A stretch of DNA of 64,000 nucleotides from a virus. Positions 1-64,000 of this stretch are shown here, piece after piece. The position numbers and the translations under genes are program-made. The notes beneath the pieces are model-generated. The model searched no databases, was not told the DNA's origin, and saw only the letters and a program-made list of their open reading frames with translations. Positions within the stretch are counted from its first letter, which is position 1. Each line of letters starts with the position of its first letter. The stretch spans positions 1 through 64,000 of IMG/VR virus record IMGVR_UViG_3300032288_002265. The stretch is one strand, 5' to 3'.

Positions 1-2613
1 CCGGCTGATGGTATGTACATCGGCTACGGCAATACGAGCGGAGGCCGGACAAGGATCTATGGTGAAGGATCTACGACTAGCCACTTTTACCCTGACTCAT
101 CGGGCAACCTGTTCCGTAGCGATGGTGTTGCTTACATTCACTCAAGCAATGTCGGGAACTACATCGTACCGCAGACCAACTACACGACTGCAATCAACGC
201 AAGCGGGTATACGTGGATTCGCATACCCTACGCAAGTGGTGATTCATTCAACGGCGGTCAGAGCCCGGTCGAGTTCTATGTAACCCGCAGCATCTACGAC
301 AATAGCAGCACGCCATACGGTGGACCGACAGCCAAGTTCGTAATCCAGAGCATGGAGTGGCACAACGGTCAGCAGATGGGTACGATTCAGTATGGTGAGC
401 GCGGAGACAGTGCTAGTCTTGGTGCCGCTAACTGGATTACACATGCCAAGGTAACAAACTTGTCTGGCGGTGGTTACTGGGTCTACATGCGACTCAGGAC
501 TGGAACTGCTGCTGGTGTTACCTACATGTTCCGCAGGTCTTTAGTCGGTGGCCAAGGTCTTAATCTGTCGGCCATTGAAGCGACAACCGATCCAGGCGGT
601 GCCGCGACTATTTACTACGGGTTCAACCTGATCTCAGCGGGTACTGAGGCGAGGTTTTACCGCGATGGAAACATGGTTCTGGATGCAGGGACCTACAACA
701 GCTACGCCCTCCCTCTCACGGGTGGAACGCTGACTGGAGCCCTGACGGCCACCAGCTTCTCAGGTGCCGGCACCGGACTCACCGGAACTGCGGCGAGCCT
801 AACCGCAGGTGCCGTTGCGTGGACTGGTGTCACTGGAAAGCCGACGACCATCTCTGGCTACGGCATCACTGACATTGTCTCGTCCAACTCGGGATCACCT
901 GTCGCTGCGGACACTACGACCAAGAACGGGTTCTACTACGTCAACTCGAACATCTCGTTGTTCGGTCAGACTGACGGTGCCCTATTCGTCCAGGCTTACG
1001 ACAATACATGGGCCTCTCAGATCTACCAAGACTACCGCACAGGTCAGCTTGCGATACGCGGAAGGAACTCAGGAACATGGCAAGCGTGGAGAACGGTTCT
1101 CGACTCCACCAACTTCCTGACATCAGCGCCAAACTCTGGTGTGACTGCCGGGACGTACAACAACGTCACTGTCAACGCCAAGGGTATCGTTACTGCGGGA
1201 AGCAACGTCAGCTACCTCACTGGGAACCAGACGATCTCACTTACGGGCGATCTCACCGGATCTGGAACCACATCGATCACAGCCACCATCGCGGGCGACT
1301 CGGTTACGAACGCGAAGCTGAAGACGATGGCGGCGACTACCATCAAGGGAAACAATACTGCGGTCGCCAACGCTCCTGCCGATCTGACCCCTGCTCAGGT
1401 GGCGACGATGCTCAGCGGTCAGGCGATGAACATCAACGGTTCATCAGCTTCCTGCACGGGTAACGCGGCGACTGCCACAAACGGTTTCACAGTAAAGCCT
1501 GGATGGGCCGGTGCTCAGAACCTCATCACGGGTCTTGCCAACTTCAATAACTCGGTTCCGTCCGGGTTCTACGAGTATTCTGGAGCCACAAACTCTCCGT
1601 CTGCGACGTGGTACAACCTGATCAACGTCCGTCACAGCAACACTGGAAACGACCACGGCTTCCAGTTGGCCATGAGCTACTACGACGAAATCCTGTGGTC
1701 TCGGACGTATCAAGGCGGCACGGGAGCAAACAACGGTACGTTCACTGCATGGCGAGCCCACCTTCATTCGGGTAATTTCTCGTCCTACGCGCTTCCTCTG
1801 ACGGGCGGCACACTCACTGGAGCTTTGACAGCCACCAGCTTCTCTGGTGCTGGTACGGGCCTCACAGGCACGGCTGCGAGCTTAAGCATCGGAGGTAGTG
1901 CTGGCTCAGTCGCAGCAAGCGGCATTACCGGCCAGACTGGAATGTGGACATCGGCTGCTAGGCCGGGTCCGTACCGCCTCTACCGCCGAGATGTAAACGA
2001 TGCGTACAGCGTCCAGAATTACTGGACCGGGACGTACTGGAGACTGGATGGATACTACAGCAACGATACGGTCCACGCTGGCTGCAGCGTAGCTTATGCA
2101 GACACGGCTGGTAGTGTATCAACGATTGCTGATGGCGCTGTTTCAACCACAGCTAAACTAGCTAACAGTGTTGTCACTTACGCCAAGATTCAGAATGTCG
2201 GCTCGTCGTCAGTGCTCGGAAACACGAGCGCATCTGTCTCACAGGCACCGCAGGAAATCACGTTCGCTAACCTCGGGCCGTACATCAACGGCGTCGCTCG
2301 CGCCTGGGTTACGTTCAACGAGAACCCGTCCACTGGAGCGATCACGATCAACGCGAGCTTTGGCATCTCCAGCGTCACGCGCATCAACTACGGACAGTAC
2401 CGTGTCAACTTCAGCACCGCATTCGCAGACGCGCACTACGCGGTTTCTGGCACGATCGGATACGAGTCCAACGGTGGGTACCTGTACGGCGGATTCCTGA
2501 ACATACCTCGCGTTGCTACGCCAAAGACCACCACCTACTGTGAAGTCACTGCGAGCTACGGTGACGGCAACACCTACAACGCTCGCTTCGTCCACGTCGT
2601 GTTCAATCGATAA
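1..2613 (+). CDS. Tail fibre protein (5' end outside window)
   Basis: The frame is open to the left edge and the first ATG is at 13, so the true start is probably upstream. The visible part is about 870 residues rich in Gly, Ser, Thr, Asn and Tyr. It carries the YALPLTGGTLTG motif that is common in phage tail fibres, twice (near residues 230 and 590), each inside an almost identical stretch of about 34 residues. There are further degenerate repeats of the type AKL...TIKGNN. The last 100 residues look like a compact beta-rich receptor-binding tip with no intramolecular chaperone signature. It is followed 3 bp later by a fibre-associated gene. Role as host-recognition fibre is inferred from motifs and context; the receptor is unknown. 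Confidence 0.85.
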   Translation, partial: PADGMYIGYGNTSGGRTRIYGEGSTTSHFYPDSSGNLFRSDGVAYIHSSNVGNYIVPQTNYTTAINASGYTWIRIPYASGDSFNGGQSPVEFYVTRSIYDNSSTPYGGPTAKFVIQSMEWHNGQQMGTIQYGERGDSASLGAANWITHAKVTNLSGGGYWVYMRLRTGTAAGVTYMFRRSLVGGQGLNLSAIEATTDPGGAATIYYGFNLISAGTEARFYRDGNMVLDAGTYNSYALPLTGGTLTGALTATSFSGAGTGLTGTAASLTAGAVAWTGVTGKPTTISGYGITDIVSSNSGSPVAADTTTKNGFYYVNSNISLFGQTDGALFVQAYDNTWASQIYQDYRTGQLAIRGRNSGTWQAWRTVLDSTNFLTSAPNSGVTAGTYNNVTVNAKGIVTAGSNVSYLTGNQTISLTGDLTGSGTTSITATIAGDSVTNAKLKTMAATTIKGNNTAVANAPADLTPAQVATMLSGQAMNINGSSASCTGNAATATNGFTVKPGWAGAQNLITGLANFNNSVPSGFYEYSGATNSPSATWYNLINVRHSNTGNDHGFQLAMSYYDEILWSRTYQGGTGANNGTFTAWRAHLHSGNFSSYALPLTGGTLTGALTATSFSGAGTGLTGTAASLSIGGSAGSVAASGITGQTGMWTSAARPGPYRLYRRDVNDAYSVQNYWTGTYWRLDGYYSNDTVHAGCSVAYADTAGSVSTIADGAVSTTAKLANSVVTYAKIQNVGSSSVLGNTSASVSQAPQEITFANLGPYINGVARAWVTFNENPSTGAITINASFGISSVTRINYGQYRVNFSTAFADAHYAVSGTIGYESNGGYLYGGFLNIPRVATPKTTTYCEVTASYGDGNTYNARFVHVVFNR

Positions 2614-2616
2614 CCC

Positions 2617-3099
2617 ATGAAAGTCATCGTCTTCACTGGAGACACCGGGAATGCCTGTGTGCTGACTCCGGTCTACCCACCAGACCTAACCCAAGAGCAG
2701 GAGGTCGAGTTCCTTGCCCAACGTCAGCAGCGCGACATTCCGCCGTTCGCAGACGGCACTTCACGCCAGTCGTTCATCAAGGACTCTGACTCGAGCGAGG
2801 TGAAGGAGATGACTTACCTGTTCAGCGCATGGCGAATCGACAGTGCTGGAAACATCACATTGGACAGAGCGGCCGCAGAGGAGTTGAAGCGCAGCCAGTT
2901 CCGAGCCCTCCGCAAGCCGCTCCTTGAGAAGCTGGACGTGGAGTTCATGCGAGCCCTTGAATCTGGAGACAGTGTCCTGTTAGCCTCAATCTCGACAAAG
3001 AAGAAGGAGCTTCGAGACGTCACGTTAATTGACATGTCGATGTACGACACTCCGAAGACGCTCAACGAGTTCCTTCCAGACTCACTCAAAAACAGCTAG
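2617..3099 (+). CDS. Tail-fibre-associated phage protein
   Basis: 160 residues, starting directly after the fibre stop with no obvious ribosome site (TAACCC then ATG). The C-terminal half (about 85-150) follows a pattern familiar from proteins encoded next to phage fibre genes: FSAWRID...NITLDRAAAEEL, then a helical LRKPLLEKLDVEFMRALESG and KKKELRDVT. Such proteins are often named tail fibre assembly or accessory proteins; whether it is a chaperone or a virion part cannot be told here. No signal peptide or membrane segment is seen. Confidence 0.6.
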   Translation: MKVIVFTGDTGNACVLTPVYPPDLTQEQEVEFLAQRQQRDIPPFADGTSRQSFIKDSDSSEVKEMTYLFSAWRIDSAGNITLDRAAAEELKRSQFRALRKPLLEKLDVEFMRALESGDSVLLASISTKKKELRDVTLIDMSMYDTPKTLNEFLPDSLKNS

Positions 3100-3104
3100 C
3101 CCAC

Positions 3105-3422
3105 ATGCAAAACAACTACCGCAAGATCGAGCCGGCCCCCGTGCTGGACAAGACCGCCAACGCCATCTGCATCCCGTATGCGAACGTGCAGTTGTTCCAG
3201 AACTGCACCGCTCAATACGAGGTGCGCCAGATCACCGAAATCCCGACGCTGCCTGACGGCCAGGTGCTGCCGGCGATGTGGGGTCCGGTGTTGATGACCG
3301 GCACCATTGTCCTTTCAGGCGATGACTACAATTCTTGGGGTGCCGACGACAACTACCTCTACGAGAAGGTGGCCGAGAAGCTCGGATTGACCTTGATTTC
3401 AGAGACGGAGACTGGTCAGTAA
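3105..3422 (+). CDS. Hypothetical phage protein in tail-fibre operon
   Basis: 105 residues, no family recognised. It has a mixed composition with two Cys in the N-terminal half (near residues 23 and 31) and an acidic C-terminus. The gene is packed between the fibre-associated gene (5 bp gap) and a small coiled-coil gene, so it is likely co-transcribed with virion genes. The start follows TAGCCCAC with no clear SD. Confidence 0.55.
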   Translation: MQNNYRKIEPAPVLDKTANAICIPYANVQLFQNCTAQYEVRQITEIPTLPDGQVLPAMWGPVLMTGTIVLSGDDYNSWGADDNYLYEKVAEKLGLTLISETETGQ

Positions 3423-3461
3423 TAACCCCGCCGGCACATCGCTGGCATCACAAGGAGAGAA

Positions 3462-3701
3462 ATGACAACTGAGAAGATCACCGAATACCGTTCCACCCTG
3501 CTGAACCAGAAGAACGCTCTGGATTCCGAGGTGCAACGTCTCCAGGTCGCCCTGGAGCAGACCAAGAACAACGCCATCGCCACTGCCGGAGCCATCCAGG
3601 CTCTCGACAACCTGACCCGCGAGGAGCAGGCCCAGCAGGAAGCTGCCGCAAAGGCCGAGGCCGAGAAGTCTGCTCCGAAGGCTGAGCCCGCTGCGAAGTA
3701 A
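3462..3701 (+). CDS. Small coiled-coil protein
   Basis: 79 residues with a good ribosome site (AAGGAGAG just before the ATG). Residues 1-60 form a heptad-rich coiled coil, and the C-terminal 25 residues are an Ala/Lys/Glu-rich tail. Size and position among tail genes would fit a small structural or assembly protein, but no specific role can be assigned. The stop is 2 bp before the GTG start of the glycosyltransferase. Confidence 0.6.
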   Translation: MTTEKITEYRSTLLNQKNALDSEVQRLQVALEQTKNNAIATAGAIQALDNLTREEQAQQEAAAKAEAEKSAPKAEPAAK

Positions 3702-3703
3702 TT

Positions 3704-5386
3704 GTGAAGCAAGGTGTCGTCGTGGCGATGGCCACGCATAACTCGGAACGCTTCATCGAGCGCACGCTGAGTTCCATCAATGCGACGTTCAATGGAAGCG
3801 ACCGGCAGTATGCGCTGGTCATCGCCGACGACGCCTCTTCCGATTCCACGCTGACCAAGGCACGGCGCTTTCAAAGCTCCGCAGCCTACCGATCCACGCT
3901 CGGATTCACCAAAGCCTCGTGCGTTGGAGAGTCCAAGAACAGAGCCTCAATGATGGCTCTTCCATTCCTGGAGCAGTTCCCGTGGGTGCTCTGGATGGAT
4001 GACGACGACGAGATGCTGCCAGGTCGCCTGCAGCTGATCGACAAGATGGAAGCACACGGACAGAAAGCGGCGGTTGGTGACTGGATCCACTCGTTCGATG
4101 ATGGCTCAAGGAGGGAGTTCATCACCGGGGACTGGTCTATTGCCAACCGCTGCTTCTCTCCCTGCATGACGGCGATCCACGGGAGTCTGATTCCCAAGAC
4201 CGGGAAGTACTTTCACCACGCGCCGACCAACGTCTACGAGGACTTGGCCACGCACTCACTGATGACGCTCAACGGCGTCCACTGGTGTTACCACGGCGGG
4301 TTCAACATCCACACCTACCATCGCCGGGGCGACAGTTGGTCTGGTATGGGTGACCGGTCGCACGAGATCCTGAAGCAGTCGGTCGAGTACATGGCCGAAT
4401 TCAGGAACACCACGAACATCCGTAGCTTCTGCACGGTGGCGATCGGTTCGCACGCGATCAGTGAGCTTCGGCTCATGGTCAAGACGCTGCGCCTGCACAA
4501 CAACCACCAGCCGCTGACGATCCTGACCGATCCAGCCGGGGCCACTGAGATCGCTGGACTAGACCTTTCGGACGAGGAGCGCGGCACCACCCGCCTCATC
4601 ATCGAGCACGAGTTGGACAAGAAGGCTGCAATGTTCCCGGAGTGGAGCACCAAGTACCAGGCAGCGAACCTTGCGCCGGCTGCGATGATCTCGAAGATGA
4701 GGGTAATCCAGAACGCTATCTCAGCGTTCGGAAACACGCTCTTCATTGACGCTGACCAGATCATCCTGCGCGAGATCAACGAGCAGGTCAGGAACTCCAT
4801 CGGGCTCGTGCATGAGGGGCCGAACACGATGTCCTGGCCGATGGGTGAGAGCGATTGGCCTCTCCACTTCCTTGGTGCCTACAACGGCGGGATGGTGTTC
4901 TTCGATCAGGACTCGGCCCACAAGGTGGCCTGGTGGGCCGACGAATACGTCCGCTCGTACCTCTGGTGCGGCGACGACTCGAAGCCTCACGGTGGGTTCA
5001 ATGATCAGTCCATGCTGGAGATGATCGCAGCGACCGCACCGGTTCACGCCTTCCACCGGGGCTACGGCGTCAGCGTGTACCGCATGGAGCGTGGCATCTG
5101 GCCTGACGTGAAGGCTGGTAACATCACGTTCCACCACGCCACCAGCATCGTCGGAGGGCGCGACCTGTTCTACCAGGGATGGCCTATGATGACGATCCAT
5201 CAGCACTTCAGGAACCAGTTCTGGCACACAGACGGCCGCGAGCTCTTCACCCAGGCGCTGTCGATGTCCTCGAACCCGAAGCACGTCCGGACGCTGGAGT
5301 GGATTCGCGAGGGGATGCCGCCGGAAGAACAGGTGTTGAGTAGACGCCGTCGGGTACGTTACCTTGCATCAAAGGTTGCAGCATGA
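3704..5386 (+). CDS. Two-domain glycosyltransferase (GT2-like plus second GT-A-like)
   Basis: 560 residues with a GTG start 2 bp after the previous stop. Residues 5-215 form a GT2-like GT-A domain: the nucleotide-binding start ATHNSERFIERTLSSI, ADDASSDST at 41-49, and an acidic metal-binding cluster WMDDDDEM at 97-104. From about residue 240 a second transferase-like domain begins (TVAIGSHAISELRLMVKTL) with a DAD metal motif at 349-351. Known GT-A enzymes transfer a sugar from a nucleotide sugar to an acceptor; acceptor and sugar are unknown here. Position inside the tail operon suggests modification of virion proteins or host surface glycans. The double domain is unusual for a phage. Confidence 0.8.
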   Translation: MKQGVVVAMATHNSERFIERTLSSINATFNGSDRQYALVIADDASSDSTLTKARRFQSSAAYRSTLGFTKASCVGESKNRASMMALPFLEQFPWVLWMDDDDEMLPGRLQLIDKMEAHGQKAAVGDWIHSFDDGSRREFITGDWSIANRCFSPCMTAIHGSLIPKTGKYFHHAPTNVYEDLATHSLMTLNGVHWCYHGGFNIHTYHRRGDSWSGMGDRSHEILKQSVEYMAEFRNTTNIRSFCTVAIGSHAISELRLMVKTLRLHNNHQPLTILTDPAGATEIAGLDLSDEERGTTRLIIEHELDKKAAMFPEWSTKYQAANLAPAAMISKMRVIQNAISAFGNTLFIDADQIILREINEQVRNSIGLVHEGPNTMSWPMGESDWPLHFLGAYNGGMVFFDQDSAHKVAWWADEYVRSYLWCGDDSKPHGGFNDQSMLEMIAATAPVHAFHRGYGVSVYRMERGIWPDVKAGNITFHHATSIVGGRDLFYQGWPMMTIHQHFRNQFWHTDGRELFTQALSMSSNPKHVRTLEWIREGMPPEEQVLSRRRRVRYLASKVAA

Positions 5387-6729
5387 TCCCCACAAACATT
5401 CAGCTTACACTCCGAATCCCTAAAGGCTCTCCTCTCACCGCCGAGGAGGTCGATGCAAACTTCACCAGGCTGCGCGACGCCATCACGGCGCTGGCCGAGG
5501 AGTTCTCGCTGTCCCGGGTGGTCATCGGCAATGAGCCTCCTGCCGGTGAGCGCGAGGGCGTGCTGTGGATCCCGGCCGACTTCCGTGGCATCTACGTCTG
5601 GAACAGCGCGACCAGCCAGTGGGTGCTCCTGACGCCCAAGGAGGTCATCAACGCGACCGACACCGGCACCGGGGCGAACTTCATTATCCAGGTGCCCGAG
5701 GGCATCTCGAACTACTCCGACCTGGAGGGACGCCTGATCGTGATGAAGGCGTCGCACAACTCGACCGGCACCTCGAAGCTGAAGGTTAAGAACTCGGCCG
5801 GCACACTGTTCGACAACGACGGTCTGAACTTCTTCAACCACTACCTCGGCTCCATAGAGGCGAACGACATCAAGGCGGGCCAGAAGGTTCTGCTGGTCTA
5901 CAACACCGGCAACTTCCAGATGCTCTCGCCGACGCCTCCTGTGCGGGTTGGTGATCTGCGGAACGTCTACACCTACCAGAGCAACTTGGCTGCGGTGCCG
6001 TCCAGTTCTGGTGGTGTGCTGACCTACACGCACGGCCTGACCCATGCTGGCAACGCAGTCGTGCCTTCCATCGTGAGCGTCAAGCTGCGTCGAAAGGGGA
6101 GCGACTTCACCCACACCAGTGGTCTTGTCGTTAAGGTTGGAGATGAGATCTCAGCTGAGGCGCTATGGACAGCGACTCGTGGATCTGAGAACGAGATGTT
6201 CTGGCCGGTAGTTCGAGTGTTCTCTTCGGCCACAGAGATCCGCGTGCAGTTCTACTATCCAGCCGGAATAGCTCTGCCATGGAACTGGCTCAACAAGAAC
6301 GGAAGCACAAATTCGGCTGACCGTGGTGGAATCAGTGAGAGTGGTGCATACACCAACTGGGAGGTTCGTGTGAACGCAATGGCATTCAACCCAGACCAGC
6401 TTGGATCCACTTCAGGAGGCAATCAGTCTGGCGGATCGAACGCCCCGGTCATCACCACTCAGCCGGCGAACCAGTCCCAGACTCAAGGGAATGACATCAC
6501 GCTGACGCTCACGGCCAGCTACGGCACTTCGGTCGACTGGTATTACGAAGGATCCCAGGTCTCTGGCTCGAGGTTCTCGGACAGCGATGTTGTCAGCGGG
6601 ACCACGGTGACCTCCACGCTGGTGATCGACAACGTCACCATGTCTGACAACGGGAAGAAGGTCTACGCCATCGTCAACGGCCCTGGTGGCAGCGTCACCA
6701 GCACCGAGGCAACCCTTACTGTCACGTGA
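5383..6729 (+). CDS. Virion-associated protein with C-terminal Ig-like domain
   Basis: 448 residues, overlapping the previous gene by an ATGA. The N-terminus is a small helical segment (LTAEEVDANFTRLRDAITAL), a pattern often seen at the start of phage tail appendage proteins. The middle is beta-rich with no family recognised. Residues about 355-448 form an Ig-like domain (PVITTQPANQSQTQGNDITLT..., then VDWYYEGSQVSG, ending in STEATLTVT). Ig-like domains on phage structural proteins are known to bind carbohydrate or cell surfaces weakly. A surface decoration or short fibre is the likeliest role. Confidence 0.7.
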   Translation: MIPTNIQLTLRIPKGSPLTAEEVDANFTRLRDAITALAEEFSLSRVVIGNEPPAGEREGVLWIPADFRGIYVWNSATSQWVLLTPKEVINATDTGTGANFIIQVPEGISNYSDLEGRLIVMKASHNSTGTSKLKVKNSAGTLFDNDGLNFFNHYLGSIEANDIKAGQKVLLVYNTGNFQMLSPTPPVRVGDLRNVYTYQSNLAAVPSSSGGVLTYTHGLTHAGNAVVPSIVSVKLRRKGSDFTHTSGLVVKVGDEISAEALWTATRGSENEMFWPVVRVFSSATEIRVQFYYPAGIALPWNWLNKNGSTNSADRGGISESGAYTNWEVRVNAMAFNPDQLGSTSGGNQSGGSNAPVITTQPANQSQTQGNDITLTLTASYGTSVDWYYEGSQVSGSRFSDSDVVSGTTVTSTLVIDNVTMSDNGKKVYAIVNGPGGSVTSTEATLTVT

Positions 6730-7232
6730 TCGACGAACAGAAGGACCACGACCCGCTCTACGATTTCGCCAGGTGGTGGCTGACCGAGTGCTCGGCCACA
6801 CCGATGCCTCCGTTCAAGGACGGCGTCCACTTCCTGGCTGCGTTCGTTGGCACCACTCTGTTCCGCCACCGAGAATACCAGGTGCAGATGTGGACGTGTG
6901 CCCCGAACTCCGTCATCCCGGAGCACAGCCACCCGGGCGTGGACAACATCCAGATCTACCTCTGGGGCCAGGTCCACCTCACACACAACGGCCAGCCGGT
7001 GATCAGCGACGACCAGATGGGCGAGAAGGACGGACTGTCCGCCGCCTACTCCTCGTCGATCCGCATCCTCCCTGGTGAGACCCATGGTGCCCGAATTGGC
7101 TCGATGGGTGGTGCCTTCCTCACGATCCAGCGGTGGCTCGACGGCAACCCCAAGAGCGTGGCCACGGCGTGGTCAGGGGATCCACTGAATGAGGATCACG
7201 TCCGCGAACTGAACAATGACAAGGCTGCTTGA
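6726..7232 (+). CDS. Cupin-fold protein
   Basis: 168 residues, GTG start overlapping the previous stop (GTGA). Two short cupin motifs are visible: HSHPGVDNIQIYLWG (about 59-73), with the two metal-binding His, and RILPGETHGARIG (about 114-126) with the third His. Cupins bind a metal and act as dioxygenases, isomerases, sugar-modifying enzymes or simple binding domains, so the reaction cannot be named. It overlaps the following acetyltransferase by 17 bp, suggesting tight co-expression with it and with the nearby glycosyltransferase. Confidence 0.65.
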   Translation: MIDEQKDHDPLYDFARWWLTECSATPMPPFKDGVHFLAAFVGTTLFRHREYQVQMWTCAPNSVIPEHSHPGVDNIQIYLWGQVHLTHNGQPVISDDQMGEKDGLSAAYSSSIRILPGETHGARIGSMGGAFLTIQRWLDGNPKSVATAWSGDPLNEDHVRELNNDKAA

Positions 7233-7668
7233 GCGCAGTGAACTGCCGATGTGCGTCAGGGGAGGCGGGCTCTTCTTCAAGGAGAGTCAGCTAACCTTGG
7301 AGTTCAAGCCCGATGTATTCCTCGATCGCATTGGCGGTCTGATGGATGCCGGCGTGGCTGGCGTGATCGGCAGCTTCGACTCGGACGGAACGATCCAGGG
7401 CGCACTGGCGTTCTCACTCTACGACGACATCTACACCGGGGACAAGACAGCCACAGAGATGTGGTGGTTCGTCCTGCCTGAGCACCGTGGCGGATCGGTG
7501 GCAATGCGCCTCATTCGGTCGTTTGAGAAACTGGCTGCGCTGAAGGGCTGCAAAAGGATCTGCATGATCCATCTGGCTGCGCTCCAGAAGGATCGGCTTT
7601 CCGAGCTTTACCAGGCCATGGGATACCAGCTGATCGAGTGCTGCTACTCGAAGCCCATCGGGGGTTGA
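7216..7668 (+). CDS. GNAT-family N-acetyltransferase
   Basis: 150 residues. The core GNAT features are present: a beta strand EMWWFVLPEHRGG followed by the acetyl-CoA-binding turn and helix (SVAMRLIRSFEKLA), then ICMIHLAAL and the C-terminal LYQAMGYQLIECCYSK motif. GNAT enzymes transfer an acyl group from CoA to an amine or hydroxyl. Related small GNATs lie next to ejection-protein genes in many podoviruses, but their substrate is not established. The gene overlaps the cupin and lies upstream of the internal virion genes. Confidence 0.75.
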   Translation: MTRLLERSELPMCVRGGGLFFKESQLTLEFKPDVFLDRIGGLMDAGVAGVIGSFDSDGTIQGALAFSLYDDIYTGDKTATEMWWFVLPEHRGGSVAMRLIRSFEKLAALKGCKRICMIHLAALQKDRLSELYQAMGYQLIECCYSKPIGG

Positions 7669-7735
7669 TTTCGTAAAAGCGTTTCCCTTTACTAAGGGCA
7701 ACAGACGCCAAGGAGGTGTCTCCCAAAGGAACGCC

Positions 7736-8899
7736 ATGTCATTCATTAGCGGAACGGTCTCAGGTGTTTTGGGTGCAAGTGCCCAGAACAAGGCCACGAA
7801 GACCAATATGCAGATCGCTCGTGAGACCAACGAGGCGAACCTGCGGATGTTTCAAGAGAGCCGTGGTGCTGGCGGGAGCTCGATCCTCCCGACCTACCTG
7901 GAACCCGGCACCGAGAAGGTCATCGCCAATCGCGCTGCTGCTGCCGCACAGGCCATGTTTCCGGAGAACCCGGAGATGCAGCTGGCCCAATACCAGGCGA
8001 TCCTCGAGCAGATGCGTCCGACAATCCAGGCCGGCACCGCTCAGCTGGAGGGTATCTACAACGGTAATCTCGAGGCCGAGCGTTCTGCCGCCCTGGCTCC
8101 AGTTCTCGCCGCCCGGATGGGCATGGCTGACGCCAACATCGACGCCATCAACATGGCCGGTCAGGACGCGATCAACCGTCTCAGTGCCCAGGACGCGCTC
8201 AAGGGATACCAGGGCACCGGTAGCTTTGCTCAGAACCGGATCCTCGATGGGCTCATGCAAGCCCGCCAGCAGGCTGCGATGCAGAAGGCTGGCAGCGTCC
8301 TTCAGAACGAGCTCGACAAGAAACAGTTGTCCGACGCCATGTCGCAGCTGCGCCTGTCTTCTGTCGATGCACCGATCAACCGGCTCGGCCAGCTGACCAA
8401 GGCTGATCAGGCTCCTCAGATGGCCCTCGGCGATCTCAGCCAGGCTGCGACTCGGCCGATGGAGTTCTTCCGTATCTCCCCGCAGGCCTTCCAGGCCCAA
8501 CGTCCCGACCCTGTCAGCGCCGTCCCTGGTGCCGCACAGCTTGCGTTGCAGGGCGTGTCCCAGACCGGCGGACAGGTGCTCGGAGCCTACCTACAGAGCA
8601 AGGGTACACTGTTCGGAGGCAAGGGGTGGGGTGCCGCCTCTGGAGGTGGATCGCTTCCGGCTGTTGCTGACTCGGCCACCGGCCTGTTTGTTGGCGAGTG
8701 CAGCGTCGCACGCTTGGTCATGCCTGAGTCGTGGGAGGCGTTCTTCTTCTACAAGGAACTGCTCGCTCCGAAATGGTTCCGTGATCTCTACAACGAGAAC
8801 GCTCGAGGATTCGCTTGCTGGCTACAGAACAAACCGACCGCTCAGTCGATTGTTCGCCGCCTGATGACTGGACGCATCAACTCAATCTTCAACCGATAA
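7736..8899 (+). CDS. Internal virion (ejection) protein, small
   Basis: 387 residues, preceded by AAGGAGG about 20 nt upstream and a nearer AAAGGAA. Residues 1-270 are Ala/Gln/Met-rich and mostly helical with no transmembrane segment, typical of DNA-ejection proteins of podoviruses. A Gly-rich linker (about 295-310) leads to a compact C-terminal domain (CSVARLVMPESWEAFFFYKELL). It heads a run of three genes ending in a giant protein, as in the internal-core modules of T7-like phages. The function (injected with DNA, forms a conduit) is inferred from this context. Confidence 0.65.
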   Translation: MSFISGTVSGVLGASAQNKATKTNMQIARETNEANLRMFQESRGAGGSSILPTYLEPGTEKVIANRAAAAAQAMFPENPEMQLAQYQAILEQMRPTIQAGTAQLEGIYNGNLEAERSAALAPVLAARMGMADANIDAINMAGQDAINRLSAQDALKGYQGTGSFAQNRILDGLMQARQQAAMQKAGSVLQNELDKKQLSDAMSQLRLSSVDAPINRLGQLTKADQAPQMALGDLSQAATRPMEFFRISPQAFQAQRPDPVSAVPGAAQLALQGVSQTGGQVLGAYLQSKGTLFGGKGWGAASGGGSLPAVADSATGLFVGECSVARLVMPESWEAFFFYKELLAPKWFRDLYNENARGFACWLQNKPTAQSIVRRLMTGRINSIFNR

Positions 8900-8905
8900 T
8901 CAGCT

Positions 8906-10567
8906 ATGGACGCTACCCAGATCGTCAATCAGAACCTCGCACCCATGCTGGATGCGATCCGCTCATACGGGCAGCAGATCGCCAAGGAGCGTGAGCTCGC
9001 TGATCAGCGTCAGTATCAGGCTGAGCTTCGGAAAGACGAGCGCACCTACCAGGAAGGGCGCACTGCCGACGAGCGTACCTACCAGGAGAAGGTCCGCGAT
9101 AAGACTCGCGCCGATGCGTTCGCGGACGAGGCCCGCAAGCGTAAGATCGAGAACGAGCGGACCATCACCCGTGCCTTCCCTGGCGAGGACACGTCAAAGA
9201 TGAGTGACGCGCAGCTTGAGTCTCGTGCGCTCGAGGCTACGCGGAAGCTCACTCGGGACGACGTGCTGTCGAAGAGCGAATCTGATCTCCGCGCCGATGC
9301 ACAGAAGATGGGCATCGCCAACTTCGACAAGGCTCCCGTCGCAGAACTGCGGAAGTCCGTTGAGGACAAGAAGGTCCAGGAGCAGATCGACGCCAAGCAG
9401 AAGGCGGTCACTGCAGAGGAGGATTTCCAGACGGGCCGTCTCGCCACTGATGCGGGCAAGGGGGCGCTCACGCAGTACAACCAGCTTCGCCAGGAGAAGG
9501 CTGACCTGCTTCGGAAGATGGTATCCATGTCAGGCGCACCTGATGATGTGTTAGTCGACAAGGCTGCTGTCGGCGCTCGAATGATCCAGCTGATGGGCGA
9601 AGGCGACATCAGCATGGCCCCTGATGAGATCGAGATCGGCAAGAAGCTGTACGACCTGATGACCGATCCGAGGAACACGGCTCTCAAGACTTCTATCCTG
9701 GATGTGATCCGCGCTGGTGATCGTCCGTCGATGGAGGCACTGAGCAAAATCCCCGGCCTCACTCCTCGCGATCAGGCTTTCCTTATCGGGCTAAACGCTC
9801 GTGCGATTTCTGACGTGACCAGGCAGGATCCTAAGATGATCACCGCTCTCGCTGCGGCTGATCGCAACTCGATCTACAGCCAGAAGTACTTCATCGCTGA
9901 GCAGCTGAAGTCGATCGACACGGAGATGAACCGGATGACCTCAGAGTTTCCTGCTCTGCGGAAGATCCCGACGATCGACATGGAGCACCTTACGTCGCCG
10001 AAGCCCCCGGCCCAGCCGAGCGGTGGCGTGCCTGGTGGCCCTCCTGTTAGCGCGTTCCCGGCTACTGGGGCCACTGCTAGCCAAGCATCCCTCGGCTCTG
10101 TTGGAGGTGTGTCGGTCAACGGAATGCCGCCGATGCCTCCTGCTCCTATGAGCGTGGAGCAGGTGCGTGCTAATCGTGGGGCAGTGCCAGAGCAGTTCGG
10201 GCCTCCTGGACCGCGTGACGCCTTCATCCAAGAGGGAATCCGTCTGGGTCAACTCGCGGCTCGTGGTGGCGCGAACACTGCAGGTATGCAGGCGGATCTC
10301 ACCACGCCGTTCTACGAGAACGTGGCGTCTACGCTCGGCATCAAGCCGCAGCAGGTCGGCGCGAGCGTCTTCGAGAAACGTCCTCGCAGCATCGTCGCAG
10401 ACAACTTCCCGAACGATCAGTTCAACGCTCTACCCGAGGATGTGAAGAACAAACTGTACCTCGACGCTCTTGCTGCTGCAGCGAACACGCCGAAGCAGCC
10501 GTATTCAATTTTCGGTAGGAAGTCGAACGAACTCCCCTTCTTGGACTGGGCCGTCAACCGCGAGTAA
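8906..10567 (+). CDS. Internal virion protein, coiled-coil
   Basis: 553 residues. Residues 1-250 are highly charged and helical, with repeated ERTYQE-type segments (about 40-65) suggesting a long coiled coil. About 370-430 is a Pro/Gly-rich linker, and the C-terminus (about 440-553) is globular. No enzymatic motif is recognised. It lies 6 bp after the small internal protein and 6 bp before the giant protein, so the three probably assemble together inside the capsid. Confidence 0.65.
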   Translation: MDATQIVNQNLAPMLDAIRSYGQQIAKERELADQRQYQAELRKDERTYQEGRTADERTYQEKVRDKTRADAFADEARKRKIENERTITRAFPGEDTSKMSDAQLESRALEATRKLTRDDVLSKSESDLRADAQKMGIANFDKAPVAELRKSVEDKKVQEQIDAKQKAVTAEEDFQTGRLATDAGKGALTQYNQLRQEKADLLRKMVSMSGAPDDVLVDKAAVGARMIQLMGEGDISMAPDEIEIGKKLYDLMTDPRNTALKTSILDVIRAGDRPSMEALSKIPGLTPRDQAFLIGLNARAISDVTRQDPKMITALAAADRNSIYSQKYFIAEQLKSIDTEMNRMTSEFPALRKIPTIDMEHLTSPKPPAQPSGGVPGGPPVSAFPATGATASQASLGSVGGVSVNGMPPMPPAPMSVEQVRANRGAVPEQFGPPGPRDAFIQEGIRLGQLAARGGANTAGMQADLTTPFYENVASTLGIKPQQVGASVFEKRPRSIVADNFPNDQFNALPEDVKNKLYLDALAAAANTPKQPYSIFGRKSNELPFLDWAVNRE

Positions 10568-10573
10568 CCCAAA

Positions 10574-13500
10574 ATGCCTAACCAGCTTGTTGAGTGGTGG
10601 CGCACACAGCGCCCCGAGGATGCCTCTTTGTCGGACGACAGTCTGACGATGAAGATCGCGTCGATGGCCCCGGACTACAAAGCCCAGGGCAAGGACATCT
10701 TCGCCGACTACCCAGACTTCACGGCCGACTACAACTCGCTGCTCGAGCGGGCTGGCAAGGAGTACCGCCGTGGCACCGCGACGCTCGGCAACGAGGTTAG
10801 CCGTGGCTTGCAGCGTGGCATCAGCGGTCTGAAGTCGACGGCCTACGGTGCTGCGGCTCTGGCGGCTGACGCCATTCCTGGCACGTTCGCTGATCCTGCT
10901 CGAGATGCCCTGCTGCGGAAGTACAAGACTGCACAGGAGGATGCGTCTCAGGAGGATGTCACCCCGGCAGTTGGGTCGTACAAGGAGGTTGGAGATCTGC
11001 GAGATGCTGGTCAGTACGTCGCCGGCCTCGTTGGTGAAGGTCTACCGTCCGTCGCCGAGTCCATGGTTACTGGTGCCATTGGTGCTGCGGCTGGCAGCGA
11101 GGTGCCCGTGGCCGGCAACATTGCTGGCGGTATCGCCGGCATCGTCGGAAAGCAGGCGGCGAAGCGGCTCATCGCCAAGAAGATCGCTGGCTTCACGGCC
11201 CAGGAGATCGAGGAGGCCGCGCTCAAGGGCGTCGGATCCGAGGCGCTGAAGCAGCTGGTGCGTGCCGAGACCAAGGCGATCACGTCCACTGCAGGCGCTG
11301 CGCTCGCCAGCACGCTCAACAGCTACGGCTTGAGCGCGGGTGAGATCTACGGCGAGCTCGCGACCAACCCGAACGTCAAGCCTGAGGACGCCCTGGGCAT
11401 CGCTGTTGCCGCTGCGATCCCGGCTGCGATCGCCGACACGGCTCTGCCCGGGTACGTGATCAACAAGTCGGGCGTGCTGCGCCGGCTCGCTGGTCAGATC
11501 GAGAACTTTGGTGAGACCGAGAAGCGTGGGTTCTTTGGGTACATCACCAGGCTTGCTGCCGAGGTTCCCAAGGTCTCGACCATGGAGGCTGGCACCGAGG
11601 CGTTCCAGGAGCTCGTCAACATCGCCGCGACCAAGTACGGCGAGACGGGCAAGTTCGACCTATCACTGACTGAGGCCGAGAAGGAACGGATCATCAACTC
11701 CGGTATCGGTGGCGCTGTCGCTGCCACCACCACCGCCCCGCTCGCTGCCGCCCGCTTCGACAAGACGGAGCAGGAGGCTACCGCCCAGGCACCGGCTGCT
11801 GCTGCTCCTGCCCAGGCGCAACCTGGCTCTCCAGCCGCGCCCGCCGCACAGGCAGCGCCTGCTGATCCCACTGCTCCTGCTGCTCAACAGAACCAGCCAG
11901 ACACCGCCACGGACGTGCTCGAGGCTGGGTACGACACGAACATCGACGGCATCAAGGATCTCGCCCGCAGAAAGCTGGCTGGTGATGACGTGTCTGCCGA
12001 GGAGGCTGCACTGAAGCCTGATGCCGCTCGCCGCTACCAGCGCGAGGTGATCGCTGCGTCCGAGGCGAAGGCTGCTGCTGAAGCTACTGCTCCTACCGAG
12101 ACGGCTGCGACTGCCACGGAAGAGAAGAAGACTGAACCTGAATCGAAGAGCGCCCTCACTGCTGAAGCGCAAGATCTCCTGAGGAATGTGGATGCCGGCG
12201 GCGTTCCTGTATTCATCACCGCAAACCTCAAGCGGATTGCGTCTGAGAACGGCGTCACGATCGAGGGATCTGACACTTCGAACAGCGTGATTGAGAAGCT
12301 GCGGAAGAAGGGTGCGGAGACCGATCCTGCTCCGGATTCGACATCTACTGATGCTGGTGGCGAGGAGAAGAAGTCGACGATCAACCTCACCCCGATCGAT
12401 TACACCGACAACCCGTCCTGGGATGCGGCCACCAGGACGTTGAACCGCACGAGCGGATCGGCCCGCGTCATAGATTACTCCGACCGGAAGATCGTCCTGG
12501 TCAACGTGAACGGGCTCAACATTCCGTTTTACCTATCTACCGGACAGGCTAAAAAAAAGGAGGTCGCTGCCGGCAAGTGGTACCCGATCTTTGGCATCTC
12601 CTCGGATGGGTGGCTCAACAAGGGTTCCCAGAAGGAAATCAACAACTTCTACGGGAGCGAGGAGCTTAAGAGGATCGCCCAGCAGTTGGACGCTGAGCTT
12701 GGTAAGGATGTCAAAGCGGACATTAAAGTGTCCAACAGCGCGGTGTTTTCCTCGGTCAACGGGTTCCTAAAGGAGCTCGGGCTACAGCCTGTCGAGAACG
12801 AGCTCAGCACCACGGTCGATGATCTCAAGAAGAACATCTCAGCAGTCATCGCTGAGATTGAGCGTCGCAAGGCTTCTGCCTCCGAGCCCACTCCTGCTCC
12901 CACTCCCGCACCGGCTGCTGATGCTGCACCGACCAACGTCGACGCCGATCCTGTCGACCAGGCTGAAGAGGGTGAAGACTTGCAGCTTTCTACGGAGGAC
13001 TCTGCGGCGAAGCAGTCCATGTCGAAGGACGCCAAGGCTGCTCAGAGCCAGGTCGAACTGCTCAAGAAGAAGATCGCCGCGATCGAAAAGCTGACGGAGC
13101 AGCGATCGAAGGAGATCGAGCCGGCCCAGTCGTTGATGGATCGGTACATCGCCGCCGATGCGATCACCAACAAAGAGGAGCGGGCGGACGCTCTCAAGGC
13201 GCTCGAGGGTGAGCTCAAGAAGTACGGCGGCGTCGAAGGCCTGCAGAGCCGGCTCCAGACCCTGAATGTCCTGGAGACCGACAAGAACGGGAAGCCGAAG
13301 CTGCTGCTGAAGCCGGTCAGTGACGACCCGCGCAAGACAGTGTCGACGCGGCTGAACTACTACGCCAAGAAGCTGAACGAAGCGCAGTCGAAGTTGATGA
13401 TGATCAACGACGACATCGACACGCTGATGATGTCTGCCGCTCCGTCCGAGCGCAGCCGGATGCCGGCGTACTACGAGTCCGGTGACGAGTCGGAGCAGTC

Positions 13501-16500
13501 TGGTGAGCTTATGCGCCTGTACGGCGAGTCGCTCAAGGCCAAGGGACTTGCCAGGCAGACCGCGCTGAACGAGCTCGGTTACACCCTGACCGCCGACGCT
13601 CGTGGCAAGGATTCCAACCAGCGCCATAGCCGACGCCTCACCGCCTGGGTGAAGCGCAGCGAGGCTGGCAATCCGACCGAGATCATCGTCACCACCTCGC
13701 ACCGCGAGCCGATCCCTAAGAAGTCGAAGAGCGAGTTCAATCCGGTCGACCGGTACGTCTTCGCTGTCTCCAACACCGAGTACCTGCAGGGCGGTAACAA
13801 GAAGAAGGTGACCGAGAAGAAGGCTGATGTCCGCACGATCACCCAGATGATCGACGACGGCTTCATGCCGTACTCCTCGATCCTGCTGGGCTCTGCGCGT
13901 CACCGTAGCGTCGAGCGGTTTGTCTTTCAGGAGGGAGGTAAAACCGCGCTCGCGCAGTACAACGAGATGTTCGGCGAGGCCAAGCAGGCTGCTGCCGCCG
14001 GGAAGCCAATCGAGACTGGGTTCGGTAAGAACGAGGACGAGATCATCAACGAGGCCGCGAAGACCGCTGCCGAGGAGTTGTCCGATGTTGAGCTCGAGTA
14101 CGCCAACAGGTTCTTCCAGTACATCCGCGACCAGTTCCTAGAGCAGTCGGCTGAGCTCCTGGACAAGGGTCGCTTCTCTGAGGCGCTCGAGCAGAGCTTG
14201 CTCGGCAAGATGATCGGCGTGTACGACGAGATGGTTTCCAAGAACGCCTCGGAGACCGACATCTCGAATACGTTTTCCAGGTCGTTCAAGAGCGAGATCG
14301 AGGGATTCCTCAAGCAGGAGAAGAAGTTCGCTTCCGCCCGTGACATGGCGGTCATTGCTGAGACCCTGCCGTCCTACTTCGCTGGATCAGCCTTGAGAGC
14401 GACGATGTCCGCTCGTGCCGATGCACTGAAGCAGACGTATCAGGACATCAAGCTCAACGCCCTCAAGAAGGCGATCGGGGAGAAGAACAATGAGAACAAT
14501 CAAAGTACCTCAGGAACTAAGGCAGTCAGTCCCACCGGAGCAGCTGGTAAAGCTGATCGAAATGGTGGCGGTGACGGCAAAGGCAATCGGGTCGTCTCGA
14601 AAAAAGATGCTCAAGCAAAGGTCGCCAAAGCAGGCAAGGCCGCAGCAGGTAGCGTCGCGTCCAAGAAGCGTACCGCCTCCCGAGCAGATGTAGCCAAGGC
14701 CACCGCTGCGAAAGCGGACAAGCCCAAGCGCACTGACGCTGCCTCCAAGGCCAAGAAGCAGGCAGCGAAGAGCGAGGTCGTCAAGCGGGAGACCAAGTAC
14801 GTCTTCAATCCGAAGACCGGACGGGCCGAGCAGGTCTCGAACAAGATCATCGAGGCCGGCACGCCTGCGCCTGTCGCGAAGCCTAAGAAGGCTGGCACCA
14901 AGAAGGAGGCCGCTCCGAAGAAGGGCACGAAGCCTGCCGCTCCAGAGCAGCCCAAGCCCGAGGCCAAGCCCGAGCCGACGATCGAGCAGCGGAAGGAGGC
15001 CGCGCTTGAGGCTGTCGCCAAGCTGCTCGCCGCGAAGCTGATCAAGCGCAAGGAGTACAACGGCCTGATCGACGCGATCAACGCCGGCACGATTGCTCAG
15101 ATCCAGGAGATCCTGGACAAGTCCCAGGCTGCGGAGAGCTCGGCCAAGGACAGTAATTCGGTGGTCGCGCTGAAGGAGACCGTGCTCAACCTCGAGGAGC
15201 AGGGCCTGATCGACAAGGTTGTCAGGAAGGCGATGCTCAAGAAGATCGACCAGAACGCCTCCAATCAGGAGGCCTTGGCGAAGTTCGAGCAGGAGCTCAA
15301 GGACTACAGCGACCGCGAGGCGAAGAAGACCCGCAAGCGCCTGTCCCAGGCTGACCCTGAGGCCATCGAGTCGGTCGACCTGCAGAGCGGGCGTATCACC
15401 CCGGTCGAGCTCGTGCCCAACTCGATCGAGAACATCGAGCACAACATCCGCCGCTTCAGTCAGCCGGCCAGGAGCCTGCTCACCCAGAGCATGGACGCCG
15501 AGTCGGTCTCGCAGAAGTACCCCAACCTGATCACCGCGCTGCGTCGCATCGCCATCGAGGCTGCGACGGACTCCAGCCCGATGAGTGTGATCCGCGCCAC
15601 GATCGCCAAAGCGATGATGGACCGCGTGGCTAATACCGGTGCCAAGCTGATCTTCGTCGATCAGTCGATCACCCCTGGCGTGCTTGGAAAGTTCGACCTC
15701 CGGAACAACGAGATCGTCATCTACACCGGGGCGCACTCGACCGACCTGGACCTGCAGGCCACGATCCTGGAGGAGACGCTGCACGCCTTCACCTCGAAGA
15801 CGCGCCTGGCTTTCGACACCAACCCTGAGTCGCTGAGCCTCGCCCTGCGCGATGCTATCACCGGACTGAACAGCCTGATCGAGGCCGCGAAGAAGGCGGG
15901 GCTGAAGTGGCAGGAGAGCGACAGTGCGGATGCCGCCGTGGCGTTCGACGAGTTCGTGGCTGCTGCCGTTCGTGACGACCAGTTCAAGGCCCAGTTGGCC
16001 AAGATCCCGTTCAACAAGGACTTCGGCATCAAGAAGGCGACGACTCTGCTCGAGGCGATCAAGCTGCAGTTCTCGAAGATCCTCGAGGCGATCGTCAGCG
16101 CGTTCCCGATCTTCGGCAGTGGAGGCAAGACCGGCGGGATGACCGCCCTCGATGCCAGCGCAGCGTTCATCAACGCGATGGTGACCAACCACCAGAAGGT
16201 GGCCAACGAGCAGGGTGGCAAGGAGCAGCGAAACCGCTACGTCGAGGGCACGCTCGGGACCGGTGCCGACATCACGGTCGATGGCAGTCAGTTCTCGGCC
16301 GACGCGACCGCCGAGGCCAAGCGGCTTATGGCGCTGCAGAACCTGATCCAGGATGCCGCCACCCGCATGGTCGATATGTGGAACCGGAAGGGGAACAACC
16401 GTTCCTCGCAGGGCACCCAGCTTCTGAGCAATGACCAGGCGATCAAGAACATGATCCTGGACATGATCAGCAACTCGATGCCGCTGCCGTCCGACGCCAA

Positions 16501-19500
16501 GCAGGCGATCAACAAGGCGCTCTCAGACCAGGGTGCCAGCACGATCTCCGACGCCATCACCATGGGCGACCTGGAGCAGAAGAGCGATGCGCCCAAGGTG
16601 GCTCGCGACGGACTCAATGCGCTGAACACCGTGCTCTTCAACCTGAAGAGAATGCGGGCCGAGGCAGAGGAACTGTTCGGCAAGAAGAACATCCTCCAGA
16701 AGATCGCCGACTCGAGCTTCGAGATCAGCGAGCTCACCAAGAAGTTCGAGGACATGAACTTCATCGGGAAGGAGTTCGTGAAGGAGCTTCGCCGCTCGAT
16801 CGATGAGAGCGAGGACGTTGGCGCTGGCTCGATCGCCAAGGCGATGGGCATGACGACCGGACGTAAAGCCTCGTTGCAGAACGCCGCGACCTGGATCCAG
16901 GCGAACCTCAACGCCTACACCGACGCCCTCGTGGCCTTGTCCGAGTTGGGCGTGGACTTCAAGAACACCCCGCCTGCTGACATCCTCAAGACCGTCAACG
17001 CCGCCGCAGCGACCGACGCGAGGCTGGTGCCCATGCAGGACATTGGTCGGCTCGCCATGGCCGGTCAGTTCGCCCGCCGTCGCCCGATGGTGATGGACTT
17101 TCTGGCCACCCGCAGCAGCGGTGAGGCCGGTGCCCTGCGCTCGATCATTGCGATGGCCACCAGCAGCCGTGCCGACGCCATCGAAATGGCCAAGCGCGAC
17201 CTGTCGAAGCTGAAGCGGATCGGTGGAATCGCTGCCCGCATCATCGATCAGTTGTCGGAGATGAAGGCCGAGCACCGTAAGATGCTTGACCAGGCCAAGC
17301 TGCACGCTGAGCGCGAGCAGTTCGCCGTGGATGCCGAGGCCGCGCTCACCGAGCGGATCAAGTACCTGGATCGAATGCTGCAGGTTGAGGACACCTCCGG
17401 TAACAAGCTGTGGCAACCGCACCACAACGCCACCTACTTCGTACCGACCTCTCCGAACCAGTCGGAGGAGTCGCTCTTCGAGGACAACCCGACCTCCCAG
17501 TCGTTCCGGAAACTCCGGTTCGGCCAGGACTTCGACGGTGCCAAGGTCCGCAGCGAGCTCGCCCTGATGAAGGGATGGCTCGACGCCAACCAGAACCTGC
17601 GCGGCACCTCGAAGTACAACCTGATGAAGCGTCAGATCGACGGACTCACCAAGATGTATGCCGAGGAGGTCGACGCCAACGTGCGCCGTGGACCGTTCGG
17701 GTTCCTGGTGCGAGCCCTGGGATCCAGCGCCGACCGCCTTGAGCAGCTTGGCCTGCTGTCTGCCAAGGAGGCCGCGACAATGATCCGCCGGTACGTAGCG
17801 TCGTTTGAGCAGTCGCTGAAGTCGGTCGATGCGAAGTCGTTCCACGAATACGATGCGCTGATGCGGAAGGGAACTGAGCTCAGCGGCTTGCACCCGCTCG
17901 AGTTCAAGCGCCAGTACTACAACCGTGCGCTCGGCTACCTCGAGACCCGTCAGGATCTCCTGAATCCCACTCTCACGCAGCAGGCTCAGGAGGATCTGCT
18001 GGTGCGCGAGGCGATCCGTTTCATGGACCAGTCGACTCCGATGAGCGACGAGTTGAAGACCACCGTGGGGAACCTGCTCCGCACGGCCGGTCGAAACGGC
18101 GAGATCATCATCGGCCGCAACCGCGTGAACTTCGGTCTGAAGGTGGCCGACGTGATGAAGGATGGTCGAGTCTACCTCCGTGAGCCCATCGGACATCCGC
18201 TGTCCACCGCCGCCCGCAGCTTGGACGAGAGTGTTCGAGTGTTGGCCAACAAGATGGAGGCTGCGTGGAAAGAGACATTCACTGCCAACGGCGAGCCTGA
18301 TACTAAGCTCAAGCCGGCTACCGTCTCGGGCCTGTACACCACGGACGTGAACGCGCTGCGCTCTATCCTGGCCGGCCGGTTCACCGAGGAGGTGATGTCG
18401 AAGTTCGTGAAGCCGCTGGTCAGCAAGACCGGCAAGACTAACTTCAAGGGGCCTGAAAGCCTTGGTGTGGTCGACATGGCCAAGCGGGAGAACCTCATCG
18501 AGGCCTACCGGCTGGCTGGTGGCGACATCATCAAGTTCGCCGAGGAGCTTCACCGACTCGAGGGCGGCGACCCTGCCACGCTCGCTGACTTCGTTGGCGA
18601 GACGATTGGCACGCTCCAGAAGTACGCCTCGACCCTGTTCCAGGTGGCGGACACTGCCGGAAAGAACGCGGACGAGGATGCCGACCCTGGCCTGAACTTC
18701 CTGAACGCTCGCCAGGGCGAAGACTTCCCGTGGGAGTGGCTCGACTACAAGGAGTACGGCTACAAGAACCGGACTCGATACCTCCGTGTGATGGCTCAGC
18801 AGTTTGCATTCGGCGACAACCAGGATGGATTCAATCGCCTGGTCGAGGAGTCCCGCCGGCAGCTGATGAAGTTCAAGGACGAGTACGAGGATGCTCACAA
18901 GAAGCTCAACGCTGGCGACCGTGCCGGCTACGAGAAGGCCCTGAACGAGGGCGGCAACCGGATCGCCCGCCAGAACGCCCAGGCAAACGTCCTGGAGTTG
19001 AACGCCGCCGAGAAGCACCACTCCGCGCTGATGAGCGAGCTCAACGGCAACAAGCAGTCAGCCGGTGTGTTCTCCGAGATCCTGGGAGTCATCTCAGGCA
19101 TGACCGTGCAGGGTCTGGCGACGGCCGCGACCGACTCGGTCACGCTGTTCGAGGCTCCGTTGCGGAAGTTCGGCTTCTCCAAAGAGGCCATCCAATTCAT
19201 CGCCGGAACCTGGAAGGCGCTGGGCACCGAGATTGCCGGCACACTGGCTCAGGCGTTCGGGATGCAGTTCCACCAGGACACCGCCACATCCCGTGAGACC
19301 GACATCCTGAACCGCAACGGCCTGGCTGACAGCGACAGTATCACCTCCAGCCGTGGCTTTGCGGCCTTGCACGAGCGGTACATCCAGGAGCTTGCCGAGG
19401 AACTGACCTTCTCGGCGATCACCGATCGGTACAAGAACGAGCGTATCACGATGGCCAAGGAGCTCGCTTCGGGCGCGGTCAAGCGCGTGGCGAAGGCTGG

Positions 19501-20977
19501 CAAGGTGTTCCTCGAGTCCGGTATCGGCCAGGCCAAGGACGACAGCCAGGCGTTCGCCTCGTTGAAGCTGCTCAATCCGTTCACCCAGGCGTCGATCTGG
19601 ATGCACCGCGCTGCCGCCCGCCAGTGGCTGCGGACGATCAACAACGCCGTCCTGAAGGCCGAGGTCTACTTCAAGGCCCACCCTCAGGCTGAGTCGGATC
19701 CGAACTTCCGCTTCACCGCCAAGGAGCTTGGCTACTCGGGCAAGACCCTGACCGGCATGAAGCTGGACAATCGGGCCTGGGAGTTCCTGAGCGAGAAGCT
19801 GGCTCAGTCTGGCATCAGCCTCGAGGACGCAGCCCGCAAGAAGCTGCGCGGCCAGGATCCGCTGGACTTCAACCAGATCCAGTCGGCCTTGTCCCTGGCG
19901 CAGACCGAGATCCTGCTCAACACCAGCCCTGTCACCCGACCGGCTTGGTCCCAGGACACGATGCTCGGCCGTCTGTCCACCCCGCTGGTGGGCTGGGCGC
20001 TATACAAGAGTGCGGACGTGGCCAAGACCGCTGCCGGTCCCAAGTCCAAGGGCGACCTCAAGGCGTTCGCCAGCTTCATGGAGGCGATGCTGCTTGGTGT
20101 GCTGCCGATCTCGCTCGCCTACGCCATGCTGCGTGACGAGTACGAGGAGGAGGTTCTGAAGAAGAAGCAGAACGTCATGCCCCTGCGGGCGGACGCCACG
20201 CTGCCGGCTGCGATCCTCGATGCCACGTCCCGCCTGGGTATGCTTGGCATCGTCGGTGAGATCCCGAACTCGATCGCCAACCAGTCGACGCAGCGCGAGG
20301 TCTCGGTCGACAGCCGCGTGTTTGCCGTGAGCTCCGCGCTTTCGTTGATGCGTGCGATTTCGACCGCGTACAACCAGGGCACAGTGACCTACCAGTCGGT
20401 GGTTCGGCCGATGATGCAGGCGGTGGGTGGCTCAGGTTATCTGCAGAACTTCGATGCGATCAACGGCCTGGCTGGGCTGGACAATGTCGAGTCCCGGCTG
20501 GCCAAGCGTGTGAACGTCGGCAACCAACTGCGAGTCGCCGGCCGGATGAACGACATGGAGATCCGTGGAGGCAAGGGCATGGCGACCACCGCCAATCCGG
20601 TGAAGCCGCACGTGGTAAACATGGCCCTGGCTGCGTACGCCAACGACTCGATGGCGTTCCGTCAGGCGTACCAGAAGGCGCTGCAGGCGGCGATCAAGAC
20701 CTTCCCGGACTCGGATCCGTACGAGAAGGTGGCATCGGCGTTCGAGTCTCAGCACCCGCTGAAGTCGATCTTTGCCACCCGCCCAACCACGGCCGACTAC
20801 CAGAAGATGCTCCGGTCACTCGGGGACGAGGCTTCGGAGGTCAGCGCGGCGATCCGCAACCTGAATGCCTACGGTGCCCAGGTGCTCACCAAGCGCGGCG
20901 GCTCAGGCATCAAGCCGTTCTACGGAACCGAGACCAGCAGCAGGTCCACGGACTACCGCAGTATGCTCACGAGGTAA
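10574..20977 (+). CDS. Giant internal virion (ejection) protein, 3467 aa
   Basis: One uninterrupted frame of 10.4 kb. Residues 40-300 contain Gly/Ala-rich hydrophobic stretches that could insert into membrane. Residues about 390-440 are an Ala/Pro/Gln-rich linker, and 1300-1500 is a Lys/Ala-rich basic region. Around 1730-1736 ILEETLHAFT resembles the core of a zinc metallopeptidase motif but with Glu in place of the first His. The rest is helical, with further hydrophobic stretches near the C-terminus (about 3150-3250) and a final motif HPLKSIF...TTADYQKMLRSL that I associate with giant phage internal proteins. No transglycosylase motif was recognised. Role by size and context: ejected with DNA to form a trans-envelope channel. 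Confidence 0.75.
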   Translation: MPNQLVEWWRTQRPEDASLSDDSLTMKIASMAPDYKAQGKDIFADYPDFTADYNSLLERAGKEYRRGTATLGNEVSRGLQRGISGLKSTAYGAAALAADAIPGTFADPARDALLRKYKTAQEDASQEDVTPAVGSYKEVGDLRDAGQYVAGLVGEGLPSVAESMVTGAIGAAAGSEVPVAGNIAGGIAGIVGKQAAKRLIAKKIAGFTAQEIEEAALKGVGSEALKQLVRAETKAITSTAGAALASTLNSYGLSAGEIYGELATNPNVKPEDALGIAVAAAIPAAIADTALPGYVINKSGVLRRLAGQIENFGETEKRGFFGYITRLAAEVPKVSTMEAGTEAFQELVNIAATKYGETGKFDLSLTEAEKERIINSGIGGAVAATTTAPLAAARFDKTEQEATAQAPAAAAPAQAQPGSPAAPAAQAAPADPTAPAAQQNQPDTATDVLEAGYDTNIDGIKDLARRKLAGDDVSAEEAALKPDAARRYQREVIAASEAKAAAEATAPTETAATATEEKKTEPESKSALTAEAQDLLRNVDAGGVPVFITANLKRIASENGVTIEGSDTSNSVIEKLRKKGAETDPAPDSTSTDAGGEEKKSTINLTPIDYTDNPSWDAATRTLNRTSGSARVIDYSDRKIVLVNVNGLNIPFYLSTGQAKKKEVAAGKWYPIFGISSDGWLNKGSQKEINNFYGSEELKRIAQQLDAELGKDVKADIKVSNSAVFSSVNGFLKELGLQPVENELSTTVDDLKKNISAVIAEIERRKASASEPTPAPTPAPAADAAPTNVDADPVDQAEEGEDLQLSTEDSAAKQSMSKDAKAAQSQVELLKKKIAAIEKLTEQRSKEIEPAQSLMDRYIAADAITNKEERADALKALEGELKKYGGVEGLQSRLQTLNVLETDKNGKPKLLLKPVSDDPRKTVSTRLNYYAKKLNEAQSKLMMINDDIDTLMMSAAPSERSRMPAYYESGDESEQSGELMRLYGESLKAKGLARQTALNELGYTLTADARGKDSNQRHSRRLTAWVKRSEAGNPTEIIVTTSHREPIPKKSKSEFNPVDRYVFAVSNTEYLQGGNKKKVTEKKADVRTITQMIDDGFMPYSSILLGSARHRSVERFVFQEGGKTALAQYNEMFGEAKQAAAAGKPIETGFGKNEDEIINEAAKTAAEELSDVELEYANRFFQYIRDQFLEQSAELLDKGRFSEALEQSLLGKMIGVYDEMVSKNASETDISNTFSRSFKSEIEGFLKQEKKFASARDMAVIAETLPSYFAGSALRATMSARADALKQTYQDIKLNALKKAIGEKNNENNQSTSGTKAVSPTGAAGKADRNGGGDGKGNRVVSKKDAQAKVAKAGKAAAGSVASKKRTASRADVAKATAAKADKPKRTDAASKAKKQAAKSEVVKRETKYVFNPKTGRAEQVSNKIIEAGTPAPVAKPKKAGTKKEAAPKKGTKPAAPEQPKPEAKPEPTIEQRKEAALEAVAKLLAAKLIKRKEYNGLIDAINAGTIAQIQEILDKSQAAESSAKDSNSVVALKETVLNLEEQGLIDKVVRKAMLKKIDQNASNQEALAKFEQELKDYSDREAKKTRKRLSQADPEAIESVDLQSGRITPVELVPNSIENIEHNIRRFSQPARSLLTQSMDAESVSQKYPNLITALRRIAIEAATDSSPMSVIRATIAKAMMDRVANTGAKLIFVDQSITPGVLGKFDLRNNEIVIYTGAHSTDLDLQATILEETLHAFTSKTRLAFDTNPESLSLALRDAITGLNSLIEAAKKAGLKWQESDSADAAVAFDEFVAAAVRDDQFKAQLAKIPFNKDFGIKKATTLLEAIKLQFSKILEAIVSAFPIFGSGGKTGGMTALDASAAFINAMVTNHQKVANEQGGKEQRNRYVEGTLGTGADITVDGSQFSADATAEAKRLMALQNLIQDAATRMVDMWNRKGNNRSSQGTQLLSNDQAIKNMILDMISNSMPLPSDAKQAINKALSDQGASTISDAITMGDLEQKSDAPKVARDGLNALNTVLFNLKRMRAEAEELFGKKNILQKIADSSFEISELTKKFEDMNFIGKEFVKELRRSIDESEDVGAGSIAKAMGMTTGRKASLQNAATWIQANLNAYTDALVALSELGVDFKNTPPADILKTVNAAAATDARLVPMQDIGRLAMAGQFARRRPMVMDFLATRSSGEAGALRSIIAMATSSRADAIEMAKRDLSKLKRIGGIAARIIDQLSEMKAEHRKMLDQAKLHAEREQFAVDAEAALTERIKYLDRMLQVEDTSGNKLWQPHHNATYFVPTSPNQSEESLFEDNPTSQSFRKLRFGQDFDGAKVRSELALMKGWLDANQNLRGTSKYNLMKRQIDGLTKMYAEEVDANVRRGPFGFLVRALGSSADRLEQLGLLSAKEAATMIRRYVASFEQSLKSVDAKSFHEYDALMRKGTELSGLHPLEFKRQYYNRALGYLETRQDLLNPTLTQQAQEDLLVREAIRFMDQSTPMSDELKTTVGNLLRTAGRNGEIIIGRNRVNFGLKVADVMKDGRVYLREPIGHPLSTAARSLDESVRVLANKMEAAWKETFTANGEPDTKLKPATVSGLYTTDVNALRSILAGRFTEEVMSKFVKPLVSKTGKTNFKGPESLGVVDMAKRENLIEAYRLAGGDIIKFAEELHRLEGGDPATLADFVGETIGTLQKYASTLFQVADTAGKNADEDADPGLNFLNARQGEDFPWEWLDYKEYGYKNRTRYLRVMAQQFAFGDNQDGFNRLVEESRRQLMKFKDEYEDAHKKLNAGDRAGYEKALNEGGNRIARQNAQANVLELNAAEKHHSALMSELNGNKQSAGVFSEILGVISGMTVQGLATAATDSVTLFEAPLRKFGFSKEAIQFIAGTWKALGTEIAGTLAQAFGMQFHQDTATSRETDILNRNGLADSDSITSSRGFAALHERYIQELAEELTFSAITDRYKNERITMAKELASGAVKRVAKAGKVFLESGIGQAKDDSQAFASLKLLNPFTQASIWMHRAAARQWLRTINNAVLKAEVYFKAHPQAESDPNFRFTAKELGYSGKTLTGMKLDNRAWEFLSEKLAQSGISLEDAARKKLRGQDPLDFNQIQSALSLAQTEILLNTSPVTRPAWSQDTMLGRLSTPLVGWALYKSADVAKTAAGPKSKGDLKAFASFMEAMLLGVLPISLAYAMLRDEYEEEVLKKKQNVMPLRADATLPAAILDATSRLGMLGIVGEIPNSIANQSTQREVSVDSRVFAVSSALSLMRAISTAYNQGTVTYQSVVRPMMQAVGGSGYLQNFDAINGLAGLDNVESRLAKRVNVGNQLRVAGRMNDMEIRGGKGMATTANPVKPHVVNMALAAYANDSMAFRQAYQKALQAAIKTFPDSDPYEKVASAFESQHPLKSIFATRPTTADYQKMLRSLGDEASEVSAAIRNLNAYGAQVLTKRGGSGIKPFYGTETSSRSTDYRSMLTR

Positions 20978-20980
20978 CCC

Positions 20981-21241
20981 ATGATCGACAAAGACAAGAA
21001 ACCCCTTGGTCAGAAGTGGCGCACTCCCGGCGAACGGAAGAAGTGGGCCGTCGTCATCAAAGATCCCAAGACCGGCAAGCGGAAGGTTGTGCGGTGGGGT
21101 GATCCGAAGATGCAGGACTTTACTCAGCACAAGGATCCTGAGCGCCGGAAGAACTTCAAATCCCGCATGAACTGCGACAGCGACCCGAAGGCCAAGGACA
21201 AGACGCGGCCCAAGTACTGGGCGTGCAACGCAACCTGGTGA
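20981..21241 (+). CDS. Small conserved basic phage protein
   Basis: 86 residues, strongly basic. The layout (WAVVIKDPKTGKRKVVRWGDPKM, then DPERRKNFKSRMNCD and a C-terminal RPKYWACNATW) matches a small protein type I have seen widely in tailed phages, usually among structural genes. Two Cys flank a Lys-rich loop and could bind metal. Function unknown. It starts right after the giant gene (TAACCC then ATG). Confidence 0.65.
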   Translation: MIDKDKKPLGQKWRTPGERKKWAVVIKDPKTGKRKVVRWGDPKMQDFTQHKDPERRKNFKSRMNCDSDPKAKDKTRPKYWACNATW

Positions 21242-21247
21242 TGATTT

Positions 21248-21928
21248 ATGGAGAGGACACCCGAACAGATCAAACGCATCCACGTCGCGCTCGAGCAGGC
21301 TGGCAACATCTCTGGCGCGGCGTCGCTGCTGAACGTCAGCGCCGACTCCCTCAAGAAGGTGATCAGGGACCACCCTGAGCTACGCTCTTACCTGCCTGGC
21401 ACAACCGCACCGACAGAGCAGGAGGTCATCGGGCGCAAGCCACTTGCCTTGGTGTCTGTTGCCGAGTCGGACATTGTCAAGGCGGTGAAGGATGCGGACG
21501 AGCAGGTTCGATCTGGCTTCGAGGCGATCGGTGTGTCAGGCGATGCGCTCAAGGAGGCTATGGCGTTCCGCGACTTCGGTCGTATGCACTTCAACGATAT
21601 GCGCCACTACATCGGTGGCGGCATGGCCAAGCTCTTCGCTGACCTGATGGTCGAGGTGAAGGATGTGCGGAAAGAGATCGAAGAGGTTCACGACGTCGAG
21701 CGGGAGAAGCTCCTGCGTGAGGACCGCAGCCGCCTGGTGAAGCACTGCATCGATGTCTACGACCGAGTGCGTGAGGCTTCAGTGAGCGCGGCCGTGATCG
21801 AGGCCAAGAAGCAGGAGGCCAAAGAGAAAAAGAAGACAGGGAAAGCTGGGTTCGCCCCACTGGCCATGGAGGTCAAGGGTGACGTCCATGTCCATGAGGC
21901 GGGGAAGGTTCCGGGACCGAGTGCGTAA
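21248..21928 (+). CDS. HTH and coiled-coil protein, possible small terminase
   Basis: 226 residues, last gene of the rightward late block. Residues 5-45 (QIKRIHVALEQAGNISGAAS then LLNVSADSLKKVI) look like a helix-turn-helix of the kind used to bind DNA. Residues about 120-205 are a long charged helical region suited to oligomerisation, and the tail is Gly/Pro-rich. HTH plus oligomerisation resembles small terminase subunits. It lies far from the large terminase in this layout, so the assignment is tentative; a regulator is the alternative. Confidence 0.45.
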   Translation: MERTPEQIKRIHVALEQAGNISGAASLLNVSADSLKKVIRDHPELRSYLPGTTAPTEQEVIGRKPLALVSVAESDIVKAVKDADEQVRSGFEAIGVSGDALKEAMAFRDFGRMHFNDMRHYIGGGMAKLFADLMVEVKDVRKEIEEVHDVEREKLLREDRSRLVKHCIDVYDRVREASVSAAVIEAKKQEAKEKKKTGKAGFAPLAMEVKGDVHVHEAGKVPGPSA

Positions 21929-22038
21929 CACCTATGAATAAGGGCGGTCGCACTCGTGCAACAATGCCAAGCCGATTAGTCCCCACAACAAGCAAACAAG
22001 ACTCCGACCACGTTGTTTATCCCGGAACCAAAGAACAG

Positions 22039-22066
22039 GTCACTTCGCGAGTGACGGTTTTGCGGA
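22039..22066. terminator. Hairpin between convergent late and integrase genes
   Basis: GTCACT (22039-22044) and AGTGAC (22050-22055) form a 6-bp stem with a 5-nt loop, followed on the plus strand by GGTTTT. It overlaps the last codons of the integrase gene and lies where rightward and leftward transcription meet. It may be a weak terminator; strength is uncertain. Confidence 0.35.
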
Positions 22067-23128
22067 CCCGGACTTGCGGATGTAGCTCTTGGTCGAGCTC
22101 GTGCCGTTGTGTCCGAGTGCCTTGGCGATCTCCTCGATCGTCGCCCCCTTCGCCGCCATGGTGGTTGCCATCGTGGCGCGGAGACTGTGATAGCTGTAGC
22201 CCTCAAAGCCAAGGGACTTGAACAGCCGTCCGAAGTAGACGCTCATAATCGGGCGTCGCTTGGGGTCGTTGGCGACAAGCTGCTCGGCCGGAAAGAGGAA
22301 CCTCTTGTCCATCCGCTCCATGCTCCTCACCAGTCGGGCCACGCGATCCGTCATCGGGATCACCACCCGCGTGTTGGCTTTGTCGGTCCAGACTGTGACG
22401 GTGCCCTTCTCGAAGTCGAAGCACGACCACTCAAGGTTGCACACGTCACCCAGGCGCAGTGCCAGGTCTCGACCCAGCATGATCGATGCGTGGAAGAATC
22501 CCTCGCTCATCGAGTCGGGCTCGAGGCCCTCGCAGTTGGCTAGGATGAAGTCGATCTCGTCATCCTCGAAGACCAGCTTGTGCTTGGTCTCGCGCTGCTC
22601 GTGGCTGATCACACGGTAGTCCACGGACACCAACTGAGACGGATCACTCAGGATGTACCGCTTCACACCGCAGAAGCGCATCAGGTTCCTGATGGCCGCG
22701 AGCTTCATCGTCCTGGTCCCGAGCTTGTCGGGCCGGTTCGTGTCGTTGATCCACGCATGGATCTCATCGGCAGTCACTGTGCCGATCGTCTTCTCTTCGA
22801 TGCCGGTCTGCCTGATCCACAGGCTGATCGTGGTGGCGTTGTTGTCGCGGGTCCGTGGGGACCGCACGCCCACCTTCATCCACTCGATCCACTCAGCCAG
22901 CGCGTCACGCATCGTGATGCTCTTGTTGGCCGTGATCAGCGTGACCACATCAGCGGTCAGCCGGTGGATCTTCGCCGACCGTTCGATGTCCTTGATCTTG
23001 GACGCCTTGACCACCTCCTCGGCCTCTGCCTTGGTCTTGCAGAAGGTGGACAGTCGCTGCACACAGCCAGCCTCGGTGGTAACCTCGACGTGCCAGTGCT
23101 CCTCACTTTCTCGCTTTGATAATCTCAT
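22040..23128 (-). CDS. int: Tyrosine recombinase (integrase)
   Basis: 362 residues. The N-terminal third has a helical SAM-like core-binding domain (about 70-155). The catalytic domain follows, with the conserved residues in order: Arg225 (LALRLGD), Lys250 region, His314 and Arg317 (YHSLRAT), His340 (ALGHNGTSS) and the nucleophile Tyr349 (TKSYIRK). All are intact, so the enzyme should be active. It catalyses site-specific integration or excision by a 3'-phosphotyrosyl intermediate. The start ATG has GGAGAGAC upstream and overlaps the next gene by 26 bp. It is the last gene of the leftward accessory operon; the attachment site probably lies close by, but I cannot identify a core. Confidence 0.9.
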   Translation of the reverse strand: MRLSKRESEEHWHVEVTTEAGCVQRLSTFCKTKAEAEEVVKASKIKDIERSAKIHRLTADVVTLITANKSITMRDALAEWIEWMKVGVRSPRTRDNNATTISLWIRQTGIEEKTIGTVTADEIHAWINDTNRPDKLGTRTMKLAAIRNLMRFCGVKRYILSDPSQLVSVDYRVISHEQRETKHKLVFEDDEIDFILANCEGLEPDSMSEGFFHASIMLGRDLALRLGDVCNLEWSCFDFEKGTVTVWTDKANTRVVIPMTDRVARLVRSMERMDKRFLFPAEQLVANDPKRRPIMSVYFGRLFKSLGFEGYSYHSLRATMATTMAAKGATIEEIAKALGHNGTSSTKSYIRKSGSAKPSLAK

Positions 23129-23429
23129 GTCTCTCCTCGTCGTCTGCCCATCGCCTCGTCTCCTGCGGCATCACTGGGACACCATGAGCCTTGGCTCTGA
23201 GCAGAAATTCTTTTCGCATATGCTCGTCGATGTCATTCGCGCACTGCTTATGGATCTGCGCTGCGCGATTCATAATCGACTGTCGGTATCGTTTGATCGC
23301 TGGATCGGTGTCGATCCGCTTCCTGACTAGGTTCCAGAATGCCTGCTGCCGTTCGCTTCCGTTGGTCTCGAGCTTTTGCGGCTTGAGTTGGCCAAGCGGA
23401 TCAACATCGGCAGGTAAGTGGTCTTCCAT
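23103..23429 (-). CDS. Hypothetical protein
   Basis: 108 residues, charged and helical, with no family recognised. The start has a good SD (AGGAGA, 7 nt before ATG), which supports this start although it lies inside the end of the upstream gene. It overlaps the integrase start by 26 bp, so the two are probably translationally coupled. It might be a recombination directionality partner by position only; there is no motif evidence. Confidence 0.6.
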   Translation of the reverse strand: MEDHLPADVDPLGQLKPQKLETNGSERQQAFWNLVRKRIDTDPAIKRYRQSIMNRAAQIHKQCANDIDEHMRKEFLLRAKAHGVPVMPQETRRWADDEERHEIIKARK

Positions 23430-23740
23430 TGTGGGTTTCTCCTGAGGTACGGGAACTTGCGGTTCGGGTCTCTCGTCGATGTCTTCAGGTACATCCTGAT
23501 CCGCCGCACGTCCTCCCTCGACGCGAGATCGATTCCGACCCCGGTCATGTAGGCACGCACGGTTGGCAGATCGATGCCTCTCCAGTCTGTTGCCCAGCTG
23601 ATCGCTTCGACCTGGCTGGGTGACAGACCAGAACGGTCTGCGATCTCGATTGTTGTAAGCGGTTCGCCTCTCGGGTGCCGCGCAAGGATCCTGAGCAGCA
23701 ACGGACAGAAGGCGTCGAACCTCTCCCAGTACTTCGCCAT
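23327..23740 (-). CDS. HTH-containing hypothetical protein
   Basis: 137 residues. Residues about 28-60 (TTIEIADRSGLSPSQVEAIS) look like a helix-turn-helix, so DNA binding is likely. The last 35 codons overlap the following gene in another frame by 103 bp, a long overlap that suggests either that the C-terminus is not conserved or that the two are coupled. It lies 12 bp after the next upstream HTH gene. Confidence 0.55.
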   Translation of the reverse strand: MAKYWERFDAFCPLLLRILARHPRGEPLTTIEIADRSGLSPSQVEAISWATDWRGIDLPTVRAYMTGVGIDLASREDVRRIRMYLKTSTRDPNRKFPYLRRNPQWKTTYLPMLIRLANSSRKSSRPTEANGSRHSGT

Positions 23741-23752
23741 GACGTGATACTG

Positions 23753-24040
23753 TTACCCTTTTTTAAGTGAGTCAATTTCGGCGACCGACTGCTTCTTCGA
23801 CTTACCTTGATAGTTCTTGATCAGGTTCCAGATCGCGCTCTCTGACCTGCCGAACTTCTTCGACAGTTCGTCCAGGCTGTAGGTTGGGTTCTTCTGTTTG
23901 AACTTGATGATTCTCTTCTTCTCCTCGTCGGTCATGCGAACCCATCCGAACTGCTTCTTCGGTGCTGCCTCAATCTTCTCAATCTTCGGCTGTGGCCCGA
24001 TCAGTCGGGTGATCTGCTCTGCTGTCAGCGGTGCTTTCAT
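23753..24040 (-). CDS. Small HTH protein
   Basis: 95 residues. The ATG at 24040 is preferred over an upstream ATG at 24082 because it has AAGGAAGG just upstream and overlaps the preceding stop by ATGA. Residues about 40-80 (MTDEEKKRIIKFKQ, then YSLDELSKKFGRSESAIWN) form a classic sequence-specific HTH. A transcription regulator or accessory DNA-binding role is likely. Lys-rich C-terminus. Confidence 0.65.
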   Translation of the reverse strand: MKAPLTAEQITRLIGPQPKIEKIEAAPKKQFGWVRMTDEEKKRIIKFKQKNPTYSLDELSKKFGRSESAIWNLIKNYQGKSKKQSVAEIDSLKKG

Positions 24041-24282
24041 TTCCTTCCTTTCTGTTTCTGTTTCATGTGCCACTTGCTCCACTTGGCGTACGCCTTCCAG
24101 ACTGGATGCTTCGGCCCTGGAGTTCTCTTCCGATCTGAACCGTCACGGTTGATGAAGATGGGACCGCCGAAGCCGGTCTCTTCCCATCTCCAGAACTTGC
24201 CATTGACGATCGCGAAACCCTCCGCTTCAGGTACGGTGAGGATGCAGGGGAGTCCGTTGATCTCGGTGAATATGTCCTTCAC
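24037..24282 (-). CDS. Hypothetical protein
   Basis: 81 residues, ending in a Lys/Arg-rich tail (KWSKWHMKQKQKGRK). Aromatic-rich centre, no family recognised. It is joined by a 4-bp ATGA overlap to genes on both sides, which supports both its reality and its start. Confidence 0.6.
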   Translation of the reverse strand: MKDIFTEINGLPCILTVPEAEGFAIVNGKFWRWEETGFGGPIFINRDGSDRKRTPGPKHPVWKAYAKWSKWHMKQKQKGRK

Positions 24283-24590
24283 GGCTTCACCTCCTCGACT
24301 TCATTGACCTTCATCACCTGACTGATCGGGGTGACCTTGGCGAAGAACATATCCTTGGGATCATTGCAGAGCCTAACCTCAACGAACTTGAACAACACCC
24401 ATGAGCTCTCGAACTCGTCGAGCAGGGTGTCGCCAACCTTTGGGCGGGATCTCTTGAATCCCATCACACTGTAGACCTCATTGTGTGCGAGCGGCCGATC
24501 AACGAACTGCATCCCATTCGGCCACCAGCGGATTGAGTTTCCCCATCCGTCGCCCATGTCGTAGTCGGCCTTGAGTTCAGGAGGCTTCAT
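24279..24590 (-). CDS. Hypothetical protein
   Basis: 103 residues when started at the ATG at 24590, which has GAAGAAGGTG upstream and overlaps the preceding stop by ATGA. Acidic, with a Trp-rich segment (GDGWGNSIRWWPNG). No family recognised. Confidence 0.6.
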   Translation of the reverse strand: MKPPELKADYDMGDGWGNSIRWWPNGMQFVDRPLAHNEVYSVMGFKRSRPKVGDTLLDEFESSWVLFKFVEVRLCNDPKDMFFAKVTPISQVMKVNEVEEVKP

Positions 24591-24934
24591 GTATGCACCT
24601 TCTTCGCATTGTTCCAGCGAGCGACGCACCTTGGAACCTTGCTCTTGCCGAGGCACAGTAGTTGAGCCATGTCGTTGCCAGCCACCATAAGGATTCGGAT
24701 GTGCTCTCGAAGGGCGTTGATGGTAATCACCGCATGACTCATCTTGTCTGTGCTGGACTTAATTAGTTCCAGATCCTCGTCGAGCTCCATCTGGAAGTCT
24801 GCGATGATCCTGGACAGGTCTGCGATTCTGTCTGCTGCTTCCATGACCGCAGCGTTCGCAACACCGTCCTCTGAATACATTTCTTTGGACAGTATGCGTA
24901 GCGAGGAGACCAATGTTTCAGTGGAGGTTTTCAT
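24587..24934 (-). CDS. Hypothetical coiled-coil protein
   Basis: 115 residues using the ATG at 24934, which overlaps the preceding stop by ATGA. Mostly helical with a heptad pattern (ADLSRIIADFQMELDEDLEL) and a short Cys-containing C-terminus. No function can be assigned. Confidence 0.6.
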   Translation of the reverse strand: MKTSTETLVSSLRILSKEMYSEDGVANAAVMEAADRIADLSRIIADFQMELDEDLELIKSSTDKMSHAVITINALREHIRILMVAGNDMAQLLCLGKSKVPRCVARWNNAKKVHT

Positions 24935-25251
24935 TGCCGCCCCTCCAGATCCTCGACCACGCTGATGGTCCGGTTCACGTCGGCGAGCCACCGCTGAACG
25001 TACTTCTTGCGGTAGTCGTCGCGCACAGCGTCTCTCACCACGTCTCTCGCAAGATCGACAACGGCGGTACACCATGTGCCACGCGCCACCGTCACACTTG
25101 GAGCACCCGCTGGTCGTATCTCCTCTGCCTTGGTGTATCCGCGCAGCCGGTCATCCTTAATGATCGTGTTGAACGGCTCCAGCAGCTTCTCCAGTTCGCG
25201 GTCTGCCGCAGCGTTGAGCGCGGTCTCGATGTCGGAGATGGCCTTGCTCAT
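24931..25251 (-). CDS. Hypothetical helical protein
   Basis: 106 residues, charged and alpha-helical. It overlaps both neighbours by 4 bp. No motif recognised. Confidence 0.6.
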   Translation of the reverse strand: MSKAISDIETALNAAADRELEKLLEPFNTIIKDDRLRGYTKAEEIRPAGAPSVTVARGTWCTAVVDLARDVVRDAVRDDYRKKYVQRWLADVNRTISVVEDLEGRQ

Positions 25252-25433
25252 TTAACCTCCTGTCGCTTGAGGAACTCATCGATCGCCACATCGGCGATGT
25301 ACTGAAGTTTGTAGCCGGTCTTCAGTGCATAATCCTTGAGACGTGTGTGAGTCTCAGGCGAAACCATCACAACCTTGTAATCGTCTCGCACACGCACGTT
25401 CTTCACGGGGGCTACTTTAGGATGGAGGCTCAC
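25248..25433 (-). CDS. Ribbon-helix-helix-like small protein
   Basis: 61 residues from a GTG at 25433 that overlaps the preceding stop (GTGA) and has AAGGAGGAC 7 nt upstream. The segment YKVVMVSPETHTRLKDYALK followed by YIADVAIDEFL has the strand-helix-helix pattern of Arc/MetJ-type repressors. It could regulate this operon or another phage gene. Confidence 0.65.
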   Translation of the reverse strand: MSLHPKVAPVKNVRVRDDYKVVMVSPETHTRLKDYALKTGYKLQYIADVAIDEFLKRQEVK

Positions 25434-26320
25434 AGCTTGTCCTCCTTGGCTTTGCGCCATGCTTCGGCTAGGTGCGGCTCATTCCATCCTTCATTGACCA
25501 TCCTGTCCCCCGCCTCCTCCATCCGCTTGATGCGCTTCTGTAGCCCATCAATCTCATTGATCTTCTCCATCAGCAACTTGCGGAGCTTATCACTGAGCTC
25601 AAGGCCCTTGTCGATGAACCCCTGACGGATATCGCAGGTGGCCTTCAGCGCCTTAATCGCATTGTCCTTCCGATCGCACTGCTTCTCCATCATATCGATC
25701 ATGTCGCTGCGCCTATTCATCTCTCCTGACCGTTTCGCAGCGAGCTCCTCCCACTGGTCCCGCTGCTCGGTGAGTTCCTCGATCACCTTGCTCTGGGAGT
25801 CGATCTGGTCGTTGAGACGCTCGATCGTGTCCTTCTGCTCGAAGTGCGCCTTGCCGCGCTCGGCACACAGCTGGATGACATGCTTGACGTTGTCCACCAG
25901 ACTGCACGGTTCCAACTGTTCAAGCCCCCAGTGCCCCAGCGCCTGGTAGATCTCGACGTTCGCTGCCACCAGTTCGTCGTTGTGCTCGCGGTAGCCCTTG
26001 TCGATCACAGCCTGTTTGTCCCAGTGCTCCATGTCCTCCGCGATCTGCTTCTGCAGCGACTGGATTTTCTGGGCTTGAGCCTTGATAATCTCCATCTGCT
26101 CTTGCGCTGCCTCTGCCTGACGCTCCTTCCACCACTCCTGCCCCAGTGGCTTCGCGGTGCTGGTGGCGCTGATCGTCACGGTCGGCTGAGGTGTAGGAAC
26201 TGGACACGGCTCGGTGTCGCTGCAGGACTGCAATAGTTCTGCGTGCGCCTTGTCGAACCGTTTTATGTCGAAAGCGTTCTCGCACATCTCACTGATCAGG
26301 TTTGCCTGTCTTTTGGTCAT
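25430..26320 (-). CDS. Coiled-coil protein
   Basis: 296 residues from the ATG at 26320 (SD-like AGAAGGAAG upstream, ATGA overlap with the small gene before it). After a Pro/Thr-rich linker (about 40-60), nearly all of the protein is charged heptad repeat (residues 70-280) with Gln/Glu/Lys/Leu spacing typical of a long coiled coil. No enzymatic motif. It could be a scaffold or a sequestering protein; the function is unknown. Confidence 0.65.
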   Translation of the reverse strand: MTKRQANLISEMCENAFDIKRFDKAHAELLQSCSDTEPCPVPTPQPTVTISATSTAKPLGQEWWKERQAEAAQEQMEIIKAQAQKIQSLQKQIAEDMEHWDKQAVIDKGYREHNDELVAANVEIYQALGHWGLEQLEPCSLVDNVKHVIQLCAERGKAHFEQKDTIERLNDQIDSQSKVIEELTEQRDQWEELAAKRSGEMNRRSDMIDMMEKQCDRKDNAIKALKATCDIRQGFIDKGLELSDKLRKLLMEKINEIDGLQKRIKRMEEAGDRMVNEGWNEPHLAEAWRKAKEDKL

Positions 26321-26475
26321 TGGGTCTTCCTTCTCTTCTTGCGGTTGTTGATGTTGATGTCGTTCTTGAGTTTGTATTTCTTCACTGCACGTGCGATCTC
26401 GCCGACCTCGCCTCGCTTGAGTGGGGTGGCGTTGTGCCCATGCTTCAGGAAGTTTTGGGCTCTGGTGAATGTCAT
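26317..26475 (-). CDS. Small basic protein (52 aa)
   Basis: A short gene of 52 codons ending in a Lys/Arg-rich tail (NNRKKRRKTQ), with MTFTRAQNFLKHGHN at the start. Its stop overlaps the ATG of the coiled-coil gene (ATGA), continuing the chain of overlaps in this operon. The basic tail suggests nucleic-acid binding. There is no strong SD; a perfect hairpin sits just upstream. Confidence 0.55.
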   Translation of the reverse strand: MTFTRAQNFLKHGHNATPLKRGEVGEIARAVKKYKLKNDININNRKKRRKTQ

Positions 26476-26487
26476 TGGGAAACGGGG

Positions 26488-26515
26488 ATGATCCCGAAAC
26501 GAATTTCGGGATCAT
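26488..26515. promoter_or_regulatory. Perfect 12-bp stem-loop between leftward genes
   Basis: ATGATCCCGAAA (26488-26499) and TTTCGGGATCAT (26504-26515) form a perfect 12-bp stem with a 4-nt loop, UUCG in the leftward RNA. It sits between the DHH gene stop and the next start. There is no U tract, so an RNA-processing or stabilising hairpin or an operator is more likely than an intrinsic terminator. Confidence 0.6.
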
Positions 26516-26519
26516 GGGG

Positions 26520-27512
26520 TTAGGCGACAATCTCTTCGAGTTCACGCAGAGTGATGCGGAACCCACACGCGCCCTTGTGGCCACCACCGCCGTACTCCAC
26601 GGCGATCTTGCTCAGGTCGTGGTGCTCCTTACCCGCAATGTGGTAGAGGCTCACCATGACCCTGTTGTCTTTGCCGGTGTACCGCCACGCGAAACACGCA
26701 TCATGCTCGGGTCTGATACCTCCCTTGAGCAGGTCGCTGTTGCCGCGCTGTCCGACGTTCAAGGCGCAGAAGGTCAGTCCCTCCCACTCGATGGTGTGGC
26801 TGTAGGTCGCGCTGTACTCGTCGTTCTGCTTGTCGCAGTAGGACTTGATTGCACGGCCTTGGGTGATTACGTCGTCCAGCTTGACGCCGGTCGGCTCGCC
26901 GCTGAACTGGTTCTCCACCAAGCGCCCGAGGTCGGTCTCGCTCAAGGCTCTCAGCCCGAACTGGAGCACCTTGGCATCCGGGTCGCGGTGGTCCCAAATG
27001 TCGTACTCCCCGGCGAGTCGAATCAGTCGCGGCTCCTTGATTTCGCGATCAACGAACACCGACTTGGTCAGCGGCCAGAGATGCTCTTGACCCACGTCCC
27101 AAGTGAACCACGCCCAGCACAGGCGGCACGCGGCAACGCCGTCAATGCGGATGCCTCGGAACAACTCGTTTGGTTGAGGCGTGGGTGTTGGGGCGTCCCA
27201 CTTCTCGATGGCCGACTTGTGGTGGTCGATCCACACGATCTTGTCGCAAAGCTCAGGCCGAGCCATGAGCTCGTCCACGCTCAGGTCCACGATGTAGATC
27301 GCGTCGTACAGAGACCATTCGTTGCTGAACTGGTCTCCAAGTTGCGGGTCGAACCACGCATGTAAAGGAACTGGAACCGGACGACCATAGTCCCACCCGT
27401 AAGAGTGGACAGCGGCGTCTGGGTGGAGGCGCTTCAGGTGGAAGCGGCACGTCTCGTTCGACAGCTTCCCGTCGAAGTCTGCGTCGTGATAGATGATCGC
27501 GATGTTGTTCAT
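26520..27512 (-). CDS. DHH-family phosphoesterase
   Basis: 330 residues. The DHH domain motifs are in order: HDADFDG (9-15), VDLS (75-78) and IDHHKS (95-100), with an acidic EYDIWDH segment further on. The C-terminus has the DHHA1 substrate-binding signature GGGGHKGACG (about 308-317). DHH/DHHA1 proteins are manganese-dependent phosphodiesterases that cut short RNA or DNA, or cyclic dinucleotides. The size and lack of a RecJ OB-fold fit the NrnA/GdpP-type group. In a phage it could recycle nanoRNA or remove a nucleotide second messenger; which one is not shown. It overlaps ThyX by 4 bp. Confidence 0.85.
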   Translation of the reverse strand: MNNIAIIYHDADFDGKLSNETCRFHLKRLHPDAAVHSYGWDYGRPVPVPLHAWFDPQLGDQFSNEWSLYDAIYIVDLSVDELMARPELCDKIVWIDHHKSAIEKWDAPTPTPQPNELFRGIRIDGVAACRLCWAWFTWDVGQEHLWPLTKSVFVDREIKEPRLIRLAGEYDIWDHRDPDAKVLQFGLRALSETDLGRLVENQFSGEPTGVKLDDVITQGRAIKSYCDKQNDEYSATYSHTIEWEGLTFCALNVGQRGNSDLLKGGIRPEHDACFAWRYTGKDNRVMVSLYHIAGKEHHDLSKIAVEYGGGGHKGACGFRITLRELEEIVA

Positions 27513-28258
27513 TTCGTTTCTCCTTTCAGTTGGTTGATTTCCGTCTTGAGGCGTTCGATCTCTGACTTGAGCGAGTCCACCTCGCTCTTCCGTAGGGCCA
27601 TCGCCTCGACGACCGTGGGAAAGTGTGTTGCGAACTCAGCGCGGATCGCATGAGCAACCTCGCGGTGCTCCTTCTGTGCGTGCGATGACTCGCGCTGATC
27701 GAGGTAGTGGATCCATGTCCTCGCGCTGCCCTTCATGTAGAGCTTGGTCTTGGCGCAGGTAGGCAGGACGAAGCGTGCGCTCTCGGGGGCGATGCCTGCC
27801 TCGATCAGGGTGATGTAGGTGTCGACCGAATTCCGCACCGTCGCGTTGAAGTGCGTCTGCCTCCAGTCGTTGGAAGCGATGTCGTTGCCGCTCCCTTGCC
27901 GGTTCCCGCCCACAGCCTTCTCGCGCAGGACGATCGGCTCGATGACGGTGCCCAGCTTGGTGACCTCGGCATACCTGGCACTGAACTGCTGAAACTTCGC
28001 GGACCAGTGACGCAGGATCTGCATCGATATCGCGAGGCTGGTCTCGATCTCAACCGTCAGGTCGGCCTGGTCGAATACGGACCAGTGACCCTCCCTCATG
28101 CAGAAGTTCAACAGCCCTGGGCCGGTGAGGTGGTTCTGCTGGTTGCTCGGGTTGCTGACCCTGGCGGTGTAAACCAGGTGCTGATCTGGTGTGAGGTGCT
28201 GTTGTGTGGCGGAGTCGAAGACAAGGCTCGACGTGACTGCAACGGATGTGACTTTCAT
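27509..28258 (-). CDS. thyX: Flavin-dependent thymidylate synthase with coiled-coil tail
   Basis: 249 residues from the ATG at 28258 (GAGGAGAAC upstream). The ThyX signature is seen as RHWSAKFQQFS (83-93), a variant of RHRx7S in which the third residue is Trp. Upstream Arg and His for FAD and dUMP binding are also present. ThyX makes dTMP from dUMP using FAD and methylenetetrahydrofolate. The last 28 residues (KSEVDSLKSEIERLKTEINQ) form a leucine-zipper-like coiled coil not normally part of ThyX, and could mediate oligomerisation or partner binding. It supplies thymidylate for phage DNA; it overlaps the DHH gene by 4 bp. Confidence 0.88.
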   Translation of the reverse strand: MKVTSVAVTSSLVFDSATQQHLTPDQHLVYTARVSNPSNQQNHLTGPGLLNFCMREGHWSVFDQADLTVEIETSLAISMQILRHWSAKFQQFSARYAEVTKLGTVIEPIVLREKAVGGNRQGSGNDIASNDWRQTHFNATVRNSVDTYITLIEAGIAPESARFVLPTCAKTKLYMKGSARTWIHYLDQRESSHAQKEHREVAHAIRAEFATHFPTVVEAMALRKSEVDSLKSEIERLKTEINQLKGETK

Positions 28259-28397
28259 AGTGGTTCTCCTCGGCGTGATTGCCGACCAAGCGGCATCAGT
28301 TTCCCGATGCCGCTGGATCAGATATCGCCCCCTCTCCATGGGAGCAGACTGAACACAGTCTGTGTGACGGGAAGGGCGCGAGGTGTACAGGACAAAC

Positions 28398-29111
28398 TCA
28401 GTTGTTGATGACGAAGCTCGTCGCGATCTTGCGAGCCTTGCCCTTGGCCTTGAGGCCGACGATCACGCTGTGAGGATCGAGGAAGCGGAGATCGTGGTCG
28501 TCGCCACGGATGACGCGGACACCGTCCCACTCGGCGGGTGGCTCGTGAAGGAAGACGACGGAGACGTTGCCGCCACGGGAGATCACCTCTTTAACCACTC
28601 GGTCGTTGTCACCTGAACGGCTGAAGGTGAGGTGGTAGTTGGATGGCATCTCGCCGTTGAGGAACCGCTTCATGCGGAGTGGAACCTTGGTGTAGTCGTA
28701 GAACTGGACGTTGCTGAAGATGTCCATGATCGCCTTACCCTTGTGCTTGATGTTTTCCCACGGCAGATCACTCGTGCCGTTGGGTCGGATGCACGGGGTG
28801 AGTCCGAGGCGATCGGCCTTGCGGATGGTGGCCTCGATGTCGCGCACCAGGGTGTCGATGAACGCAGCCTGGTCTCGGTGGAACCATTGAGTCTTGAGGA
28901 TGCGTGACTGCTGGATCTGAGTGAAGATCCCTCGGCCTGCAGTGTTGAGGCAGGTCTCGGCGCAGGTGCTCCACTTGGCGTGGGAGCAGACGTTGATCCC
29001 GCTCAGCTTGAACGGGGCGAGGTACAGGACCGAGGTGAGAAAGCCCTTGGCTTCTCCCTTCACGGTCTTGGCGTCGTTGGATGTACAGAGTACGTGCTTG
29101 TTGTGATTCAT
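28398..29111 (-). CDS. GP88-family protein
   Basis: 237 residues. The pattern APFKLSGINVCSHAKWSTCA...CLNTAGRG (about 32-61) with clustered Cys, followed by LGLTPCIRPNGTSDLPWE and QFYDYTKVP, matches my memory of the phage gene-product-88 family. The family's biochemical role is not established to my knowledge. Several Cys could bind a metal or iron-sulfur centre. It is a separate transcription unit member between ThyX (139 bp gap) and a small conserved gene. Confidence 0.7.
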   Translation of the reverse strand: MNHNKHVLCTSNDAKTVKGEAKGFLTSVLYLAPFKLSGINVCSHAKWSTCAETCLNTAGRGIFTQIQQSRILKTQWFHRDQAAFIDTLVRDIEATIRKADRLGLTPCIRPNGTSDLPWENIKHKGKAIMDIFSNVQFYDYTKVPLRMKRFLNGEMPSNYHLTFSRSGDNDRVVKEVISRGGNVSVVFLHEPPAEWDGVRVIRGDDHDLRFLDPHSVIVGLKAKGKARKIATSFVINN

Positions 29112-29183
29112 GGTGGATTGTTTGCGGTGACGTGATTGACACCGCCCACTGCGCCCGACTTGCGCCAGACGCAGGGAGCGAGG

Positions 29184-29399
29184 TCAGGAAATGGTGGCGT
29201 GTCCTCGAGCGATCTCGATGGACTGCGCCTTTCCTGCGAGGACTACGTGCGGCTGCATCCGTCTGATCCTGGTGAACGTGGGCACCTGGATCTTCATGGA
29301 CTTGACCGTGAAGGACTGTCCCATCCAGTGGATGGTCAGGCGTGGAGCCTTAGCCTTGAGTGAGGCTGGCTTGTTGTAGTGGAACCAGAAGGGACTCAT
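29184..29399 (-). CDS. Small conserved phage protein
   Basis: 71 residues starting MSPFWFHYNKPAS at an ATG without a strong SD. The FHYNKPAS...LTIHWMG pattern followed by an RRMQPHVVLAGK segment is one I recall from many tailed-phage accessory regions. Function unknown. Confidence 0.6.
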   Translation of the reverse strand: MSPFWFHYNKPASLKAKAPRLTIHWMGQSFTVKSMKIQVPTFTRIRRMQPHVVLAGKAQSIEIARGHATIS

Positions 29400-29488
29400 G
29401 GTTTGGTTGCGTGTACAGCCAATGCGGTAGCTGCCCGAAGATCGGGAAGCTGCTGGCTGAAATTGGGGGAGCTTGCAGTCCGGTCGGA

Positions 29489-29695
29489 CTACGCGATGAA
29501 GAAGTCTTCCACCTTGTAGGAAGACGTGACGCCGTCGGCCCAGAAGAGCGAGGCCCAGTCGTTGTTGATGATGCAGTGGACGAACCACTTGCCGTGCTTG
29601 TCCTGCTTCAACTGGTAGGCACCAGTCTTCCAGTAAACACGATGACCGCTCTTCACTGAATCAACAGCATCGGCGATGGTGCGGAACTGACTCAT
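29489..29695 (-). CDS. Small conserved phage protein
   Basis: 68 residues with a good SD (AGAAGGAGAAACC before ATG) and an ATGA overlap with the previous small gene. Contains HRVYWKTGAYQLKQD and VHCIINNDWASLFW; compact alpha/beta pattern. Of a type common in phage accessory regions, function unknown. Confidence 0.6.
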   Translation of the reverse strand: MSQFRTIADAVDSVKSGHRVYWKTGAYQLKQDKHGKWFVHCIINNDWASLFWADGVTSSYKVEDFFIA

Positions 29696-29826
29696 GGTTT
29701 CTCCTTCTGTGCTGCAGCGATTGCCTTGGCCATGATGCGAACTACCTCGGTCAGCGACTTGCGCTGGCGTGGCGTGAGCATCCGGTCGAGTGGCTTCGGC
29801 ACGATGAGTTTGTTCTTTTGAATCAC
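29692..29826 (-). CDS. Small basic protein (44 aa)
   Basis: 44 codons from a GTG at 29826 that overlaps the preceding stop (GTGA), with GAGGAG about 8 nt upstream; its own stop overlaps the next ATG. The sequence is basic and helical (LTPRQRKSLTEVVRIMAKAI). The overlaps at both ends support it as a real gene. Confidence 0.55.
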   Translation of the reverse strand: MIQKNKLIVPKPLDRMLTPRQRKSLTEVVRIMAKAIAAAQKEKP

Positions 29827-30149
29827 TCCTTCTCCTCGGTTAGCGATTCGTAGTAGTGGCCGTGGTACTCGATGCGTCCCGGCGTGGCTGAGAATCCGTA
29901 CTGCGAGTTGATGAAGTCGGCGACGTTGTTGGCGTCACCCTCCATGATGCCTAGCTTTTCCTTAACGTAGGCTGGGTGCGCTCGGAACGGGCCGAACGTG
30001 TAGCACCCCTTGCCGATGATCCCGATGAACAGGTACGGAGCAGACCGCATGATCGCGATCTCGAACTGCGTTGCATTGCCGAGCGCGACTTGATGTATCC
30101 CGTCTTTGAGTACAGGGAACACGCCTTTGGATGTGGGTCGAATAGTCAT
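29823..30149 (-). CDS. Hypothetical protein
   Basis: 108 residues, mixed alpha/beta, with a hydrophobic centre (APYLFIGIIGKGCYTFGPF) that is too short and polar-flanked for a membrane span. No family recognised. Overlaps the 44-aa gene. Confidence 0.6.
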   Translation of the reverse strand: MTIRPTSKGVFPVLKDGIHQVALGNATQFEIAIMRSAPYLFIGIIGKGCYTFGPFRAHPAYVKEKLGIMEGDANNVADFINSQYGFSATPGRIEYHGHYYESLTEEKE

Positions 30150-30169
30150 GGTTGCAGTGTTGTTCGTGG

Positions 30170-30655
30170 TTACTTGTTTGCTTCCCTCTCAACTGTGATG
30201 GACAGATTGAACAGCCAGTTGCTTATCCTGGTCAGTAGGCGGCGGATCAGGCTAGGCTTTGGATTCCCGAGCTTGGGCGTTGGGACCGGAGACTCGATGA
30301 TGATGATCGGAGGGTATGTTGCCTCAGGCAGCTGCGGGCTACGGTGATGCAACTCGACGTGCAACTTACCGAAAGCACCTTTGATGAATCGACCATGCTT
30401 CAGGTGCTTGGGTGCATACCGGAGACGAGCGTTGGCGACTGCGCTTGGCGTTGCGATCATCTGGTTGCCGATCTCAAAGTTCGGCTTGCTCCAGTCGACG
30501 CCACGCCAGTTGATCGTCCACTCGCCGCGCTCGTGCCGGCGGTGGTGCATATTGCGGCGGTGGTAACTTACTGTGGCGATGGACACACCAAGCTCTTTGG
30601 CCAGAGCAGATGTCTTCTTGTTCCAGTCTACGTTGTTCCAGTTGATCTCTTTCAT
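30170..30655 (-). CDS. Protein with tandem HTH-like repeats
   Basis: 161 residues. Two similar units are seen: INWNNVDWNKKTSALAKELG with VSIATVSYHRRNM (residues 4-36), and INWRGVDWSKPNFEIGNQ with AVANARLRY (48-80). The pattern [IN]W..VDW then an HTH is a small phage module for DNA recognition. The C-terminal half is basic and Pro-rich. It may be a transcription or replication regulator. Confidence 0.6.
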   Translation of the reverse strand: MKEINWNNVDWNKKTSALAKELGVSIATVSYHRRNMHHRRHERGEWTINWRGVDWSKPNFEIGNQMIATPSAVANARLRYAPKHLKHGRFIKGAFGKLHVELHHRSPQLPEATYPPIIIIESPVPTPKLGNPKPSLIRRLLTRISNWLFNLSITVEREANK

Positions 30656-30682
30656 AGTGTATGTGTGTGTTTAGGTGATGGG

Positions 30683-31309
30683 TCAGAGTGAATCGACGGC
30701 GGCTTGGAAGGCGTCCCTGATCTTGTTGGTCAACTCGCTTTCGAGTTCATCGTCATCCAAGCGATCGTCGATCTCGGACTTAACGAAGGCTCTCAGTCCT
30801 ACGATGTCGTCTGCATTGAGTGGGGCTTGGTTCTGCACCGCTTCATCGACTGCCTCGCTGAAGCCGGTGATGTTGTCAGCGGTGATGCTCTTGATGACCG
30901 CTTCAATCTTCTCGTCCACCGCATCGAGCAAGTTGGCCTTGATCACCTCAATCTTGACGGTGTCGAGAACCTCCTTAACAACGTCTTGCTTCACCGCTGC
31001 CATTGAGATGTTGACAGCGTTGTTGACGTGACCATTGAGACTGATCCCGATGATGTCATACAACTCATGGTTCTGTTGCTCCAGTCTAACAATGCGTTCG
31101 ACCAGTGGGTTGGTTGACTTCTCCGCCATCTGCGGAGTGTATGTGAAAATGACTGTGTTGAGGGCGGTATTCAGTGTCACTACCTCCCGCTCCAGTTTAT
31201 CGATGCGTTCGACCAGTGGTTTGGTCGCTTGCTCCACGACCTGCTGCGTGAAGATCGTGATGACTGCGTTGATAGCTGCGAGCACCTGGTTGTTCTGTTG
31301 TGTTTCCAT
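30683..31309 (-). CDS. Hypothetical helical protein
   Basis: 208 residues, highly acidic and helical, with an internal repeat: QQVVEQATKPLVERIDKLERE and QMAEKSTNPLVERIVRLEQQ (about 17-77), which together look like two coiled-coil segments. No enzymatic motif. A dyad of the GGGAC family lies 89 bp upstream of its start. Confidence 0.6.
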   Translation of the reverse strand: METQQNNQVLAAINAVITIFTQQVVEQATKPLVERIDKLEREVVTLNTALNTVIFTYTPQMAEKSTNPLVERIVRLEQQNHELYDIIGISLNGHVNNAVNISMAAVKQDVVKEVLDTVKIEVIKANLLDAVDEKIEAVIKSITADNITGFSEAVDEAVQNQAPLNADDIVGLRAFVKSEIDDRLDDDELESELTNKIRDAFQAAVDSL

Positions 31310-31397
31310 ATCTGCTTGTTGTTGATGTTCCTTGGATCTACCGCCACGTTGTGTGGAAGCAGACCAAAGGAGCCGGGTTTCACCCCGGCTGTGTGGT

Positions 31398-31413
31398 TAG
31401 GGACTGGTCCCTA
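31398..31413. repeat. AGGGAC dyad, copy 1
   Basis: TAGGGACTGGTCCCTA: 7-bp arms with a 2-bp centre. It lies 89 bp upstream of the leftward gene starting at 31309 and just after the stop of the gene before it. Member of the dispersed family described under findings. Confidence 0.7.
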
Positions 31414-31420
31414 GTAGATC

Positions 31421-31636
31421 TTAATCATAGATGTCTTCGTCCTGAGGAACGGACGCTTCGACTACGCGGTAGCCACTGCCGTCTTCCTCACCGTGAATGA
31501 AGTCGGCCATCTGAGATAGGGCCTCTTCTCTAGTGTCGTAGTGGTCGTCGACGTAAGGGCCTCCATCGAATGACGTTTTGATGTCTGCCCAACCACGATA
31601 GAGTGCCGTCTGGATCTTCCACTTGGTGGCACTCAC
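31421..31636 (-). CDS. Hypothetical protein
   Basis: 71 residues, acidic, with a Trp/Tyr-rich N-terminal half and a DTREEALSQMADFIHGEEDG helix. Overlaps the preceding gene by 4 bp. No family recognised. Confidence 0.6.
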   Translation of the reverse strand: MSATKWKIQTALYRGWADIKTSFDGGPYVDDHYDTREEALSQMADFIHGEEDGSGYRVVEASVPQDEDIYD

Positions 31637-31917
31637 TTCGCACCTCCCACGAAGATGTGAGCGTAGGTTCCGTCAGGCAGACCGCCTGTCACGAACGGCC
31701 TTGCCCATACGTTTTGAGATGAGTGTTTGCATATACCATCCTCCTCATCCTCCTTGATGAACCGCGCAACCAACTGGCGCACAGCCTCGCGATGAACCTC
31801 GTCGCCGCTCAGGTCGAACGGATACGAGATGGTGATTGAACCGCGCTCGCACCTTGCTTTGATGAGTGAACCACATTTGTCGGTGCGTGGTATGTACTTT
31901 GTGTGGACAGCTTGCAT
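31633..31917 (-). CDS. Hypothetical protein
   Basis: 94 residues, small alpha/beta pattern with VHREAVRQLVARFIKEDEE and a C-terminal VTGGLPDGTYAHIFVGGAK. No family recognised; overlaps the next gene by ATGA. Confidence 0.6.
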   Translation of the reverse strand: MQAVHTKYIPRTDKCGSLIKARCERGSITISYPFDLSGDEVHREAVRQLVARFIKEDEEDGICKHSSQNVWARPFVTGGLPDGTYAHIFVGGAK

Positions 31918-31921
31918 GTGA

Positions 31922-32683
31922 TTACTTGGTTTTGAGTTGAAGGTTGCGGATCTGACTGACGAGAGTGCATTGCATCGAGACGGCTAGGTCTGCGATGTGT
32001 GATGAGTTCATACAAGCGCACAGCTTGCGGATGTCGGTATCGACGCGCTCCTTCCAGAGGCGGGAGTCGATCATCTCTACCACCTCCTCCACGTTGACGT
32101 GGTTGAGCACACCGACGGTGTTGAATGACGGCCCGTCACTGTGGTGTTCACAAATCCAGTTGGCCTTGTCCGCTGCGTTGTGCCAGAGGCAGTCAATGTC
32201 CTCATCGGTGAGCAGGTGGAAGGCATCGTCGATTTCCTCGGGCTTGAACCCATGCTCGGTGACTCCACTCCACTCGTGCTCGACCTCGCGCTTGAGAGCA
32301 CGTGAGAAATCGCTGCGACCCCACGATACCCACGCATCGTTCTCGGCATCGTTCTCCCGCTTGGACAGGTCTTCCTCATTCAGCACTGGGTAGTCATCGA
32401 GCGATGCCTCCATCGTTTCTGCCTCGGCAACGATGCGTTCTTCCTTCGGGTTTATGATGATGATCTCGTACCAGCCCGGCCCCCAATGGCCGAAGCGGTG
32501 AACCTCTACGTTGTCCCCCTCACCGCCAAGCCCTTCGAGGAAGGCGTGGAAGTTGGACTCTTCCATAGGGCCTGAGTCCCTAGTGCGGGTGACGGGACAG
32601 ACCAGCCAGTCTTGCCGGTCGTCGTCGAGGAATGCGCCGGCACGGTCGAACTGTGTCGGACGGTGATGCTTGTATGGTGTCAT
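31922..32683 (-). CDS. Hypothetical protein
   Basis: 253 residues from the ATG at 32683 (the frame is open further upstream, but that part is antisense-like and low in complexity). Acidic, helical C-terminal half. The N-terminal third (WLVCPVTRTRDSGPMEESN, then HRFGHWGPGWYEIIII) looks like a small alpha/beta domain. No family recognised. A copy of the AGGGAC dyad falls within codons near residue 35. Confidence 0.6.
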   Translation of the reverse strand: MTPYKHHRPTQFDRAGAFLDDDRQDWLVCPVTRTRDSGPMEESNFHAFLEGLGGEGDNVEVHRFGHWGPGWYEIIIINPKEERIVAEAETMEASLDDYPVLNEEDLSKRENDAENDAWVSWGRSDFSRALKREVEHEWSGVTEHGFKPEEIDDAFHLLTDEDIDCLWHNAADKANWICEHHSDGPSFNTVGVLNHVNVEEVVEMIDSRLWKERVDTDIRKLCACMNSSHIADLAVSMQCTLVSQIRNLQLKTK

Positions 32684-32687
32684 TGAT

Positions 32688-33041
32688 TCAGTGGCTGAGG
32701 TGGTTGTTGAGCTTCTCCTGAAGGGCCTTGAGTTTATCGTCGGATATGTCGAGTGAATCAGCGATCCCATCGAACAGTTCGGAATCAGCGAGGGTGATGC
32801 GTGCTGCCTCCAACAGGGTGATGAGTTCGCCCTGGTCGAACGGGTGGATGTGGACTGGCTTGTCATCATCCACAGTGACGAGAGACTTGAAGTAGCCGTC
32901 GTCGTCAGTCGTTGACAGTTTGAGTTCCGTCGCACCGGAGTGGATGTCTTCAATAACGTCGGAGCTCCAGTCTCGGTCGTCTTCCATCACGATCAGTGTG
33001 TGGATTGCGAATTGGATGAGACGGTGTTGCTGCTGTGTCAT
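32688..33041 (-). CDS. Hypothetical protein
   Basis: 117 residues from the ATG at 33041. Acidic, with helical ends and a beta centre (HSGATELKLSTTDDDGYFKS). It lies 55 bp after a GGGAC dyad. No family recognised. Confidence 0.6.
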   Translation of the reverse strand: MTQQQHRLIQFAIHTLIVMEDDRDWSSDVIEDIHSGATELKLSTTDDDGYFKSLVTVDDDKPVHIHPFDQGELITLLEAARITLADSELFDGIADSLDISDDKLKALQEKLNNHLSH

Positions 33042-33095
33042 GGTGTGATTCAGTGAAGAACGCCGGCAACTTGATGCGCGTGCCGGCTTTGCGCT

Positions 33096-33111
33096 TAGGG
33101 ACTGATCCCTA
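33096..33111. repeat. AGGGAC dyad, copy 2
   Basis: TAGGGACTGATCCCTA: 6-bp arms with a 4-bp centre. It lies 55 bp upstream of the leftward gene starting at 33041, between that gene and the previous stop. Confidence 0.7.
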
Positions 33112-33147
33112 GTGACGCCACCGCTGCGACGATGGCGTCGGTAGGAG

Positions 33148-33435
33148 TCAGAGGACTTCAGTGGTGTCGAAGCCCAACTCTTGCAGGTATTCGATCGCTT
33201 CCTTGGGTAGCTCGAACACTCCGTCGTAACCGATGACGCGCCGACCTCGAAGCTGGATGCCGATGTGGACAACCTCGCAGTCGGTGTGCTGGCCAACCGG
33301 CCAGTAGCACCACTCGATCAGTGCGCCACGTCCATCATGCGGGAACCACTCCATCGTGTTCTCGTGAAGCCCGATGTCGATTGGCCGAGAACAGTTGGCG
33401 TGCTCAACCTGTAGCCGTGATGTAAATGACTTCAT
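33148..33435 (-). CDS. Hypothetical protein
   Basis: 95 residues; WFPHDGRGALIEWCYWPVG and RGRRVIGYDGVFELP suggest a small beta-rich fold. Overlaps the upstream gene by ATGA. No family recognised. Confidence 0.6.
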   Translation of the reverse strand: MKSFTSRLQVEHANCSRPIDIGLHENTMEWFPHDGRGALIEWCYWPVGQHTDCEVVHIGIQLRGRRVIGYDGVFELPKEAIEYLQELGFDTTEVL

Positions 33436-33962
33436 TCAACCTCCATGGCTGCGGTGATGGTCTCGGACAACGCCCTGTGCTGGGTGAGCAGGCGATTGGC
33501 GGCACCTATTGCTTCTTTCTTGCAGTAGTCGAAGCCGTAGAAGCCCCAGCACGAGTCGATCATCTCGTTGTCCTCATCGGTGATCTCGTAGCCGTAGACA
33601 TCACCTCCGATGTATTGCGAGAACGCTTCGACGTGGGACTTGGCGGCTTCGCGAGCCTCTTCCTCTGAGTCCACCTGATCCTTGTCCACCGTCACGGTGC
33701 CGCTGCGCCCGCTGTCCCACGGGCAAGTGAACGGGGTGAGCGAGAGCGCAGAGGTGCCGTGAACCAAGGCGTAGACAGGAAACCTATAAACGTCCTCGTC
33801 CTGCCCCAGATTGAAGAGCGTTGTGTCTGACACCCGCTTATCGCCCAGCGTGTAGCGGGACTTGTCGCGGTAGTAGATGGTGACGCCGTGACTGAACGGT
33901 GCCTCTGCATCTGTGTCCTGCTTGATGGTGACCGTGAGGTGTCCGACTTTGAATGTATTCAT
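33432..33962 (-). CDS. Conserved phage accessory protein
   Basis: 176 residues. The C-terminal part (GGDVYGYEITDEDNEMIDSC, WGFYGFDYCKKEA) matches a motif I recall as frequent in phage accessory regions, of unknown function; the N-terminal part is beta-rich. ATGA overlaps on both sides. Confidence 0.65.
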   Translation of the reverse strand: MNTFKVGHLTVTIKQDTDAEAPFSHGVTIYYRDKSRYTLGDKRVSDTTLFNLGQDEDVYRFPVYALVHGTSALSLTPFTCPWDSGRSGTVTVDKDQVDSEEEAREAAKSHVEAFSQYIGGDVYGYEITDEDNEMIDSCWGFYGFDYCKKEAIGAANRLLTQHRALSETITAAMEVE

Positions 33963-34261
33963 TGTGTGATGTTGAGGTGTTGCTTGTGATTGTTGTAAGG
34001 GCAGAACTCTGCTCCTCCTTCGTCTGTCTGTGTCAGGTATCCCTTGATCCTTTTACCTTTGTATCGGGTAACGGCAGGGATTGAGAAGTAGGTGTTGGCG
34101 TAACCTGTGGCATAGCACGTCAGGCGCAGATCGGTGCCGTGGATCGGGCAGTTGTTCACCTTGGCCCAAGGTCCGAGGCAATCGAAGGGACCTCCGGGTC
34201 TCCACCCAATGGCTCCGTTCGAGAACTCGAATCGTTCACGAGCGATAAAGACTTGGCTCAC
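33959..34261 (-). CDS. Conserved phage accessory protein
   Basis: 100 residues. FDCLGPWAKVNNCPIHGTDL then LTCYATGYANTYFSIPAVTR is a pattern I recall from small phage proteins of unknown function. Two Cys may pair or bind metal. ATGA overlaps with both neighbours. Confidence 0.65.
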   Translation of the reverse strand: MSQVFIARERFEFSNGAIGWRPGGPFDCLGPWAKVNNCPIHGTDLRLTCYATGYANTYFSIPAVTRYKGKRIKGYLTQTDEGGAEFCPYNNHKQHLNITQ

Positions 34262-34518
34262 TTCGCACCTCCATCCTGTATTGCCTTGCCGGCGGGATAC
34301 TCGAAGACAACGGCGTCATCGATGATCTCGTGCTTCACCTTGCCGGTGAGCAGGTCGACGGCGCACCGCTTGGTGAGCATGTAGCCGCTTGTCAGCAGCT
34401 TGATCGACCATGATTTGTTGAATGAGTATTGGTTGATCGCCATCGCGATAATCCCGGGGGTGTGGATCATGCTGTCGGAACTGAGCCTGATCGTGTCTGT
34501 CTGTGTGGTTGCGTTCAT
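34258..34518 (-). CDS. Hypothetical protein
   Basis: 86 residues, beta-rich, ending in a Gly-Ala-Lys tail like that of two nearby genes. ATGA overlaps on both sides. No family recognised. Confidence 0.6.
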   Translation of the reverse strand: MNATTQTDTIRLSSDSMIHTPGIIAMAINQYSFNKSWSIKLLTSGYMLTKRCAVDLLTGKVKHEIIDDAVVFEYPAGKAIQDGGAK

Positions 34519-34841
34519 GGTTGTGTTTCGTTAGGGACTGAGTCTTTAAGCTCTGCCTCGATGAAGAACTCCGACCCGTCAGGCAGAATGACGGACGGAA
34601 CATAGGGGATGACGCCCATCTCTCGTTTGTCGTAGAGGCACGACGCGAGCATGGGCCTGTGTTTCTTTTCCATAGGCCACGGGATTTCGTCCCAGTCTCC
34701 TTCTGGATACTGAAACAAGATGACCGGGTCGGATGAAAACCATGCCTTCATCAGGGCGTCGACGATGTCGCTGTGCTTGGTGTGAAGACGGCCGTGTTCG
34801 ACGACCAGTGTGACTTGTGCTGTGTGTTGTATTGCTTTCAT
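34515..34841 (-). CDS. Hypothetical protein
   Basis: 108 residues, mixed alpha/beta (WFSSDPVILFQYPEGDWDEI). Its last codons contain an imperfect copy of the AGGGAC dyad (34531-34549). ATGA overlap with the RadC-like gene. No family recognised. Confidence 0.6.
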   Translation of the reverse strand: MKAIQHTAQVTLVVEHGRLHTKHSDIVDALMKAWFSSDPVILFQYPEGDWDEIPWPMEKKHRPMLASCLYDKREMGVIPYVPSVILPDGSEFFIEAELKDSVPNETQP

Positions 34842-35296
34842 AGGTTGTAGAGGTATCCGAGTTCTCGGAGGCTGACGTGCTTTTCGGCACCGATAATTAC
34901 GCTGTCGTTGACGTTGATCCTGAGAATCTGTCCTCCCTTCTGGAGTTCGCGGCTGATCCTGATGTCAGCCTCGGATGGGGTCGGGTCTCCGCTTGGGTGA
35001 TTGTGAACCACCACAAGGGAGTGCGCTGCATTGATGATCGCAGCACGGAAGACTTCCCGTGAATGGACCACGACCTGATCTAGCGTTCCGAGTGCGACCA
35101 AGACGTGGCCAGTGATCCTGCATCGAGTGTTGAGCAGGATCGCAACAAAGGATTCCTGATCCGGCGAGAACCAGGAAGCTGACGGGATGTTCTGCCTCCA
35201 GTAGGAGACGATGCGTGATGGGCAGTCACCCATGACTGCTTCGCTAGGTCCGCAGTCCCTAAGCCGCATGACCTTGAATTCTGCGGGCGGTCTCAA
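34838..35296 (-). CDS. RadC-like JAB/MPN-domain protein
   Basis: 152 residues. The JAMM-type metal motif is visible as VVHNHPSGDPTPSEADI, with an upstream Glu in REVF. I chose a TTG start at 35296 because it overlaps the previous stop (TTGA), has GGAGGTG 5 nt upstream, and gives the start LRPPAEFKV that I recall from this family. RadC-like proteins are associated with mobile DNA and phages; no DNA-repair activity has been firmly shown and their substrate is unknown. Confidence 0.8.
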   Translation of the reverse strand: MRPPAEFKVMRLRDCGPSEAVMGDCPSRIVSYWRQNIPSASWFSPDQESFVAILLNTRCRITGHVLVALGTLDQVVVHSREVFRAAIINAAHSLVVVHNHPSGDPTPSEADIRISRELQKGGQILRINVNDSVIIGAEKHVSLRELGYLYNL

Positions 35297-35592
35297 TTGG
35301 CACCTCCAGTTGCTTTGGATACGGCTTCCTGTGCCCATCGTGCTATGGCGAGGAAGTCACCCCTCCCCGGCGCATTTGGGAACGTAGTGGCGGAAAAATC
35401 CGCTTGTGTCTTGATTGCAACGAGCGCGGCCAGCAACTCGGGGGAGGATGCGATGAGACGGGCGTTGGCACCCTCATTCATGTGCATGACAGCGATGACA
35501 CCATCTTCTCGATCACGCACCTTGGTGTAGGTGCAGAACTGGCCGGGAACTGTGTTCCTGGTGATGTGCCAAGGGCCTGGGGTGTGGCTCAC
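35293..35592 (-). CDS. Conserved phage accessory protein
   Basis: 99 residues from a GTG at 35592 that overlaps the preceding stop (GTGA) and has GGGAGGTG upstream. The start SHTPGPWHI and the segment ANARLIASSPELLAALVAI are hallmarks of a small protein type common in tailed phages, function unknown. Confidence 0.7.
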   Translation of the reverse strand: MSHTPGPWHITRNTVPGQFCTYTKVRDREDGVIAVMHMNEGANARLIASSPELLAALVAIKTQADFSATTFPNAPGRGDFLAIARWAQEAVSKATGGAN

Positions 35593-35948
35593 TTCGCACC
35601 TCCCTTCTGCTGCTGAAGCACGCGGTTCACGCGGATCCAGTACCGATCCGTGGCGGACTTTGTCGGACCCTTGGGGCCACCGTTCCAGATTCTTGCGGCG
35701 TATTCCTGATCGCGACCCTCGGCGTACCTCTTGAGGTAGAGGGCGCACACCTTGCGGGCGGCGACCCTGTTGGTCATCGACTTCCAAGTGTATGACGTGC
35801 CGGCGAACCGGTTCACGTCTTCGACCACGCCACGGTGGATCTGGAGCGGGCCAACGGCCAAGCCTCCGTCACCGATTGCTGAGTCGCGACCGTTGCTCTC
35901 GACAATGATCAATGCCGAGACGAGTTGTGTGAGTTGTGCTGCATCCAT
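35589..35948 (-). CDS. Lysozyme-like muralytic enzyme
   Basis: 119 residues. IIVESNGRDSAIGDGGLAVG (about 14-33), with Glu17 as the likely catalytic acid, then PLQIHRG and the C-terminal ARIWNGGPKGP...ATDRYWIRV, have the layout of the transglycosylase/lysozyme SLT fold, but the protein is short. It would cleave peptidoglycan glycan strands. No signal sequence is seen, so as an endolysin it would need the holin-like protein encoded at 57741. A GGGAC dyad lies 36 bp upstream. Confidence 0.75.
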   Translation of the reverse strand: MDAAQLTQLVSALIIVESNGRDSAIGDGGLAVGPLQIHRGVVEDVNRFAGTSYTWKSMTNRVAARKVCALYLKRYAEGRDQEYAARIWNGGPKGPTKSATDRYWIRVNRVLQQQKGGAK

Positions 35949-35983
35949 AGTTGTGTTGTGTGTTCCGGTTCAGCCGGATCTGC

Positions 35984-36000
35984 TAGGGACTCATTCCCTA
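35984..36000. repeat. AGGGAC dyad, copy 4
   Basis: TAGGGACTCATTCCCTA, 6-bp arms with a 5-bp centre, 36 bp upstream of the lysozyme-like gene start. Confidence 0.65.
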
Positions 36001-36359
36001 ACATCCGCAGCACTACGTCTGATCTCTGGAGCATTTCGCTGAATGATCGGGCGCAGCCTGCGGAGGTTAAGAAACGCTGCTCTTTGGCCTCCTTTGCCAT
36101 TCGATGGGCGGCTCGTTTCGTTGCCGTTCCAAAGGGATCTGTTCGTCGCGGAGTGAATCCAACTCCGGGCAGTATTTGCGCCTTTCCACGCATCGGATCT
36201 CAGCGTCGCCCGCAACTTCCGATTGGCCATCTCTGGAGCATTACGCTGAATGATGGGAACCCTCTTTTGGTTGCGGCCTGAGTCGATGCGCCAGTGATGC
36301 GCCTGACTTGCCTTCATCTTACGTCTGACTGTGATCACCCTGTCCCGTGGTGTCGCCAC
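35991..36359 (-). CDS. Doubtful basic protein with internal repeat
   Basis: 122 codons from a GTG at 36359, 3 bp after the previous stop; an ATG at 36317 is an alternative. The product is very basic and carries PIIQRNAPE twice, encoded by a 29-bp direct repeat that keeps the frame (207 bp apart). No SD and no family recognised. A second frame (35909-36193) is also open here. Either may be real, or the stretch may be non-coding with repeated sites. Confidence 0.3.
   Translation of the reverse strand: MATPRDRVITVRRKMKASQAHHWRIDSGRNQKRVPIIQRNAPEMANRKLRATLRSDAWKGANTARSWIHSATNRSLWNGNETSRPSNGKGGQRAAFLNLRRLRPIIQRNAPEIRRSAADVRE
36022..36050. repeat. 29-bp direct repeat, copy A
   Basis: ATCTCTGGAGCATT...GCTGAATGAT; 27 of 29 positions match the copy at 36229-36257, 207 bp away. 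Confidence 0.75.
36229..36257. repeat. 29-bp direct repeat, copy B
   Basis: Second copy of the direct repeat; differs from copy A at two positions. Confidence 0.75.
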
Positions 36360-36361
36360 GG

Positions 36362-36646
36362 TTAGGACTGACGGCGATGGAACATTTTACCCACGGAGGG
36401 GACCATCAAACGCGAGCCCAAGGCTTCTTCGATCTCCCGCAGGGTTCCCCCCACGAGCAGTCTTTCTTGCAAGGCCTGTGATTCGCACAGGAACGGTTGG
36501 TGTTGTAGGTTTATCCGTTTCAATCCGCCACGGATCACAGCAGCCCGGAGGATTGCAGCCTCGGGGTATCTCCGCAGTTTACGAGTTGCTCGCCGCACAC
36601 CGATCTCCTTGGCCTCGACGGCTGGGTGTCTGTTGGGTCTTGGCAT
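36362..36646 (-). CDS. Possible HTH protein
   Basis: 94 residues, basic. The C-terminal GGTLREIEEALGSRLMVPS then VGKMFHR has the look of a recognition HTH. The SD is weak. A degenerate GGGAC dyad lies 41 bp upstream. Probable but unproven gene. Confidence 0.45.
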   Translation of the reverse strand: MPRPNRHPAVEAKEIGVRRATRKLRRYPEAAILRAAVIRGGLKRINLQHQPFLCESQALQERLLVGGTLREIEEALGSRLMVPSVGKMFHRRQS

Positions 36647-36686
36647 TCTGCGCTCGACGGTCTCTATCCAGCTGACCGTTGCTTGC

Positions 36687-36703
36687 TAGGGACTTGGGGA
36701 CTA
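36687..36703. repeat. Degenerate AGGGAC dyad, copy 5
   Basis: TAGGGACTTGGGGACTA: the left arm is perfect, the right arm is altered. 41 bp upstream of the gene starting at 36646. Confidence 0.4.
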
Positions 36704-36805
36704 GTGCCGCTGACTAGGAAGGGACGAACCCTCCGGTCAGACCCACGCCGAAGCATGGGGCTGAACGGAAAGCCCGAGGGGCCGAAGCCCACCGGGAAAG
36801 AGACA

Positions 36806-36821
36806 AGGGACGCTGGTCCCT
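36806..36821. repeat. AGGGAC dyad, copy 6
   Basis: AGGGACGCTGGTCCCT: perfect 6-bp arms, 4-bp centre. It overlaps the stop codon of the small membrane-protein gene and could also act as a weak hairpin in RNA. Confidence 0.65.
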
Positions 36822-36996
36822 AGAGTAGGCCAGCCACAAGGAAGGCGCAGATGGCGACAACGCCCACGGACTCGCCCTCCTCGACAATCAGCCGAGCCTC
36901 ACGAGGCCCAAGCCTGACAATGTGGTGGACAGCACGGGGCCAAGCGCGGCGTTCATAGCCAAAGCCGAAAAGGACGGGGCGGGATTCAAGGATCAT
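36820..36996 (-). CDS. Small protein with C-terminal membrane segment
   Basis: 58 residues from an ATG at 36996 without a clear SD. The N-terminal 40 residues are soluble and Arg-rich (LFGFGYERRAWPRAVHHIVR); the last 17 (SVGVVAICAFLVAGLL) are hydrophobic enough to span or anchor in a membrane. A tail-anchored layout. It might be a lysis accessory or superinfection factor; nothing specific supports either. Confidence 0.5.
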   Translation of the reverse strand: MILESRPVLFGFGYERRAWPRAVHHIVRLGPREARLIVEEGESVGVVAICAFLVAGLL

Positions 36997-37050
36997 GGGA
37001 ATGGGATGAATGGGTTGAAGGCCGGGGCAGATTGCGCCACCCCGGCCCAC

Positions 37051-37067
37051 TAGGGACGCCGTCCTTA
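37051..37067. repeat. AGGGAC dyad, copy 7
   Basis: TAGGGACGCCGTCCTTA: 7-bp arms with one G-T mismatch, 3-bp centre. It covers the stop codon of the next gene upstream and is 55 bp before the start at 36996. Confidence 0.6.
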
Positions 37068-37625
37068 TTCGGCGGACTCGTCGTCGGCGGACTCGTCGGT
37101 GTCGTCCATGTCGCCAGCCTCGATCATGGCGATGGCCGCTTTCAGCATTTCCACGGCATCGTCGGCATCTTCATCGGCGAAGGCCCAAGCCCGCTTGGCG
37201 AGACGCTCCACGGCGTCGGTGTCGTCGGCTTCACCCTTGGCCTTGGCCTTGCCCTTGGCCTTCCCAGCCTGAATCAGGGCATCGAGGATCGACACGGCAT
37301 CGCGAGCCTTCCCGGCATCGGAGCGCAAGGCACGCTGGCGCAGGCCGGCCGCACGCAAGGCCTTGTTCACAGAGTTGCTCTTTTGTGCCCGAGCATAGAC
37401 CGCTTTGATTCGGCCCGTGATGGCATCATCATCGAGACCGAGTGACTTGTACTTGGCGACGGCTTCCTTGACGGCTTGGGTCAGATTGGCTGCAGCAATC
37501 ACGGCCGTTTCAACGATGGCCTGCAGGGCGGTGTCGATGGCGACGGCCGAGGCTTCAATGGCCTTGGCATCGGGCTTGGCGGACTTGGTGGCGGGCTTGG
37601 CTGACTTGTTGTTGTTGGTGCTCAT
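37065..37625 (-). CDS. Ala/Lys/Asp-rich protein heading the leftward accessory block
   Basis: 186 residues. A Lys/Ala-rich basic N-terminus (KSAKPATKSAKPDAKAIEAS), a helical centre and a very acidic C-terminal tail (DDTDESADDESAE). The basic head and acidic tail recall DNA-binding or histone-like proteins, but no family is recognised. It is the first leftward gene after the control region, so it is likely expressed early and strongly. There is no strong SD before the ATG. Confidence 0.6.
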   Translation of the reverse strand: MSTNNNKSAKPATKSAKPDAKAIEASAVAIDTALQAIVETAVIAAANLTQAVKEAVAKYKSLGLDDDAITGRIKAVYARAQKSNSVNKALRAAGLRQRALRSDAGKARDAVSILDALIQAGKAKGKAKAKGEADDTDAVERLAKRAWAFADEDADDAVEMLKAAIAMIEAGDMDDTDESADDESAE

Positions 37626-37676
37626 GTTGTGTCGTTGTTGTGTGGTGGGCGTTGCTGCCCGTTGTTGTTATTGAAT

Positions 37677-37694
37677 AAGGGACGCACGTCCCTT
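37677..37694. repeat. AGGGAC dyad, copy 8 (best)
   Basis: AAGGGACGCACGTCCCTT: perfect 8-bp arms with a 2-bp centre, 52 bp upstream of the leftward start at 37625. Confidence 0.75.
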
Positions 37695-37723
37695 GTACAC
37701 ATAGGGTTTATGGCGATAAACGG

Positions 37724-37742
37724 TTGATACCCTTACTATCAA
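37724..37742. promoter_or_regulatory. Operator-like dyad TTGATA-N7-TATCAA
   Basis: Perfect 6-bp inverted repeat with a 7-bp spacer in the switch region, 100 bp upstream of the first leftward gene. Size and symmetry suit a dimeric repressor. No protein is tied to it. Confidence 0.5.
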
Positions 37743-37910
37743 AGGTAACAAACGGCCTCGGGGGTGGGGGGAGGGTGGGAACGCTCTGGGCTGGCTGTGG
37801 ACACATACCCCCCTTTTCTCAACTTTCTGACTTTGGCAGTATTGAACGGTCCCGCACTCGTCCAGTAACAGTGATAGACGCTGTACTACTACAACGATTG
37901 TGCTCTTGCT

Positions 37911-37983
37911 GGCACTTACTGGATCGTGCGGGCACTTGCTGGCACTTGCTCCGGGCGGTGGGAGGCACTGGCCGGCACGTGCG
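37911..37983. repeat. Iteron-like GGCAC 10-mer cluster
   Basis: GGCACTTACT (37911), GGCACTTGCT (37931 and 37941), GGCACTGGCC (37964) and GGCACGTGCG (37974). Two adjacent pairs are head-to-tail with a 10-bp period. Same-face repeats like this are typical of initiator or regulator binding sites. Confidence 0.55.
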
Positions 37984-38313
37984 GGGGTGGGGCGGGGCGA
38001 CGAAGCCTCCCAGGGGAGATGGGTAGGTTGGAGCGTGGGGGTCTCCTGTGTCAGCCTCGGGCGATGGTCGCCTTGTCCTACCCTGGCCTGCTACGTGGGC
38101 CTGCTGACGCCTTCTCCAGATCACCTGGAGCGCATTAAGCGGCGAGGGGTTCTGCCCCATTCCGCTCCATCCCTTCACTCGTGGACCGCCTTACGCGATT
38201 TCCAGGAGCTACACGGCCGTTCCTCTTGGGTTCGGCGTGCTCGTGTTACCCCTGTAGCGGTGTAGCGTCAAGGGTGTTGACGTTTCTGTGGGTGGCGGGA
38301 ATCCTCTGGAGCA

Positions 38314-38580
38314 ATGAAATCGACGTTTACCTCGACGACTGCAGCTGTGATTGCCCCAGCCAATGTCTACCGCAAGCACCTGATCATCCACAATGAGAGC
38401 GGTGGTCATCTGCACGTGCTTTTGGGGTCTCGGACGACCGTTTCCACCACCAACTACACTGTCGACATCTCTAACGGACAGGTGTGGCAGGTGCCTGCTG
38501 GGTTCATTGGCGTTGTCCAGGGCATCTATGCAGCCTCTGGAAGCGCCCAGGTGACCGAGGTCAACGAGACCGACCACTGA
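38314..38580 (+). CDS. Small beta-rich phage protein
   Basis: 88 residues; the only rightward gene between two leftward blocks. The pattern APANVYRKHLIIHNESGGHL then HVLLGSR...VPAGFIGVVQGIYAASGSAQVTEV is that of a small beta-sandwich found among phage head decoration or fibre proteins. The ATG is preceded by TCTGGAGC. It ends 24 bp before a convergent gene. If it is structural, its solitary position outside the late block is odd; it may be a recent move. Confidence 0.6.
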   Translation: MKSTFTSTTAAVIAPANVYRKHLIIHNESGGHLHVLLGSRTTVSTTNYTVDISNGQVWQVPAGFIGVVQGIYAASGSAQVTEVNETDH

Positions 38581-38603
38581 TCTTCGGGAATGGAGGGTCT
38601 TGG

Positions 38604-39557
38604 CTACGAGGCAACCTTGAACTCGGCCTTGATGACTCTCTCGTTCATTCCGGTAGAGTAAACCAGGTCCATCCAGACGCTTCCAAGCGGCTTCGGAGGC
38701 ATCCCACGCTCCACAGCCCAGCCATGGGAGCCATCACCGTAGTCGTCCTTGTAGCCTGGGGTGCGTATGAAGACCTGCGAGTCCATGGAGACGTGGCTGT
38801 TTTTCAGGCGCTCCCGTGCCAGGGTGGCCATCCATGAGTCATGGGTGTGCCCATTGAGTATCACGTCGGCATCGGGTAGGAACGATGCCTGGCGACGGGT
38901 CGAGAGCACACCATGGGTCATCATTCCACCGCCTCCAGATCCGTGGAAATACTTCAGTTTCATTGTAACCGAAGCACCTCCTCGCTGGTCCGGCTTGTAC
39001 TCCCGGTCAGCACCACGGAACTTCACCCAGCCACCGTAGCCACCAAGTCGAATGCCGTGTCCCTTGGAGCGCATCAGGGCCACCACACGCTCGCTCATGT
39101 TGATCTCGTGGCGCTTGAGGACCGAGGTCTCGTGGTTGCCCATGGCTAGTAGTGCCACAGGGTACTGCATCAGGAACTCGACCGTGTCATCGATGACGGA
39201 GTCAAAGTAGGCACCGGAACGGTACTCGGGTCGAAGCTCGTCCTTGGAGCCTCGAGGATCCCACTTCCCCTGCATGGCGTCGAACCAGTCGCCTGCAATG
39301 ATGATGACAGCATTCTGTTGGAGAGCTTCATCGAAGTGGCGTTTGAGCATCTTGCGGTCGCACTTCATGGAGTCGAAGTGGACATCGCTCGTCAGGAGCA
39401 CCTTCAGTTTCGATCCACGACCAAACGGAATTAGTATGGAGTGGACGTTACGTGAGAGCTCGGAGACTTCAACGGAGAGAGGATTGATAGACTTCATGGG
39501 AGGAGGAGGAAAACCCTTGACCTCTCCATCAAGCGCAATCCTGTAAGTGAGTGTCAA
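38604..39557 (-). CDS. Calcineurin-like metallophosphoesterase
   Basis: 317 residues from a TTG at 39557 that overlaps the previous stop (TTGA); an ATG at 39497 is the alternative start. All motifs of the family are present: SDVHFDS (57-63), GDWFD (89-93), GNHE (140-143), a lone His-containing segment (YFHGSGGGG) and GHTHDS (about 236-241). These bind two metals and hydrolyse phosphoesters; substrates range from DNA to nucleotides and proteins. With the neighbours being nucleic-acid enzymes, a DNA or nucleotide substrate is possible but not shown. Confidence 0.85.
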   Translation of the reverse strand: MTLTYRIALDGEVKGFPPPPMKSINPLSVEVSELSRNVHSILIPFGRGSKLKVLLTSDVHFDSMKCDRKMLKRHFDEALQQNAVIIIAGDWFDAMQGKWDPRGSKDELRPEYRSGAYFDSVIDDTVEFLMQYPVALLAMGNHETSVLKRHEINMSERVVALMRSKGHGIRLGGYGGWVKFRGADREYKPDQRGGASVTMKLKYFHGSGGGGMMTHGVLSTRRQASFLPDADVILNGHTHDSWMATLARERLKNSHVSMDSQVFIRTPGYKDDYGDGSHGWAVERGMPPKPLGSVWMDLVYSTGMNERVIKAEFKVAS

Positions 39558-39859
39558 GATATGGCGCTGGGCACAAACGGCTCACCAGGGCAACGTTGGG
39601 CGTGCTCTGCGAAGCCGGCGTAGGCTCGGAGATCGACGTAGTTGTCCTCGTGGAAGACCCGCATCGATCGCTGCAGCTTGAACTGGCACATCATCAGTTC
39701 AACGACGTGGGATGGCAGGGTGTGAGGCAGGCGGATGCCGTAGTGCTGCTGGATGGCGGCGGTCCAGCATAGGCCGATGTTATCGTGCGATAGGTGGGGC
39801 TCACCGTACACGCTGCCGCGTTGCTGGATTGTCTCGCTGACCTTGGATTCGGCGCTCAT
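39554..39859 (-). CDS. DUF6378-like phage protein
   Basis: 101 residues. QRGSVYGEPHLSHDNIGLCW then HYGIRLPHTLPSHVVELMM and DNYVDLRAYAGFAEHAQRC matches the layout of DUF6378, a small helical phage protein of unknown function. The arrangement of acidic residues is loosely like all-alpha nucleotide pyrophosphohydrolases, but I do not see their full motif. Overlaps the upstream gene by 59 bp. Confidence 0.7.
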   Translation of the reverse strand: MSAESKVSETIQQRGSVYGEPHLSHDNIGLCWTAAIQQHYGIRLPHTLPSHVVELMMCQFKLQRSMRVFHEDNYVDLRAYAGFAEHAQRCPGEPFVPSAIS

Positions 39860-40100
39860 TTGAAAGTTCGATTGATACGTCGCGCCCCTTGATCGAGACC
39901 GACTCTACGGCCTCGCGCTTCAGGAGCTCTTCGGCCAGTTCGTTGTTCCCTTTCCAGGAATGGCAGACGCAGGCCATGGTGATGTCGTGGTTGTCGGGCT
40001 TCGTTGATTTCTTCTTCTTCTCGCCGTCCGCCTTGAGCTCGCCGCGCACCACCGTGACGACGCGCCCACCTGACAGGGAGACTTGGATTATTGCACTCAT
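39801..40100 (-). CDS. Hypothetical protein
   Basis: 99 residues from the ATG at 40100. A Lys-rich stretch (DGEKKKKSTKP) and a Cys pair (MACVCHSW). The last 20 codons overlap the DUF6378-like gene in another frame. No family recognised. Confidence 0.55.
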   Translation of the reverse strand: MSAIIQVSLSGGRVVTVVRGELKADGEKKKKSTKPDNHDITMACVCHSWKGNNELAEELLKREAVESVSIKGRDVSIELSNERRIQGQRDNPATRQRVR

Positions 40101-40168
40101 CGTGGAGTGCGGTATCCGGCACACAAGTCAAGCACCGGATACCGCGTCAATCTTGTTGCGTTTGGGTG

Positions 40169-40270
40169 TTACTTGCCACCTTTGACAGCCTTACCACCCT
40201 TGCCGCCCTTGGGCGGAAACGGGAACGGCTTGCCACCCTTGGTGGACTTGGAATCCTTGGATCCTTTCAT
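40169..40270 (-). CDS. 33-aa Gly/Lys/Pro-rich peptide
   Basis: A short frame: MKGSKDSKSTKGGKPFPFPP followed by KGG repeats. It has one of the strongest ribosome sites in the window (AAAGGAGGTG, 8 nt before ATG) and its ATG overlaps the methyltransferase stop (ATGA). The strong signal suggests real and abundant translation. The basic, unstructured composition suits nucleic-acid or ribosome binding; no family is known to me. Confidence 0.6.
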   Translation of the reverse strand: MKGSKDSKSTKGGKPFPFPPKGGKGGKAVKGGK

Positions 40271-40926
40271 TTCAATTCACCTCCTTTCCTTTTGCGTATC
40301 TCCGCAAAAACCAGATTTCCGTCCATGATGCGTACAGTGCAATCAGCGACGTGTTTGACCTTGTGGGTCACGTTGTAGAATTGGCCCTTGTTCCACAGCA
40401 CCAGGTCGTCCCCTGACGTGTCGAAGTTCCACCCGTGCATCCCCTGATACTTCTGCTTCTCACCCTCGTTGCGGTGGTGGAGCAGCGTTACCCAGCCTCC
40501 TGGCTTGGTCACTGCGATCATCTCGAGGATGACCGTCATCGGGTATTGGCTGTGGTCGACGCTGTTCTGGGCGTTGACCAGATCGAAGTAATCGGCTCCG
40601 AACTGCTCGTAGAGCCCCTCGCCAAAGCCCAGGATGGTCCTGACAGGGGGAACGATGCCATGCTTCTCCAGCAGGCGGTTGTAGCCCTCGGCCAGAGGGT
40701 CCACAGCGGTGACAATGATGCGGTCTTCGCCACAACGCTTGCCGAACGTGGTCAGCGGGCCAGCGCCCACATCGAGCACATGGGCGTTGGCAAAGAGTTT
40801 TCCGCGCATGAAGTCGGCAACTTGGGAATCGGGGTCAAGGCGGTTCTGGAAATCTCCAGGCCACTGACCTCCCTTGGTCTCCAGAATGGAGTCCCAGAAA
40901 TTGAGCTCGTGTGAAGTTTCACTCAT
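40267..40926 (-). CDS. SAM-dependent methyltransferase (class I)
   Basis: 219 residues from the ATG at 40926. The SAM-binding motif I is HVLDVGAGPLTTFGKR (about 49-64), followed by an acidic residue at the end of strand 2 (VTAVDPLAEGYN) and motif IV-like DLVNAQNSVDHSQYP. It is not a DNA methylase with DPPY or NPPY. The substrate may be a sugar, small molecule or protein. It sits beside a glycosyltransferase-like gene, so glycan methylation is one possibility. Confidence 0.8.
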   Translation of the reverse strand: MSETSHELNFWDSILETKGGQWPGDFQNRLDPDSQVADFMRGKLFANAHVLDVGAGPLTTFGKRCGEDRIIVTAVDPLAEGYNRLLEKHGIVPPVRTILGFGEGLYEQFGADYFDLVNAQNSVDHSQYPMTVILEMIAVTKPGGWVTLLHHRNEGEKQKYQGMHGWNFDTSGDDLVLWNKGQFYNVTHKVKHVADCTVRIMDGNLVFAEIRKRKGGELK

Positions 40927-41227
40927 GCCAACCAACGTCTTGCGGCTGTCCTGTCTCCCTTGCCCAACATCCCCCTCCAAAGCGGATCTTGGTAGGCATA
41001 TGGCATCCGCACCCATAAGGCGCATTCTGCCATGGCCTGCATCTGTGGAGATCCCTCCCGTACAACGGACACCGAGCACACTGACGAAGTAGCGCGAGCG
41101 TAGTACGACGCGATCTCCATCGCCAAGGGGAAAGAAGGAATCGGAGCATCCAAATTCCTGGATCCTTCCCCTCGGCGTGGAGAACAGCGATCCACTCACG
41201 CAGCCTGCGAAACTTAACAAACCTCAT
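40919..41227 (-). CDS. Cys-rich small protein, probably metal-binding
   Basis: 102 residues from the ATG at 41227, which lies within the end of the preceding gene (14-bp overlap). It has a cluster of Cys: CARCPLYGRDLHRCRPWQN, then YGCGCHMPTKIRFGGGCW. The spacing suggests a zinc or iron-sulfur site. Other start choices in a different frame were rejected because this frame carries the Cys pattern. Function unknown. Confidence 0.6.
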   Translation of the reverse strand: MRFVKFRRLREWIAVLHAEGKDPGIWMLRFLLSPWRWRSRRTTLALLRQCARCPLYGRDLHRCRPWQNAPYGCGCHMPTKIRFGGGCWARETGQPQDVGWHE

Positions 41228-41465
41228 GCCACAGTTTGTGTACTTTCTGTGGGGTGGTTGGCACGGCCTTTGCCTTGAACAGGTCAAACTGGCCTGAGAT
41301 GGCATCGGCGAGCACATCACCGCTGATGCTGCGCTTGAGCCTGGTGTGTTTCTGCCAGCCCTGAAGCAACTGCTTCTTGGGATCCCAGCGGAACACCCAG
41401 ACCTTCCCCTGCGCCATTGCCTCGAACTTGCAGCGGCGCACCCTCGTTTTCTTCGTTGGATTCAT
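41214..41465 (-). CDS. Hypothetical basic protein
   Basis: 83 residues from the ATG at 41465 (ATGA overlap with the upstream gene). Basic N-terminus (NPTKKTRVRRCKFEAMAQ) and a Trp-rich centre. No family recognised. Confidence 0.55.
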   Translation of the reverse strand: MNPTKKTRVRRCKFEAMAQGKVWVFRWDPKKQLLQGWQKHTRLKRSISGDVLADAISGQFDLFKAKAVPTTPQKVHKLWHEVC

Positions 41466-42442
41466 AGTCTCGTGACGATTTCTCCCGGCCCGAACCACTC
41501 ACCCTGGCGCGACCAACGAACAGCGTCGGTATTGCCATCGATGACCCGGATGGTCGGGAGATTGAGCTTGTTGGCGATGGCACGGACGATCGACTCATCG
41601 TTCGTCCCTTCCACGATGTTCCAGATCTCGTCCATCACCCACGAGAGGTACACCTCGCGGGCTCTGCCGTGCTTCGCGTAGAACCGCTTCGAGTTCCAGA
41701 GGTGGAACGCAGTCTTGTTCTTCACGGGATGATCAGCGGCAATGTCGAGCGTGGTGATCTTACCCACGCGCTTTTTCATCACTGCGGCGAGCATTGGGAG
41801 CGAATACTGCTCGGCAAACACCATCTCGGTGATCGGCAGGTCGCGGCCTGATCCCTTGATCAGAACCTTGTGCGCGGCTGTCACCCCCTTGATTGACCCA
41901 CGGATCATCAGGGACTCCGCAAGGTGGCGGTATTCCTCCAGGATCTCCTGGTCGTTGAAGCCCAGTATCGCCGTGTTGAGCGGTGAGACGCATGGAAGTT
42001 CTGTAGTCTTGATGATGTCTTCAGCTTCAGACCATAGGCTATTCCAGGCATATACTTCCCAGTGGCGCGGCTCGTCATGCAGCACGTTCACGTCGTTCCA
42101 CGTCGACGGCCGCTTCCACAGCACTGCATCGAGATCGACGAGGATGCACGGAGCCTTGAGCAGGTTGAGTGCGGCGATCTTACCAGCGGCCCAGTAGGTG
42201 TCCTGATTGATCTTTGGATCGATCCGGAGTCGCAGCACCCCGTCGTAGAGCTTGCTGATGCCGGTCGATTCAGCGAACTCCTGGCCGAGCTCATCGCAGC
42301 ACAGCATGATGGGTCCGATCATGTCTCGATACGCCAGTGCGCTGAGCATCATCGTGGCGATCTCGAAGTCCTCGAGGGGCTTCTTGTAGACCAGGGCGTG
42401 TGCCCCGATTGGGTCTTGGATGTACAGGCTTAATCTATTCAT
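41462..42442 (-). CDS. Glycosyltransferase-like protein (DUF6734-like)
   Basis: 326 residues from the ATG at 42442 (ATGA overlap). The segment YWAAGKIAALNLLKAPCILV followed by DLDAVLWKRP carries a DxD-type metal motif after a hydrophobic strand, typical of GT-A enzymes. Later elements (AILGFNDQEILEEYRHLAES, and AFHLWNSKRFYA with a conserved-looking His) also fit. The acceptor and sugar are unknown. It is placed among replication-side genes rather than tail genes, which could point to modification of DNA bases or of a host molecule. Confidence 0.65.
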   Translation of the reverse strand: MNRLSLYIQDPIGAHALVYKKPLEDFEIATMMLSALAYRDMIGPIMLCCDELGQEFAESTGISKLYDGVLRLRIDPKINQDTYWAAGKIAALNLLKAPCILVDLDAVLWKRPSTWNDVNVLHDEPRHWEVYAWNSLWSEAEDIIKTTELPCVSPLNTAILGFNDQEILEEYRHLAESLMIRGSIKGVTAAHKVLIKGSGRDLPITEMVFAEQYSLPMLAAVMKKRVGKITTLDIAADHPVKNKTAFHLWNSKRFYAKHGRAREVYLSWVMDEIWNIVEGTNDESIVRAIANKLNLPTIRVIDGNTDAVRWSRQGEWFGPGEIVTRL

Positions 42443-42870
42443 TGGAACGAGTTTGGTTTTTCTTTTGCGAGGCGGACGAGATGCGGTTTGAGGCCTGGAG
42501 ATGGTTTGATCTTCAGCACGAACTGCGGGGGCTGAAACACCTTGAACTCTCCGACTCCTTGTCGCCCTGCGCGGAAAGTTGCGTGAATGGTGCCGATTCC
42601 AGGGAGCGCGACTCGCTCTCCGTTGGCGATCTTCGAGAAGATCCAGGCGATGTAAGCCCGGGTGATCTTCGCAGGCTTGTTGCATGGGCTTTTCTTGGCG
42701 TACCCGTAGACCTCGTGCGCGAAGTCAGTGTGGGTGTTGAGCCGATTGTTGTAGGAACCTTTCCGCAGCAGCCGCTTGGGATAGGCACTGCGAGCAGACG
42801 AACTGGTTGAGCTCGGAGTCGAACCACTTGTGGGGTCCGTCGGATTCACAGAGGTAGCATCGTTGTTCAT
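42439..42870 (-). CDS. HU/IHF-like DNA-binding protein
   Basis: 143 residues. The core (about 65-120) is KITRAYIAWIFSKIANGERVALPGIGTIHATFR, the strand-turn start of the HU arm region, after a Ser/Thr-rich N-terminus of about 30 residues. HU-like proteins bend DNA and help replication and recombination. No ATG exists after the overlap, so the start must lie inside the preceding Cys-rich gene, giving 146 bp of dual coding. Confidence 0.65.
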   Translation of the reverse strand: MNNDATSVNPTDPTSGSTPSSTSSSARSAYPKRLLRKGSYNNRLNTHTDFAHEVYGYAKKSPCNKPAKITRAYIAWIFSKIANGERVALPGIGTIHATFRAGRQGVGEFKVFQPPQFVLKIKPSPGLKPHLVRLAKEKPNSFQ

Positions 42871-42916
42871 TCCTGTTTTTGGGTGGGACGTATCTGATGG
42901 AAGTCTTCGGTTTCAT
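42725..42916 (-). CDS. Small zinc-ribbon-like protein
   Basis: 63 residues, ATGA overlap with DnaB. Two CxxC pairs (CYLC near residue 20 and CSQC near 42) separated by about 18 residues are a clear zinc-binding layout. The C-terminal two thirds are overlapped by the HU-like gene in another frame. Perhaps a DNA- or RNA-binding factor linked to the helicase. Confidence 0.55.
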   Translation of the reverse strand: MKPKTSIRYVPPKNRNEQRCYLCESDGPHKWFDSELNQFVCSQCLSQAAAAERFLQQSAQHPH

Positions 42917-44226
42917 TCGTCGATGGGACTGATTCCCGTGAATCTACAGAACTGGCCCTCGTACCAGAGCTTCACGATTCCGCACTCACCGTCGCGTTGC
43001 TTCGCGATGATGAGCTTCGCCTCCCCTCGAGGCTCTCCCCGGTTCCTGTCGAGTAGGCACACAGTGTCGGCATCGCGCTCGATCTGTCCGGATTCGGCCA
43101 GGTCGCTGAGCTTCGGGGTGCGGTTTTTCTCCTTTTCCGATTCGCGGTTGATCTGCGCGAGGCAGACCATCGCCACATTCGAGGCGACCGCGCAACCCTT
43201 CAGCTTGGTCGACACCTCGCCGACCTCGTAGGTGCGCTTCTCGTGCTTACCAGAGGCTTGGATCTTCTGGAGGTAGTCGATGATCACCAACTTCACCTTG
43301 TGCCGCCGCACAGCCCTGCGGATCGACGCGGTGATGGTTGAGACCGTCCCGCCCGATGACACGTCGAGGAAGTGCAGCGGGGCTCTGGAGATCTTCACGC
43401 CGGCCGCTCCGATCTTCTTGAAGTCGCCCTCATCGAGGTCGGCCGTCTTGATCGTCTGCATGGGCACGCCGGCCACGGTCGACACCAGTCGGCGCATGAG
43501 GGCCTTCTCGCTCATCTCGGCCGTCACGAAGAGCGTGGGGACGCCCTCGTTGACGCACGCCACCTGGGTGATCGACACACCCATCGCGGTCTTGCCGATG
43601 CTGGGACGAGCAGCGACGAGGAAGAGCTCGCCGAACTGGATGCCGTCCGTCATGCGGTCGAGCATCTGGATCCCGGAGGTCACGCCGCTCAGCTTCCCGC
43701 GAGTGGCCCAGCGATCCTGGAGCGCATCGAGGAATCCGGAGACGACCGTCTTCGAGTTCGCGGTCGCCGGCATGACCTCCTGCTCCATCGAGATGCCAGC
43801 CTCGAGTTGAGAGATCGCAGCGTCGACCGGCGTCGATGAGTTTCCTGAGTCGGTCACTAGCCGCTGGCCAGCTTCACGCAGCCTGCGACGAGTGAACGCT
43901 TCGCGAACCCCCTGGACGTGGTAGCTCAGGTTGTGCTCCGAGGGACAGGAGTCCATCGCCTTGCTCCACACCTCGATCGGCATGGGCTTCTTCGAGTACA
44001 CCTTCTTCCATGCTCGGCCCAGCGTGTCCATGCCTGGCTTGCCGCCTTCCTTGAGGATCGCATCAACCAGGTCGAGCGACTCCCTGACCGTGTCGTTTGT
44101 CAGCAGGCCTGCGTGCATCTGGGCGACGGCATCGGCCGCTGTCTCGGTCGATCCGATCAGGCAGGCTCCAAGGATCCCGAGCTCGTCGGACTCCGAGAAA
44201 TACACATCTGTGTTTTCTAAACTCAC
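42913..44226 (-). CDS. dnaB: Replicative DNA helicase, DnaB family
   Basis: 437 residues, GTG start overlapping the loader stop (GTGA). N-terminal helical domain 1-115, linker helix to about 150, then the RecA-type motor: Walker A ARPSIGKT (206-213), TAEMSEK (235-241), Walker B VIIDYLQK (314-321) and the DnaB-type motif LAESGQIERDADTVCLLDRN. It unwinds DNA 5'-3' as a hexamer at the fork. Length is close to the bacterial DnaB (about 470). Encoded with its probable loader. Confidence 0.92.
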   Translation of the reverse strand: MSLENTDVYFSESDELGILGACLIGSTETAADAVAQMHAGLLTNDTVRESLDLVDAILKEGGKPGMDTLGRAWKKVYSKKPMPIEVWSKAMDSCPSEHNLSYHVQGVREAFTRRRLREAGQRLVTDSGNSSTPVDAAISQLEAGISMEQEVMPATANSKTVVSGFLDALQDRWATRGKLSGVTSGIQMLDRMTDGIQFGELFLVAARPSIGKTAMGVSITQVACVNEGVPTLFVTAEMSEKALMRRLVSTVAGVPMQTIKTADLDEGDFKKIGAAGVKISRAPLHFLDVSSGGTVSTITASIRRAVRRHKVKLVIIDYLQKIQASGKHEKRTYEVGEVSTKLKGCAVASNVAMVCLAQINRESEKEKNRTPKLSDLAESGQIERDADTVCLLDRNRGEPRGEAKLIIAKQRDGECGIVKLWYEGQFCRFTGISPIDE

Positions 44227-44984
44227 AGCGAGTGTCTCCAGTCGGTTGGATCATTACGCCACTCTTGGCCTGGAGTAATAGGCGGTGGCGGAACCTTTTT
44301 ATCGTTGTCTGGATGAATGCCTGCCCAGTTATTGGCCATAGCACGCTCGATCGCTTTTGGTAATTCGCTGGGGCCGTATTCAGTTTCCCACTTCTTTAGT
44401 GCCGCTGTGAGTCCTGTGACCTTGTAGGACTGACCTTTCTCCTTCTTGTGCTTCAGCCACAGCTTCACTGCAGCAAGGCATTCGATCGTTCGTAGTGCTT
44501 CCGGAAGCTCAACTCCATGAGCAACGAACCAAGGCGAAGGAGGGAGCGAAGCGTCAGCGGAGCCCTGTTCCTTCTTCTCTATCTTCTCTATCTTCTCTTC
44601 TCTATCGGTTAGCCGGTCGGATACCGGAGGGTTAACCGGTCGGTTTCCCTTCGGTTTCTTACCACTCGGTCTACCGCCCTTTTTGCCGTTGTTCCATGCT
44701 GAAATCAGCGAGGCGTTGACCTCTGCCCACCCCCTGGCAACGACGGCATCTCCGTCCACTTCGAGGTATGTTTCGAGCATCGCATCCCACAGGGTTTGTG
44801 GGTCGGTTTCCCACCGGCAAACCGAGGCTAAAACGGTCGGTTTCCATCCGGTAAACCGGTCGGTTTTGCGAGCCTGGCAGTGAGCCCAGAGTCGGAGTAC
44901 GTAGATCGGTGCGACCTCAGTTCCGAGTAGGCGTACAAGAAGCCTGGTTTTCCAGTGATCTAAAAAGTCTGGTTCTACAATCAT
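44223..44984 (-). CDS. Replication initiation / helicase-loading protein
   Basis: 253 residues directly before DnaB (4-bp overlap). Residues 1-95 form a winged-helix-like DNA-binding domain of the type found in phage replisome organisers (VLRLWAHCQARKTDRF...ETDPQTLWDAML). Residues 95-150 are a charged linker (EEKIEKIEKKEQ). The C-terminal 60 residues (AIERAMANNWAGIHPDN) resemble the helicase-interaction end of phage replication proteins (DnaT/lambda P-like). Origin binding and DnaB delivery are inferred. Confidence 0.75.
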   Translation of the reverse strand: MIVEPDFLDHWKTRLLVRLLGTEVAPIYVLRLWAHCQARKTDRFTGWKPTVLASVCRWETDPQTLWDAMLETYLEVDGDAVVARGWAEVNASLISAWNNGKKGGRPSGKKPKGNRPVNPPVSDRLTDREEKIEKIEKKEQGSADASLPPSPWFVAHGVELPEALRTIECLAAVKLWLKHKKEKGQSYKVTGLTAALKKWETEYGPSELPKAIERAMANNWAGIHPDNDKKVPPPPITPGQEWRNDPTDWRHSL

Positions 44985-45000
44985 TCCTCTCCTCCCCCTT

Positions 45001-45038
45001 TATAAAAAGGGATCCACAGTATTAACTCCGTGGACCCC
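45001..45038 (-). terminator. Rho-independent terminator
   Basis: In the leftward RNA, GGGGTCCAC (45038-45030) pairs with GTGGATCCC (45017-45009), a 9-bp stem with a 12-nt loop, followed by TTTTTATA. It lies between the MazG-like gene and the helicase-loader gene, so it should reduce transcription from the recombination genes into the replication genes. Confidence 0.75.
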
Positions 45039-45051
45039 TATTGTATTACCA

Positions 45052-45588
45052 CTAGACTGACAGCGCCTGTCGCTCAGAGGCGAGGTCGCGGGTGTCGGCC
45101 TTGTGGTCCGAGTACTTCTCCGGGTATCGCACTCGCAGCTTTCGGATGTTGGCTGCAAGTACGTTCGTGAACTGGATACCAGAAATGTTGCAAATGCTAT
45201 TAACAAGCTCGAGCATGAGCTGGCAGGTCTGCAAGAAGGCCACTTTGTCGATCTGGCGACCGTAGAAGACGTTCTTCTTGGTCATGTCCAAAAGGTAGGA
45301 GGACTGCTCACAGAGGTTGCAGATGATAACTTCCCGGCCTAGGTGGTTAAAAGACCTGTTGCTGACCGGCTGGAAGTCGACCGGCTCAATGGTGTCCATC
45401 GCAATCGCGATGTACCAGCAGATGTCCCCGAGTTCCTCGGTGAGGTTGCTTTGGTCGGTGAACCCCATGAGCTCGACGGATTCCGTCATCGCGCCCATCG
45501 CGGCGTGCAGCAGTCGATTCTGCTCGCTGCAGGACGACCGAGGAGACTCGGTGCGAACCGCCAGCGGGATGTACTGATTAAACGTCAT
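45052..45588 (-). CDS. MazG-like nucleotide pyrophosphohydrolase
   Basis: 178 residues from the ATG at 45588. MTESVELMG (about 34-42) and NLTEELGDICWYIAIAMD (about 48-65) give the ExxE...ExxD metal cluster of all-alpha NTP pyrophosphatases. These hydrolyse (d)NTPs or related nucleotides, affecting ppGpp or modified nucleotide pools. The C-terminal half is extra and of unknown role. It lies 2 bp after the SSB-like gene and upstream of a terminator. Confidence 0.8.
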   Translation of the reverse strand: MTFNQYIPLAVRTESPRSSCSEQNRLLHAAMGAMTESVELMGFTDQSNLTEELGDICWYIAIAMDTIEPVDFQPVSNRSFNHLGREVIICNLCEQSSYLLDMTKKNVFYGRQIDKVAFLQTCQLMLELVNSICNISGIQFTNVLAANIRKLRVRYPEKYSDHKADTRDLASERQALSV

Positions 45589-45590
45589 AC

Positions 45591-46145
45591 TCAAAAAGGT
45601 ACATCGTCCGAACTGGCGTCGACTTCCTGCGTCACGGTGTTGCCGGACACGGTCCTCGTGCCGCCGGCCTGGACGCCGCTGGCAACCGGGGTCGCCTTGG
45701 CGATGGCCTTGGCCTTCGGACCGAGGCGTGATAGTAGGCTCGAGAGCTTCGAGGCCTCCATCGGCGCAGCGCCACCGCCGCCACCACCGGGAGGATTCAG
45801 CCACGCCACCTTGCACATGGCCTTGCCCTGGTAGGTCTCCATCTCGGTCTGGATGTTGCAGGGGCGACCGAGGAACGTGGTCTTGCCCGCGAACAGAGCG
45901 TTGAGGTCTCCGTCGAATCCGAACACCTCCTTGAGGCGGCGGATGGTGTTGTCGAACGCGCTGTCCGACAGCCACGCCCGATAGACGGCGATCTTGCCCT
46001 TGTCGACGCCCTCGGACACACGCACTGGGATGCGGATGAACGGGGTCTTTTTCTCTCCGCTCTCGCCGAACCATCCCGTTTCACCGGGGTCTTCGACGAT
46101 GCACTCGTAGGAACCTGCGTGTTCGATGTATTTGTTGCTGCTCAT
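45591..46145 (-). CDS. Single-stranded-DNA-binding-like protein (DUF669-like)
   Basis: 184 residues. Beta-rich domain 1-115 (YECIVEDPGETGWFGESGEK then TTFLGRPCNIQTE), a Gly-rich linker (GGGGGG near 118-124), and a C-terminal tail ending DASSDDVPF. An acidic tail ending in D-D-[IV/L]-P-F is the protein-docking tip of bacterial SSB, so this is probably the phage SSB even though the domain is not clearly a classical OB. Encoded with the Sak4-like ATPase as is usual for such pairs. Confidence 0.75.
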   Translation of the reverse strand: MSSNKYIEHAGSYECIVEDPGETGWFGESGEKKTPFIRIPVRVSEGVDKGKIAVYRAWLSDSAFDNTIRRLKEVFGFDGDLNALFAGKTTFLGRPCNIQTEMETYQGKAMCKVAWLNPPGGGGGGAAPMEASKLSSLLSRLGPKAKAIAKATPVASGVQAGGTRTVSGNTVTQEVDASSDDVPF

Positions 46146-46151
46146 GTTGGT

Positions 46152-47036
46152 TTACTGAAGGGTTTCGAGTTTCTGCACAGCGGCCTTGAGGCGGTCAGGA
46201 GGGAGCGTGCCGATCAGAGGCATGGTCTTCTCCCACTGAGCCTTGGCAGCGTCGCTGAGCTTGGCGGTGGCGTACAGCGCGGTGATGCGCTCGCGGAGGG
46301 CGGACGGGCTGTTGGCCTTGATCTCACCGGACAGGCTCTCCCAGTTGAGCGGGATGCTGTCTGGCAGGTTGAGACGGTTCTTCGCGTCCCACGCGGGGCT
46401 CCACTGGGTGTGCAGCACGCGGTCGCCGCCGATGGTCTTCTCTTTCATCGCGCCCTTCTCCTTGGTCTTGAAGACCTCGAAGACGGCGAACAGGCAGGCG
46501 TCGGGCCACTCGCGGAAGATGCCGGTGAACTTCTTGTTCCCCTTCATCTCGTAGCGATCCCACGAGTCGCCACGGGGATCCTGAAACGTGCGGATCTGGA
46601 CGTGCGACAGGATGATGATCCACAGGCGCTGGGCGTGGCGGATCTGGTCGAGCTTGGCGAGCACCGACACGAGCTCCTGCTCGGCGATGGTGTAGCCCTT
46701 CCCGTATCCGTAGTCCTCGATGTTGGCCTTGCCGTCCCGTTTGCAGATGCCGTCGTAGATCATCCGCTCGAGCCAGTCGGCGGTGTCGATGACCAGCGAC
46801 TTGTACTCGCCGGGGTTGGTCGCCAACTCATCGAGGAGGGCGTTGAGCTCCTGAAGGGAGCTTGGGGAGAATCGAGCGACGTGCTCGAGACCGGTCAGAC
46901 CGTCCTCGCTGCAAACGAACAGCGGGTTCGGAGCCTGGGATGCGATCGTCGACTTACCGATACCTTCGGGTCCGGCGATCAGGATGCGGGGAGGGAGCTC
47001 GGCGTCGCCGCGCTTCACTTTAGCTAGGATACTCAT
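46152..47036 (-). CDS. RecA-like recombinase ATPase (Sak4-type)
   Basis: 294 residues from the ATG at 47036. Walker A GPEGIGKS at 22-29, Walker B SLVIDTADW at 80-88, and ILSHVQIRTFQDPRGDSWDR with sensor-type residues (about 140-160). The layout is that of phage Sak4-type single-strand annealing ATPases rather than full RecA. It would work with the SSB-like protein and the exonuclease in recombination or replication restart. Residues after about 210 are a helical tail. Confidence 0.85.
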   Translation of the reverse strand: MSILAKVKRGDAELPPRILIAGPEGIGKSTIASQAPNPLFVCSEDGLTGLEHVARFSPSSLQELNALLDELATNPGEYKSLVIDTADWLERMIYDGICKRDGKANIEDYGYGKGYTIAEQELVSVLAKLDQIRHAQRLWIIILSHVQIRTFQDPRGDSWDRYEMKGNKKFTGIFREWPDACLFAVFEVFKTKEKGAMKEKTIGGDRVLHTQWSPAWDAKNRLNLPDSIPLNWESLSGEIKANSPSALRERITALYATAKLSDAAKAQWEKTMPLIGTLPPDRLKAAVQKLETLQ

Positions 47037-47037
47037 T

Positions 47038-48105
47038 TCAGTTCTGTGTGTTTTTGAGGTGGTTGAAGTAGGCCTCAAGCCCGAGGTGAACCAACGTGCC
47101 CAGACGGAGAGCCTCGGACGCCTCATCGTCTTGGATTTTGCGGACCTGCTCTTCGTAGTGCAGGAAATGGTGGCGGGCGCATCGACGAAGCGACGACGAC
47201 CGCGAATTGGTCAGAAGCTGGCGTTCGCCGTCTGACTGGATCTTGAGCTCGTTGTGAGCGGACTTGGTCTTGGCAAACCGGATGCCATCGACCGAGGCGC
47301 GGCCCGAGCAGAGATCGAAGAACTCGCACGTGCGGTTGTAGGCGTTGCACGCATTCGGATTGCGCGGCCACAACTGCTGCTTGCGGAAGTAGAGGATCTG
47401 CTGGCTCAACTGCCAGGCGTCGCTCATGTACTCCAAGATGTCGGAGTCGAGGCGGGCGATCTCCTTCTGGGCATAGAAGTTGAACGGGTTCTCGCGCAGG
47501 ACTCCCAGCACGCGGGTCTCGAACTCCTCCGGGGTCTCCGGTCGAGTCTGGACGACGTAGCCGGCCTCGGTGTCACCGGTCTCGCGCCACTTCTTGCCGT
47601 CCTTCGTCCGCACACGGTTGCCGTTCGCATCGAGTACGATCTTGGAGCCGGCCTCGTCACGCAGCGGGATCTGCGCCTGGCGTTGACCAGGCTTGCCCAT
47701 CACGTCGTAGATGACGCCACCCACGTCCTGGCCGGTCTGCAACGCGCCCAGGAAGTACTTCGAGACCTGCGTGTCCATGCGAAGCCGGTCCCAGTAGTTG
47801 GACTCCGGAGCCACGTCATCGCTGGTGGTCTTGTGCTCAAGGACGATCAGCTTGCCGTCGGAGCGACGACGAAGCAGGGCGTCCATCTTGCCGGCCTCAG
47901 AGAACGAGCGGCTCGTGCCTTCGGTCTCCGGGTTCAGCAGCGGGAACGCGAACTCGCGCTCTACGTCGACGACCTGGTAGGCGCTCCAGTTGTTGCACCA
48001 CACCGCGTCGTAGACGGTGACCATCGCTCGGGCCTTGGCGACCGAGAACAGATCGTCACTCTTGATTGCGGTCAGTGCGACCGCCAGTTCCTCTCTCATG
48101 CTCAT
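47038..48105 (-). CDS. Cas4/AddB-like PD-(D/E)XK nuclease with permuted motif order
   Basis: 355 residues. The PD-(D/E)XK core is visible as GKMDALL (72-78) and LIVLEHKTT (86-94), with three Cys after it (C253, C260, C266) as in the iron-sulfur Cas4/AddB nucleases. The part that is normally N-terminal, containing the first Cys and the GxxxH motif, is here at the C-terminus: LLTNSRSSSLRRCARHHFLH (C309) and ALRLGTLVHLGLEAY (332-346). The four Cys and all catalytic residues are kept, so it may be active as a circular permutant. DNA-end resection with Sak4 and SSB is the likely role. ATGA overlap with the RusA-like frame. Confidence 0.82.
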   Translation of the reverse strand: MSMREELAVALTAIKSDDLFSVAKARAMVTVYDAVWCNNWSAYQVVDVEREFAFPLLNPETEGTSRSFSEAGKMDALLRRRSDGKLIVLEHKTTSDDVAPESNYWDRLRMDTQVSKYFLGALQTGQDVGGVIYDVMGKPGQRQAQIPLRDEAGSKIVLDANGNRVRTKDGKKWRETGDTEAGYVVQTRPETPEEFETRVLGVLRENPFNFYAQKEIARLDSDILEYMSDAWQLSQQILYFRKQQLWPRNPNACNAYNRTCEFFDLCSGRASVDGIRFAKTKSAHNELKIQSDGERQLLTNSRSSSLRRCARHHFLHYEEQVRKIQDDEASEALRLGTLVHLGLEAYFNHLKNTQN

Positions 48106-48455
48106 GGTAGTATTTCGATTACCGTTTCTTCTTGGTCTTTTTTGCTGACCTTTTCTTGTCGAATTTCGAGCTCGATAAGGTCTGGAGAATCATCCCGCAG
48201 TACGCCCCCATATCGAAGGAGGTCGATGACGTACTTGGGGCAGACGTTGTCGGGGTCGAGGAGCCGGCAGCGCCTGCTCGTAACCACGACTCGAATGCGC
48301 GTTTTGCCTCCTTCTTTTCTCGGTGCCGCTGCCAGTGGTTCATTCCAAACAGCCGGTTGAGGCTGGGCAGTCGGTACTTGAGTGTGATCCTGAGTCCCCC
48401 TGGTGGAATGCCGTTGAAGGAACTCGGCGAGTTGCTCTTCATTCCAGCGGGGCAT
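48102..48455 (-). CDS. RusA-like Holliday-junction resolvase, C-terminal half frame
   Basis: Frame B. The RusA catalytic region is here: RIRVVVTSRRCRLLDPDNVC then KYVIDLLRYGGVLRDDSPDL, with the D-x-DN and DD motifs, followed by ELEIRQEKV. Upstream in the same frame there is an ATG at 48455 without an SD; the product would lack the usual PSxN N-terminus, which lies in another frame (48119-48442). Its stop is overlapped by the start of the nuclease (ATGA). See the finding on a possible frameshift. Confidence 0.7.
   Translation of the reverse strand: MPRWNEEQLAEFLQRHSTRGTQDHTQVPTAQPQPAVWNEPLAAAPRKEGGKTRIRVVVTSRRCRLLDPDNVCPKYVIDLLRYGGVLRDDSPDLIELEIRQEKVSKKDQEETVIEILP
48119..48442 (-). CDS. RusA-like N-terminal half frame
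   Basis: Frame A. It starts at an ATG that overlaps the HTH gene stop (ATGA), the same coupling seen through this operon. Residues 17-50 (LRITLKYRLPSLNRLFG, MNHWQRHREKK) match the N-terminal strand and PSxN motif of RusA resolvases. After about residue 45 this frame becomes Ser/Thr-rich and loses the match, while frame B carries the catalytic motifs. It may be expressed as a frameshift fusion with frame B. Confidence 0.5.
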   Translation of the reverse strand: MKSNSPSSFNGIPPGGLRITLKYRLPSLNRLFGMNHWQRHREKKEAKRAFESWLRAGAAGSSTPTTSAPSTSSTSFDMGAYCGMILQTLSSSKFDKKRSAKKTKKKR

Positions 48456-48642
48456 TGGTGAGTTTGGATAGGACGCTCGGCCAGTGGAATCTGAGGTCTC
48501 GGTTGTTGAGCCTGACAACAGGTATCTTACCCAAGGCTGCGTACTTCCTGACACGTCTCGCGCTGTATCCGATCTTCTCAGAAAGCTCGGATACCGTAAT
48601 CAACCTTTCGGAATCCAGTGGATGTTCAGAGGTTTTTTTCAT
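48439..48642 (-). CDS. MerR/excisionase-like HTH regulator
   Basis: 67 residues from the ATG at 48642 (an ATG at 48657 is inside the upstream repeats). ITVSELSEKIGYSARRVRKY and a following wing (GKIPVVRLNNRDLRF) is a winged HTH like MerR or phage excisionases. It heads the leftward recombination/replication genes. Four 11-bp repeats immediately upstream would suit cooperative or autoregulatory binding by this protein. Confidence 0.7.
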   Translation of the reverse strand: MKKTSEHPLDSERLITVSELSEKIGYSARRVRKYAALGKIPVVRLNNRDLRFHWPSVLSKLTNAPLE

Positions 48643-48652
48643 GCAGCAAATA

Positions 48653-48696
48653 TGCACTCAATGTGCTCTCAAGCTGCACTCAAGGTGCGTTCAGGG
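48653..48696. repeat. Four tandem 11-bp repeats upstream of HTH gene
   Basis: TGCACTCAATG, TGCTCTCAAGC, TGCACTCAAGG and TGCGTTCAGGG in direct tandem, period exactly 11 bp (one helical turn). They end 11 bp before the chosen ATG of the HTH gene and lie in the short gap after the large terminase gene. A regulator-binding array is likely. Confidence 0.7.
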
Positions 48697-48721
48697 TCAA
48701 ATGAAATTTCAAAAAAAAAGA

Positions 48722-50269
48722 TTACGCCGCGTGGATTGCTGAAACCGGTGCCGATCCAAAATCGGTCGATTTTCCGCCCGAAAGCTCGTGTCGAAGCATT
48801 GGATACGTCATCGCATCAAAAACGTGGATGAGGCCACGCGCAGTCTTCTTCGGCTTGAGAGGCTCGTCCTTGCGCCCCTCGAGCATTAGGAGCGTCTCCT
48901 GAGCCCACGGGCACTGGGCTGACACCAAAATCGTGTCCTGGTGCAGCTTGCTCTGCATCATGCGAACGCGGGCCTCGATCGATCCCGCGCCCTTCGGACA
49001 GCCGATCATCTTCATCTGAGGCAGATGGTGGAGCAGGCCGGCGCGGTTGAACTCCTTCTCGAAGTCCCAGGCGTCGTAGCTGCCACCGCCGCCAGGACGC
49101 CACTGGTTCACCGCGCTGTCGTCGGCGATGTGCTCCCAGGCCATCTTCCGACCGACGGCCTTGTTCCAGGCCAGGATCCGATCGACGATCTCGTTGGCCA
49201 TGTTCTTGTAGAGGATCTTCTCGTTCAGGTGGCAGATCTCGTCGAACACGATCCAGATCGGCTCATTCTCGAGTGGAACCAACTGCATGAACACGGCGGT
49301 CGAGTACACCTGGCCAAGGTCGTAGCCGATCGCACACGGAGCCCAGGGCACCGGAGTTAGTCCGGTTCCGAGCCTGAGGTCTCCGACGATGTGTCGCTCT
49401 GCGGAGTAGTGCTGCTTGAAAAGGGCTTCTCCTGTGGGTCTTTCGATCCACTTGCCTTCGATGAGGCGAGCCCTTTCGATCGGGTCTCCCTTGACAGCCC
49501 TTTCGAGTGTTTCCAGGTAGCTGGCCATCTCGGGCCGATGCGCGTTTTCTCGGAATGGGACATGGTAGACTGAGAAACTCTTGTCTCGTTCTCCGGTTTC
49601 GTGGTTGAAGGGCTCCTCAAAGAACACCTGGTACACCCAGTTGCTCGGACCCTTGGGATTGCAGGTCGCCACGTACTGCTGCGGGCCTTGGATGTGGCGG
49701 CGTCGGTTCAGCTGCGCGGCGATCAGGGTGAAGTAGTCACGCCCCTCACAGTCGGTCAACTCGTCGGGCAGGATGAACGACGGGTGAATACCCTTGATGC
49801 GTCCAGCGATCGCCTCGGCGTACGGAATGGCGATCTGGAGGATCGTCGACCATCCACCGTGCCGGTTACCCACCTTAAGGATTCGGTCCTTTGTGTTCGG
49901 GTCCAGCTTCGAGGGGATCCACTCCATTCCGATACCTTCCTCCCAGGCTGGCAGGATCAGTGTCTCCAGGTCATGGATCACACCGAACTTACCGGTACGG
50001 ATGGATGGGGTGACGATCAGACCGAGGGCATCCCAGTTCTCGTAGACGTGCCGCACCATCTTGTGCTCGGCACCGATGGACTTGCCTGAGCCCTTCTCGC
50101 CGTAGGCCAGAATGAACGGCGCGGCGTCGTTGAAGATCTTCAACTGTGTCGGGTTGAGATCAGGCATCCACACCTTGGTGGAGGCGGGGCGGGGCTTGTG
50201 GTCTGGATTAAAGTCCAGCTCCAGCGAGGCAAGGGCCTCCAGTTCTTCGTCGCTTGTCCTAGACGGCAT
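48722..50269 (-). CDS. terL: Terminase large subunit
   Basis: 515 residues with an AGGAGAG site before the ATG. ATPase domain: Walker A GEKGSGKS (57-64), Walker B FILPDELTD (165-173) and coupling residues in ATCNPKG. Nuclease domain (RNase-H fold): IGYDLGQ with Asp317, EHIADDSAVN, and HVFDAMTYP near 490. It packages DNA into the prohead and cuts it. It is transcribed divergently from the portal side, which is uncommon. Poly-T (9 Ts) lies just after its stop in the leftward direction. Confidence 0.92.
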   Translation of the reverse strand: MPSRTSDEELEALASLELDFNPDHKPRPASTKVWMPDLNPTQLKIFNDAAPFILAYGEKGSGKSIGAEHKMVRHVYENWDALGLIVTPSIRTGKFGVIHDLETLILPAWEEGIGMEWIPSKLDPNTKDRILKVGNRHGGWSTILQIAIPYAEAIAGRIKGIHPSFILPDELTDCEGRDYFTLIAAQLNRRRHIQGPQQYVATCNPKGPSNWVYQVFFEEPFNHETGERDKSFSVYHVPFRENAHRPEMASYLETLERAVKGDPIERARLIEGKWIERPTGEALFKQHYSAERHIVGDLRLGTGLTPVPWAPCAIGYDLGQVYSTAVFMQLVPLENEPIWIVFDEICHLNEKILYKNMANEIVDRILAWNKAVGRKMAWEHIADDSAVNQWRPGGGGSYDAWDFEKEFNRAGLLHHLPQMKMIGCPKGAGSIEARVRMMQSKLHQDTILVSAQCPWAQETLLMLEGRKDEPLKPKKTARGLIHVFDAMTYPMLRHELSGGKSTDFGSAPVSAIHAA

Positions 50270-50271
50270 CG

Positions 50272-50300
50272 TTGACTCTCCTGTTCAGTTACCTTATTCC
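50272..50300 (+). promoter_or_regulatory. Possible rightward sigma70-like promoter
   Basis: TTGACT (50272-50277), 17-bp spacer, TATTCC (50295-50300), in the 66-bp divergent gap between terL and the frameshifted gene. It would drive the head genes. The -10 is weak (3 of 6). Confidence 0.35.
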
Positions 50301-50335
50301 AAGGCCAACAGATCAAGCAAGGAGCCAGGAAAAAT

Positions 50336-50614
50336 ATGAGCCCCAATAAAATGGTCATTTCCCTTGAGGGGAACGACGAACTCAAGGAGTACCTCTCGAA
50401 GAAATCGCCTGGTGATACCTGCGAGTTCGAGGTCACCGCGTCGATGGACGAGATGACTCCCGATCAAGCCACCTTCTCCGTGAAGAGCGCCGAAGCCTAC
50501 TCCGACGAGGAAGAGGCTCCCATGACTGAGGAGGCTTACACGGGGGAAGGCGAAGCGGCCGTACCAGAAAAGGGACCGGCCGCAGTGATGATCGCCTTCG
50601 GAAAAAAGAAGTAG
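50336..50614 (+). CDS. Small acidic protein, zero-frame product of a likely -1 frameshift gene
   Basis: 92 residues. Beta-rich first half (NKMVISLEGNDELKEYLS, then CEFEVTASMDEM), a very acidic centre (SDEEEAPMTEEAYTGEGEA) and a Lys-rich end. The last codons are GGA AAA AAG AAG TAG: the slippery heptamer A AAA AAG is 3 bp before the stop. The next frame (-1) is open for 90 more codons and has no start codon of its own. It is the first gene of the head operon. Confidence 0.75.
   Translation: MSPNKMVISLEGNDELKEYLSKKSPGDTCEFEVTASMDEMTPDQATFSVKSAEAYSDEEEAPMTEEAYTGEGEAAVPEKGPAAVMIAFGKKK
50602..50608 (+). promoter_or_regulatory. -1 ribosomal frameshift site A AAA AAG
   Basis: Six As and a G in the phase of the zero frame, identical to the E. 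coli dnaX slippery sequence. The zero-frame stop TAG follows at 50612. A small TACC-GTGC-GGTA hairpin lies about 40 nt downstream; I see no SD-like stimulator upstream. Confidence 0.7.
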
Positions 50615-50883
50615 GCCACCCCCAGGAAACCGACAACCCACTTACCTACCGTGCGGTAAAGCGATATCAACAAATTGGGGTATGGGACGGATGGGGCATC
50701 GAGCGTTTCAAGAAGGCGTGCCGCTTGCTCGGCGAGACGCCAGAGGAGCTCGCCGTCTCATGCGCTATTACCATCCGTCAGCTTCGTCTCTGGATGAAGC
50801 AGGGATTGTTCCCAGGTCACGCTGCACTGCTGTTTCACCTGCGTGAGCAGGATTGGTTTCGAGCCCAAGGACTCAAGAAATAA
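50608..50883 (+). CDS. -1 frame extension with HTH-like domain
   Basis: 91 codons from GAA at 50608 to the TAA at 50881. The fusion with the upstream 91 codons would be 182 residues. The segment TYRAVKRYQQIGVWDGWGIE and the following ACRLLGETPEELAVSCAITI, RQLRLWMKQGLFPG form a compact helical domain with an HTH look. No ATG, GTG or TTG occurs in the first 38 codons, and the TAA overlaps the portal ATG (TAATG), so the frame is integrated in the operon. Possible DNA-binding or small-terminase-like role, inferred only from position between terL and portal. Confidence 0.7.
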   Translation, partial: EVGHPQETDNPLTYRAVKRYQQIGVWDGWGIERFKKACRLLGETPEELAVSCAITIRQLRLWMKQGLFPGHAALLFHLREQDWFRAQGLKK

Positions 50884-53114
50884 TGCCACTCAACTACAAG
50901 CTGCTCACCAAGTTCGGGACTCACGAAGATCGCCTCAAGGAGATCTTCACTGCGGCTCCGGAGCGGCTTCCTGCCGATGCTCCCGAGGAGTTGAAGAAGA
51001 ACGTCCTCGCCGACTACCGCGTGCGGCAGAAGATCGAGGAGACCATCGAGAACCGGATCGACGAAGCCATCCTGCAGACGCTGCGGACCAGCCACCTGTA
51101 CGCCGCCGTTGACCTGGCCTGGGACTCATCGACGATCACACGTCGCACGATCCCGCTCGTTCTCTACGCCCAGAAGCGTATCGACATGGAGCGCTGTGTG
51201 ACGCAGTTGAAGGATCTCAGTTGTGCTGACCAGTTCGTCAAATACTCCGGAGGCAAGCCCAAGTCGATCGATCTACCCAAGTTCACCGAGGTCAGCATCA
51301 ACCTGCTGCGGTCGATCATCAGCCGCCGCGTGGCCGCACAGAGCGCCCGCTTCACCAACCTCTACCCGTTCTTCAAGTTTGAGCCCCGTGGCACCTCCGA
51401 GGCCGACAAGCTGCGGGCAGACATTCTCTCGCAGCGGATCGACATCATGGCCGACCAGTACGGCTACCGCGCTTCCCAGATCCAGTGGATCCGCGATATG
51501 CTTCTCTATCCTCACGTAGTCGCATTCCCTGCGGCGAAATGGGATCGCGAGATCGAGTGGTACGACGAGAACGATGAAAAGGCGGACGAGTTCCAGGACA
51601 AAGAGGTCAAGCCTAAGAGCCGCGTGAAGCGGGAGGGTGTTCCCCTGATCACCCCTCACCCGAGCCGAGTGTTCTACGATGTGGCTCACCCGATCCAGTC
51701 GATCAACAGCGACAGTGGGTGCGAATGGTTCGGTTTTTGGGACATCTTCCGGTACTCGCAGATCCTGGACAATCCGAGCTACTTCAATCGTCAGGACATC
51801 ACGTACTCGCCAGACGCCACGTCCTGGTTCCAGTCGTACTCGAGCTACTTCAGCCAGTACTACACGAAGATCTCGCCCCCGGTGAATGGTGAGGACATCG
51901 CCTCGCACAACGACCGTAAGGCGCAGATGGACCGATACACGTCGCAGATGCGCGATTCTTCGGTCTACGTCACGCACCTGTACTGGAAGATCAAGCCGAA
52001 CGAGTGGCGCATGGGAGACTACCCGCACGCCGTCTGGCTCCACCTGGTGGTAGCGAACTCGAAGAACGTCATCGCCGCCGAGATCATGCCCGACTGCCCT
52101 GGATTCGTGTTCTCGTTCAACACGAGCCAGCAGCGCCTGGTGAACCTCTCGATGGCGCACGAGCTCCTGCCGTTCCAGGACCAGCTGTCGAACCTCTTCA
52201 GCCAGCTGCTGGAGTGTGCGAAGCGGGATCTGTTTGGCATCGCGATGTTGAACCTTGATGCGTTCCCTGTGGAGAACGAGACCGCCAAGCAGGCGCTCGA
52301 TGCATTCCGCGAGGCGATGAAGAACGAGAACTTCTTCGCGCAGACCTCCGTCCTGGAGGTGTCGGTCACGAAGATGCGCGAGCTTGGTGTCGACCTGGAT
52401 AACGTCTTCAAGATCATCCGCCAGCCGCCAAATACTAATCTCAACACGATTATCAACTCGATCAGCCAGACCATTATGATGGCCGAGCGGGTGATGGCGC
52501 TGTCACCCCAGGAGCAAGGTCAGCAGAGCCCACGTGAGACCTCTGCGACGGAGGTGCAGATCATCGCCGGCACGACGGAGAACATCTACCAGTTCATCTC
52601 CGACGCCGTCGACGAGGGTCGTTCTGCGGTGAAGAGGTATCTCTACAACGCTCTGATCAGCCTGGGCACCGAGGATATCTACCTGCCGGTGGTGAACCGT
52701 TATCGCCGAGACGTGGCCGAGAAGGCTGGCTTCACCATCACGGACGACGAGGGTGCCGAGATGATGCCTGGTCCGAACCCAATCCAGTTCTCGGTGATCG
52801 GCACCAAGAAGAACCTGGTCGCGGAATACATCTTCAACAGCCGCGACGGTGCCGAGCGTGCGTCGAACATCCAGGGCGCTCAGACCCTGACTCAGATGCT
52901 CGGTGTGCTGATGCAGCCTGCTGTGCTCTCAATGCTGACAAAGGAGAAGCTCGCTGACATCATCAACACGATCATCCGGCAGTCTGGCGCTGGAGTAGAC
53001 GTGACGGTTGAGCCTCCTCCTGGTGAGGGTGCCCAACCTGTCATGGGTGCTCAGCAACAGATGCCGTCAGCGATTCCGAGTGAGACACTGCAATCGCAGC
53101 TTCCGACCTCGTGA
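50883..53114 (+). CDS. Portal protein
   Basis: 743 residues from the ATG at 50883 (TAATG overlap), with no strong SD. Long, mostly helical protein with no membrane segment; the size and its place between terminase and scaffold/capsid fit a podovirus-type portal of the large (P22-like) class. Segments such as SSPRTSATEVQIIAGTTE-like (about 550-580) and Pro-rich C-terminal tail are seen. It forms the dodecameric ring through which DNA is packed and to which the tail is attached. Confidence 0.8.
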   Translation: MPLNYKLLTKFGTHEDRLKEIFTAAPERLPADAPEELKKNVLADYRVRQKIEETIENRIDEAILQTLRTSHLYAAVDLAWDSSTITRRTIPLVLYAQKRIDMERCVTQLKDLSCADQFVKYSGGKPKSIDLPKFTEVSINLLRSIISRRVAAQSARFTNLYPFFKFEPRGTSEADKLRADILSQRIDIMADQYGYRASQIQWIRDMLLYPHVVAFPAAKWDREIEWYDENDEKADEFQDKEVKPKSRVKREGVPLITPHPSRVFYDVAHPIQSINSDSGCEWFGFWDIFRYSQILDNPSYFNRQDITYSPDATSWFQSYSSYFSQYYTKISPPVNGEDIASHNDRKAQMDRYTSQMRDSSVYVTHLYWKIKPNEWRMGDYPHAVWLHLVVANSKNVIAAEIMPDCPGFVFSFNTSQQRLVNLSMAHELLPFQDQLSNLFSQLLECAKRDLFGIAMLNLDAFPVENETAKQALDAFREAMKNENFFAQTSVLEVSVTKMRELGVDLDNVFKIIRQPPNTNLNTIINSISQTIMMAERVMALSPQEQGQQSPRETSATEVQIIAGTTENIYQFISDAVDEGRSAVKRYLYNALISLGTEDIYLPVVNRYRRDVAEKAGFTITDDEGAEMMPGPNPIQFSVIGTKKNLVAEYIFNSRDGAERASNIQGAQTLTQMLGVLMQPAVLSMLTKEKLADIINTIIRQSGAGVDVTVEPPPGEGAQPVMGAQQQMPSAIPSETLQSQLPTS

Positions 53115-53131
53115 CACTCAAGGAGAGGACA

Positions 53132-54445
53132 ATGGACAAAGATCAGACATCCACCCAAGGCGACCAAACACAAACGCAACCCCGCATCATCGACGACCCT
53201 CTGCTGGCATCACTCGCAGAGGATCTGTCGATCCTGGCAAATACCGAGCAGGCTGTTCAGCAGAACCAGCCGCCCGAAATCAAGCCTGTCGACGAGAAGA
53301 AACCTGATGAGGCCAAGCCGGCCGAAACGAAGCCGGCCGAGACCAAGCCCGCCACTGTCAAGGCTGGTGTCAAGCAGCGCCCCGACATCAAGAAGGAGCT
53401 CGACGACGCACTGACACGCCACCTGGCTGACATCAAGCCGCAGGCGCAGACTCATCCCGCCCTGCCTGATCCAAAGAAGGCTGACGAGCTCGACATGGCC
53501 GGCCTTGTTGATGAGCAGATCGACGAGATTGAGGACGCGAGGTATCTCGAGCAGAAAGATCCCACTCAAAAGGGATACGCCAAGAAGCTGCTCGACTTCT
53601 ACAAGGCGGTCGACAAGTGGGTCGATGACCATAAGGACGACTCAGATCGCACGTTCGACGAGAACGACGAGGAGTTCACCTCGTTCATCCAGGAGAACAA
53701 GCCGAAGTGGGCTCCTGGTCAGCGCGACAAGATCCGCAAGGCCCGCCTCATTGACGAGGCTAAGCGTGAGGCTCTCAAGGATCTGCAGCCTGAGATCGAT
53801 GCCGCGAAGCGCGAGGCACGCGAAGCCCGTGTCACGCCCGTCATGGATCGCAAGGTCAATCAGTTCACCGAGGCTTTCGACAAGGCTGCGACCTCAGACG
53901 ATCCGCTCGAGAAGGATGTCTTCGGCCGCTACAAGGACAGTGCTGTTGCCCTAGCTTCCGACTGGGTGCGCCTGGCCGAGGGAGTTGACGACATCACCAA
54001 GCCGAAGAACCAGGAGCAGGCTGGCCGACACAAGTGGCTTATGGAGTTCATCGGCCACCAGTCGTCTGTGTTCGATGCCCAAGGCGGCGATAACAAGATC
54101 CGCGATGGCCGTCAGTTCGTCACGCCGGTCAAGTTCGCTGAGCTTGCGTCCTCTGGGAAGGACACCTCGAAGGTGTGGACGTTCAACAACGACGACGTGC
54201 TCACCATGCTGCAGACGCACATGATCGAGTCCGCAAAATCCCAGGTGAAAGCCGAGGAAGAAGTGGCTGTGAAGCGCGGTTTCGTAAGGCAGCGCCCTCA
54301 GGCCGCGTCCAAACCGGCAGAAGAACCGAAGCCGGTAACCGGAGTCCGTGCGTCGGCCTCTGCCGCTCCAGGCGCTGTCCCGTCGAATCAGACTGATGAT
54401 ACTCCGCACCCTGGCAAGGAGGTCATCTCGATCCTCGGTCTGTAA
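53132..54445 (+). CDS. Scaffold protein
   Basis: 437 residues from the ATG at 53132, with AAGGAGAGG 3 nt upstream (preferred over an upstream GTG at 53111). Very acidic and helical. Residues 55-80 carry a PAETKPAETKPA repeat, the middle is charged coiled coil, and the C-terminus has a short conserved-looking element. Between portal and capsid genes, this composition and size are typical of prohead scaffolds that leave the head before DNA entry. No protease domain was recognised. Confidence 0.75.
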   Translation: MDKDQTSTQGDQTQTQPRIIDDPLLASLAEDLSILANTEQAVQQNQPPEIKPVDEKKPDEAKPAETKPAETKPATVKAGVKQRPDIKKELDDALTRHLADIKPQAQTHPALPDPKKADELDMAGLVDEQIDEIEDARYLEQKDPTQKGYAKKLLDFYKAVDKWVDDHKDDSDRTFDENDEEFTSFIQENKPKWAPGQRDKIRKARLIDEAKREALKDLQPEIDAAKREAREARVTPVMDRKVNQFTEAFDKAATSDDPLEKDVFGRYKDSAVALASDWVRLAEGVDDITKPKNQEQAGRHKWLMEFIGHQSSVFDAQGGDNKIRDGRQFVTPVKFAELASSGKDTSKVWTFNNDDVLTMLQTHMIESAKSQVKAEEEVAVKRGFVRQRPQAASKPAEEPKPVTGVRASASAAPGAVPSNQTDDTPHPGKEVISILGL

Positions 54446-54465
54446 CACTTAGGAAAATCCGTAAT

Positions 54466-54513
54466 CCCCGCAGTGATTCCCGGCAAAAGTCGGGCGCTGC
54501 GGGGCTTTTCTTT
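54466..54513 (+). terminator. Rho-independent terminator after scaffold gene
   Basis: CCCCGCAG (54466-54473) pairs with CTGCGGGG (54497-54504), with an inner pairing around the loop, then CTTTTCTTTG. It would partly separate scaffold from capsid expression. Confidence 0.85.
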
Positions 54514-54562
54514 GTACCAGGGTATCAGCGAGGGACGATGAGTGGCGAAAAGGACATAACCT

Positions 54563-56362
54563 ATGCCCGCACAAACCACGTTCCCCGGCTTCAACGCCAA
54601 TAACTGCACTCCGCTGTTCTTCGACGTTGATGGCTCCACCGGATGCTCCCTCACCCGGGCCGACATTCGTCCGTTTACCAAGGACGACTTCGCTGCCCAG
54701 GGTTTCAAGGAGGTCGGGATGGATCGCATCATCGCCCAGACTAAGGAGGCCCGCCTCGTCGGCGTCCCGCAGCGTTCGCTGATGGACCTGATCCTCTCCC
54801 GCCACGCCCCCATCAAGGAGGGTTCTCCCGGCAAGGATCAGTCGATCATTGCTCCGTACCGTCTGGTGCCTCGCCGCCACATGGTCAACATCAACTACTT
54901 CCTGATCAGCGCGGGCTCCGCGAGCGCCCCGAACGATCCGGCTTCCGCGTTCCCGACCGGACTCCCGGCTACGGCCTGGTATCTGACCGTGACCGCTTCG
55001 ACCGGCGGCTTCGGCAGCGCGATCAAGAACATCGAGAAGTACTTCCTCCCCGGAATGTACCTCTCGGTTGAGACGACCGCTCGTCACGTTGGCGCTGCCT
55101 GGCAGACCTTCGTTGGTGGTGGCAACATCGACCAGGGTCTGATGAACCAGTACCGCGTCGTCGGTGCTGTCGGTAAGACTGGCGACTCGAACACCGCCTA
55201 CGTCATCGTTGCCCCGACCGAGTTCCAGTCCTACGAGGCTTCCGCTTCTTCGTGGGCTACGTTCAAGGCGAACACCAGTGGTTCTCCGTCTCCTCAGGCT
55301 CGTGCTGCTTCTGTCGAGGTCACCAAGGGCACCGCCTTGATTATGACCAACTCGGTCAGCGACAAGGAGGCCTGGTGCTACCAGCAGCCGGCGATCAACA
55401 ATCTCGGACTCATTGAGTACTGGCGTCAGACCTACCGTTGGACGCATCAGTACAACGACGAGTACCTCAAGGCGCTTGAGGCCCCGCTCACCAGCGAGTT
55501 CTTCAAGAAGTTCCGCACCCTCCCGATCGCCGAGCAGCGCCGGCAGCAGGAGATGATGATGCAGAAGTGGTACTTCAACACCGTGTTCTACGGTCAGCGC
55601 ATCAGCGACAAGCAGACTCTGTCCACCTGGACCGACCTGCCGACCATCGATGACGTGACCAACCCGGGGTGCCCGCTCGAGTACAAGTCGAACACCCTCG
55701 GCATCCGGACCCAGCTGGGCGAGTGCGGCAAGGTGCTCGACCTCAACGGTGGTGCGCTCAACGTCGACACCCTCATGGAGCTCGCCTACAACCTGAAGCG
55801 CGAGCGCGGAAACGATGGCTCCTCGATCGAGACCATTGACCTCATGGGTGATCGTTTCACTAAGGCCAAACTGCGCGATCTGATGATCCGCTACTACAAG
55901 GCCAAGTACGGCGCTGCGGACATCAGCATCAACCTCCAGACCAACCAGAAGATCGTCGACAACATGACGAACCGGTTCGTCTTCGAGTACGACAAGTACG
56001 ACCTGCCCGACCAGGGTGTCAGCATCGCGTTCTTCACCGACACGTTCTTCGACGATCGCATCGCGGCGTCGCAGAGCCTCGGTGCTGGCTCTGGTACCAA
56101 GAACCGCGCTCGTCAGCTGTGGGCGGTCGATTGGTCCGACATCCTGGTCGGCGTTCTCGGATCCCGGTCTGTCACCCGCCAGACCAACACGTCCGACAAC
56201 CTCTACAACTGCGTGATTGATCCGAACATCAATCATTACAAGCTGAACTCTCGCACCATCGAGGTTCAGGTCGGCAACGCCAACCGCCACACGGTGATCG
56301 AGAACTTCAGCGATGCTTGCCCGAGCGTCACTGTCTCGCAGTGCTCTCCAACCGTCGCCTAA
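54563..56362 (+). CDS. Major capsid protein
   Basis: 599 residues, AAGGA 9 nt before ATG. The sequence is abundant-protein-like (few rare residues, beta-rich, Asn/Gly/Thr). Placement directly after scaffold and between two strong terminators suits high-level expression. The length is larger than a minimal HK97 subunit (about 300), suggesting an inserted domain (perhaps residues 230-400). No cleavage propeptide is obvious. Function inferred from position and composition. Confidence 0.82.
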   Translation: MPAQTTFPGFNANNCTPLFFDVDGSTGCSLTRADIRPFTKDDFAAQGFKEVGMDRIIAQTKEARLVGVPQRSLMDLILSRHAPIKEGSPGKDQSIIAPYRLVPRRHMVNINYFLISAGSASAPNDPASAFPTGLPATAWYLTVTASTGGFGSAIKNIEKYFLPGMYLSVETTARHVGAAWQTFVGGGNIDQGLMNQYRVVGAVGKTGDSNTAYVIVAPTEFQSYEASASSWATFKANTSGSPSPQARAASVEVTKGTALIMTNSVSDKEAWCYQQPAINNLGLIEYWRQTYRWTHQYNDEYLKALEAPLTSEFFKKFRTLPIAEQRRQQEMMMQKWYFNTVFYGQRISDKQTLSTWTDLPTIDDVTNPGCPLEYKSNTLGIRTQLGECGKVLDLNGGALNVDTLMELAYNLKRERGNDGSSIETIDLMGDRFTKAKLRDLMIRYYKAKYGAADISINLQTNQKIVDNMTNRFVFEYDKYDLPDQGVSIAFFTDTFFDDRIAASQSLGAGSGTKNRARQLWAVDWSDILVGVLGSRSVTRQTNTSDNLYNCVIDPNINHYKLNSRTIEVQVGNANRHTVIENFSDACPSVTVSQCSPTVA

Positions 56363-56372
56363 CCAACCAATT

Positions 56373-56411
56373 GGGTGAGGTCATCGGAGGCCCCGGTGGC
56401 CTCACCCTTTC
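56373..56411 (+). terminator. Rho-independent terminator after capsid gene
   Basis: GGGTGAGG (56373-56380) pairs with CCTCACCC (56400-56407), with a GC-rich inner hairpin, then TTTC. It ends most capsid transcripts. Confidence 0.85.
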
Positions 56412-56431
56412 AACTCTCACTTCCTTGATTT

Positions 56432-56857
56432 ATGGCTAACTCCCAAGTCCCTTCTTCCCAGACTGGCGTCACCCAGGTTCCTGCCTTGCGTGAGGCTGGT
56501 CGCCGTACGTTTGCCGCCGAGGTTATCTTCGAGCGGTCTGCATCCCACGCTGCACCGTCCATCCGATCGATTGCTTCGCTGGCTTCTGCCGGAAGCACTC
56601 AGGCTGATGCTGGTGCCGTGTCGGGCGCTGTCCCGGTCTACAATGTCTCCGGTGGCGACGGCACCAAGGGTGTTGTTCTCCCGGTGGCTGTGGCCGGCAC
56701 TGAGCTCGCCATCTACAACGCTGGTGCTGGTGCGCTGAAGGTCTATCCCGCTTCCGGCGGATCGATCAACGGTGGTTCCGCCAACGCTGCGCTGAGCGTG
56801 ACCTCGAAGACTGTGGCCCGCCTCGTCAACCTGGACGGCACCAACTGGGCCGCGTAA
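56432..56857 (+). CDS. Capsid-associated (decoration-like) protein
   Basis: 141 residues, Ala/Gly/Ser/Val-rich, beta pattern in the C-terminal two thirds (GAVPVYNVSGGDG, AVAGTELAIYNAGAGALKVY). Its place between the capsid gene and a strong terminator, and the low-charge composition, fit a head decoration or cement protein. No SD was found before the ATG. Confidence 0.6.
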   Translation: MANSQVPSSQTGVTQVPALREAGRRTFAAEVIFERSASHAAPSIRSIASLASAGSTQADAGAVSGAVPVYNVSGGDGTKGVVLPVAVAGTELAIYNAGAGALKVYPASGGSINGGSANAALSVTSKTVARLVNLDGTNWAA

Positions 56858-56908
56858 CCACACCCCCCCCCTCTCGGGTGCTGTCCCTCTCCCGGCACCC
56901 AGACGCCG

Positions 56909-56946
56909 GCCCCCATCACAGCGCAATGTTGTGGTGGGGGCTTTTT
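56909..56946 (+). terminator. Strong rho-independent terminator
   Basis: GCCCCCATCACA (56909-56920) and TGTGGTGGGGGC (56930-56941) form a 12-bp stem with one G-T pair and a 9-nt loop, followed by TTTTTC. It ends the capsid gene cluster and overlaps the leader of the lipoprotein gene. Confidence 0.88.
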
Positions 56947-56949
56947 CAC

Positions 56950-57744
56950 ATGAAGACCATCATCTCAATACTGATTCTGGCCACGCTCTGTGGGTGTATC
57001 CTCACGAAGCCGGCAACGTCCAAACAAGCTGCCAATACGGTCGCCATTGAGAAGGTCGAGGAGAAGCTCGTCGAGGAGTCGAAGGCTCTGACGACCGGTG
57101 CGCTGGATGCGCTGTCGTTCGCCCCCACCAACAAGCCGACCGACCTGGCCAAGAAGTTTCTGCAGCGAGACCAGCAGATCGAGGGAATGCCCGCCGAGCG
57201 CATCGATGTCGCCGGGATCCTCGCCACCAACAAGGCCGCGATCGATGCCCTGGAGCGTCGCATGGAACTCCAGCAGGAGTGGCTTCAGGAGCGTGTAAAG
57301 CTGGAGGTGGAGCTCCACCAGGCCAACACCAAGCTGCTCGAGCTTGGTCGGCTGTACGAGCAGGAGAAGGCTAAGTCCACCTGGAAGCGTATCTGGGCTT
57401 GGACGATGAGCACCTTCGGCATCGGCGGTCTCGTCGCCCTGGTCATCTTCTGTCCTGCGGTCCTCCCGGTCTTTGGAGCTATCGCCTCGTTCCTGATCTC
57501 GAAGATTCCTGCACTGACCAATCTCCTGGGCCTAGTCGGCAAGTCCGCGTTCGATGCGGCGGTGAAGGGCGTGGGTAATACCAGGAAGCGGCTGAAGCTC
57601 TCGGCCGAGGAGAGTCCGCAGCGCACCTTTTCCGCAAAGGAGGTTCTCAACATTCTCGACGGTGAACTGAAGGATGCCACCGAGGTAGGTGACGCCAACT
57701 TCAAGAGTCTGATCGAGGCACGCAGAAAACGACTCAACGTATGA
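56950..57744 (+). CDS. Lipoprotein with coiled coil and membrane segment, spanin-like
   Basis: 264 residues from the ATG at 56950. N-terminal signal with a lipobox (MKTIISILILATLCGC; Cys at 16), so it should be a lipid-anchored outer-membrane or envelope protein. A charged coiled coil (about 90-150) is followed by a hydrophobic stretch (FGIGGLVALVIFCPAVLPVF, about 155-190) and a basic cytoplasm-like tail of about 75 residues. A lipobox plus a membrane span in one chain is the plan of a unimolecular spanin, which joins inner and outer membranes at lysis. The long C-terminal tail is unusual. The holin-like gene overlaps by 4 bp. Confidence 0.65.
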   Translation: MKTIISILILATLCGCILTKPATSKQAANTVAIEKVEEKLVEESKALTTGALDALSFAPTNKPTDLAKKFLQRDQQIEGMPAERIDVAGILATNKAAIDALERRMELQQEWLQERVKLEVELHQANTKLLELGRLYEQEKAKSTWKRIWAWTMSTFGIGGLVALVIFCPAVLPVFGAIASFLISKIPALTNLLGLVGKSAFDAAVKGVGNTRKRLKLSAEESPQRTFSAKEVLNILDGELKDATEVGDANFKSLIEARRKRLNV

Positions 57745-58037
57745 TTCGATCGATGATGAACGCACTGTTCTCGGCAGAGAACGGAGGTGACGACGCAACC
57801 CGTGTGATCTCGAAGGGGGTTCTAGGCTTTGTGGCCTCGATATTTCCGATCGCCGCATCCAAGTCAGGGATGTTCCACGCCGTGTTTGAGACGGCTGCAC
57901 TGTGCCTCGGCGTGGTGGTGTCGTTCCTCACAGCTGTGTCGCTGGCGTTCACGGTCGAGCGAAAGATCCGAGCCCGCATCGAAGAGTGGAAGAATCCGGG
58001 TGCAGCCAAGAAGCGTGAAGACAGCCTTCGTGATTGA
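57741..58037 (+). CDS. Holin-like membrane protein
   Basis: 98 residues, ATGA overlap with the lipoprotein. Two hydrophobic segments (VLGFVASIFPIA near 28-40 and AALCLGVVVSFLTAVSLAF near 52-70) and a highly charged basic C-terminus (VERKIRARIEEWKN). Size and layout are those of class II holins. It would permeabilise the inner membrane to release the lysozyme-like enzyme encoded at 35589. Assignment rests on topology and the neighbouring spanin-like gene. Confidence 0.6.
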   Translation: MIRSMMNALFSAENGGDDATRVISKGVLGFVASIFPIAASKSGMFHAVFETAALCLGVVVSFLTAVSLAFTVERKIRARIEEWKNPGAAKKREDSLRD

Positions 58038-58069
58038 CCACCCGTTACCCTCATACAAGGATAACTGCC

Positions 58070-58402
58070 ATGGAGAAGAAGTACTTTTTCGTGATGGCCT
58101 CAGACGGTGCCATCGATTTCCAGCCCACCGGTCAGTACAACCACAAGTTCTACGGCGTCACCGAGGTTGACAGCCAGGAGGAGTACGACCGGCTCAAGGC
58201 TCGTGGGTGTCGAGAGATTTCCAAGGAGGAGTACGCCGAGGAGTTCAAAAAAAAAGCGGGGCTGCAGGGGCTCTTGGACGAGTATCGTCCAATAACGGAG
58301 GTGCGGCGTGTGCAACTTGCGGAAAGAAAGCCCTCCGTTGAGGTCAAAGTCACAACGCTCGAGTCTGTGAAGACCGCAGCGCCCGTCCCAACCAAGAAGT
58401 AA
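58070..58402 (+). CDS. Hypothetical protein
   Basis: 110 residues from the ATG at 58070 (AAGGATAAC upstream; a further upstream ATG at 58034 is less likely). Charged, with SQEEYDRLKARGCREISKEE. A run of nine As encodes KKK at about residue 62, a potential transcript-slippage site. No family recognised. Confidence 0.55.
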   Translation: MEKKYFFVMASDGAIDFQPTGQYNHKFYGVTEVDSQEEYDRLKARGCREISKEEYAEEFKKKAGLQGLLDEYRPITEVRRVQLAERKPSVEVKVTTLESVKTAAPVPTKK

Positions 58403-58408
58403 CACACC

Positions 58409-60079
58409 ATGACGTGGTCCGAGTTTAAGGCTGCCGTCGATGAGCTACTCACAATTGAGCGGCGACGACTCGGCGTGCAGCCGTTCATTGACCGCCAGGT
58501 GCGGCTGGCAGTCGGAGACGTTCAGCGTCTCATCGACTACTACCGCAAGGGCATCGTGACGACACTGGATCACGACGACGTGATTCGAGAGGGGTTTACC
58601 TCCAAGGCGCAGCTGCCTAATGGTGCGAGCCTCCGCGAGCTCTATCACATCAGGACCGGCAGCATCTCTGCCAGCCGGCCGCTGTACGAGATACCGTTCT
58701 CGAACAAGCGCGAGCTCGTCGGTGGCGTCATCAACATCGGCTGCAGCGGTAGTCACTTCCGCTACTGCATCGACCACCGCGACGCCGCCCGGGACATCTA
58801 CGTCTATCCGGCGCTCACACCAGGCTACGCGATCCAGATCGTATGGGACGCTGTAGTCGGCCGTGGTGCTGATGGCGACTTCGCTGAGACGGATGTCGTT
58901 CCGTTCGATGAGCCGGTGGTCACCCTGGTCCATGAGTACGTGAAGATGAAGCTGGCCCGCGAAGTGGAGCGGGATCTGGCACTCGCCAAGGACTACGAGC
59001 GGACCTACCGCGTCGGCATCGCTTCGCTATACTCTGAGGTTCAGGAGCGTCTACGACTCAAGCGTGCCAAGAGCGAGGCTGATTGCGCTCCTCCGACAGC
59101 GTGCAACAACGACATCCTGGTGCTCGACAACGTCATCCCAGGTGGATGCGGCACGGTCTCTCCGGAAGCTCTCACCGGTTCGTGCGAGAGCCTGGCGATC
59201 ACGTCCCCCATGATCGAGTGGGTGATGTTCGGAGACAGCGGCGAGCAGGCGACACTTGCTGACACCATCGAGGTGGCTCGTGCGGTGCGGGCGCTGAATC
59301 CGCAGTTCGTCGTCCACATGGGCGATGCTGCGTACGGCACTGGCGGACTGAACGGTGGCAATCGAGCATTGGTTCGAGACCTCTTCACCAAGCACTACTG
59401 GAACTTCATTCGAGAGAACCGGATGCACTTCGCCTTTGGTAACCACGATCTCGAGACCAACTACGGCGCAGCGTTCTTCGAGGAGATCCCGATCCTCAAG
59501 ACCGTCATCGGATCGAACCAGTCGCTCAACAAGTATTGGTACGAGTTCGCCCAGGGGCCGATCCGCTTCTTCGTCCTGAACAGCGGATCCGACGACTCCG
59601 ACCCGAACATCTTCTTTGCCGAGCAAAAGGCCTGGCTGTGGCAGCGAGCCTGCACTGCCAAGGAGCAGTGGCTCGTGGCCGTCTACCACCGGCCTGCTTA
59701 CACCAGTGATGCGAATCACGCTCCGGGCAGTCTACTCATGCGGGATCTCAACCTGCACGAGATGGGCTTCGACCTGGTGGTCAACGCGCACGCCCACAAC
59801 TACGAGCGCATCCTCGACCAGCACGGCCTGATGCACGTCATCTGCGGCCTGGGTGGTGCCACGAAGCGCGGCAAGCTCAACGCTGGCTCTCCCTACGTGC
59901 CGACCGGATCCCAAATGTTCTTCAGCAGCAATAACGGGTTCCTCCGGTTCAGCGCCAACGAGGCTGAGATGCAGTTCGAGATGGTCACCGTGGAGAACGA
60001 GGTCGTCGACCGCGTGACTCTCCAGAAGCTGCATCCACGATACGTTGATTGCGACGGCTACGGGTATGCCAACGCATAA
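58409..60079 (+). CDS. Head-tail adaptor fused to metallophosphoesterase
   Basis: 556 residues. Residues 1-225 look like a head-tail adaptor/tail-tube protein (helical start WSEFKAAVDELL, then beta-rich, and a C-terminal helical element ERTYRVGIASLYSEVQERL). A linker with several Cys (226-260) follows. From about 268 to the end is a calcineurin-like phosphoesterase: GDSGE (275-279), GDAAYG (305-310), GNHDLE (344-349), YHRPAY (about 428) and AHAHNYER (about 462), matching the purple-acid-phosphatase-like group. A virion adaptor carrying a phosphatase at the neck is unusual; the substrate is unknown. Confidence 0.7.
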   Translation: MTWSEFKAAVDELLTIERRRLGVQPFIDRQVRLAVGDVQRLIDYYRKGIVTTLDHDDVIREGFTSKAQLPNGASLRELYHIRTGSISASRPLYEIPFSNKRELVGGVINIGCSGSHFRYCIDHRDAARDIYVYPALTPGYAIQIVWDAVVGRGADGDFAETDVVPFDEPVVTLVHEYVKMKLAREVERDLALAKDYERTYRVGIASLYSEVQERLRLKRAKSEADCAPPTACNNDILVLDNVIPGGCGTVSPEALTGSCESLAITSPMIEWVMFGDSGEQATLADTIEVARAVRALNPQFVVHMGDAAYGTGGLNGGNRALVRDLFTKHYWNFIRENRMHFAFGNHDLETNYGAAFFEEIPILKTVIGSNQSLNKYWYEFAQGPIRFFVLNSGSDDSDPNIFFAEQKAWLWQRACTAKEQWLVAVYHRPAYTSDANHAPGSLLMRDLNLHEMGFDLVVNAHAHNYERILDQHGLMHVICGLGGATKRGKLNAGSPYVPTGSQMFFSSNNGFLRFSANEAEMQFEMVTVENEVVDRVTLQKLHPRYVDCDGYGYANA

Positions 60080-60668
60080 GCGGGTCATCGCGCAGGCTTA
60101 CGATGAGAAACACATCGAGCTTGCTCGTTACTTCATTCCAAGGATGGCGAGGTGGTGCGAGGCCAACGGCTGGCGTCACATCGTCCGCCACGTCCATTCG
60201 ACTCACCACGATTACGATCACAACTACCGGAAGTACCCGCTCGTCCGGGAATTGATCTATGACCACGACGTGGTGGTCTGGGCTGACACGGATGTGATCC
60301 CGGTGTCTGGCAAAGACTTCATCATTCCCGACGGCGACATCCACTTCTCCTGGGACCGCCACGGGCTCTGCGCTGGATTCGTGGCGTACAGGTCATGCCA
60401 GTGGACGGCGGACTTCGTGGAGGGGCTGACAGCGATCATTCCCAAGCGGGGGCTGCACCACACCCACGAGCAGGAATGCCTCAAGGCGATCACGCTGATC
60501 GGCGACTGTGTCCACCACATCCGAATGCTCCCGGAGACGATCGTGGCGAATCCGCACTTACCGCACTGGGAGACTCCTCCTACCTTCTTCCACGCCTGGT
60601 CGAACGGTGGTGTGGCCGACGCGATCAACAGGGCTGATGCGATATGCAACTCCACCACAGCTTCCTAG
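60066..60668 (+). CDS. Glycosyltransferase (GMA12/MNN10-like)
   Basis: 200 residues from the ATG at 60066, inside the end of the preceding gene (14-bp overlap). LAR YFIPRMARWC then DHDVVVWADTDVIPV carries a DxD metal site; WDRHGLCAGFVAYRSCQW and HTHEQECLKAI fit the galactosyl/mannosyltransferase group. It would add a hexose to an acceptor. Acceptor unknown; the adjacent glycan-acting gene suggests they act on the same glycan. Confidence 0.7.
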   Translation: MPTHKRVIAQAYDEKHIELARYFIPRMARWCEANGWRHIVRHVHSTHHDYDHNYRKYPLVRELIYDHDVVVWADTDVIPVSGKDFIIPDGDIHFSWDRHGLCAGFVAYRSCQWTADFVEGLTAIIPKRGLHHTHEQECLKAITLIGDCVHHIRMLPETIVANPHLPHWETPPTFFHAWSNGGVADAINRADAICNSTTAS

Positions 60669-61654
60669 AGACTAGGTGTGGTCAATGGCTTTCGAGAGAA
60701 TTGGCTGGAGACATCAAGGATGCGCTGGCCAGTAACCGGCCGAGGCCAGAGCAGTTCTGGATCGTCGACAACTCGGCGATGAACACGCCTGGATACAGGG
60801 CTTACAACCCAACCATCATCCGCAGCGGTGACAAGACTCTGATGGCATTCCGCCGCCACGGACTGGGCGACCACTCCGATCAGGCAATGGGCGTGGACTC
60901 CCACATCGTGGTCTGCGAGCTCGACCAGGATCTCCGCAGGGCCTCGAACCACCGGATCATCTCCAGCCTGGTCGGGCCGAACTCTGAGGATCCGCGCCTG
61001 TTCCACCACCGGGACGCTGTCCACCTCTCGTACACCTCTGCTGCGTACACTCCAGGCAACGTCTGGGATTGCATGATGCAGTGCGCTCAGCTGAACCAGG
61101 ACTCGGGATCCGCGCTGCTCCACTACGACAATCGGTTCGGCGTGAATGGTGCGTCCCACGAGAAGAACTGGACCTACTTCAGCGACGGCGGAATGCTGCG
61201 GTTCGTCTACAACATCGAGCCGCTGATTGTCTTTGAGGTCGAGACCAGGAAGATATGGTATCACCGGCATCGCGGAGAGTGGGTGTTCGGCATCCCTCAC
61301 GGCGGCACACCTCCGGTCAAGGTGGGCGACCTGTGGATCTCGTTTTTCCACTCGTACCGCAAGCATCCGATCTACAAGCGGCAGTACTTCGTCGGGGCGT
61401 ACGCTTTCGACGAGACGATGAAGGTGCGGATGTTCACCCCCTGGCCGATCTTTGCGGGTGACGCCTCAGATGGGTACTGCTTCGACACAAGCCGATCGAA
61501 CTGGACGCCGATCGTGGCGCTTCCGTGCGGGGCGATATTCGACGGGGATGATTGGACAGTGTCGCTCGGTATCAACGATTCCTACTGCGGCATCTTCAAG
61601 ATTCCTCACAGAGCACTGATGTCTGATCACCTCAAGGAGGTTGTAACTTCTTGA
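60644..61654 (+). CDS. Five-bladed beta-propeller, GH130/GH43-like
   Basis: 336 residues, overlapping the glycosyltransferase by 25 bp. The repeats AYNPTIIRSGDKTLMAFRRH, then GPNSEDPRLFHHRDAVHLSY and HGGTPPVKVGDLWISFFHS match the propeller of beta-mannoside phosphorylases/hydrolases (GH130) and related arabinanases. Asp residues in the first blades could be catalytic. It might trim or bind a glycan made by the adjacent transferase. Whether it is active or only binding is unclear. Confidence 0.65.
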   Translation: MQLHHSFLETRCGQWLSRELAGDIKDALASNRPRPEQFWIVDNSAMNTPGYRAYNPTIIRSGDKTLMAFRRHGLGDHSDQAMGVDSHIVVCELDQDLRRASNHRIISSLVGPNSEDPRLFHHRDAVHLSYTSAAYTPGNVWDCMMQCAQLNQDSGSALLHYDNRFGVNGASHEKNWTYFSDGGMLRFVYNIEPLIVFEVETRKIWYHRHRGEWVFGIPHGGTPPVKVGDLWISFFHSYRKHPIYKRQYFVGAYAFDETMKVRMFTPWPIFAGDASDGYCFDTSRSNWTPIVALPCGAIFDGDDWTVSLGINDSYCGIFKIPHRALMSDHLKEVVTS

Positions 61655-61685
61655 AGAAACCTCTTTGCGAGGGTAACAGACTGGC

Positions 61686-64000
61686 ATGGCGCAACTAACG
61701 GTCAAACCTGCGGATGGAGGCACCTTGATCACAAGGGCCGCATCTGCTGACGTTGGGGCGCAACGGTACACCGCCAAGGTGAACTGGCGGCGCGACCTGA
61801 CCGACGAGATGACCCGTGAGGGTTGGGACTACTTCAACCCGCTCCCAGACGAGGTTGACTTCCAGACGTTCCCGTTCCCTGGATCCTCCTTTCCGATCAA
61901 CCTGATCCACCACGTCCGCCGTCCAAACGGCGAGAGTGCGGTCGTGGTCGGCAACGCAACGACGCTGTACCGGTTCAATACCGTGCTCGAGGGATACACC
62001 ACGGCCGACTACGCCGACGGTGTGCTGGACAGTCCTGCTGGCGCACTGCTGCAACCGTACTTTGCCACGCCCACCCGCTGGCAGATCATCGGCTCTGGAT
62101 TCGATCCGGATGGCCGGCGCTGGGAGGCTGAGAACGTCAACGGATCAACCGTGTTTTCCAACGGGGTCGATCTCCCGGTCGAGTACCGCGTCGAGTACTG
62201 GGAGACCAAGCCGCTCTACGAGCTCCGCGAGCAGGGTGTTATCTGCCTTGGCACCATCGGCGAAGATGCGTCGATACTGATGGGTGGTGATGTCACTGAG
62301 ATTGACTCCACAGACATCGATACTGTCCTTGGCCTGATCACCTCCGGATCGATCACTGTCTCACAGGTTGGGTTTACCCGGAATCGGAACGTCAGTGCGA
62401 CCAGCACCGGCACCGTGGTCACGACGAACACGGCGTTCTTCCAGTCCACCGACGTTGGCCGTGTGCTCGTCTGGTCGAACGGCAAACGTCAGACGATCAC
62501 CGCCCGCAACAGCGCGACCGAGATCGTGGTGTCCTCTGGAGATGCGGTGCCGCTCGGCCGCACGTTCCACATCACTGACTCGCAGCAGATCTCCACGAGT
62601 AATGCTTTCAAGATCACCGCGTCTGCATCGTTCTTTACGAGCGAGATGGACGGCAAGGTTCTGTCCTGGCCAGACGGTTCCGTCCGCACGATTGTCGAGG
62701 TCGTCAGCCCGACGGTTGCCATCGTGGACTCGGACTGGCCGATCCAGGCCGGCGTGGTGAAGTACGACAATCCGAAGGCGTACCTCGGCCTTGAGGATCT
62801 TAAGACGGCCGTCAACCTTTCGCGTCCGAACACTCCGCTGGGCTACAGCCAGCGCCAGTATCGCGCACTCTGGTCGGAACTAGAGCAGCCCACCCGCTTC
62901 GCCGTCCGCATTCCATGCACGTTCGAGGCTCGATCTGGAGTCATCGCTGTCACCCGCACAAACCGATCGATCAAGACCGGCGACGTGGTTGCCATCGAGG
63001 GCGCAGGGGAGTCGGGTGGAACTCTTCAGACTACCGTCACCGGCACTGGCCCTGGTGTGATCACGATCAAGGACAAGACGTTGGTGTCCGGTTCTGGGTC
63101 GGTGACTCGGTTCTCGTCGATCGGCGGCACCGCTGGGTATGAGGATCTCCAGGACGATGGTTCAGCCATCCTGAAGATCGCCCGCCTCCAGGGGCGCGTC
63201 ATCCTCTACAAGGACTCAAACATCTTCGTGGGACGATACACTGGGTCCGCTGAGCGCCCGTTCGAGTTCGAGCGCATCGTCGCGTCCCACGGTCGCAGCC
63301 TGTACTTCCGGAACACGCTGGTCTCGATCAACAACCGGACGCACTTCTACGCAGGTAGGAACCGGTTCTACCAGTTCGACCTAGTGACCCGCGTCCCTAC
63401 GCCGATCGAGTCGGCCGACTACGTATCGAACCTATTCTTCGACACGGCCGACATCGCCGACACCGAGGAGATCTACGCTGCCGACAACCACCTCACCCAG
63501 GAGGTGTGGATCACGTGCCCGTCGTCGCCGACGAAGACGCTCTGCTTCGACCACGTCTACAGCACCTTCTCGACGATCGACTTCGCGTTCACTGCTGCGG
63601 CCCCGGTCAAGGATCCTTCCGCGCCACTGGTGAAGGAGACCTCGAACTGGTTCCTCATGGGCACCTCGAACGGTGTGCTCGTGCAGTACGGCCTGTCCGA
63701 CAAGCCGAACGACGCCTGGGAGGACAAGAAGTCGATCTGGTATCGGCGCAACGCCAGGCCTTACAACGCCACCAAGGCATCGTACCAAGCGACGCTCTCC
63801 AGCGGCCTGATCCACTTCGGTGATCCGTACAACGAGAAGCGCGTCACCTCGTACAACCTCCAGTTCTCTAGCCAGCAGGTTGATGGACCGGTGGCCGAGG
63901 TCGCGTTCTACTCCGCGCTCAACCAGGAGTCCGACGAGTTCGCTCTGGGTACCATGGCGATCTCGAGCGTCGGAAGCCGTGGCCTGGTCCCGCTGCACAC
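61686..64000 (+). CDS. Tail nozzle / tail-tube-like protein (3' end outside window)
   Basis: Open from the ATG at 61686 (after AGGGTAAC) to the right edge, at least 771 residues, no stop in the window. Beta-rich with many Trp, Tyr, Gly and repeated short motifs, including late blade-like elements (ILYKDSNIFVGRYTG, FYAGRNRFYQFDLVTR). The layout and the place after an adaptor suggest a T7 gp12-like nozzle (propeller) protein. A weak hairpin lies 5' of the gene (61640-61668). The gene order suggests the fibre at the left edge of the window lies further along the same late block. Confidence 0.65.
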   Translation, partial: MAQLTVKPADGGTLITRAASADVGAQRYTAKVNWRRDLTDEMTREGWDYFNPLPDEVDFQTFPFPGSSFPINLIHHVRRPNGESAVVVGNATTLYRFNTVLEGYTTADYADGVLDSPAGALLQPYFATPTRWQIIGSGFDPDGRRWEAENVNGSTVFSNGVDLPVEYRVEYWETKPLYELREQGVICLGTIGEDASILMGGDVTEIDSTDIDTVLGLITSGSITVSQVGFTRNRNVSATSTGTVVTTNTAFFQSTDVGRVLVWSNGKRQTITARNSATEIVVSSGDAVPLGRTFHITDSQQISTSNAFKITASASFFTSEMDGKVLSWPDGSVRTIVEVVSPTVAIVDSDWPIQAGVVKYDNPKAYLGLEDLKTAVNLSRPNTPLGYSQRQYRALWSELEQPTRFAVRIPCTFEARSGVIAVTRTNRSIKTGDVVAIEGAGESGGTLQTTVTGTGPGVITIKDKTLVSGSGSVTRFSSIGGTAGYEDLQDDGSAILKIARLQGRVILYKDSNIFVGRYTGSAERPFEFERIVASHGRSLYFRNTLVSINNRTHFYAGRNRFYQFDLVTRVPTPIESADYVSNLFFDTADIADTEEIYAADNHLTQEVWITCPSSPTKTLCFDHVYSTFSTIDFAFTAAAPVKDPSAPLVKETSNWFLMGTSNGVLVQYGLSDKPNDAWEDKKSIWYRRNARPYNATKASYQATLSSGLIHFGDPYNEKRVTSYNLQFSSQQVDGPVAEVAFYSALNQESDEFALGTMAISSVGSRGLVPLH

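Follow-up and report, generated by a model that had tools for sequence, protein, structure and literature searches.

The window, as the whole stretch of DNA under analysis is termed here, comprises 64,000 nt (positions 1 to 64,000) of the 73,327-bp virus record IMGVR_UViG_3300032288_002265. It harbours a phage replication and recombination cluster, to which a gene for a stand-alone nuclease belongs (Table 1). The start codon of this gene and the stop of the preceding gene share the tetranucleotide ATGA, so that the two frames overlap at M1; the start common to relatives corresponds to residue 3 (MREEL). A single base pair separates the nuclease stop from the start of a sak4-like gene, which is followed by a probable single-stranded DNA-binding protein (SSB), and the pairing of sak4 and ssb is known from earlier work (PMC5928155). 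Further genes in the vicinity match profiles of a MazG-like protein and a DnaB-like helicase. Elsewhere in the window, a 407-aa protein (41462-42685, minus strand) shows a match to DUF6734 below threshold, and a very long reading frame of 3467 aa (10574-20974, plus strand) has no match in Pfam or PHROGs; the size of the latter may recall the RNA polymerase carried in the virions of N4-like phages.

Table 1. Genes, segments and motifs at the exonuclease locus of the window (residue numbers refer to the exonuclease).
Feature	Position	Strand	Evidence or remark
Permuted exonuclease gene, order B-C-A	47038..48105	-	unbroken ORF, 355 codons / 355 aa
Upstream gene, RusA-like	48102..48554	-	weak match; stop overlaps exonuclease start (ATGA)
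Sak4-like ssDNA annealing protein (AAA_24)	46152..47036	-	profile matches; 1 bp past exonuclease stop
Probable SSB partner	45591..46145	-	acidic tail ending DDVPF; homologues after sak4 in relatives
Segment B (residues 18-79): helix, beta strands, GxxD	47869..48054	-	segment HMM
Segment C (residues 84-287): ExK, QxxxY, three Cys, HxEL (ancestral C-terminus)	47245..47856	-	segment HMM
New C-to-A linker (residues 288-296, 9 aa)	47218..47244	-	
Segment A (residues 297-348): LLTNS, Cys309, GxxxH (ancestral N-terminus)	47062..47217	-	segment HMM; PF12705 start
GKMD (72-75), catalytic D75	47881..47892	-	invariant
E90-H-K92, catalytic ExK	47830..47838	-	invariant
Q113-VSK-Y117, QxxxY motif	47755..47769	-	invariant
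Cys253, Cys260, Cys266, three putative cluster ligands	47308..47349	-	invariant
Cys309, fourth putative cluster ligand, ancestrally N-terminal	47179..47181	-	invariant
GTLVH (336-340), H340 of motif I	47086..47100	-	G336/H340 invariant

Enzymes of this family can be divided into three segments: A, the usual N-terminal piece with one Cys and GxxxH; B, which extends up to GxxD; and C, which carries ExK, QxxxY and, further on, three Cys and then a conserved HxEL. In canonical relatives the order is A-B-C, whereas the window exonuclease reads B-C-A and thus departs from the linear order Cys-GxxxH, GxxD, ExK, three Cys that is typical of the PF12705 / phrog_1218 family. The RecB-type motifs are all present: H340, GxxD (D75), ExK (E90/K92) and QxxxY (Q113/Y117). 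An earlier note, made from the DNA letters alone, had placed GKMDALL and LEHKTT first, the three Cys next, and the fourth Cys with LGTLVH at the C-terminus, and had proposed a circular permutation in which the four Cys and the catalytic residues are preserved. The reading frame confirms each of these positions, and D75, E90, K92, Q113, Y117, C253, C260, C266, C309, G336 and H340 are invariant in 24 same-order (B-C-A) relatives.

The nuclease is circularly permuted. In the native order PF12705 scores 42.8 bits against a cut-off of 22 and phrog_1218 reaches E 6.4e-22, each profile matching in two separate stretches: positions 5-53 of PF12705 fall on residues 301-350, and positions 99-330 of phrog_1218 on residues 24-267, with the second stretch elsewhere. 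Such divided matches would also be produced if the enzyme lacked its N-terminal segment and its C-terminal Cys and LGTLVH either matched by chance or belonged to a second, truncated nuclease, the alternative that the earlier note had itself raised. Once the C-terminal segment is placed ahead of the rest, however, both matches become single stretches, that of phrog_1218 (2-333 on 3-330) rising from 79.3 to 89.0 bits and that of PF12705 from 42.8 to 56.9 bits. When all 353 rotations are scored against an HMM built from canonical members, the maximum falls where expected, at rotation 290, with an increase from 365.7 to 422.8 bits; canonical control proteins peak at rotation 0 in the same scan, and an HMM built from distant isolate phages, used as outgroups, gives the same picture. 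Cys309, G336 and H340 of segment A are invariant, no further copy of segment A lies nearby, and dN/dS is 0.04-0.21, well below 1, in every B-C-A or C-A-B pair for which it was computable; segment A taken alone is under purifying selection in most pairs. A chance match or truncated nuclease is therefore very improbable and was discarded on the strength of the rotation scans, the invariance and the lack of another A copy.

The permuted order is conserved well beyond the window. The earlier note knew of no phage enzyme arranged in this way and called for a search for homologues of the same order. Such phage enzymes do exist: a tblastn search recovered a same-order gene, over 95-98% of its length, in the isolate phages Tunturi_1 and Tunturi_2, whose host is the soil bacterium Tunturiibacter psychrotolerans and whose protein is annotated only as 'exonuclease', and many metagenomic phages are likewise B-C-A. 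When all the loci collected by scanning viral contigs as well as bacterial genomes were scored with HMMs for A, B and C, 73 distinct sequences proved to be A-B-C, 37 B-C-A and 15 C-A-B, and no protein among them holds any segment twice. The phrog_1218 profile matches the Tunturi protein at 105-329 and then at 5-59, a further B-C-A protein (L022) at 99-337 and then at 4-59, and a C-A-B protein (L034) at 148-329 and then at 4-151. A Chthoniobacterales MAG has one B-C-A copy (L163) on one of its contigs. The linker from C to A measures 8-15 aa in the relatives where it can be measured, about as long as the tail that follows HxEL and the head of canonical members combined. Two observations on individual members may be added: at L165:4791-5584, in a bacterial MAG, segment C is split over two frames, owing either to decay of a prophage copy or to a frameshift introduced in sequencing, and five canonical members (L146, L147, L150, L151 and L152) stop exactly at HxEL, with no tail beyond.

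As the records are mostly uncultivated virus contigs, an assembly or chimera artefact might be suspected behind the permuted order. Against this stand the 37 distinct B-C-A and 15 distinct C-A-B sequences from many metagenomes, the complete isolate genomes of Tunturi_1 and Tunturi_2, which are both B-C-A, the purifying selection and the fit of the gene boundaries with their neighbours. The probability of an artefact is negligible, and for the B-C-A order the isolate genomes and dozens of contigs refute it.

Structure prediction is consistent with an enzyme whose fold has survived the rearrangement, as the earlier note had thought possible. AlphaFold2, supplied with 24 same-order relatives, yields one confident predicted fold for the whole window protein, C-terminal segment A included (pLDDT 90.5, pTM 0.82). 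In Foldseek searches the best solved structures include AdnAB, AddAB, RecE, Cas4 SSO0001 and MGME1, with TM of 0.2-0.3 and an rmsd near 20 A, low values that are expected because a sequential aligner was confronted with a re-threaded fold. Among the predicted viral proteins of BFVD the top match is A0A6J5NSY1 (TM 0.72/0.74), which probably has the same order as the window exonuclease. Searching the PDB by sequence gave no true match, whether the native protein or the alignment served as the query.

A second permutation, C-A-B, is found in L034, L039-L043, L142-L145, L148, L149, L153, L154, L156, L175, L176 and others, with genes such as L034:5016-6101 and L142:4998-6041. These proteins start a few residues ahead of ExK (MKVYLWETKTTSED...) and stop shortly past GGxVDAIV; the new termini are therefore located in the loop between the active-site strands that bear GxxD and ExK. 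The start and stop of the L034 gene are tightly fitted to the neighbouring genes. The AlphaFold2 model of a C-A-B protein, computed from 10 sequences only, is of low confidence (pLDDT 50.5) and was set aside. Between the exonuclease and Sak4 genes of L034 lies a small reading frame (L034:6101-6652) that by eye resembles a phage HNH/homing-type endonuclease and has no Pfam match.

Every tree that was computed needs three changes of order within the family, whether it was built on segment C only, on A+B+C, on an enlarged set of 83 sequences or with eight isolate outgroups. The C-A-B sequences form one clade (support 100/100), and so does the B-C-A group of the window (100/99), which Tunturi joins in the outgroup-rooted tree (SH-aLRT 92). 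The isolate outgroups examined are all A-B-C, which identifies this order as ancestral, and all permuted sequences are nested within A-B-C in the rooted tree. The B-C-A proteins L022 (335-1414) and L023, however, are placed among A-B-C sequences rather than with the clade of the window. Recombination between a B-C-A and an A-B-C gene was considered for L022 and rejected, since its segments A, B and C are each nearest to A-B-C members (57-71% identity); its canonical sister L029 is up to about 69% identical to it over the longest segment. A single B-C-A clade is rejected by the AU test (p = 0.016 for C only; p = 0.048, a borderline value, for A+B+C), and the cut in L022 is shifted: its helix IEAALAAL is C-terminal, while the equivalent REELAVALTAI of the window protein is N-terminal. 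Taken together, the sequences indicate at least three independent permutations (the B-C-A clade of the window, the B-C-A pair L022/L023, and C-A-B) at two cut sites.

A smaller number of gains would suffice if the permutation had been acquired once or twice and some A-B-C members had reverted. Counts of changes alone cannot tell gain from loss, and the A+B+C value of the AU test is borderline, but reversion would require a second permutation at the original ends, the rooted tree nests each permuted group in A-B-C, and the cut point of L022 is unlike that of the main clade. Reversion is thus considered quite unlikely, and at least three gains remain the preferred count. This larger result, with its two permutations, was missed by the earlier note because it could be reached only by way of the relatives.

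Whichever of the three orders the exonuclease has, a Sak4 homologue follows directly on the same strand at nearly all loci, often with an SSB gene next to it, and the canonical isolate Yersinia P744 displays the same succession ('Cas4 family exonuclease', then 'Sak4-like'). For this reason the A-B-C, B-C-A and C-A-B enzymes are probably orthologues in one phage locus. On the basis of its motifs, the window gene is predicted to encode a metal-dependent PD-(D/E)XK exonuclease with four Cys of the phage pfam12705 / phrog_1218 group, whose nuclease activity and polarity are putative. The description of the enzyme as Cas4/AddB-like in the earlier note stands as far as the PD-(D/E)XK four-Cys nuclease is concerned; its closest relatives are found among the phage 'Cas4 family exonucleases' (pfam12705 / phrog_1218) rather than in CRISPR Cas4 or AddB. 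The enzyme most likely resects the ends of phage DNA to single strands for the Sak4-like protein, its putative partner, and SSB.

A single Fe-S cluster, called a staple, is bound in Cas4 and AddB by one Cys from the N-terminal and three from the C-terminal part of the chain (PMC4176176, PMC3466216), and by analogy the four Cys of the window enzyme probably hold such a cluster. Zinc or another structural metal in their place appears unlikely: zinc does occupy this site in the structure of a related DUF3799 nuclease (PMC3466216), but the characterised Cas4 and AddB enzymes with this distribution of Cys contain Fe-S clusters. The best explanation of the locus as a whole, to which a probability of roughly 0.88 is assigned, is a permuted, end-resecting phage exonuclease that feeds Sak4 and belongs to a family permuted repeatedly.

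The simplest route to the permuted gene would presumably be tandem duplication of the ancestral gene and fusion of the two copies end to end, after which new starts and stops would trim the fused copies down to one rotated copy. In the window enzyme the ancestral N-terminal segment, with its Cys and GxxxH, now comes after the ancestral C-terminus via the 9-residue linker, and the chain begins and ends within the former A-B linker. The same family was permuted at least two more times, giving B-C-A in L022/L023 and C-A-B, cut between the D and ExK strands. Alternatively, fission may have released A as a free gene that later fused in the other order. Neither a duplicated intermediate among the loci scored nor a vestige of duplication above chance in the 900-nt flanks (best E 0.027) was seen, as might be anticipated from fission; on the other hand, no split-gene member was seen either, and the junction joins the ancestral ends at about tail-plus-head length, as an end-to-end fusion of two copies predicts. 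Fission followed by fusion is accordingly judged somewhat unlikely, and tandem duplication with trimming is preferred.

Because the N-terminal and C-terminal Cys share one Fe-S cluster in Cas4/AddB, the ancestral chain ends should adjoin, and joining them would therefore be easy. By this analogy, the repeated permutation of the family is presumably due to termini held together by the Fe-S staple. A broader proposition, held at a little under even odds, is that the staple renders the nuclease unusually tolerant of re-threading and that the recombination exonucleases of phages pass time and again from one cyclic order to another, including C-A-B with its termini in the active-site hairpin. The permutations themselves may also have been selected, for instance for folding order or for coupling to Sak4.

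The window exonuclease falls in the group described as 'Cas4-like proteins of pfam12705' (PMC5704561). Isolate phages encode such enzymes, annotated as 'Cas4 family exonuclease' or pfam12705 Cas4-like (phrog_1218), for example Rhodococcus CoffeeBean gp67, Pseudomonas PMBT14, Yersinia P744 and Streptomyces Yara. They share the catalytic motifs of the window enzyme and match it end to end once it is rotated, and several adjoin a Sak4/RecA-like gene, as the window enzyme does; the difference is one of order, as those examined are A-B-C. The exonucleases of Tunturi_1 (gp59) and Tunturi_2 (gp56) are B-C-A like the window enzyme, have a similar C-terminal ending (FNHLK) and a Sak4-like gene downstream, and are about 33% identical to it. 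CRISPR Cas4 (SSO0001, Pcal_0546) combines RecB-like motifs with a Cys close to its N-terminus and three close to its C-terminus (PMC3466216, PMC4176176), but in the canonical order; the Cas4 profile TIGR00372 does not match the window protein, native or rotated, at E 0.1, and the neighbours examined (RusA-like, Sak4, SSB, MazG-like, DnaB-like) include no cas1/cas2. The nuclease domains of AddB, a Fe-S staple nuclease (PMC3466216), and of AdnAB, which are the best Foldseek matches in the PDB at the low sequential TM quoted above, are also canonical in order and are part of a large helicase-nuclease, whereas the window enzyme stands alone, with no fused helicase.

Circular permutation as such is well known, and among jumbo-phage DNA methyltransferases permuted and unpermuted forms both occur naturally (PMC7824862). 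Those enzymes have another fold; what stands out in the exonuclease is the occurrence of two cut sites and at least three origins. A phylogenomic study of Cas4 (PMC5704561), surveys of PD-(D/E)XK nucleases and a review of type II restriction enzymes make no mention of permutation, and in the part of the literature covered no report of a permuted Cas4 or RecB-type nuclease was found, although an earlier report is possible. Profile and fold searches assume a linear order, so that permuted enzymes are split into weak partial matches and a complete Cas4-like nuclease can look truncated.

Natural circular permutation of enzymes is uncommon, and it is rarer still for one orthologous phage locus to show two cut sites and at least three origins. 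The canonical sisters and the permuted forms constitute matched natural proteins with which it can be tested whether a metal staple that joins the chain ends licenses permutation, and what folding or functional costs permutation brings. The exonuclease is thus a natural experiment on the extent to which an enzyme tolerates re-threading of its fold.
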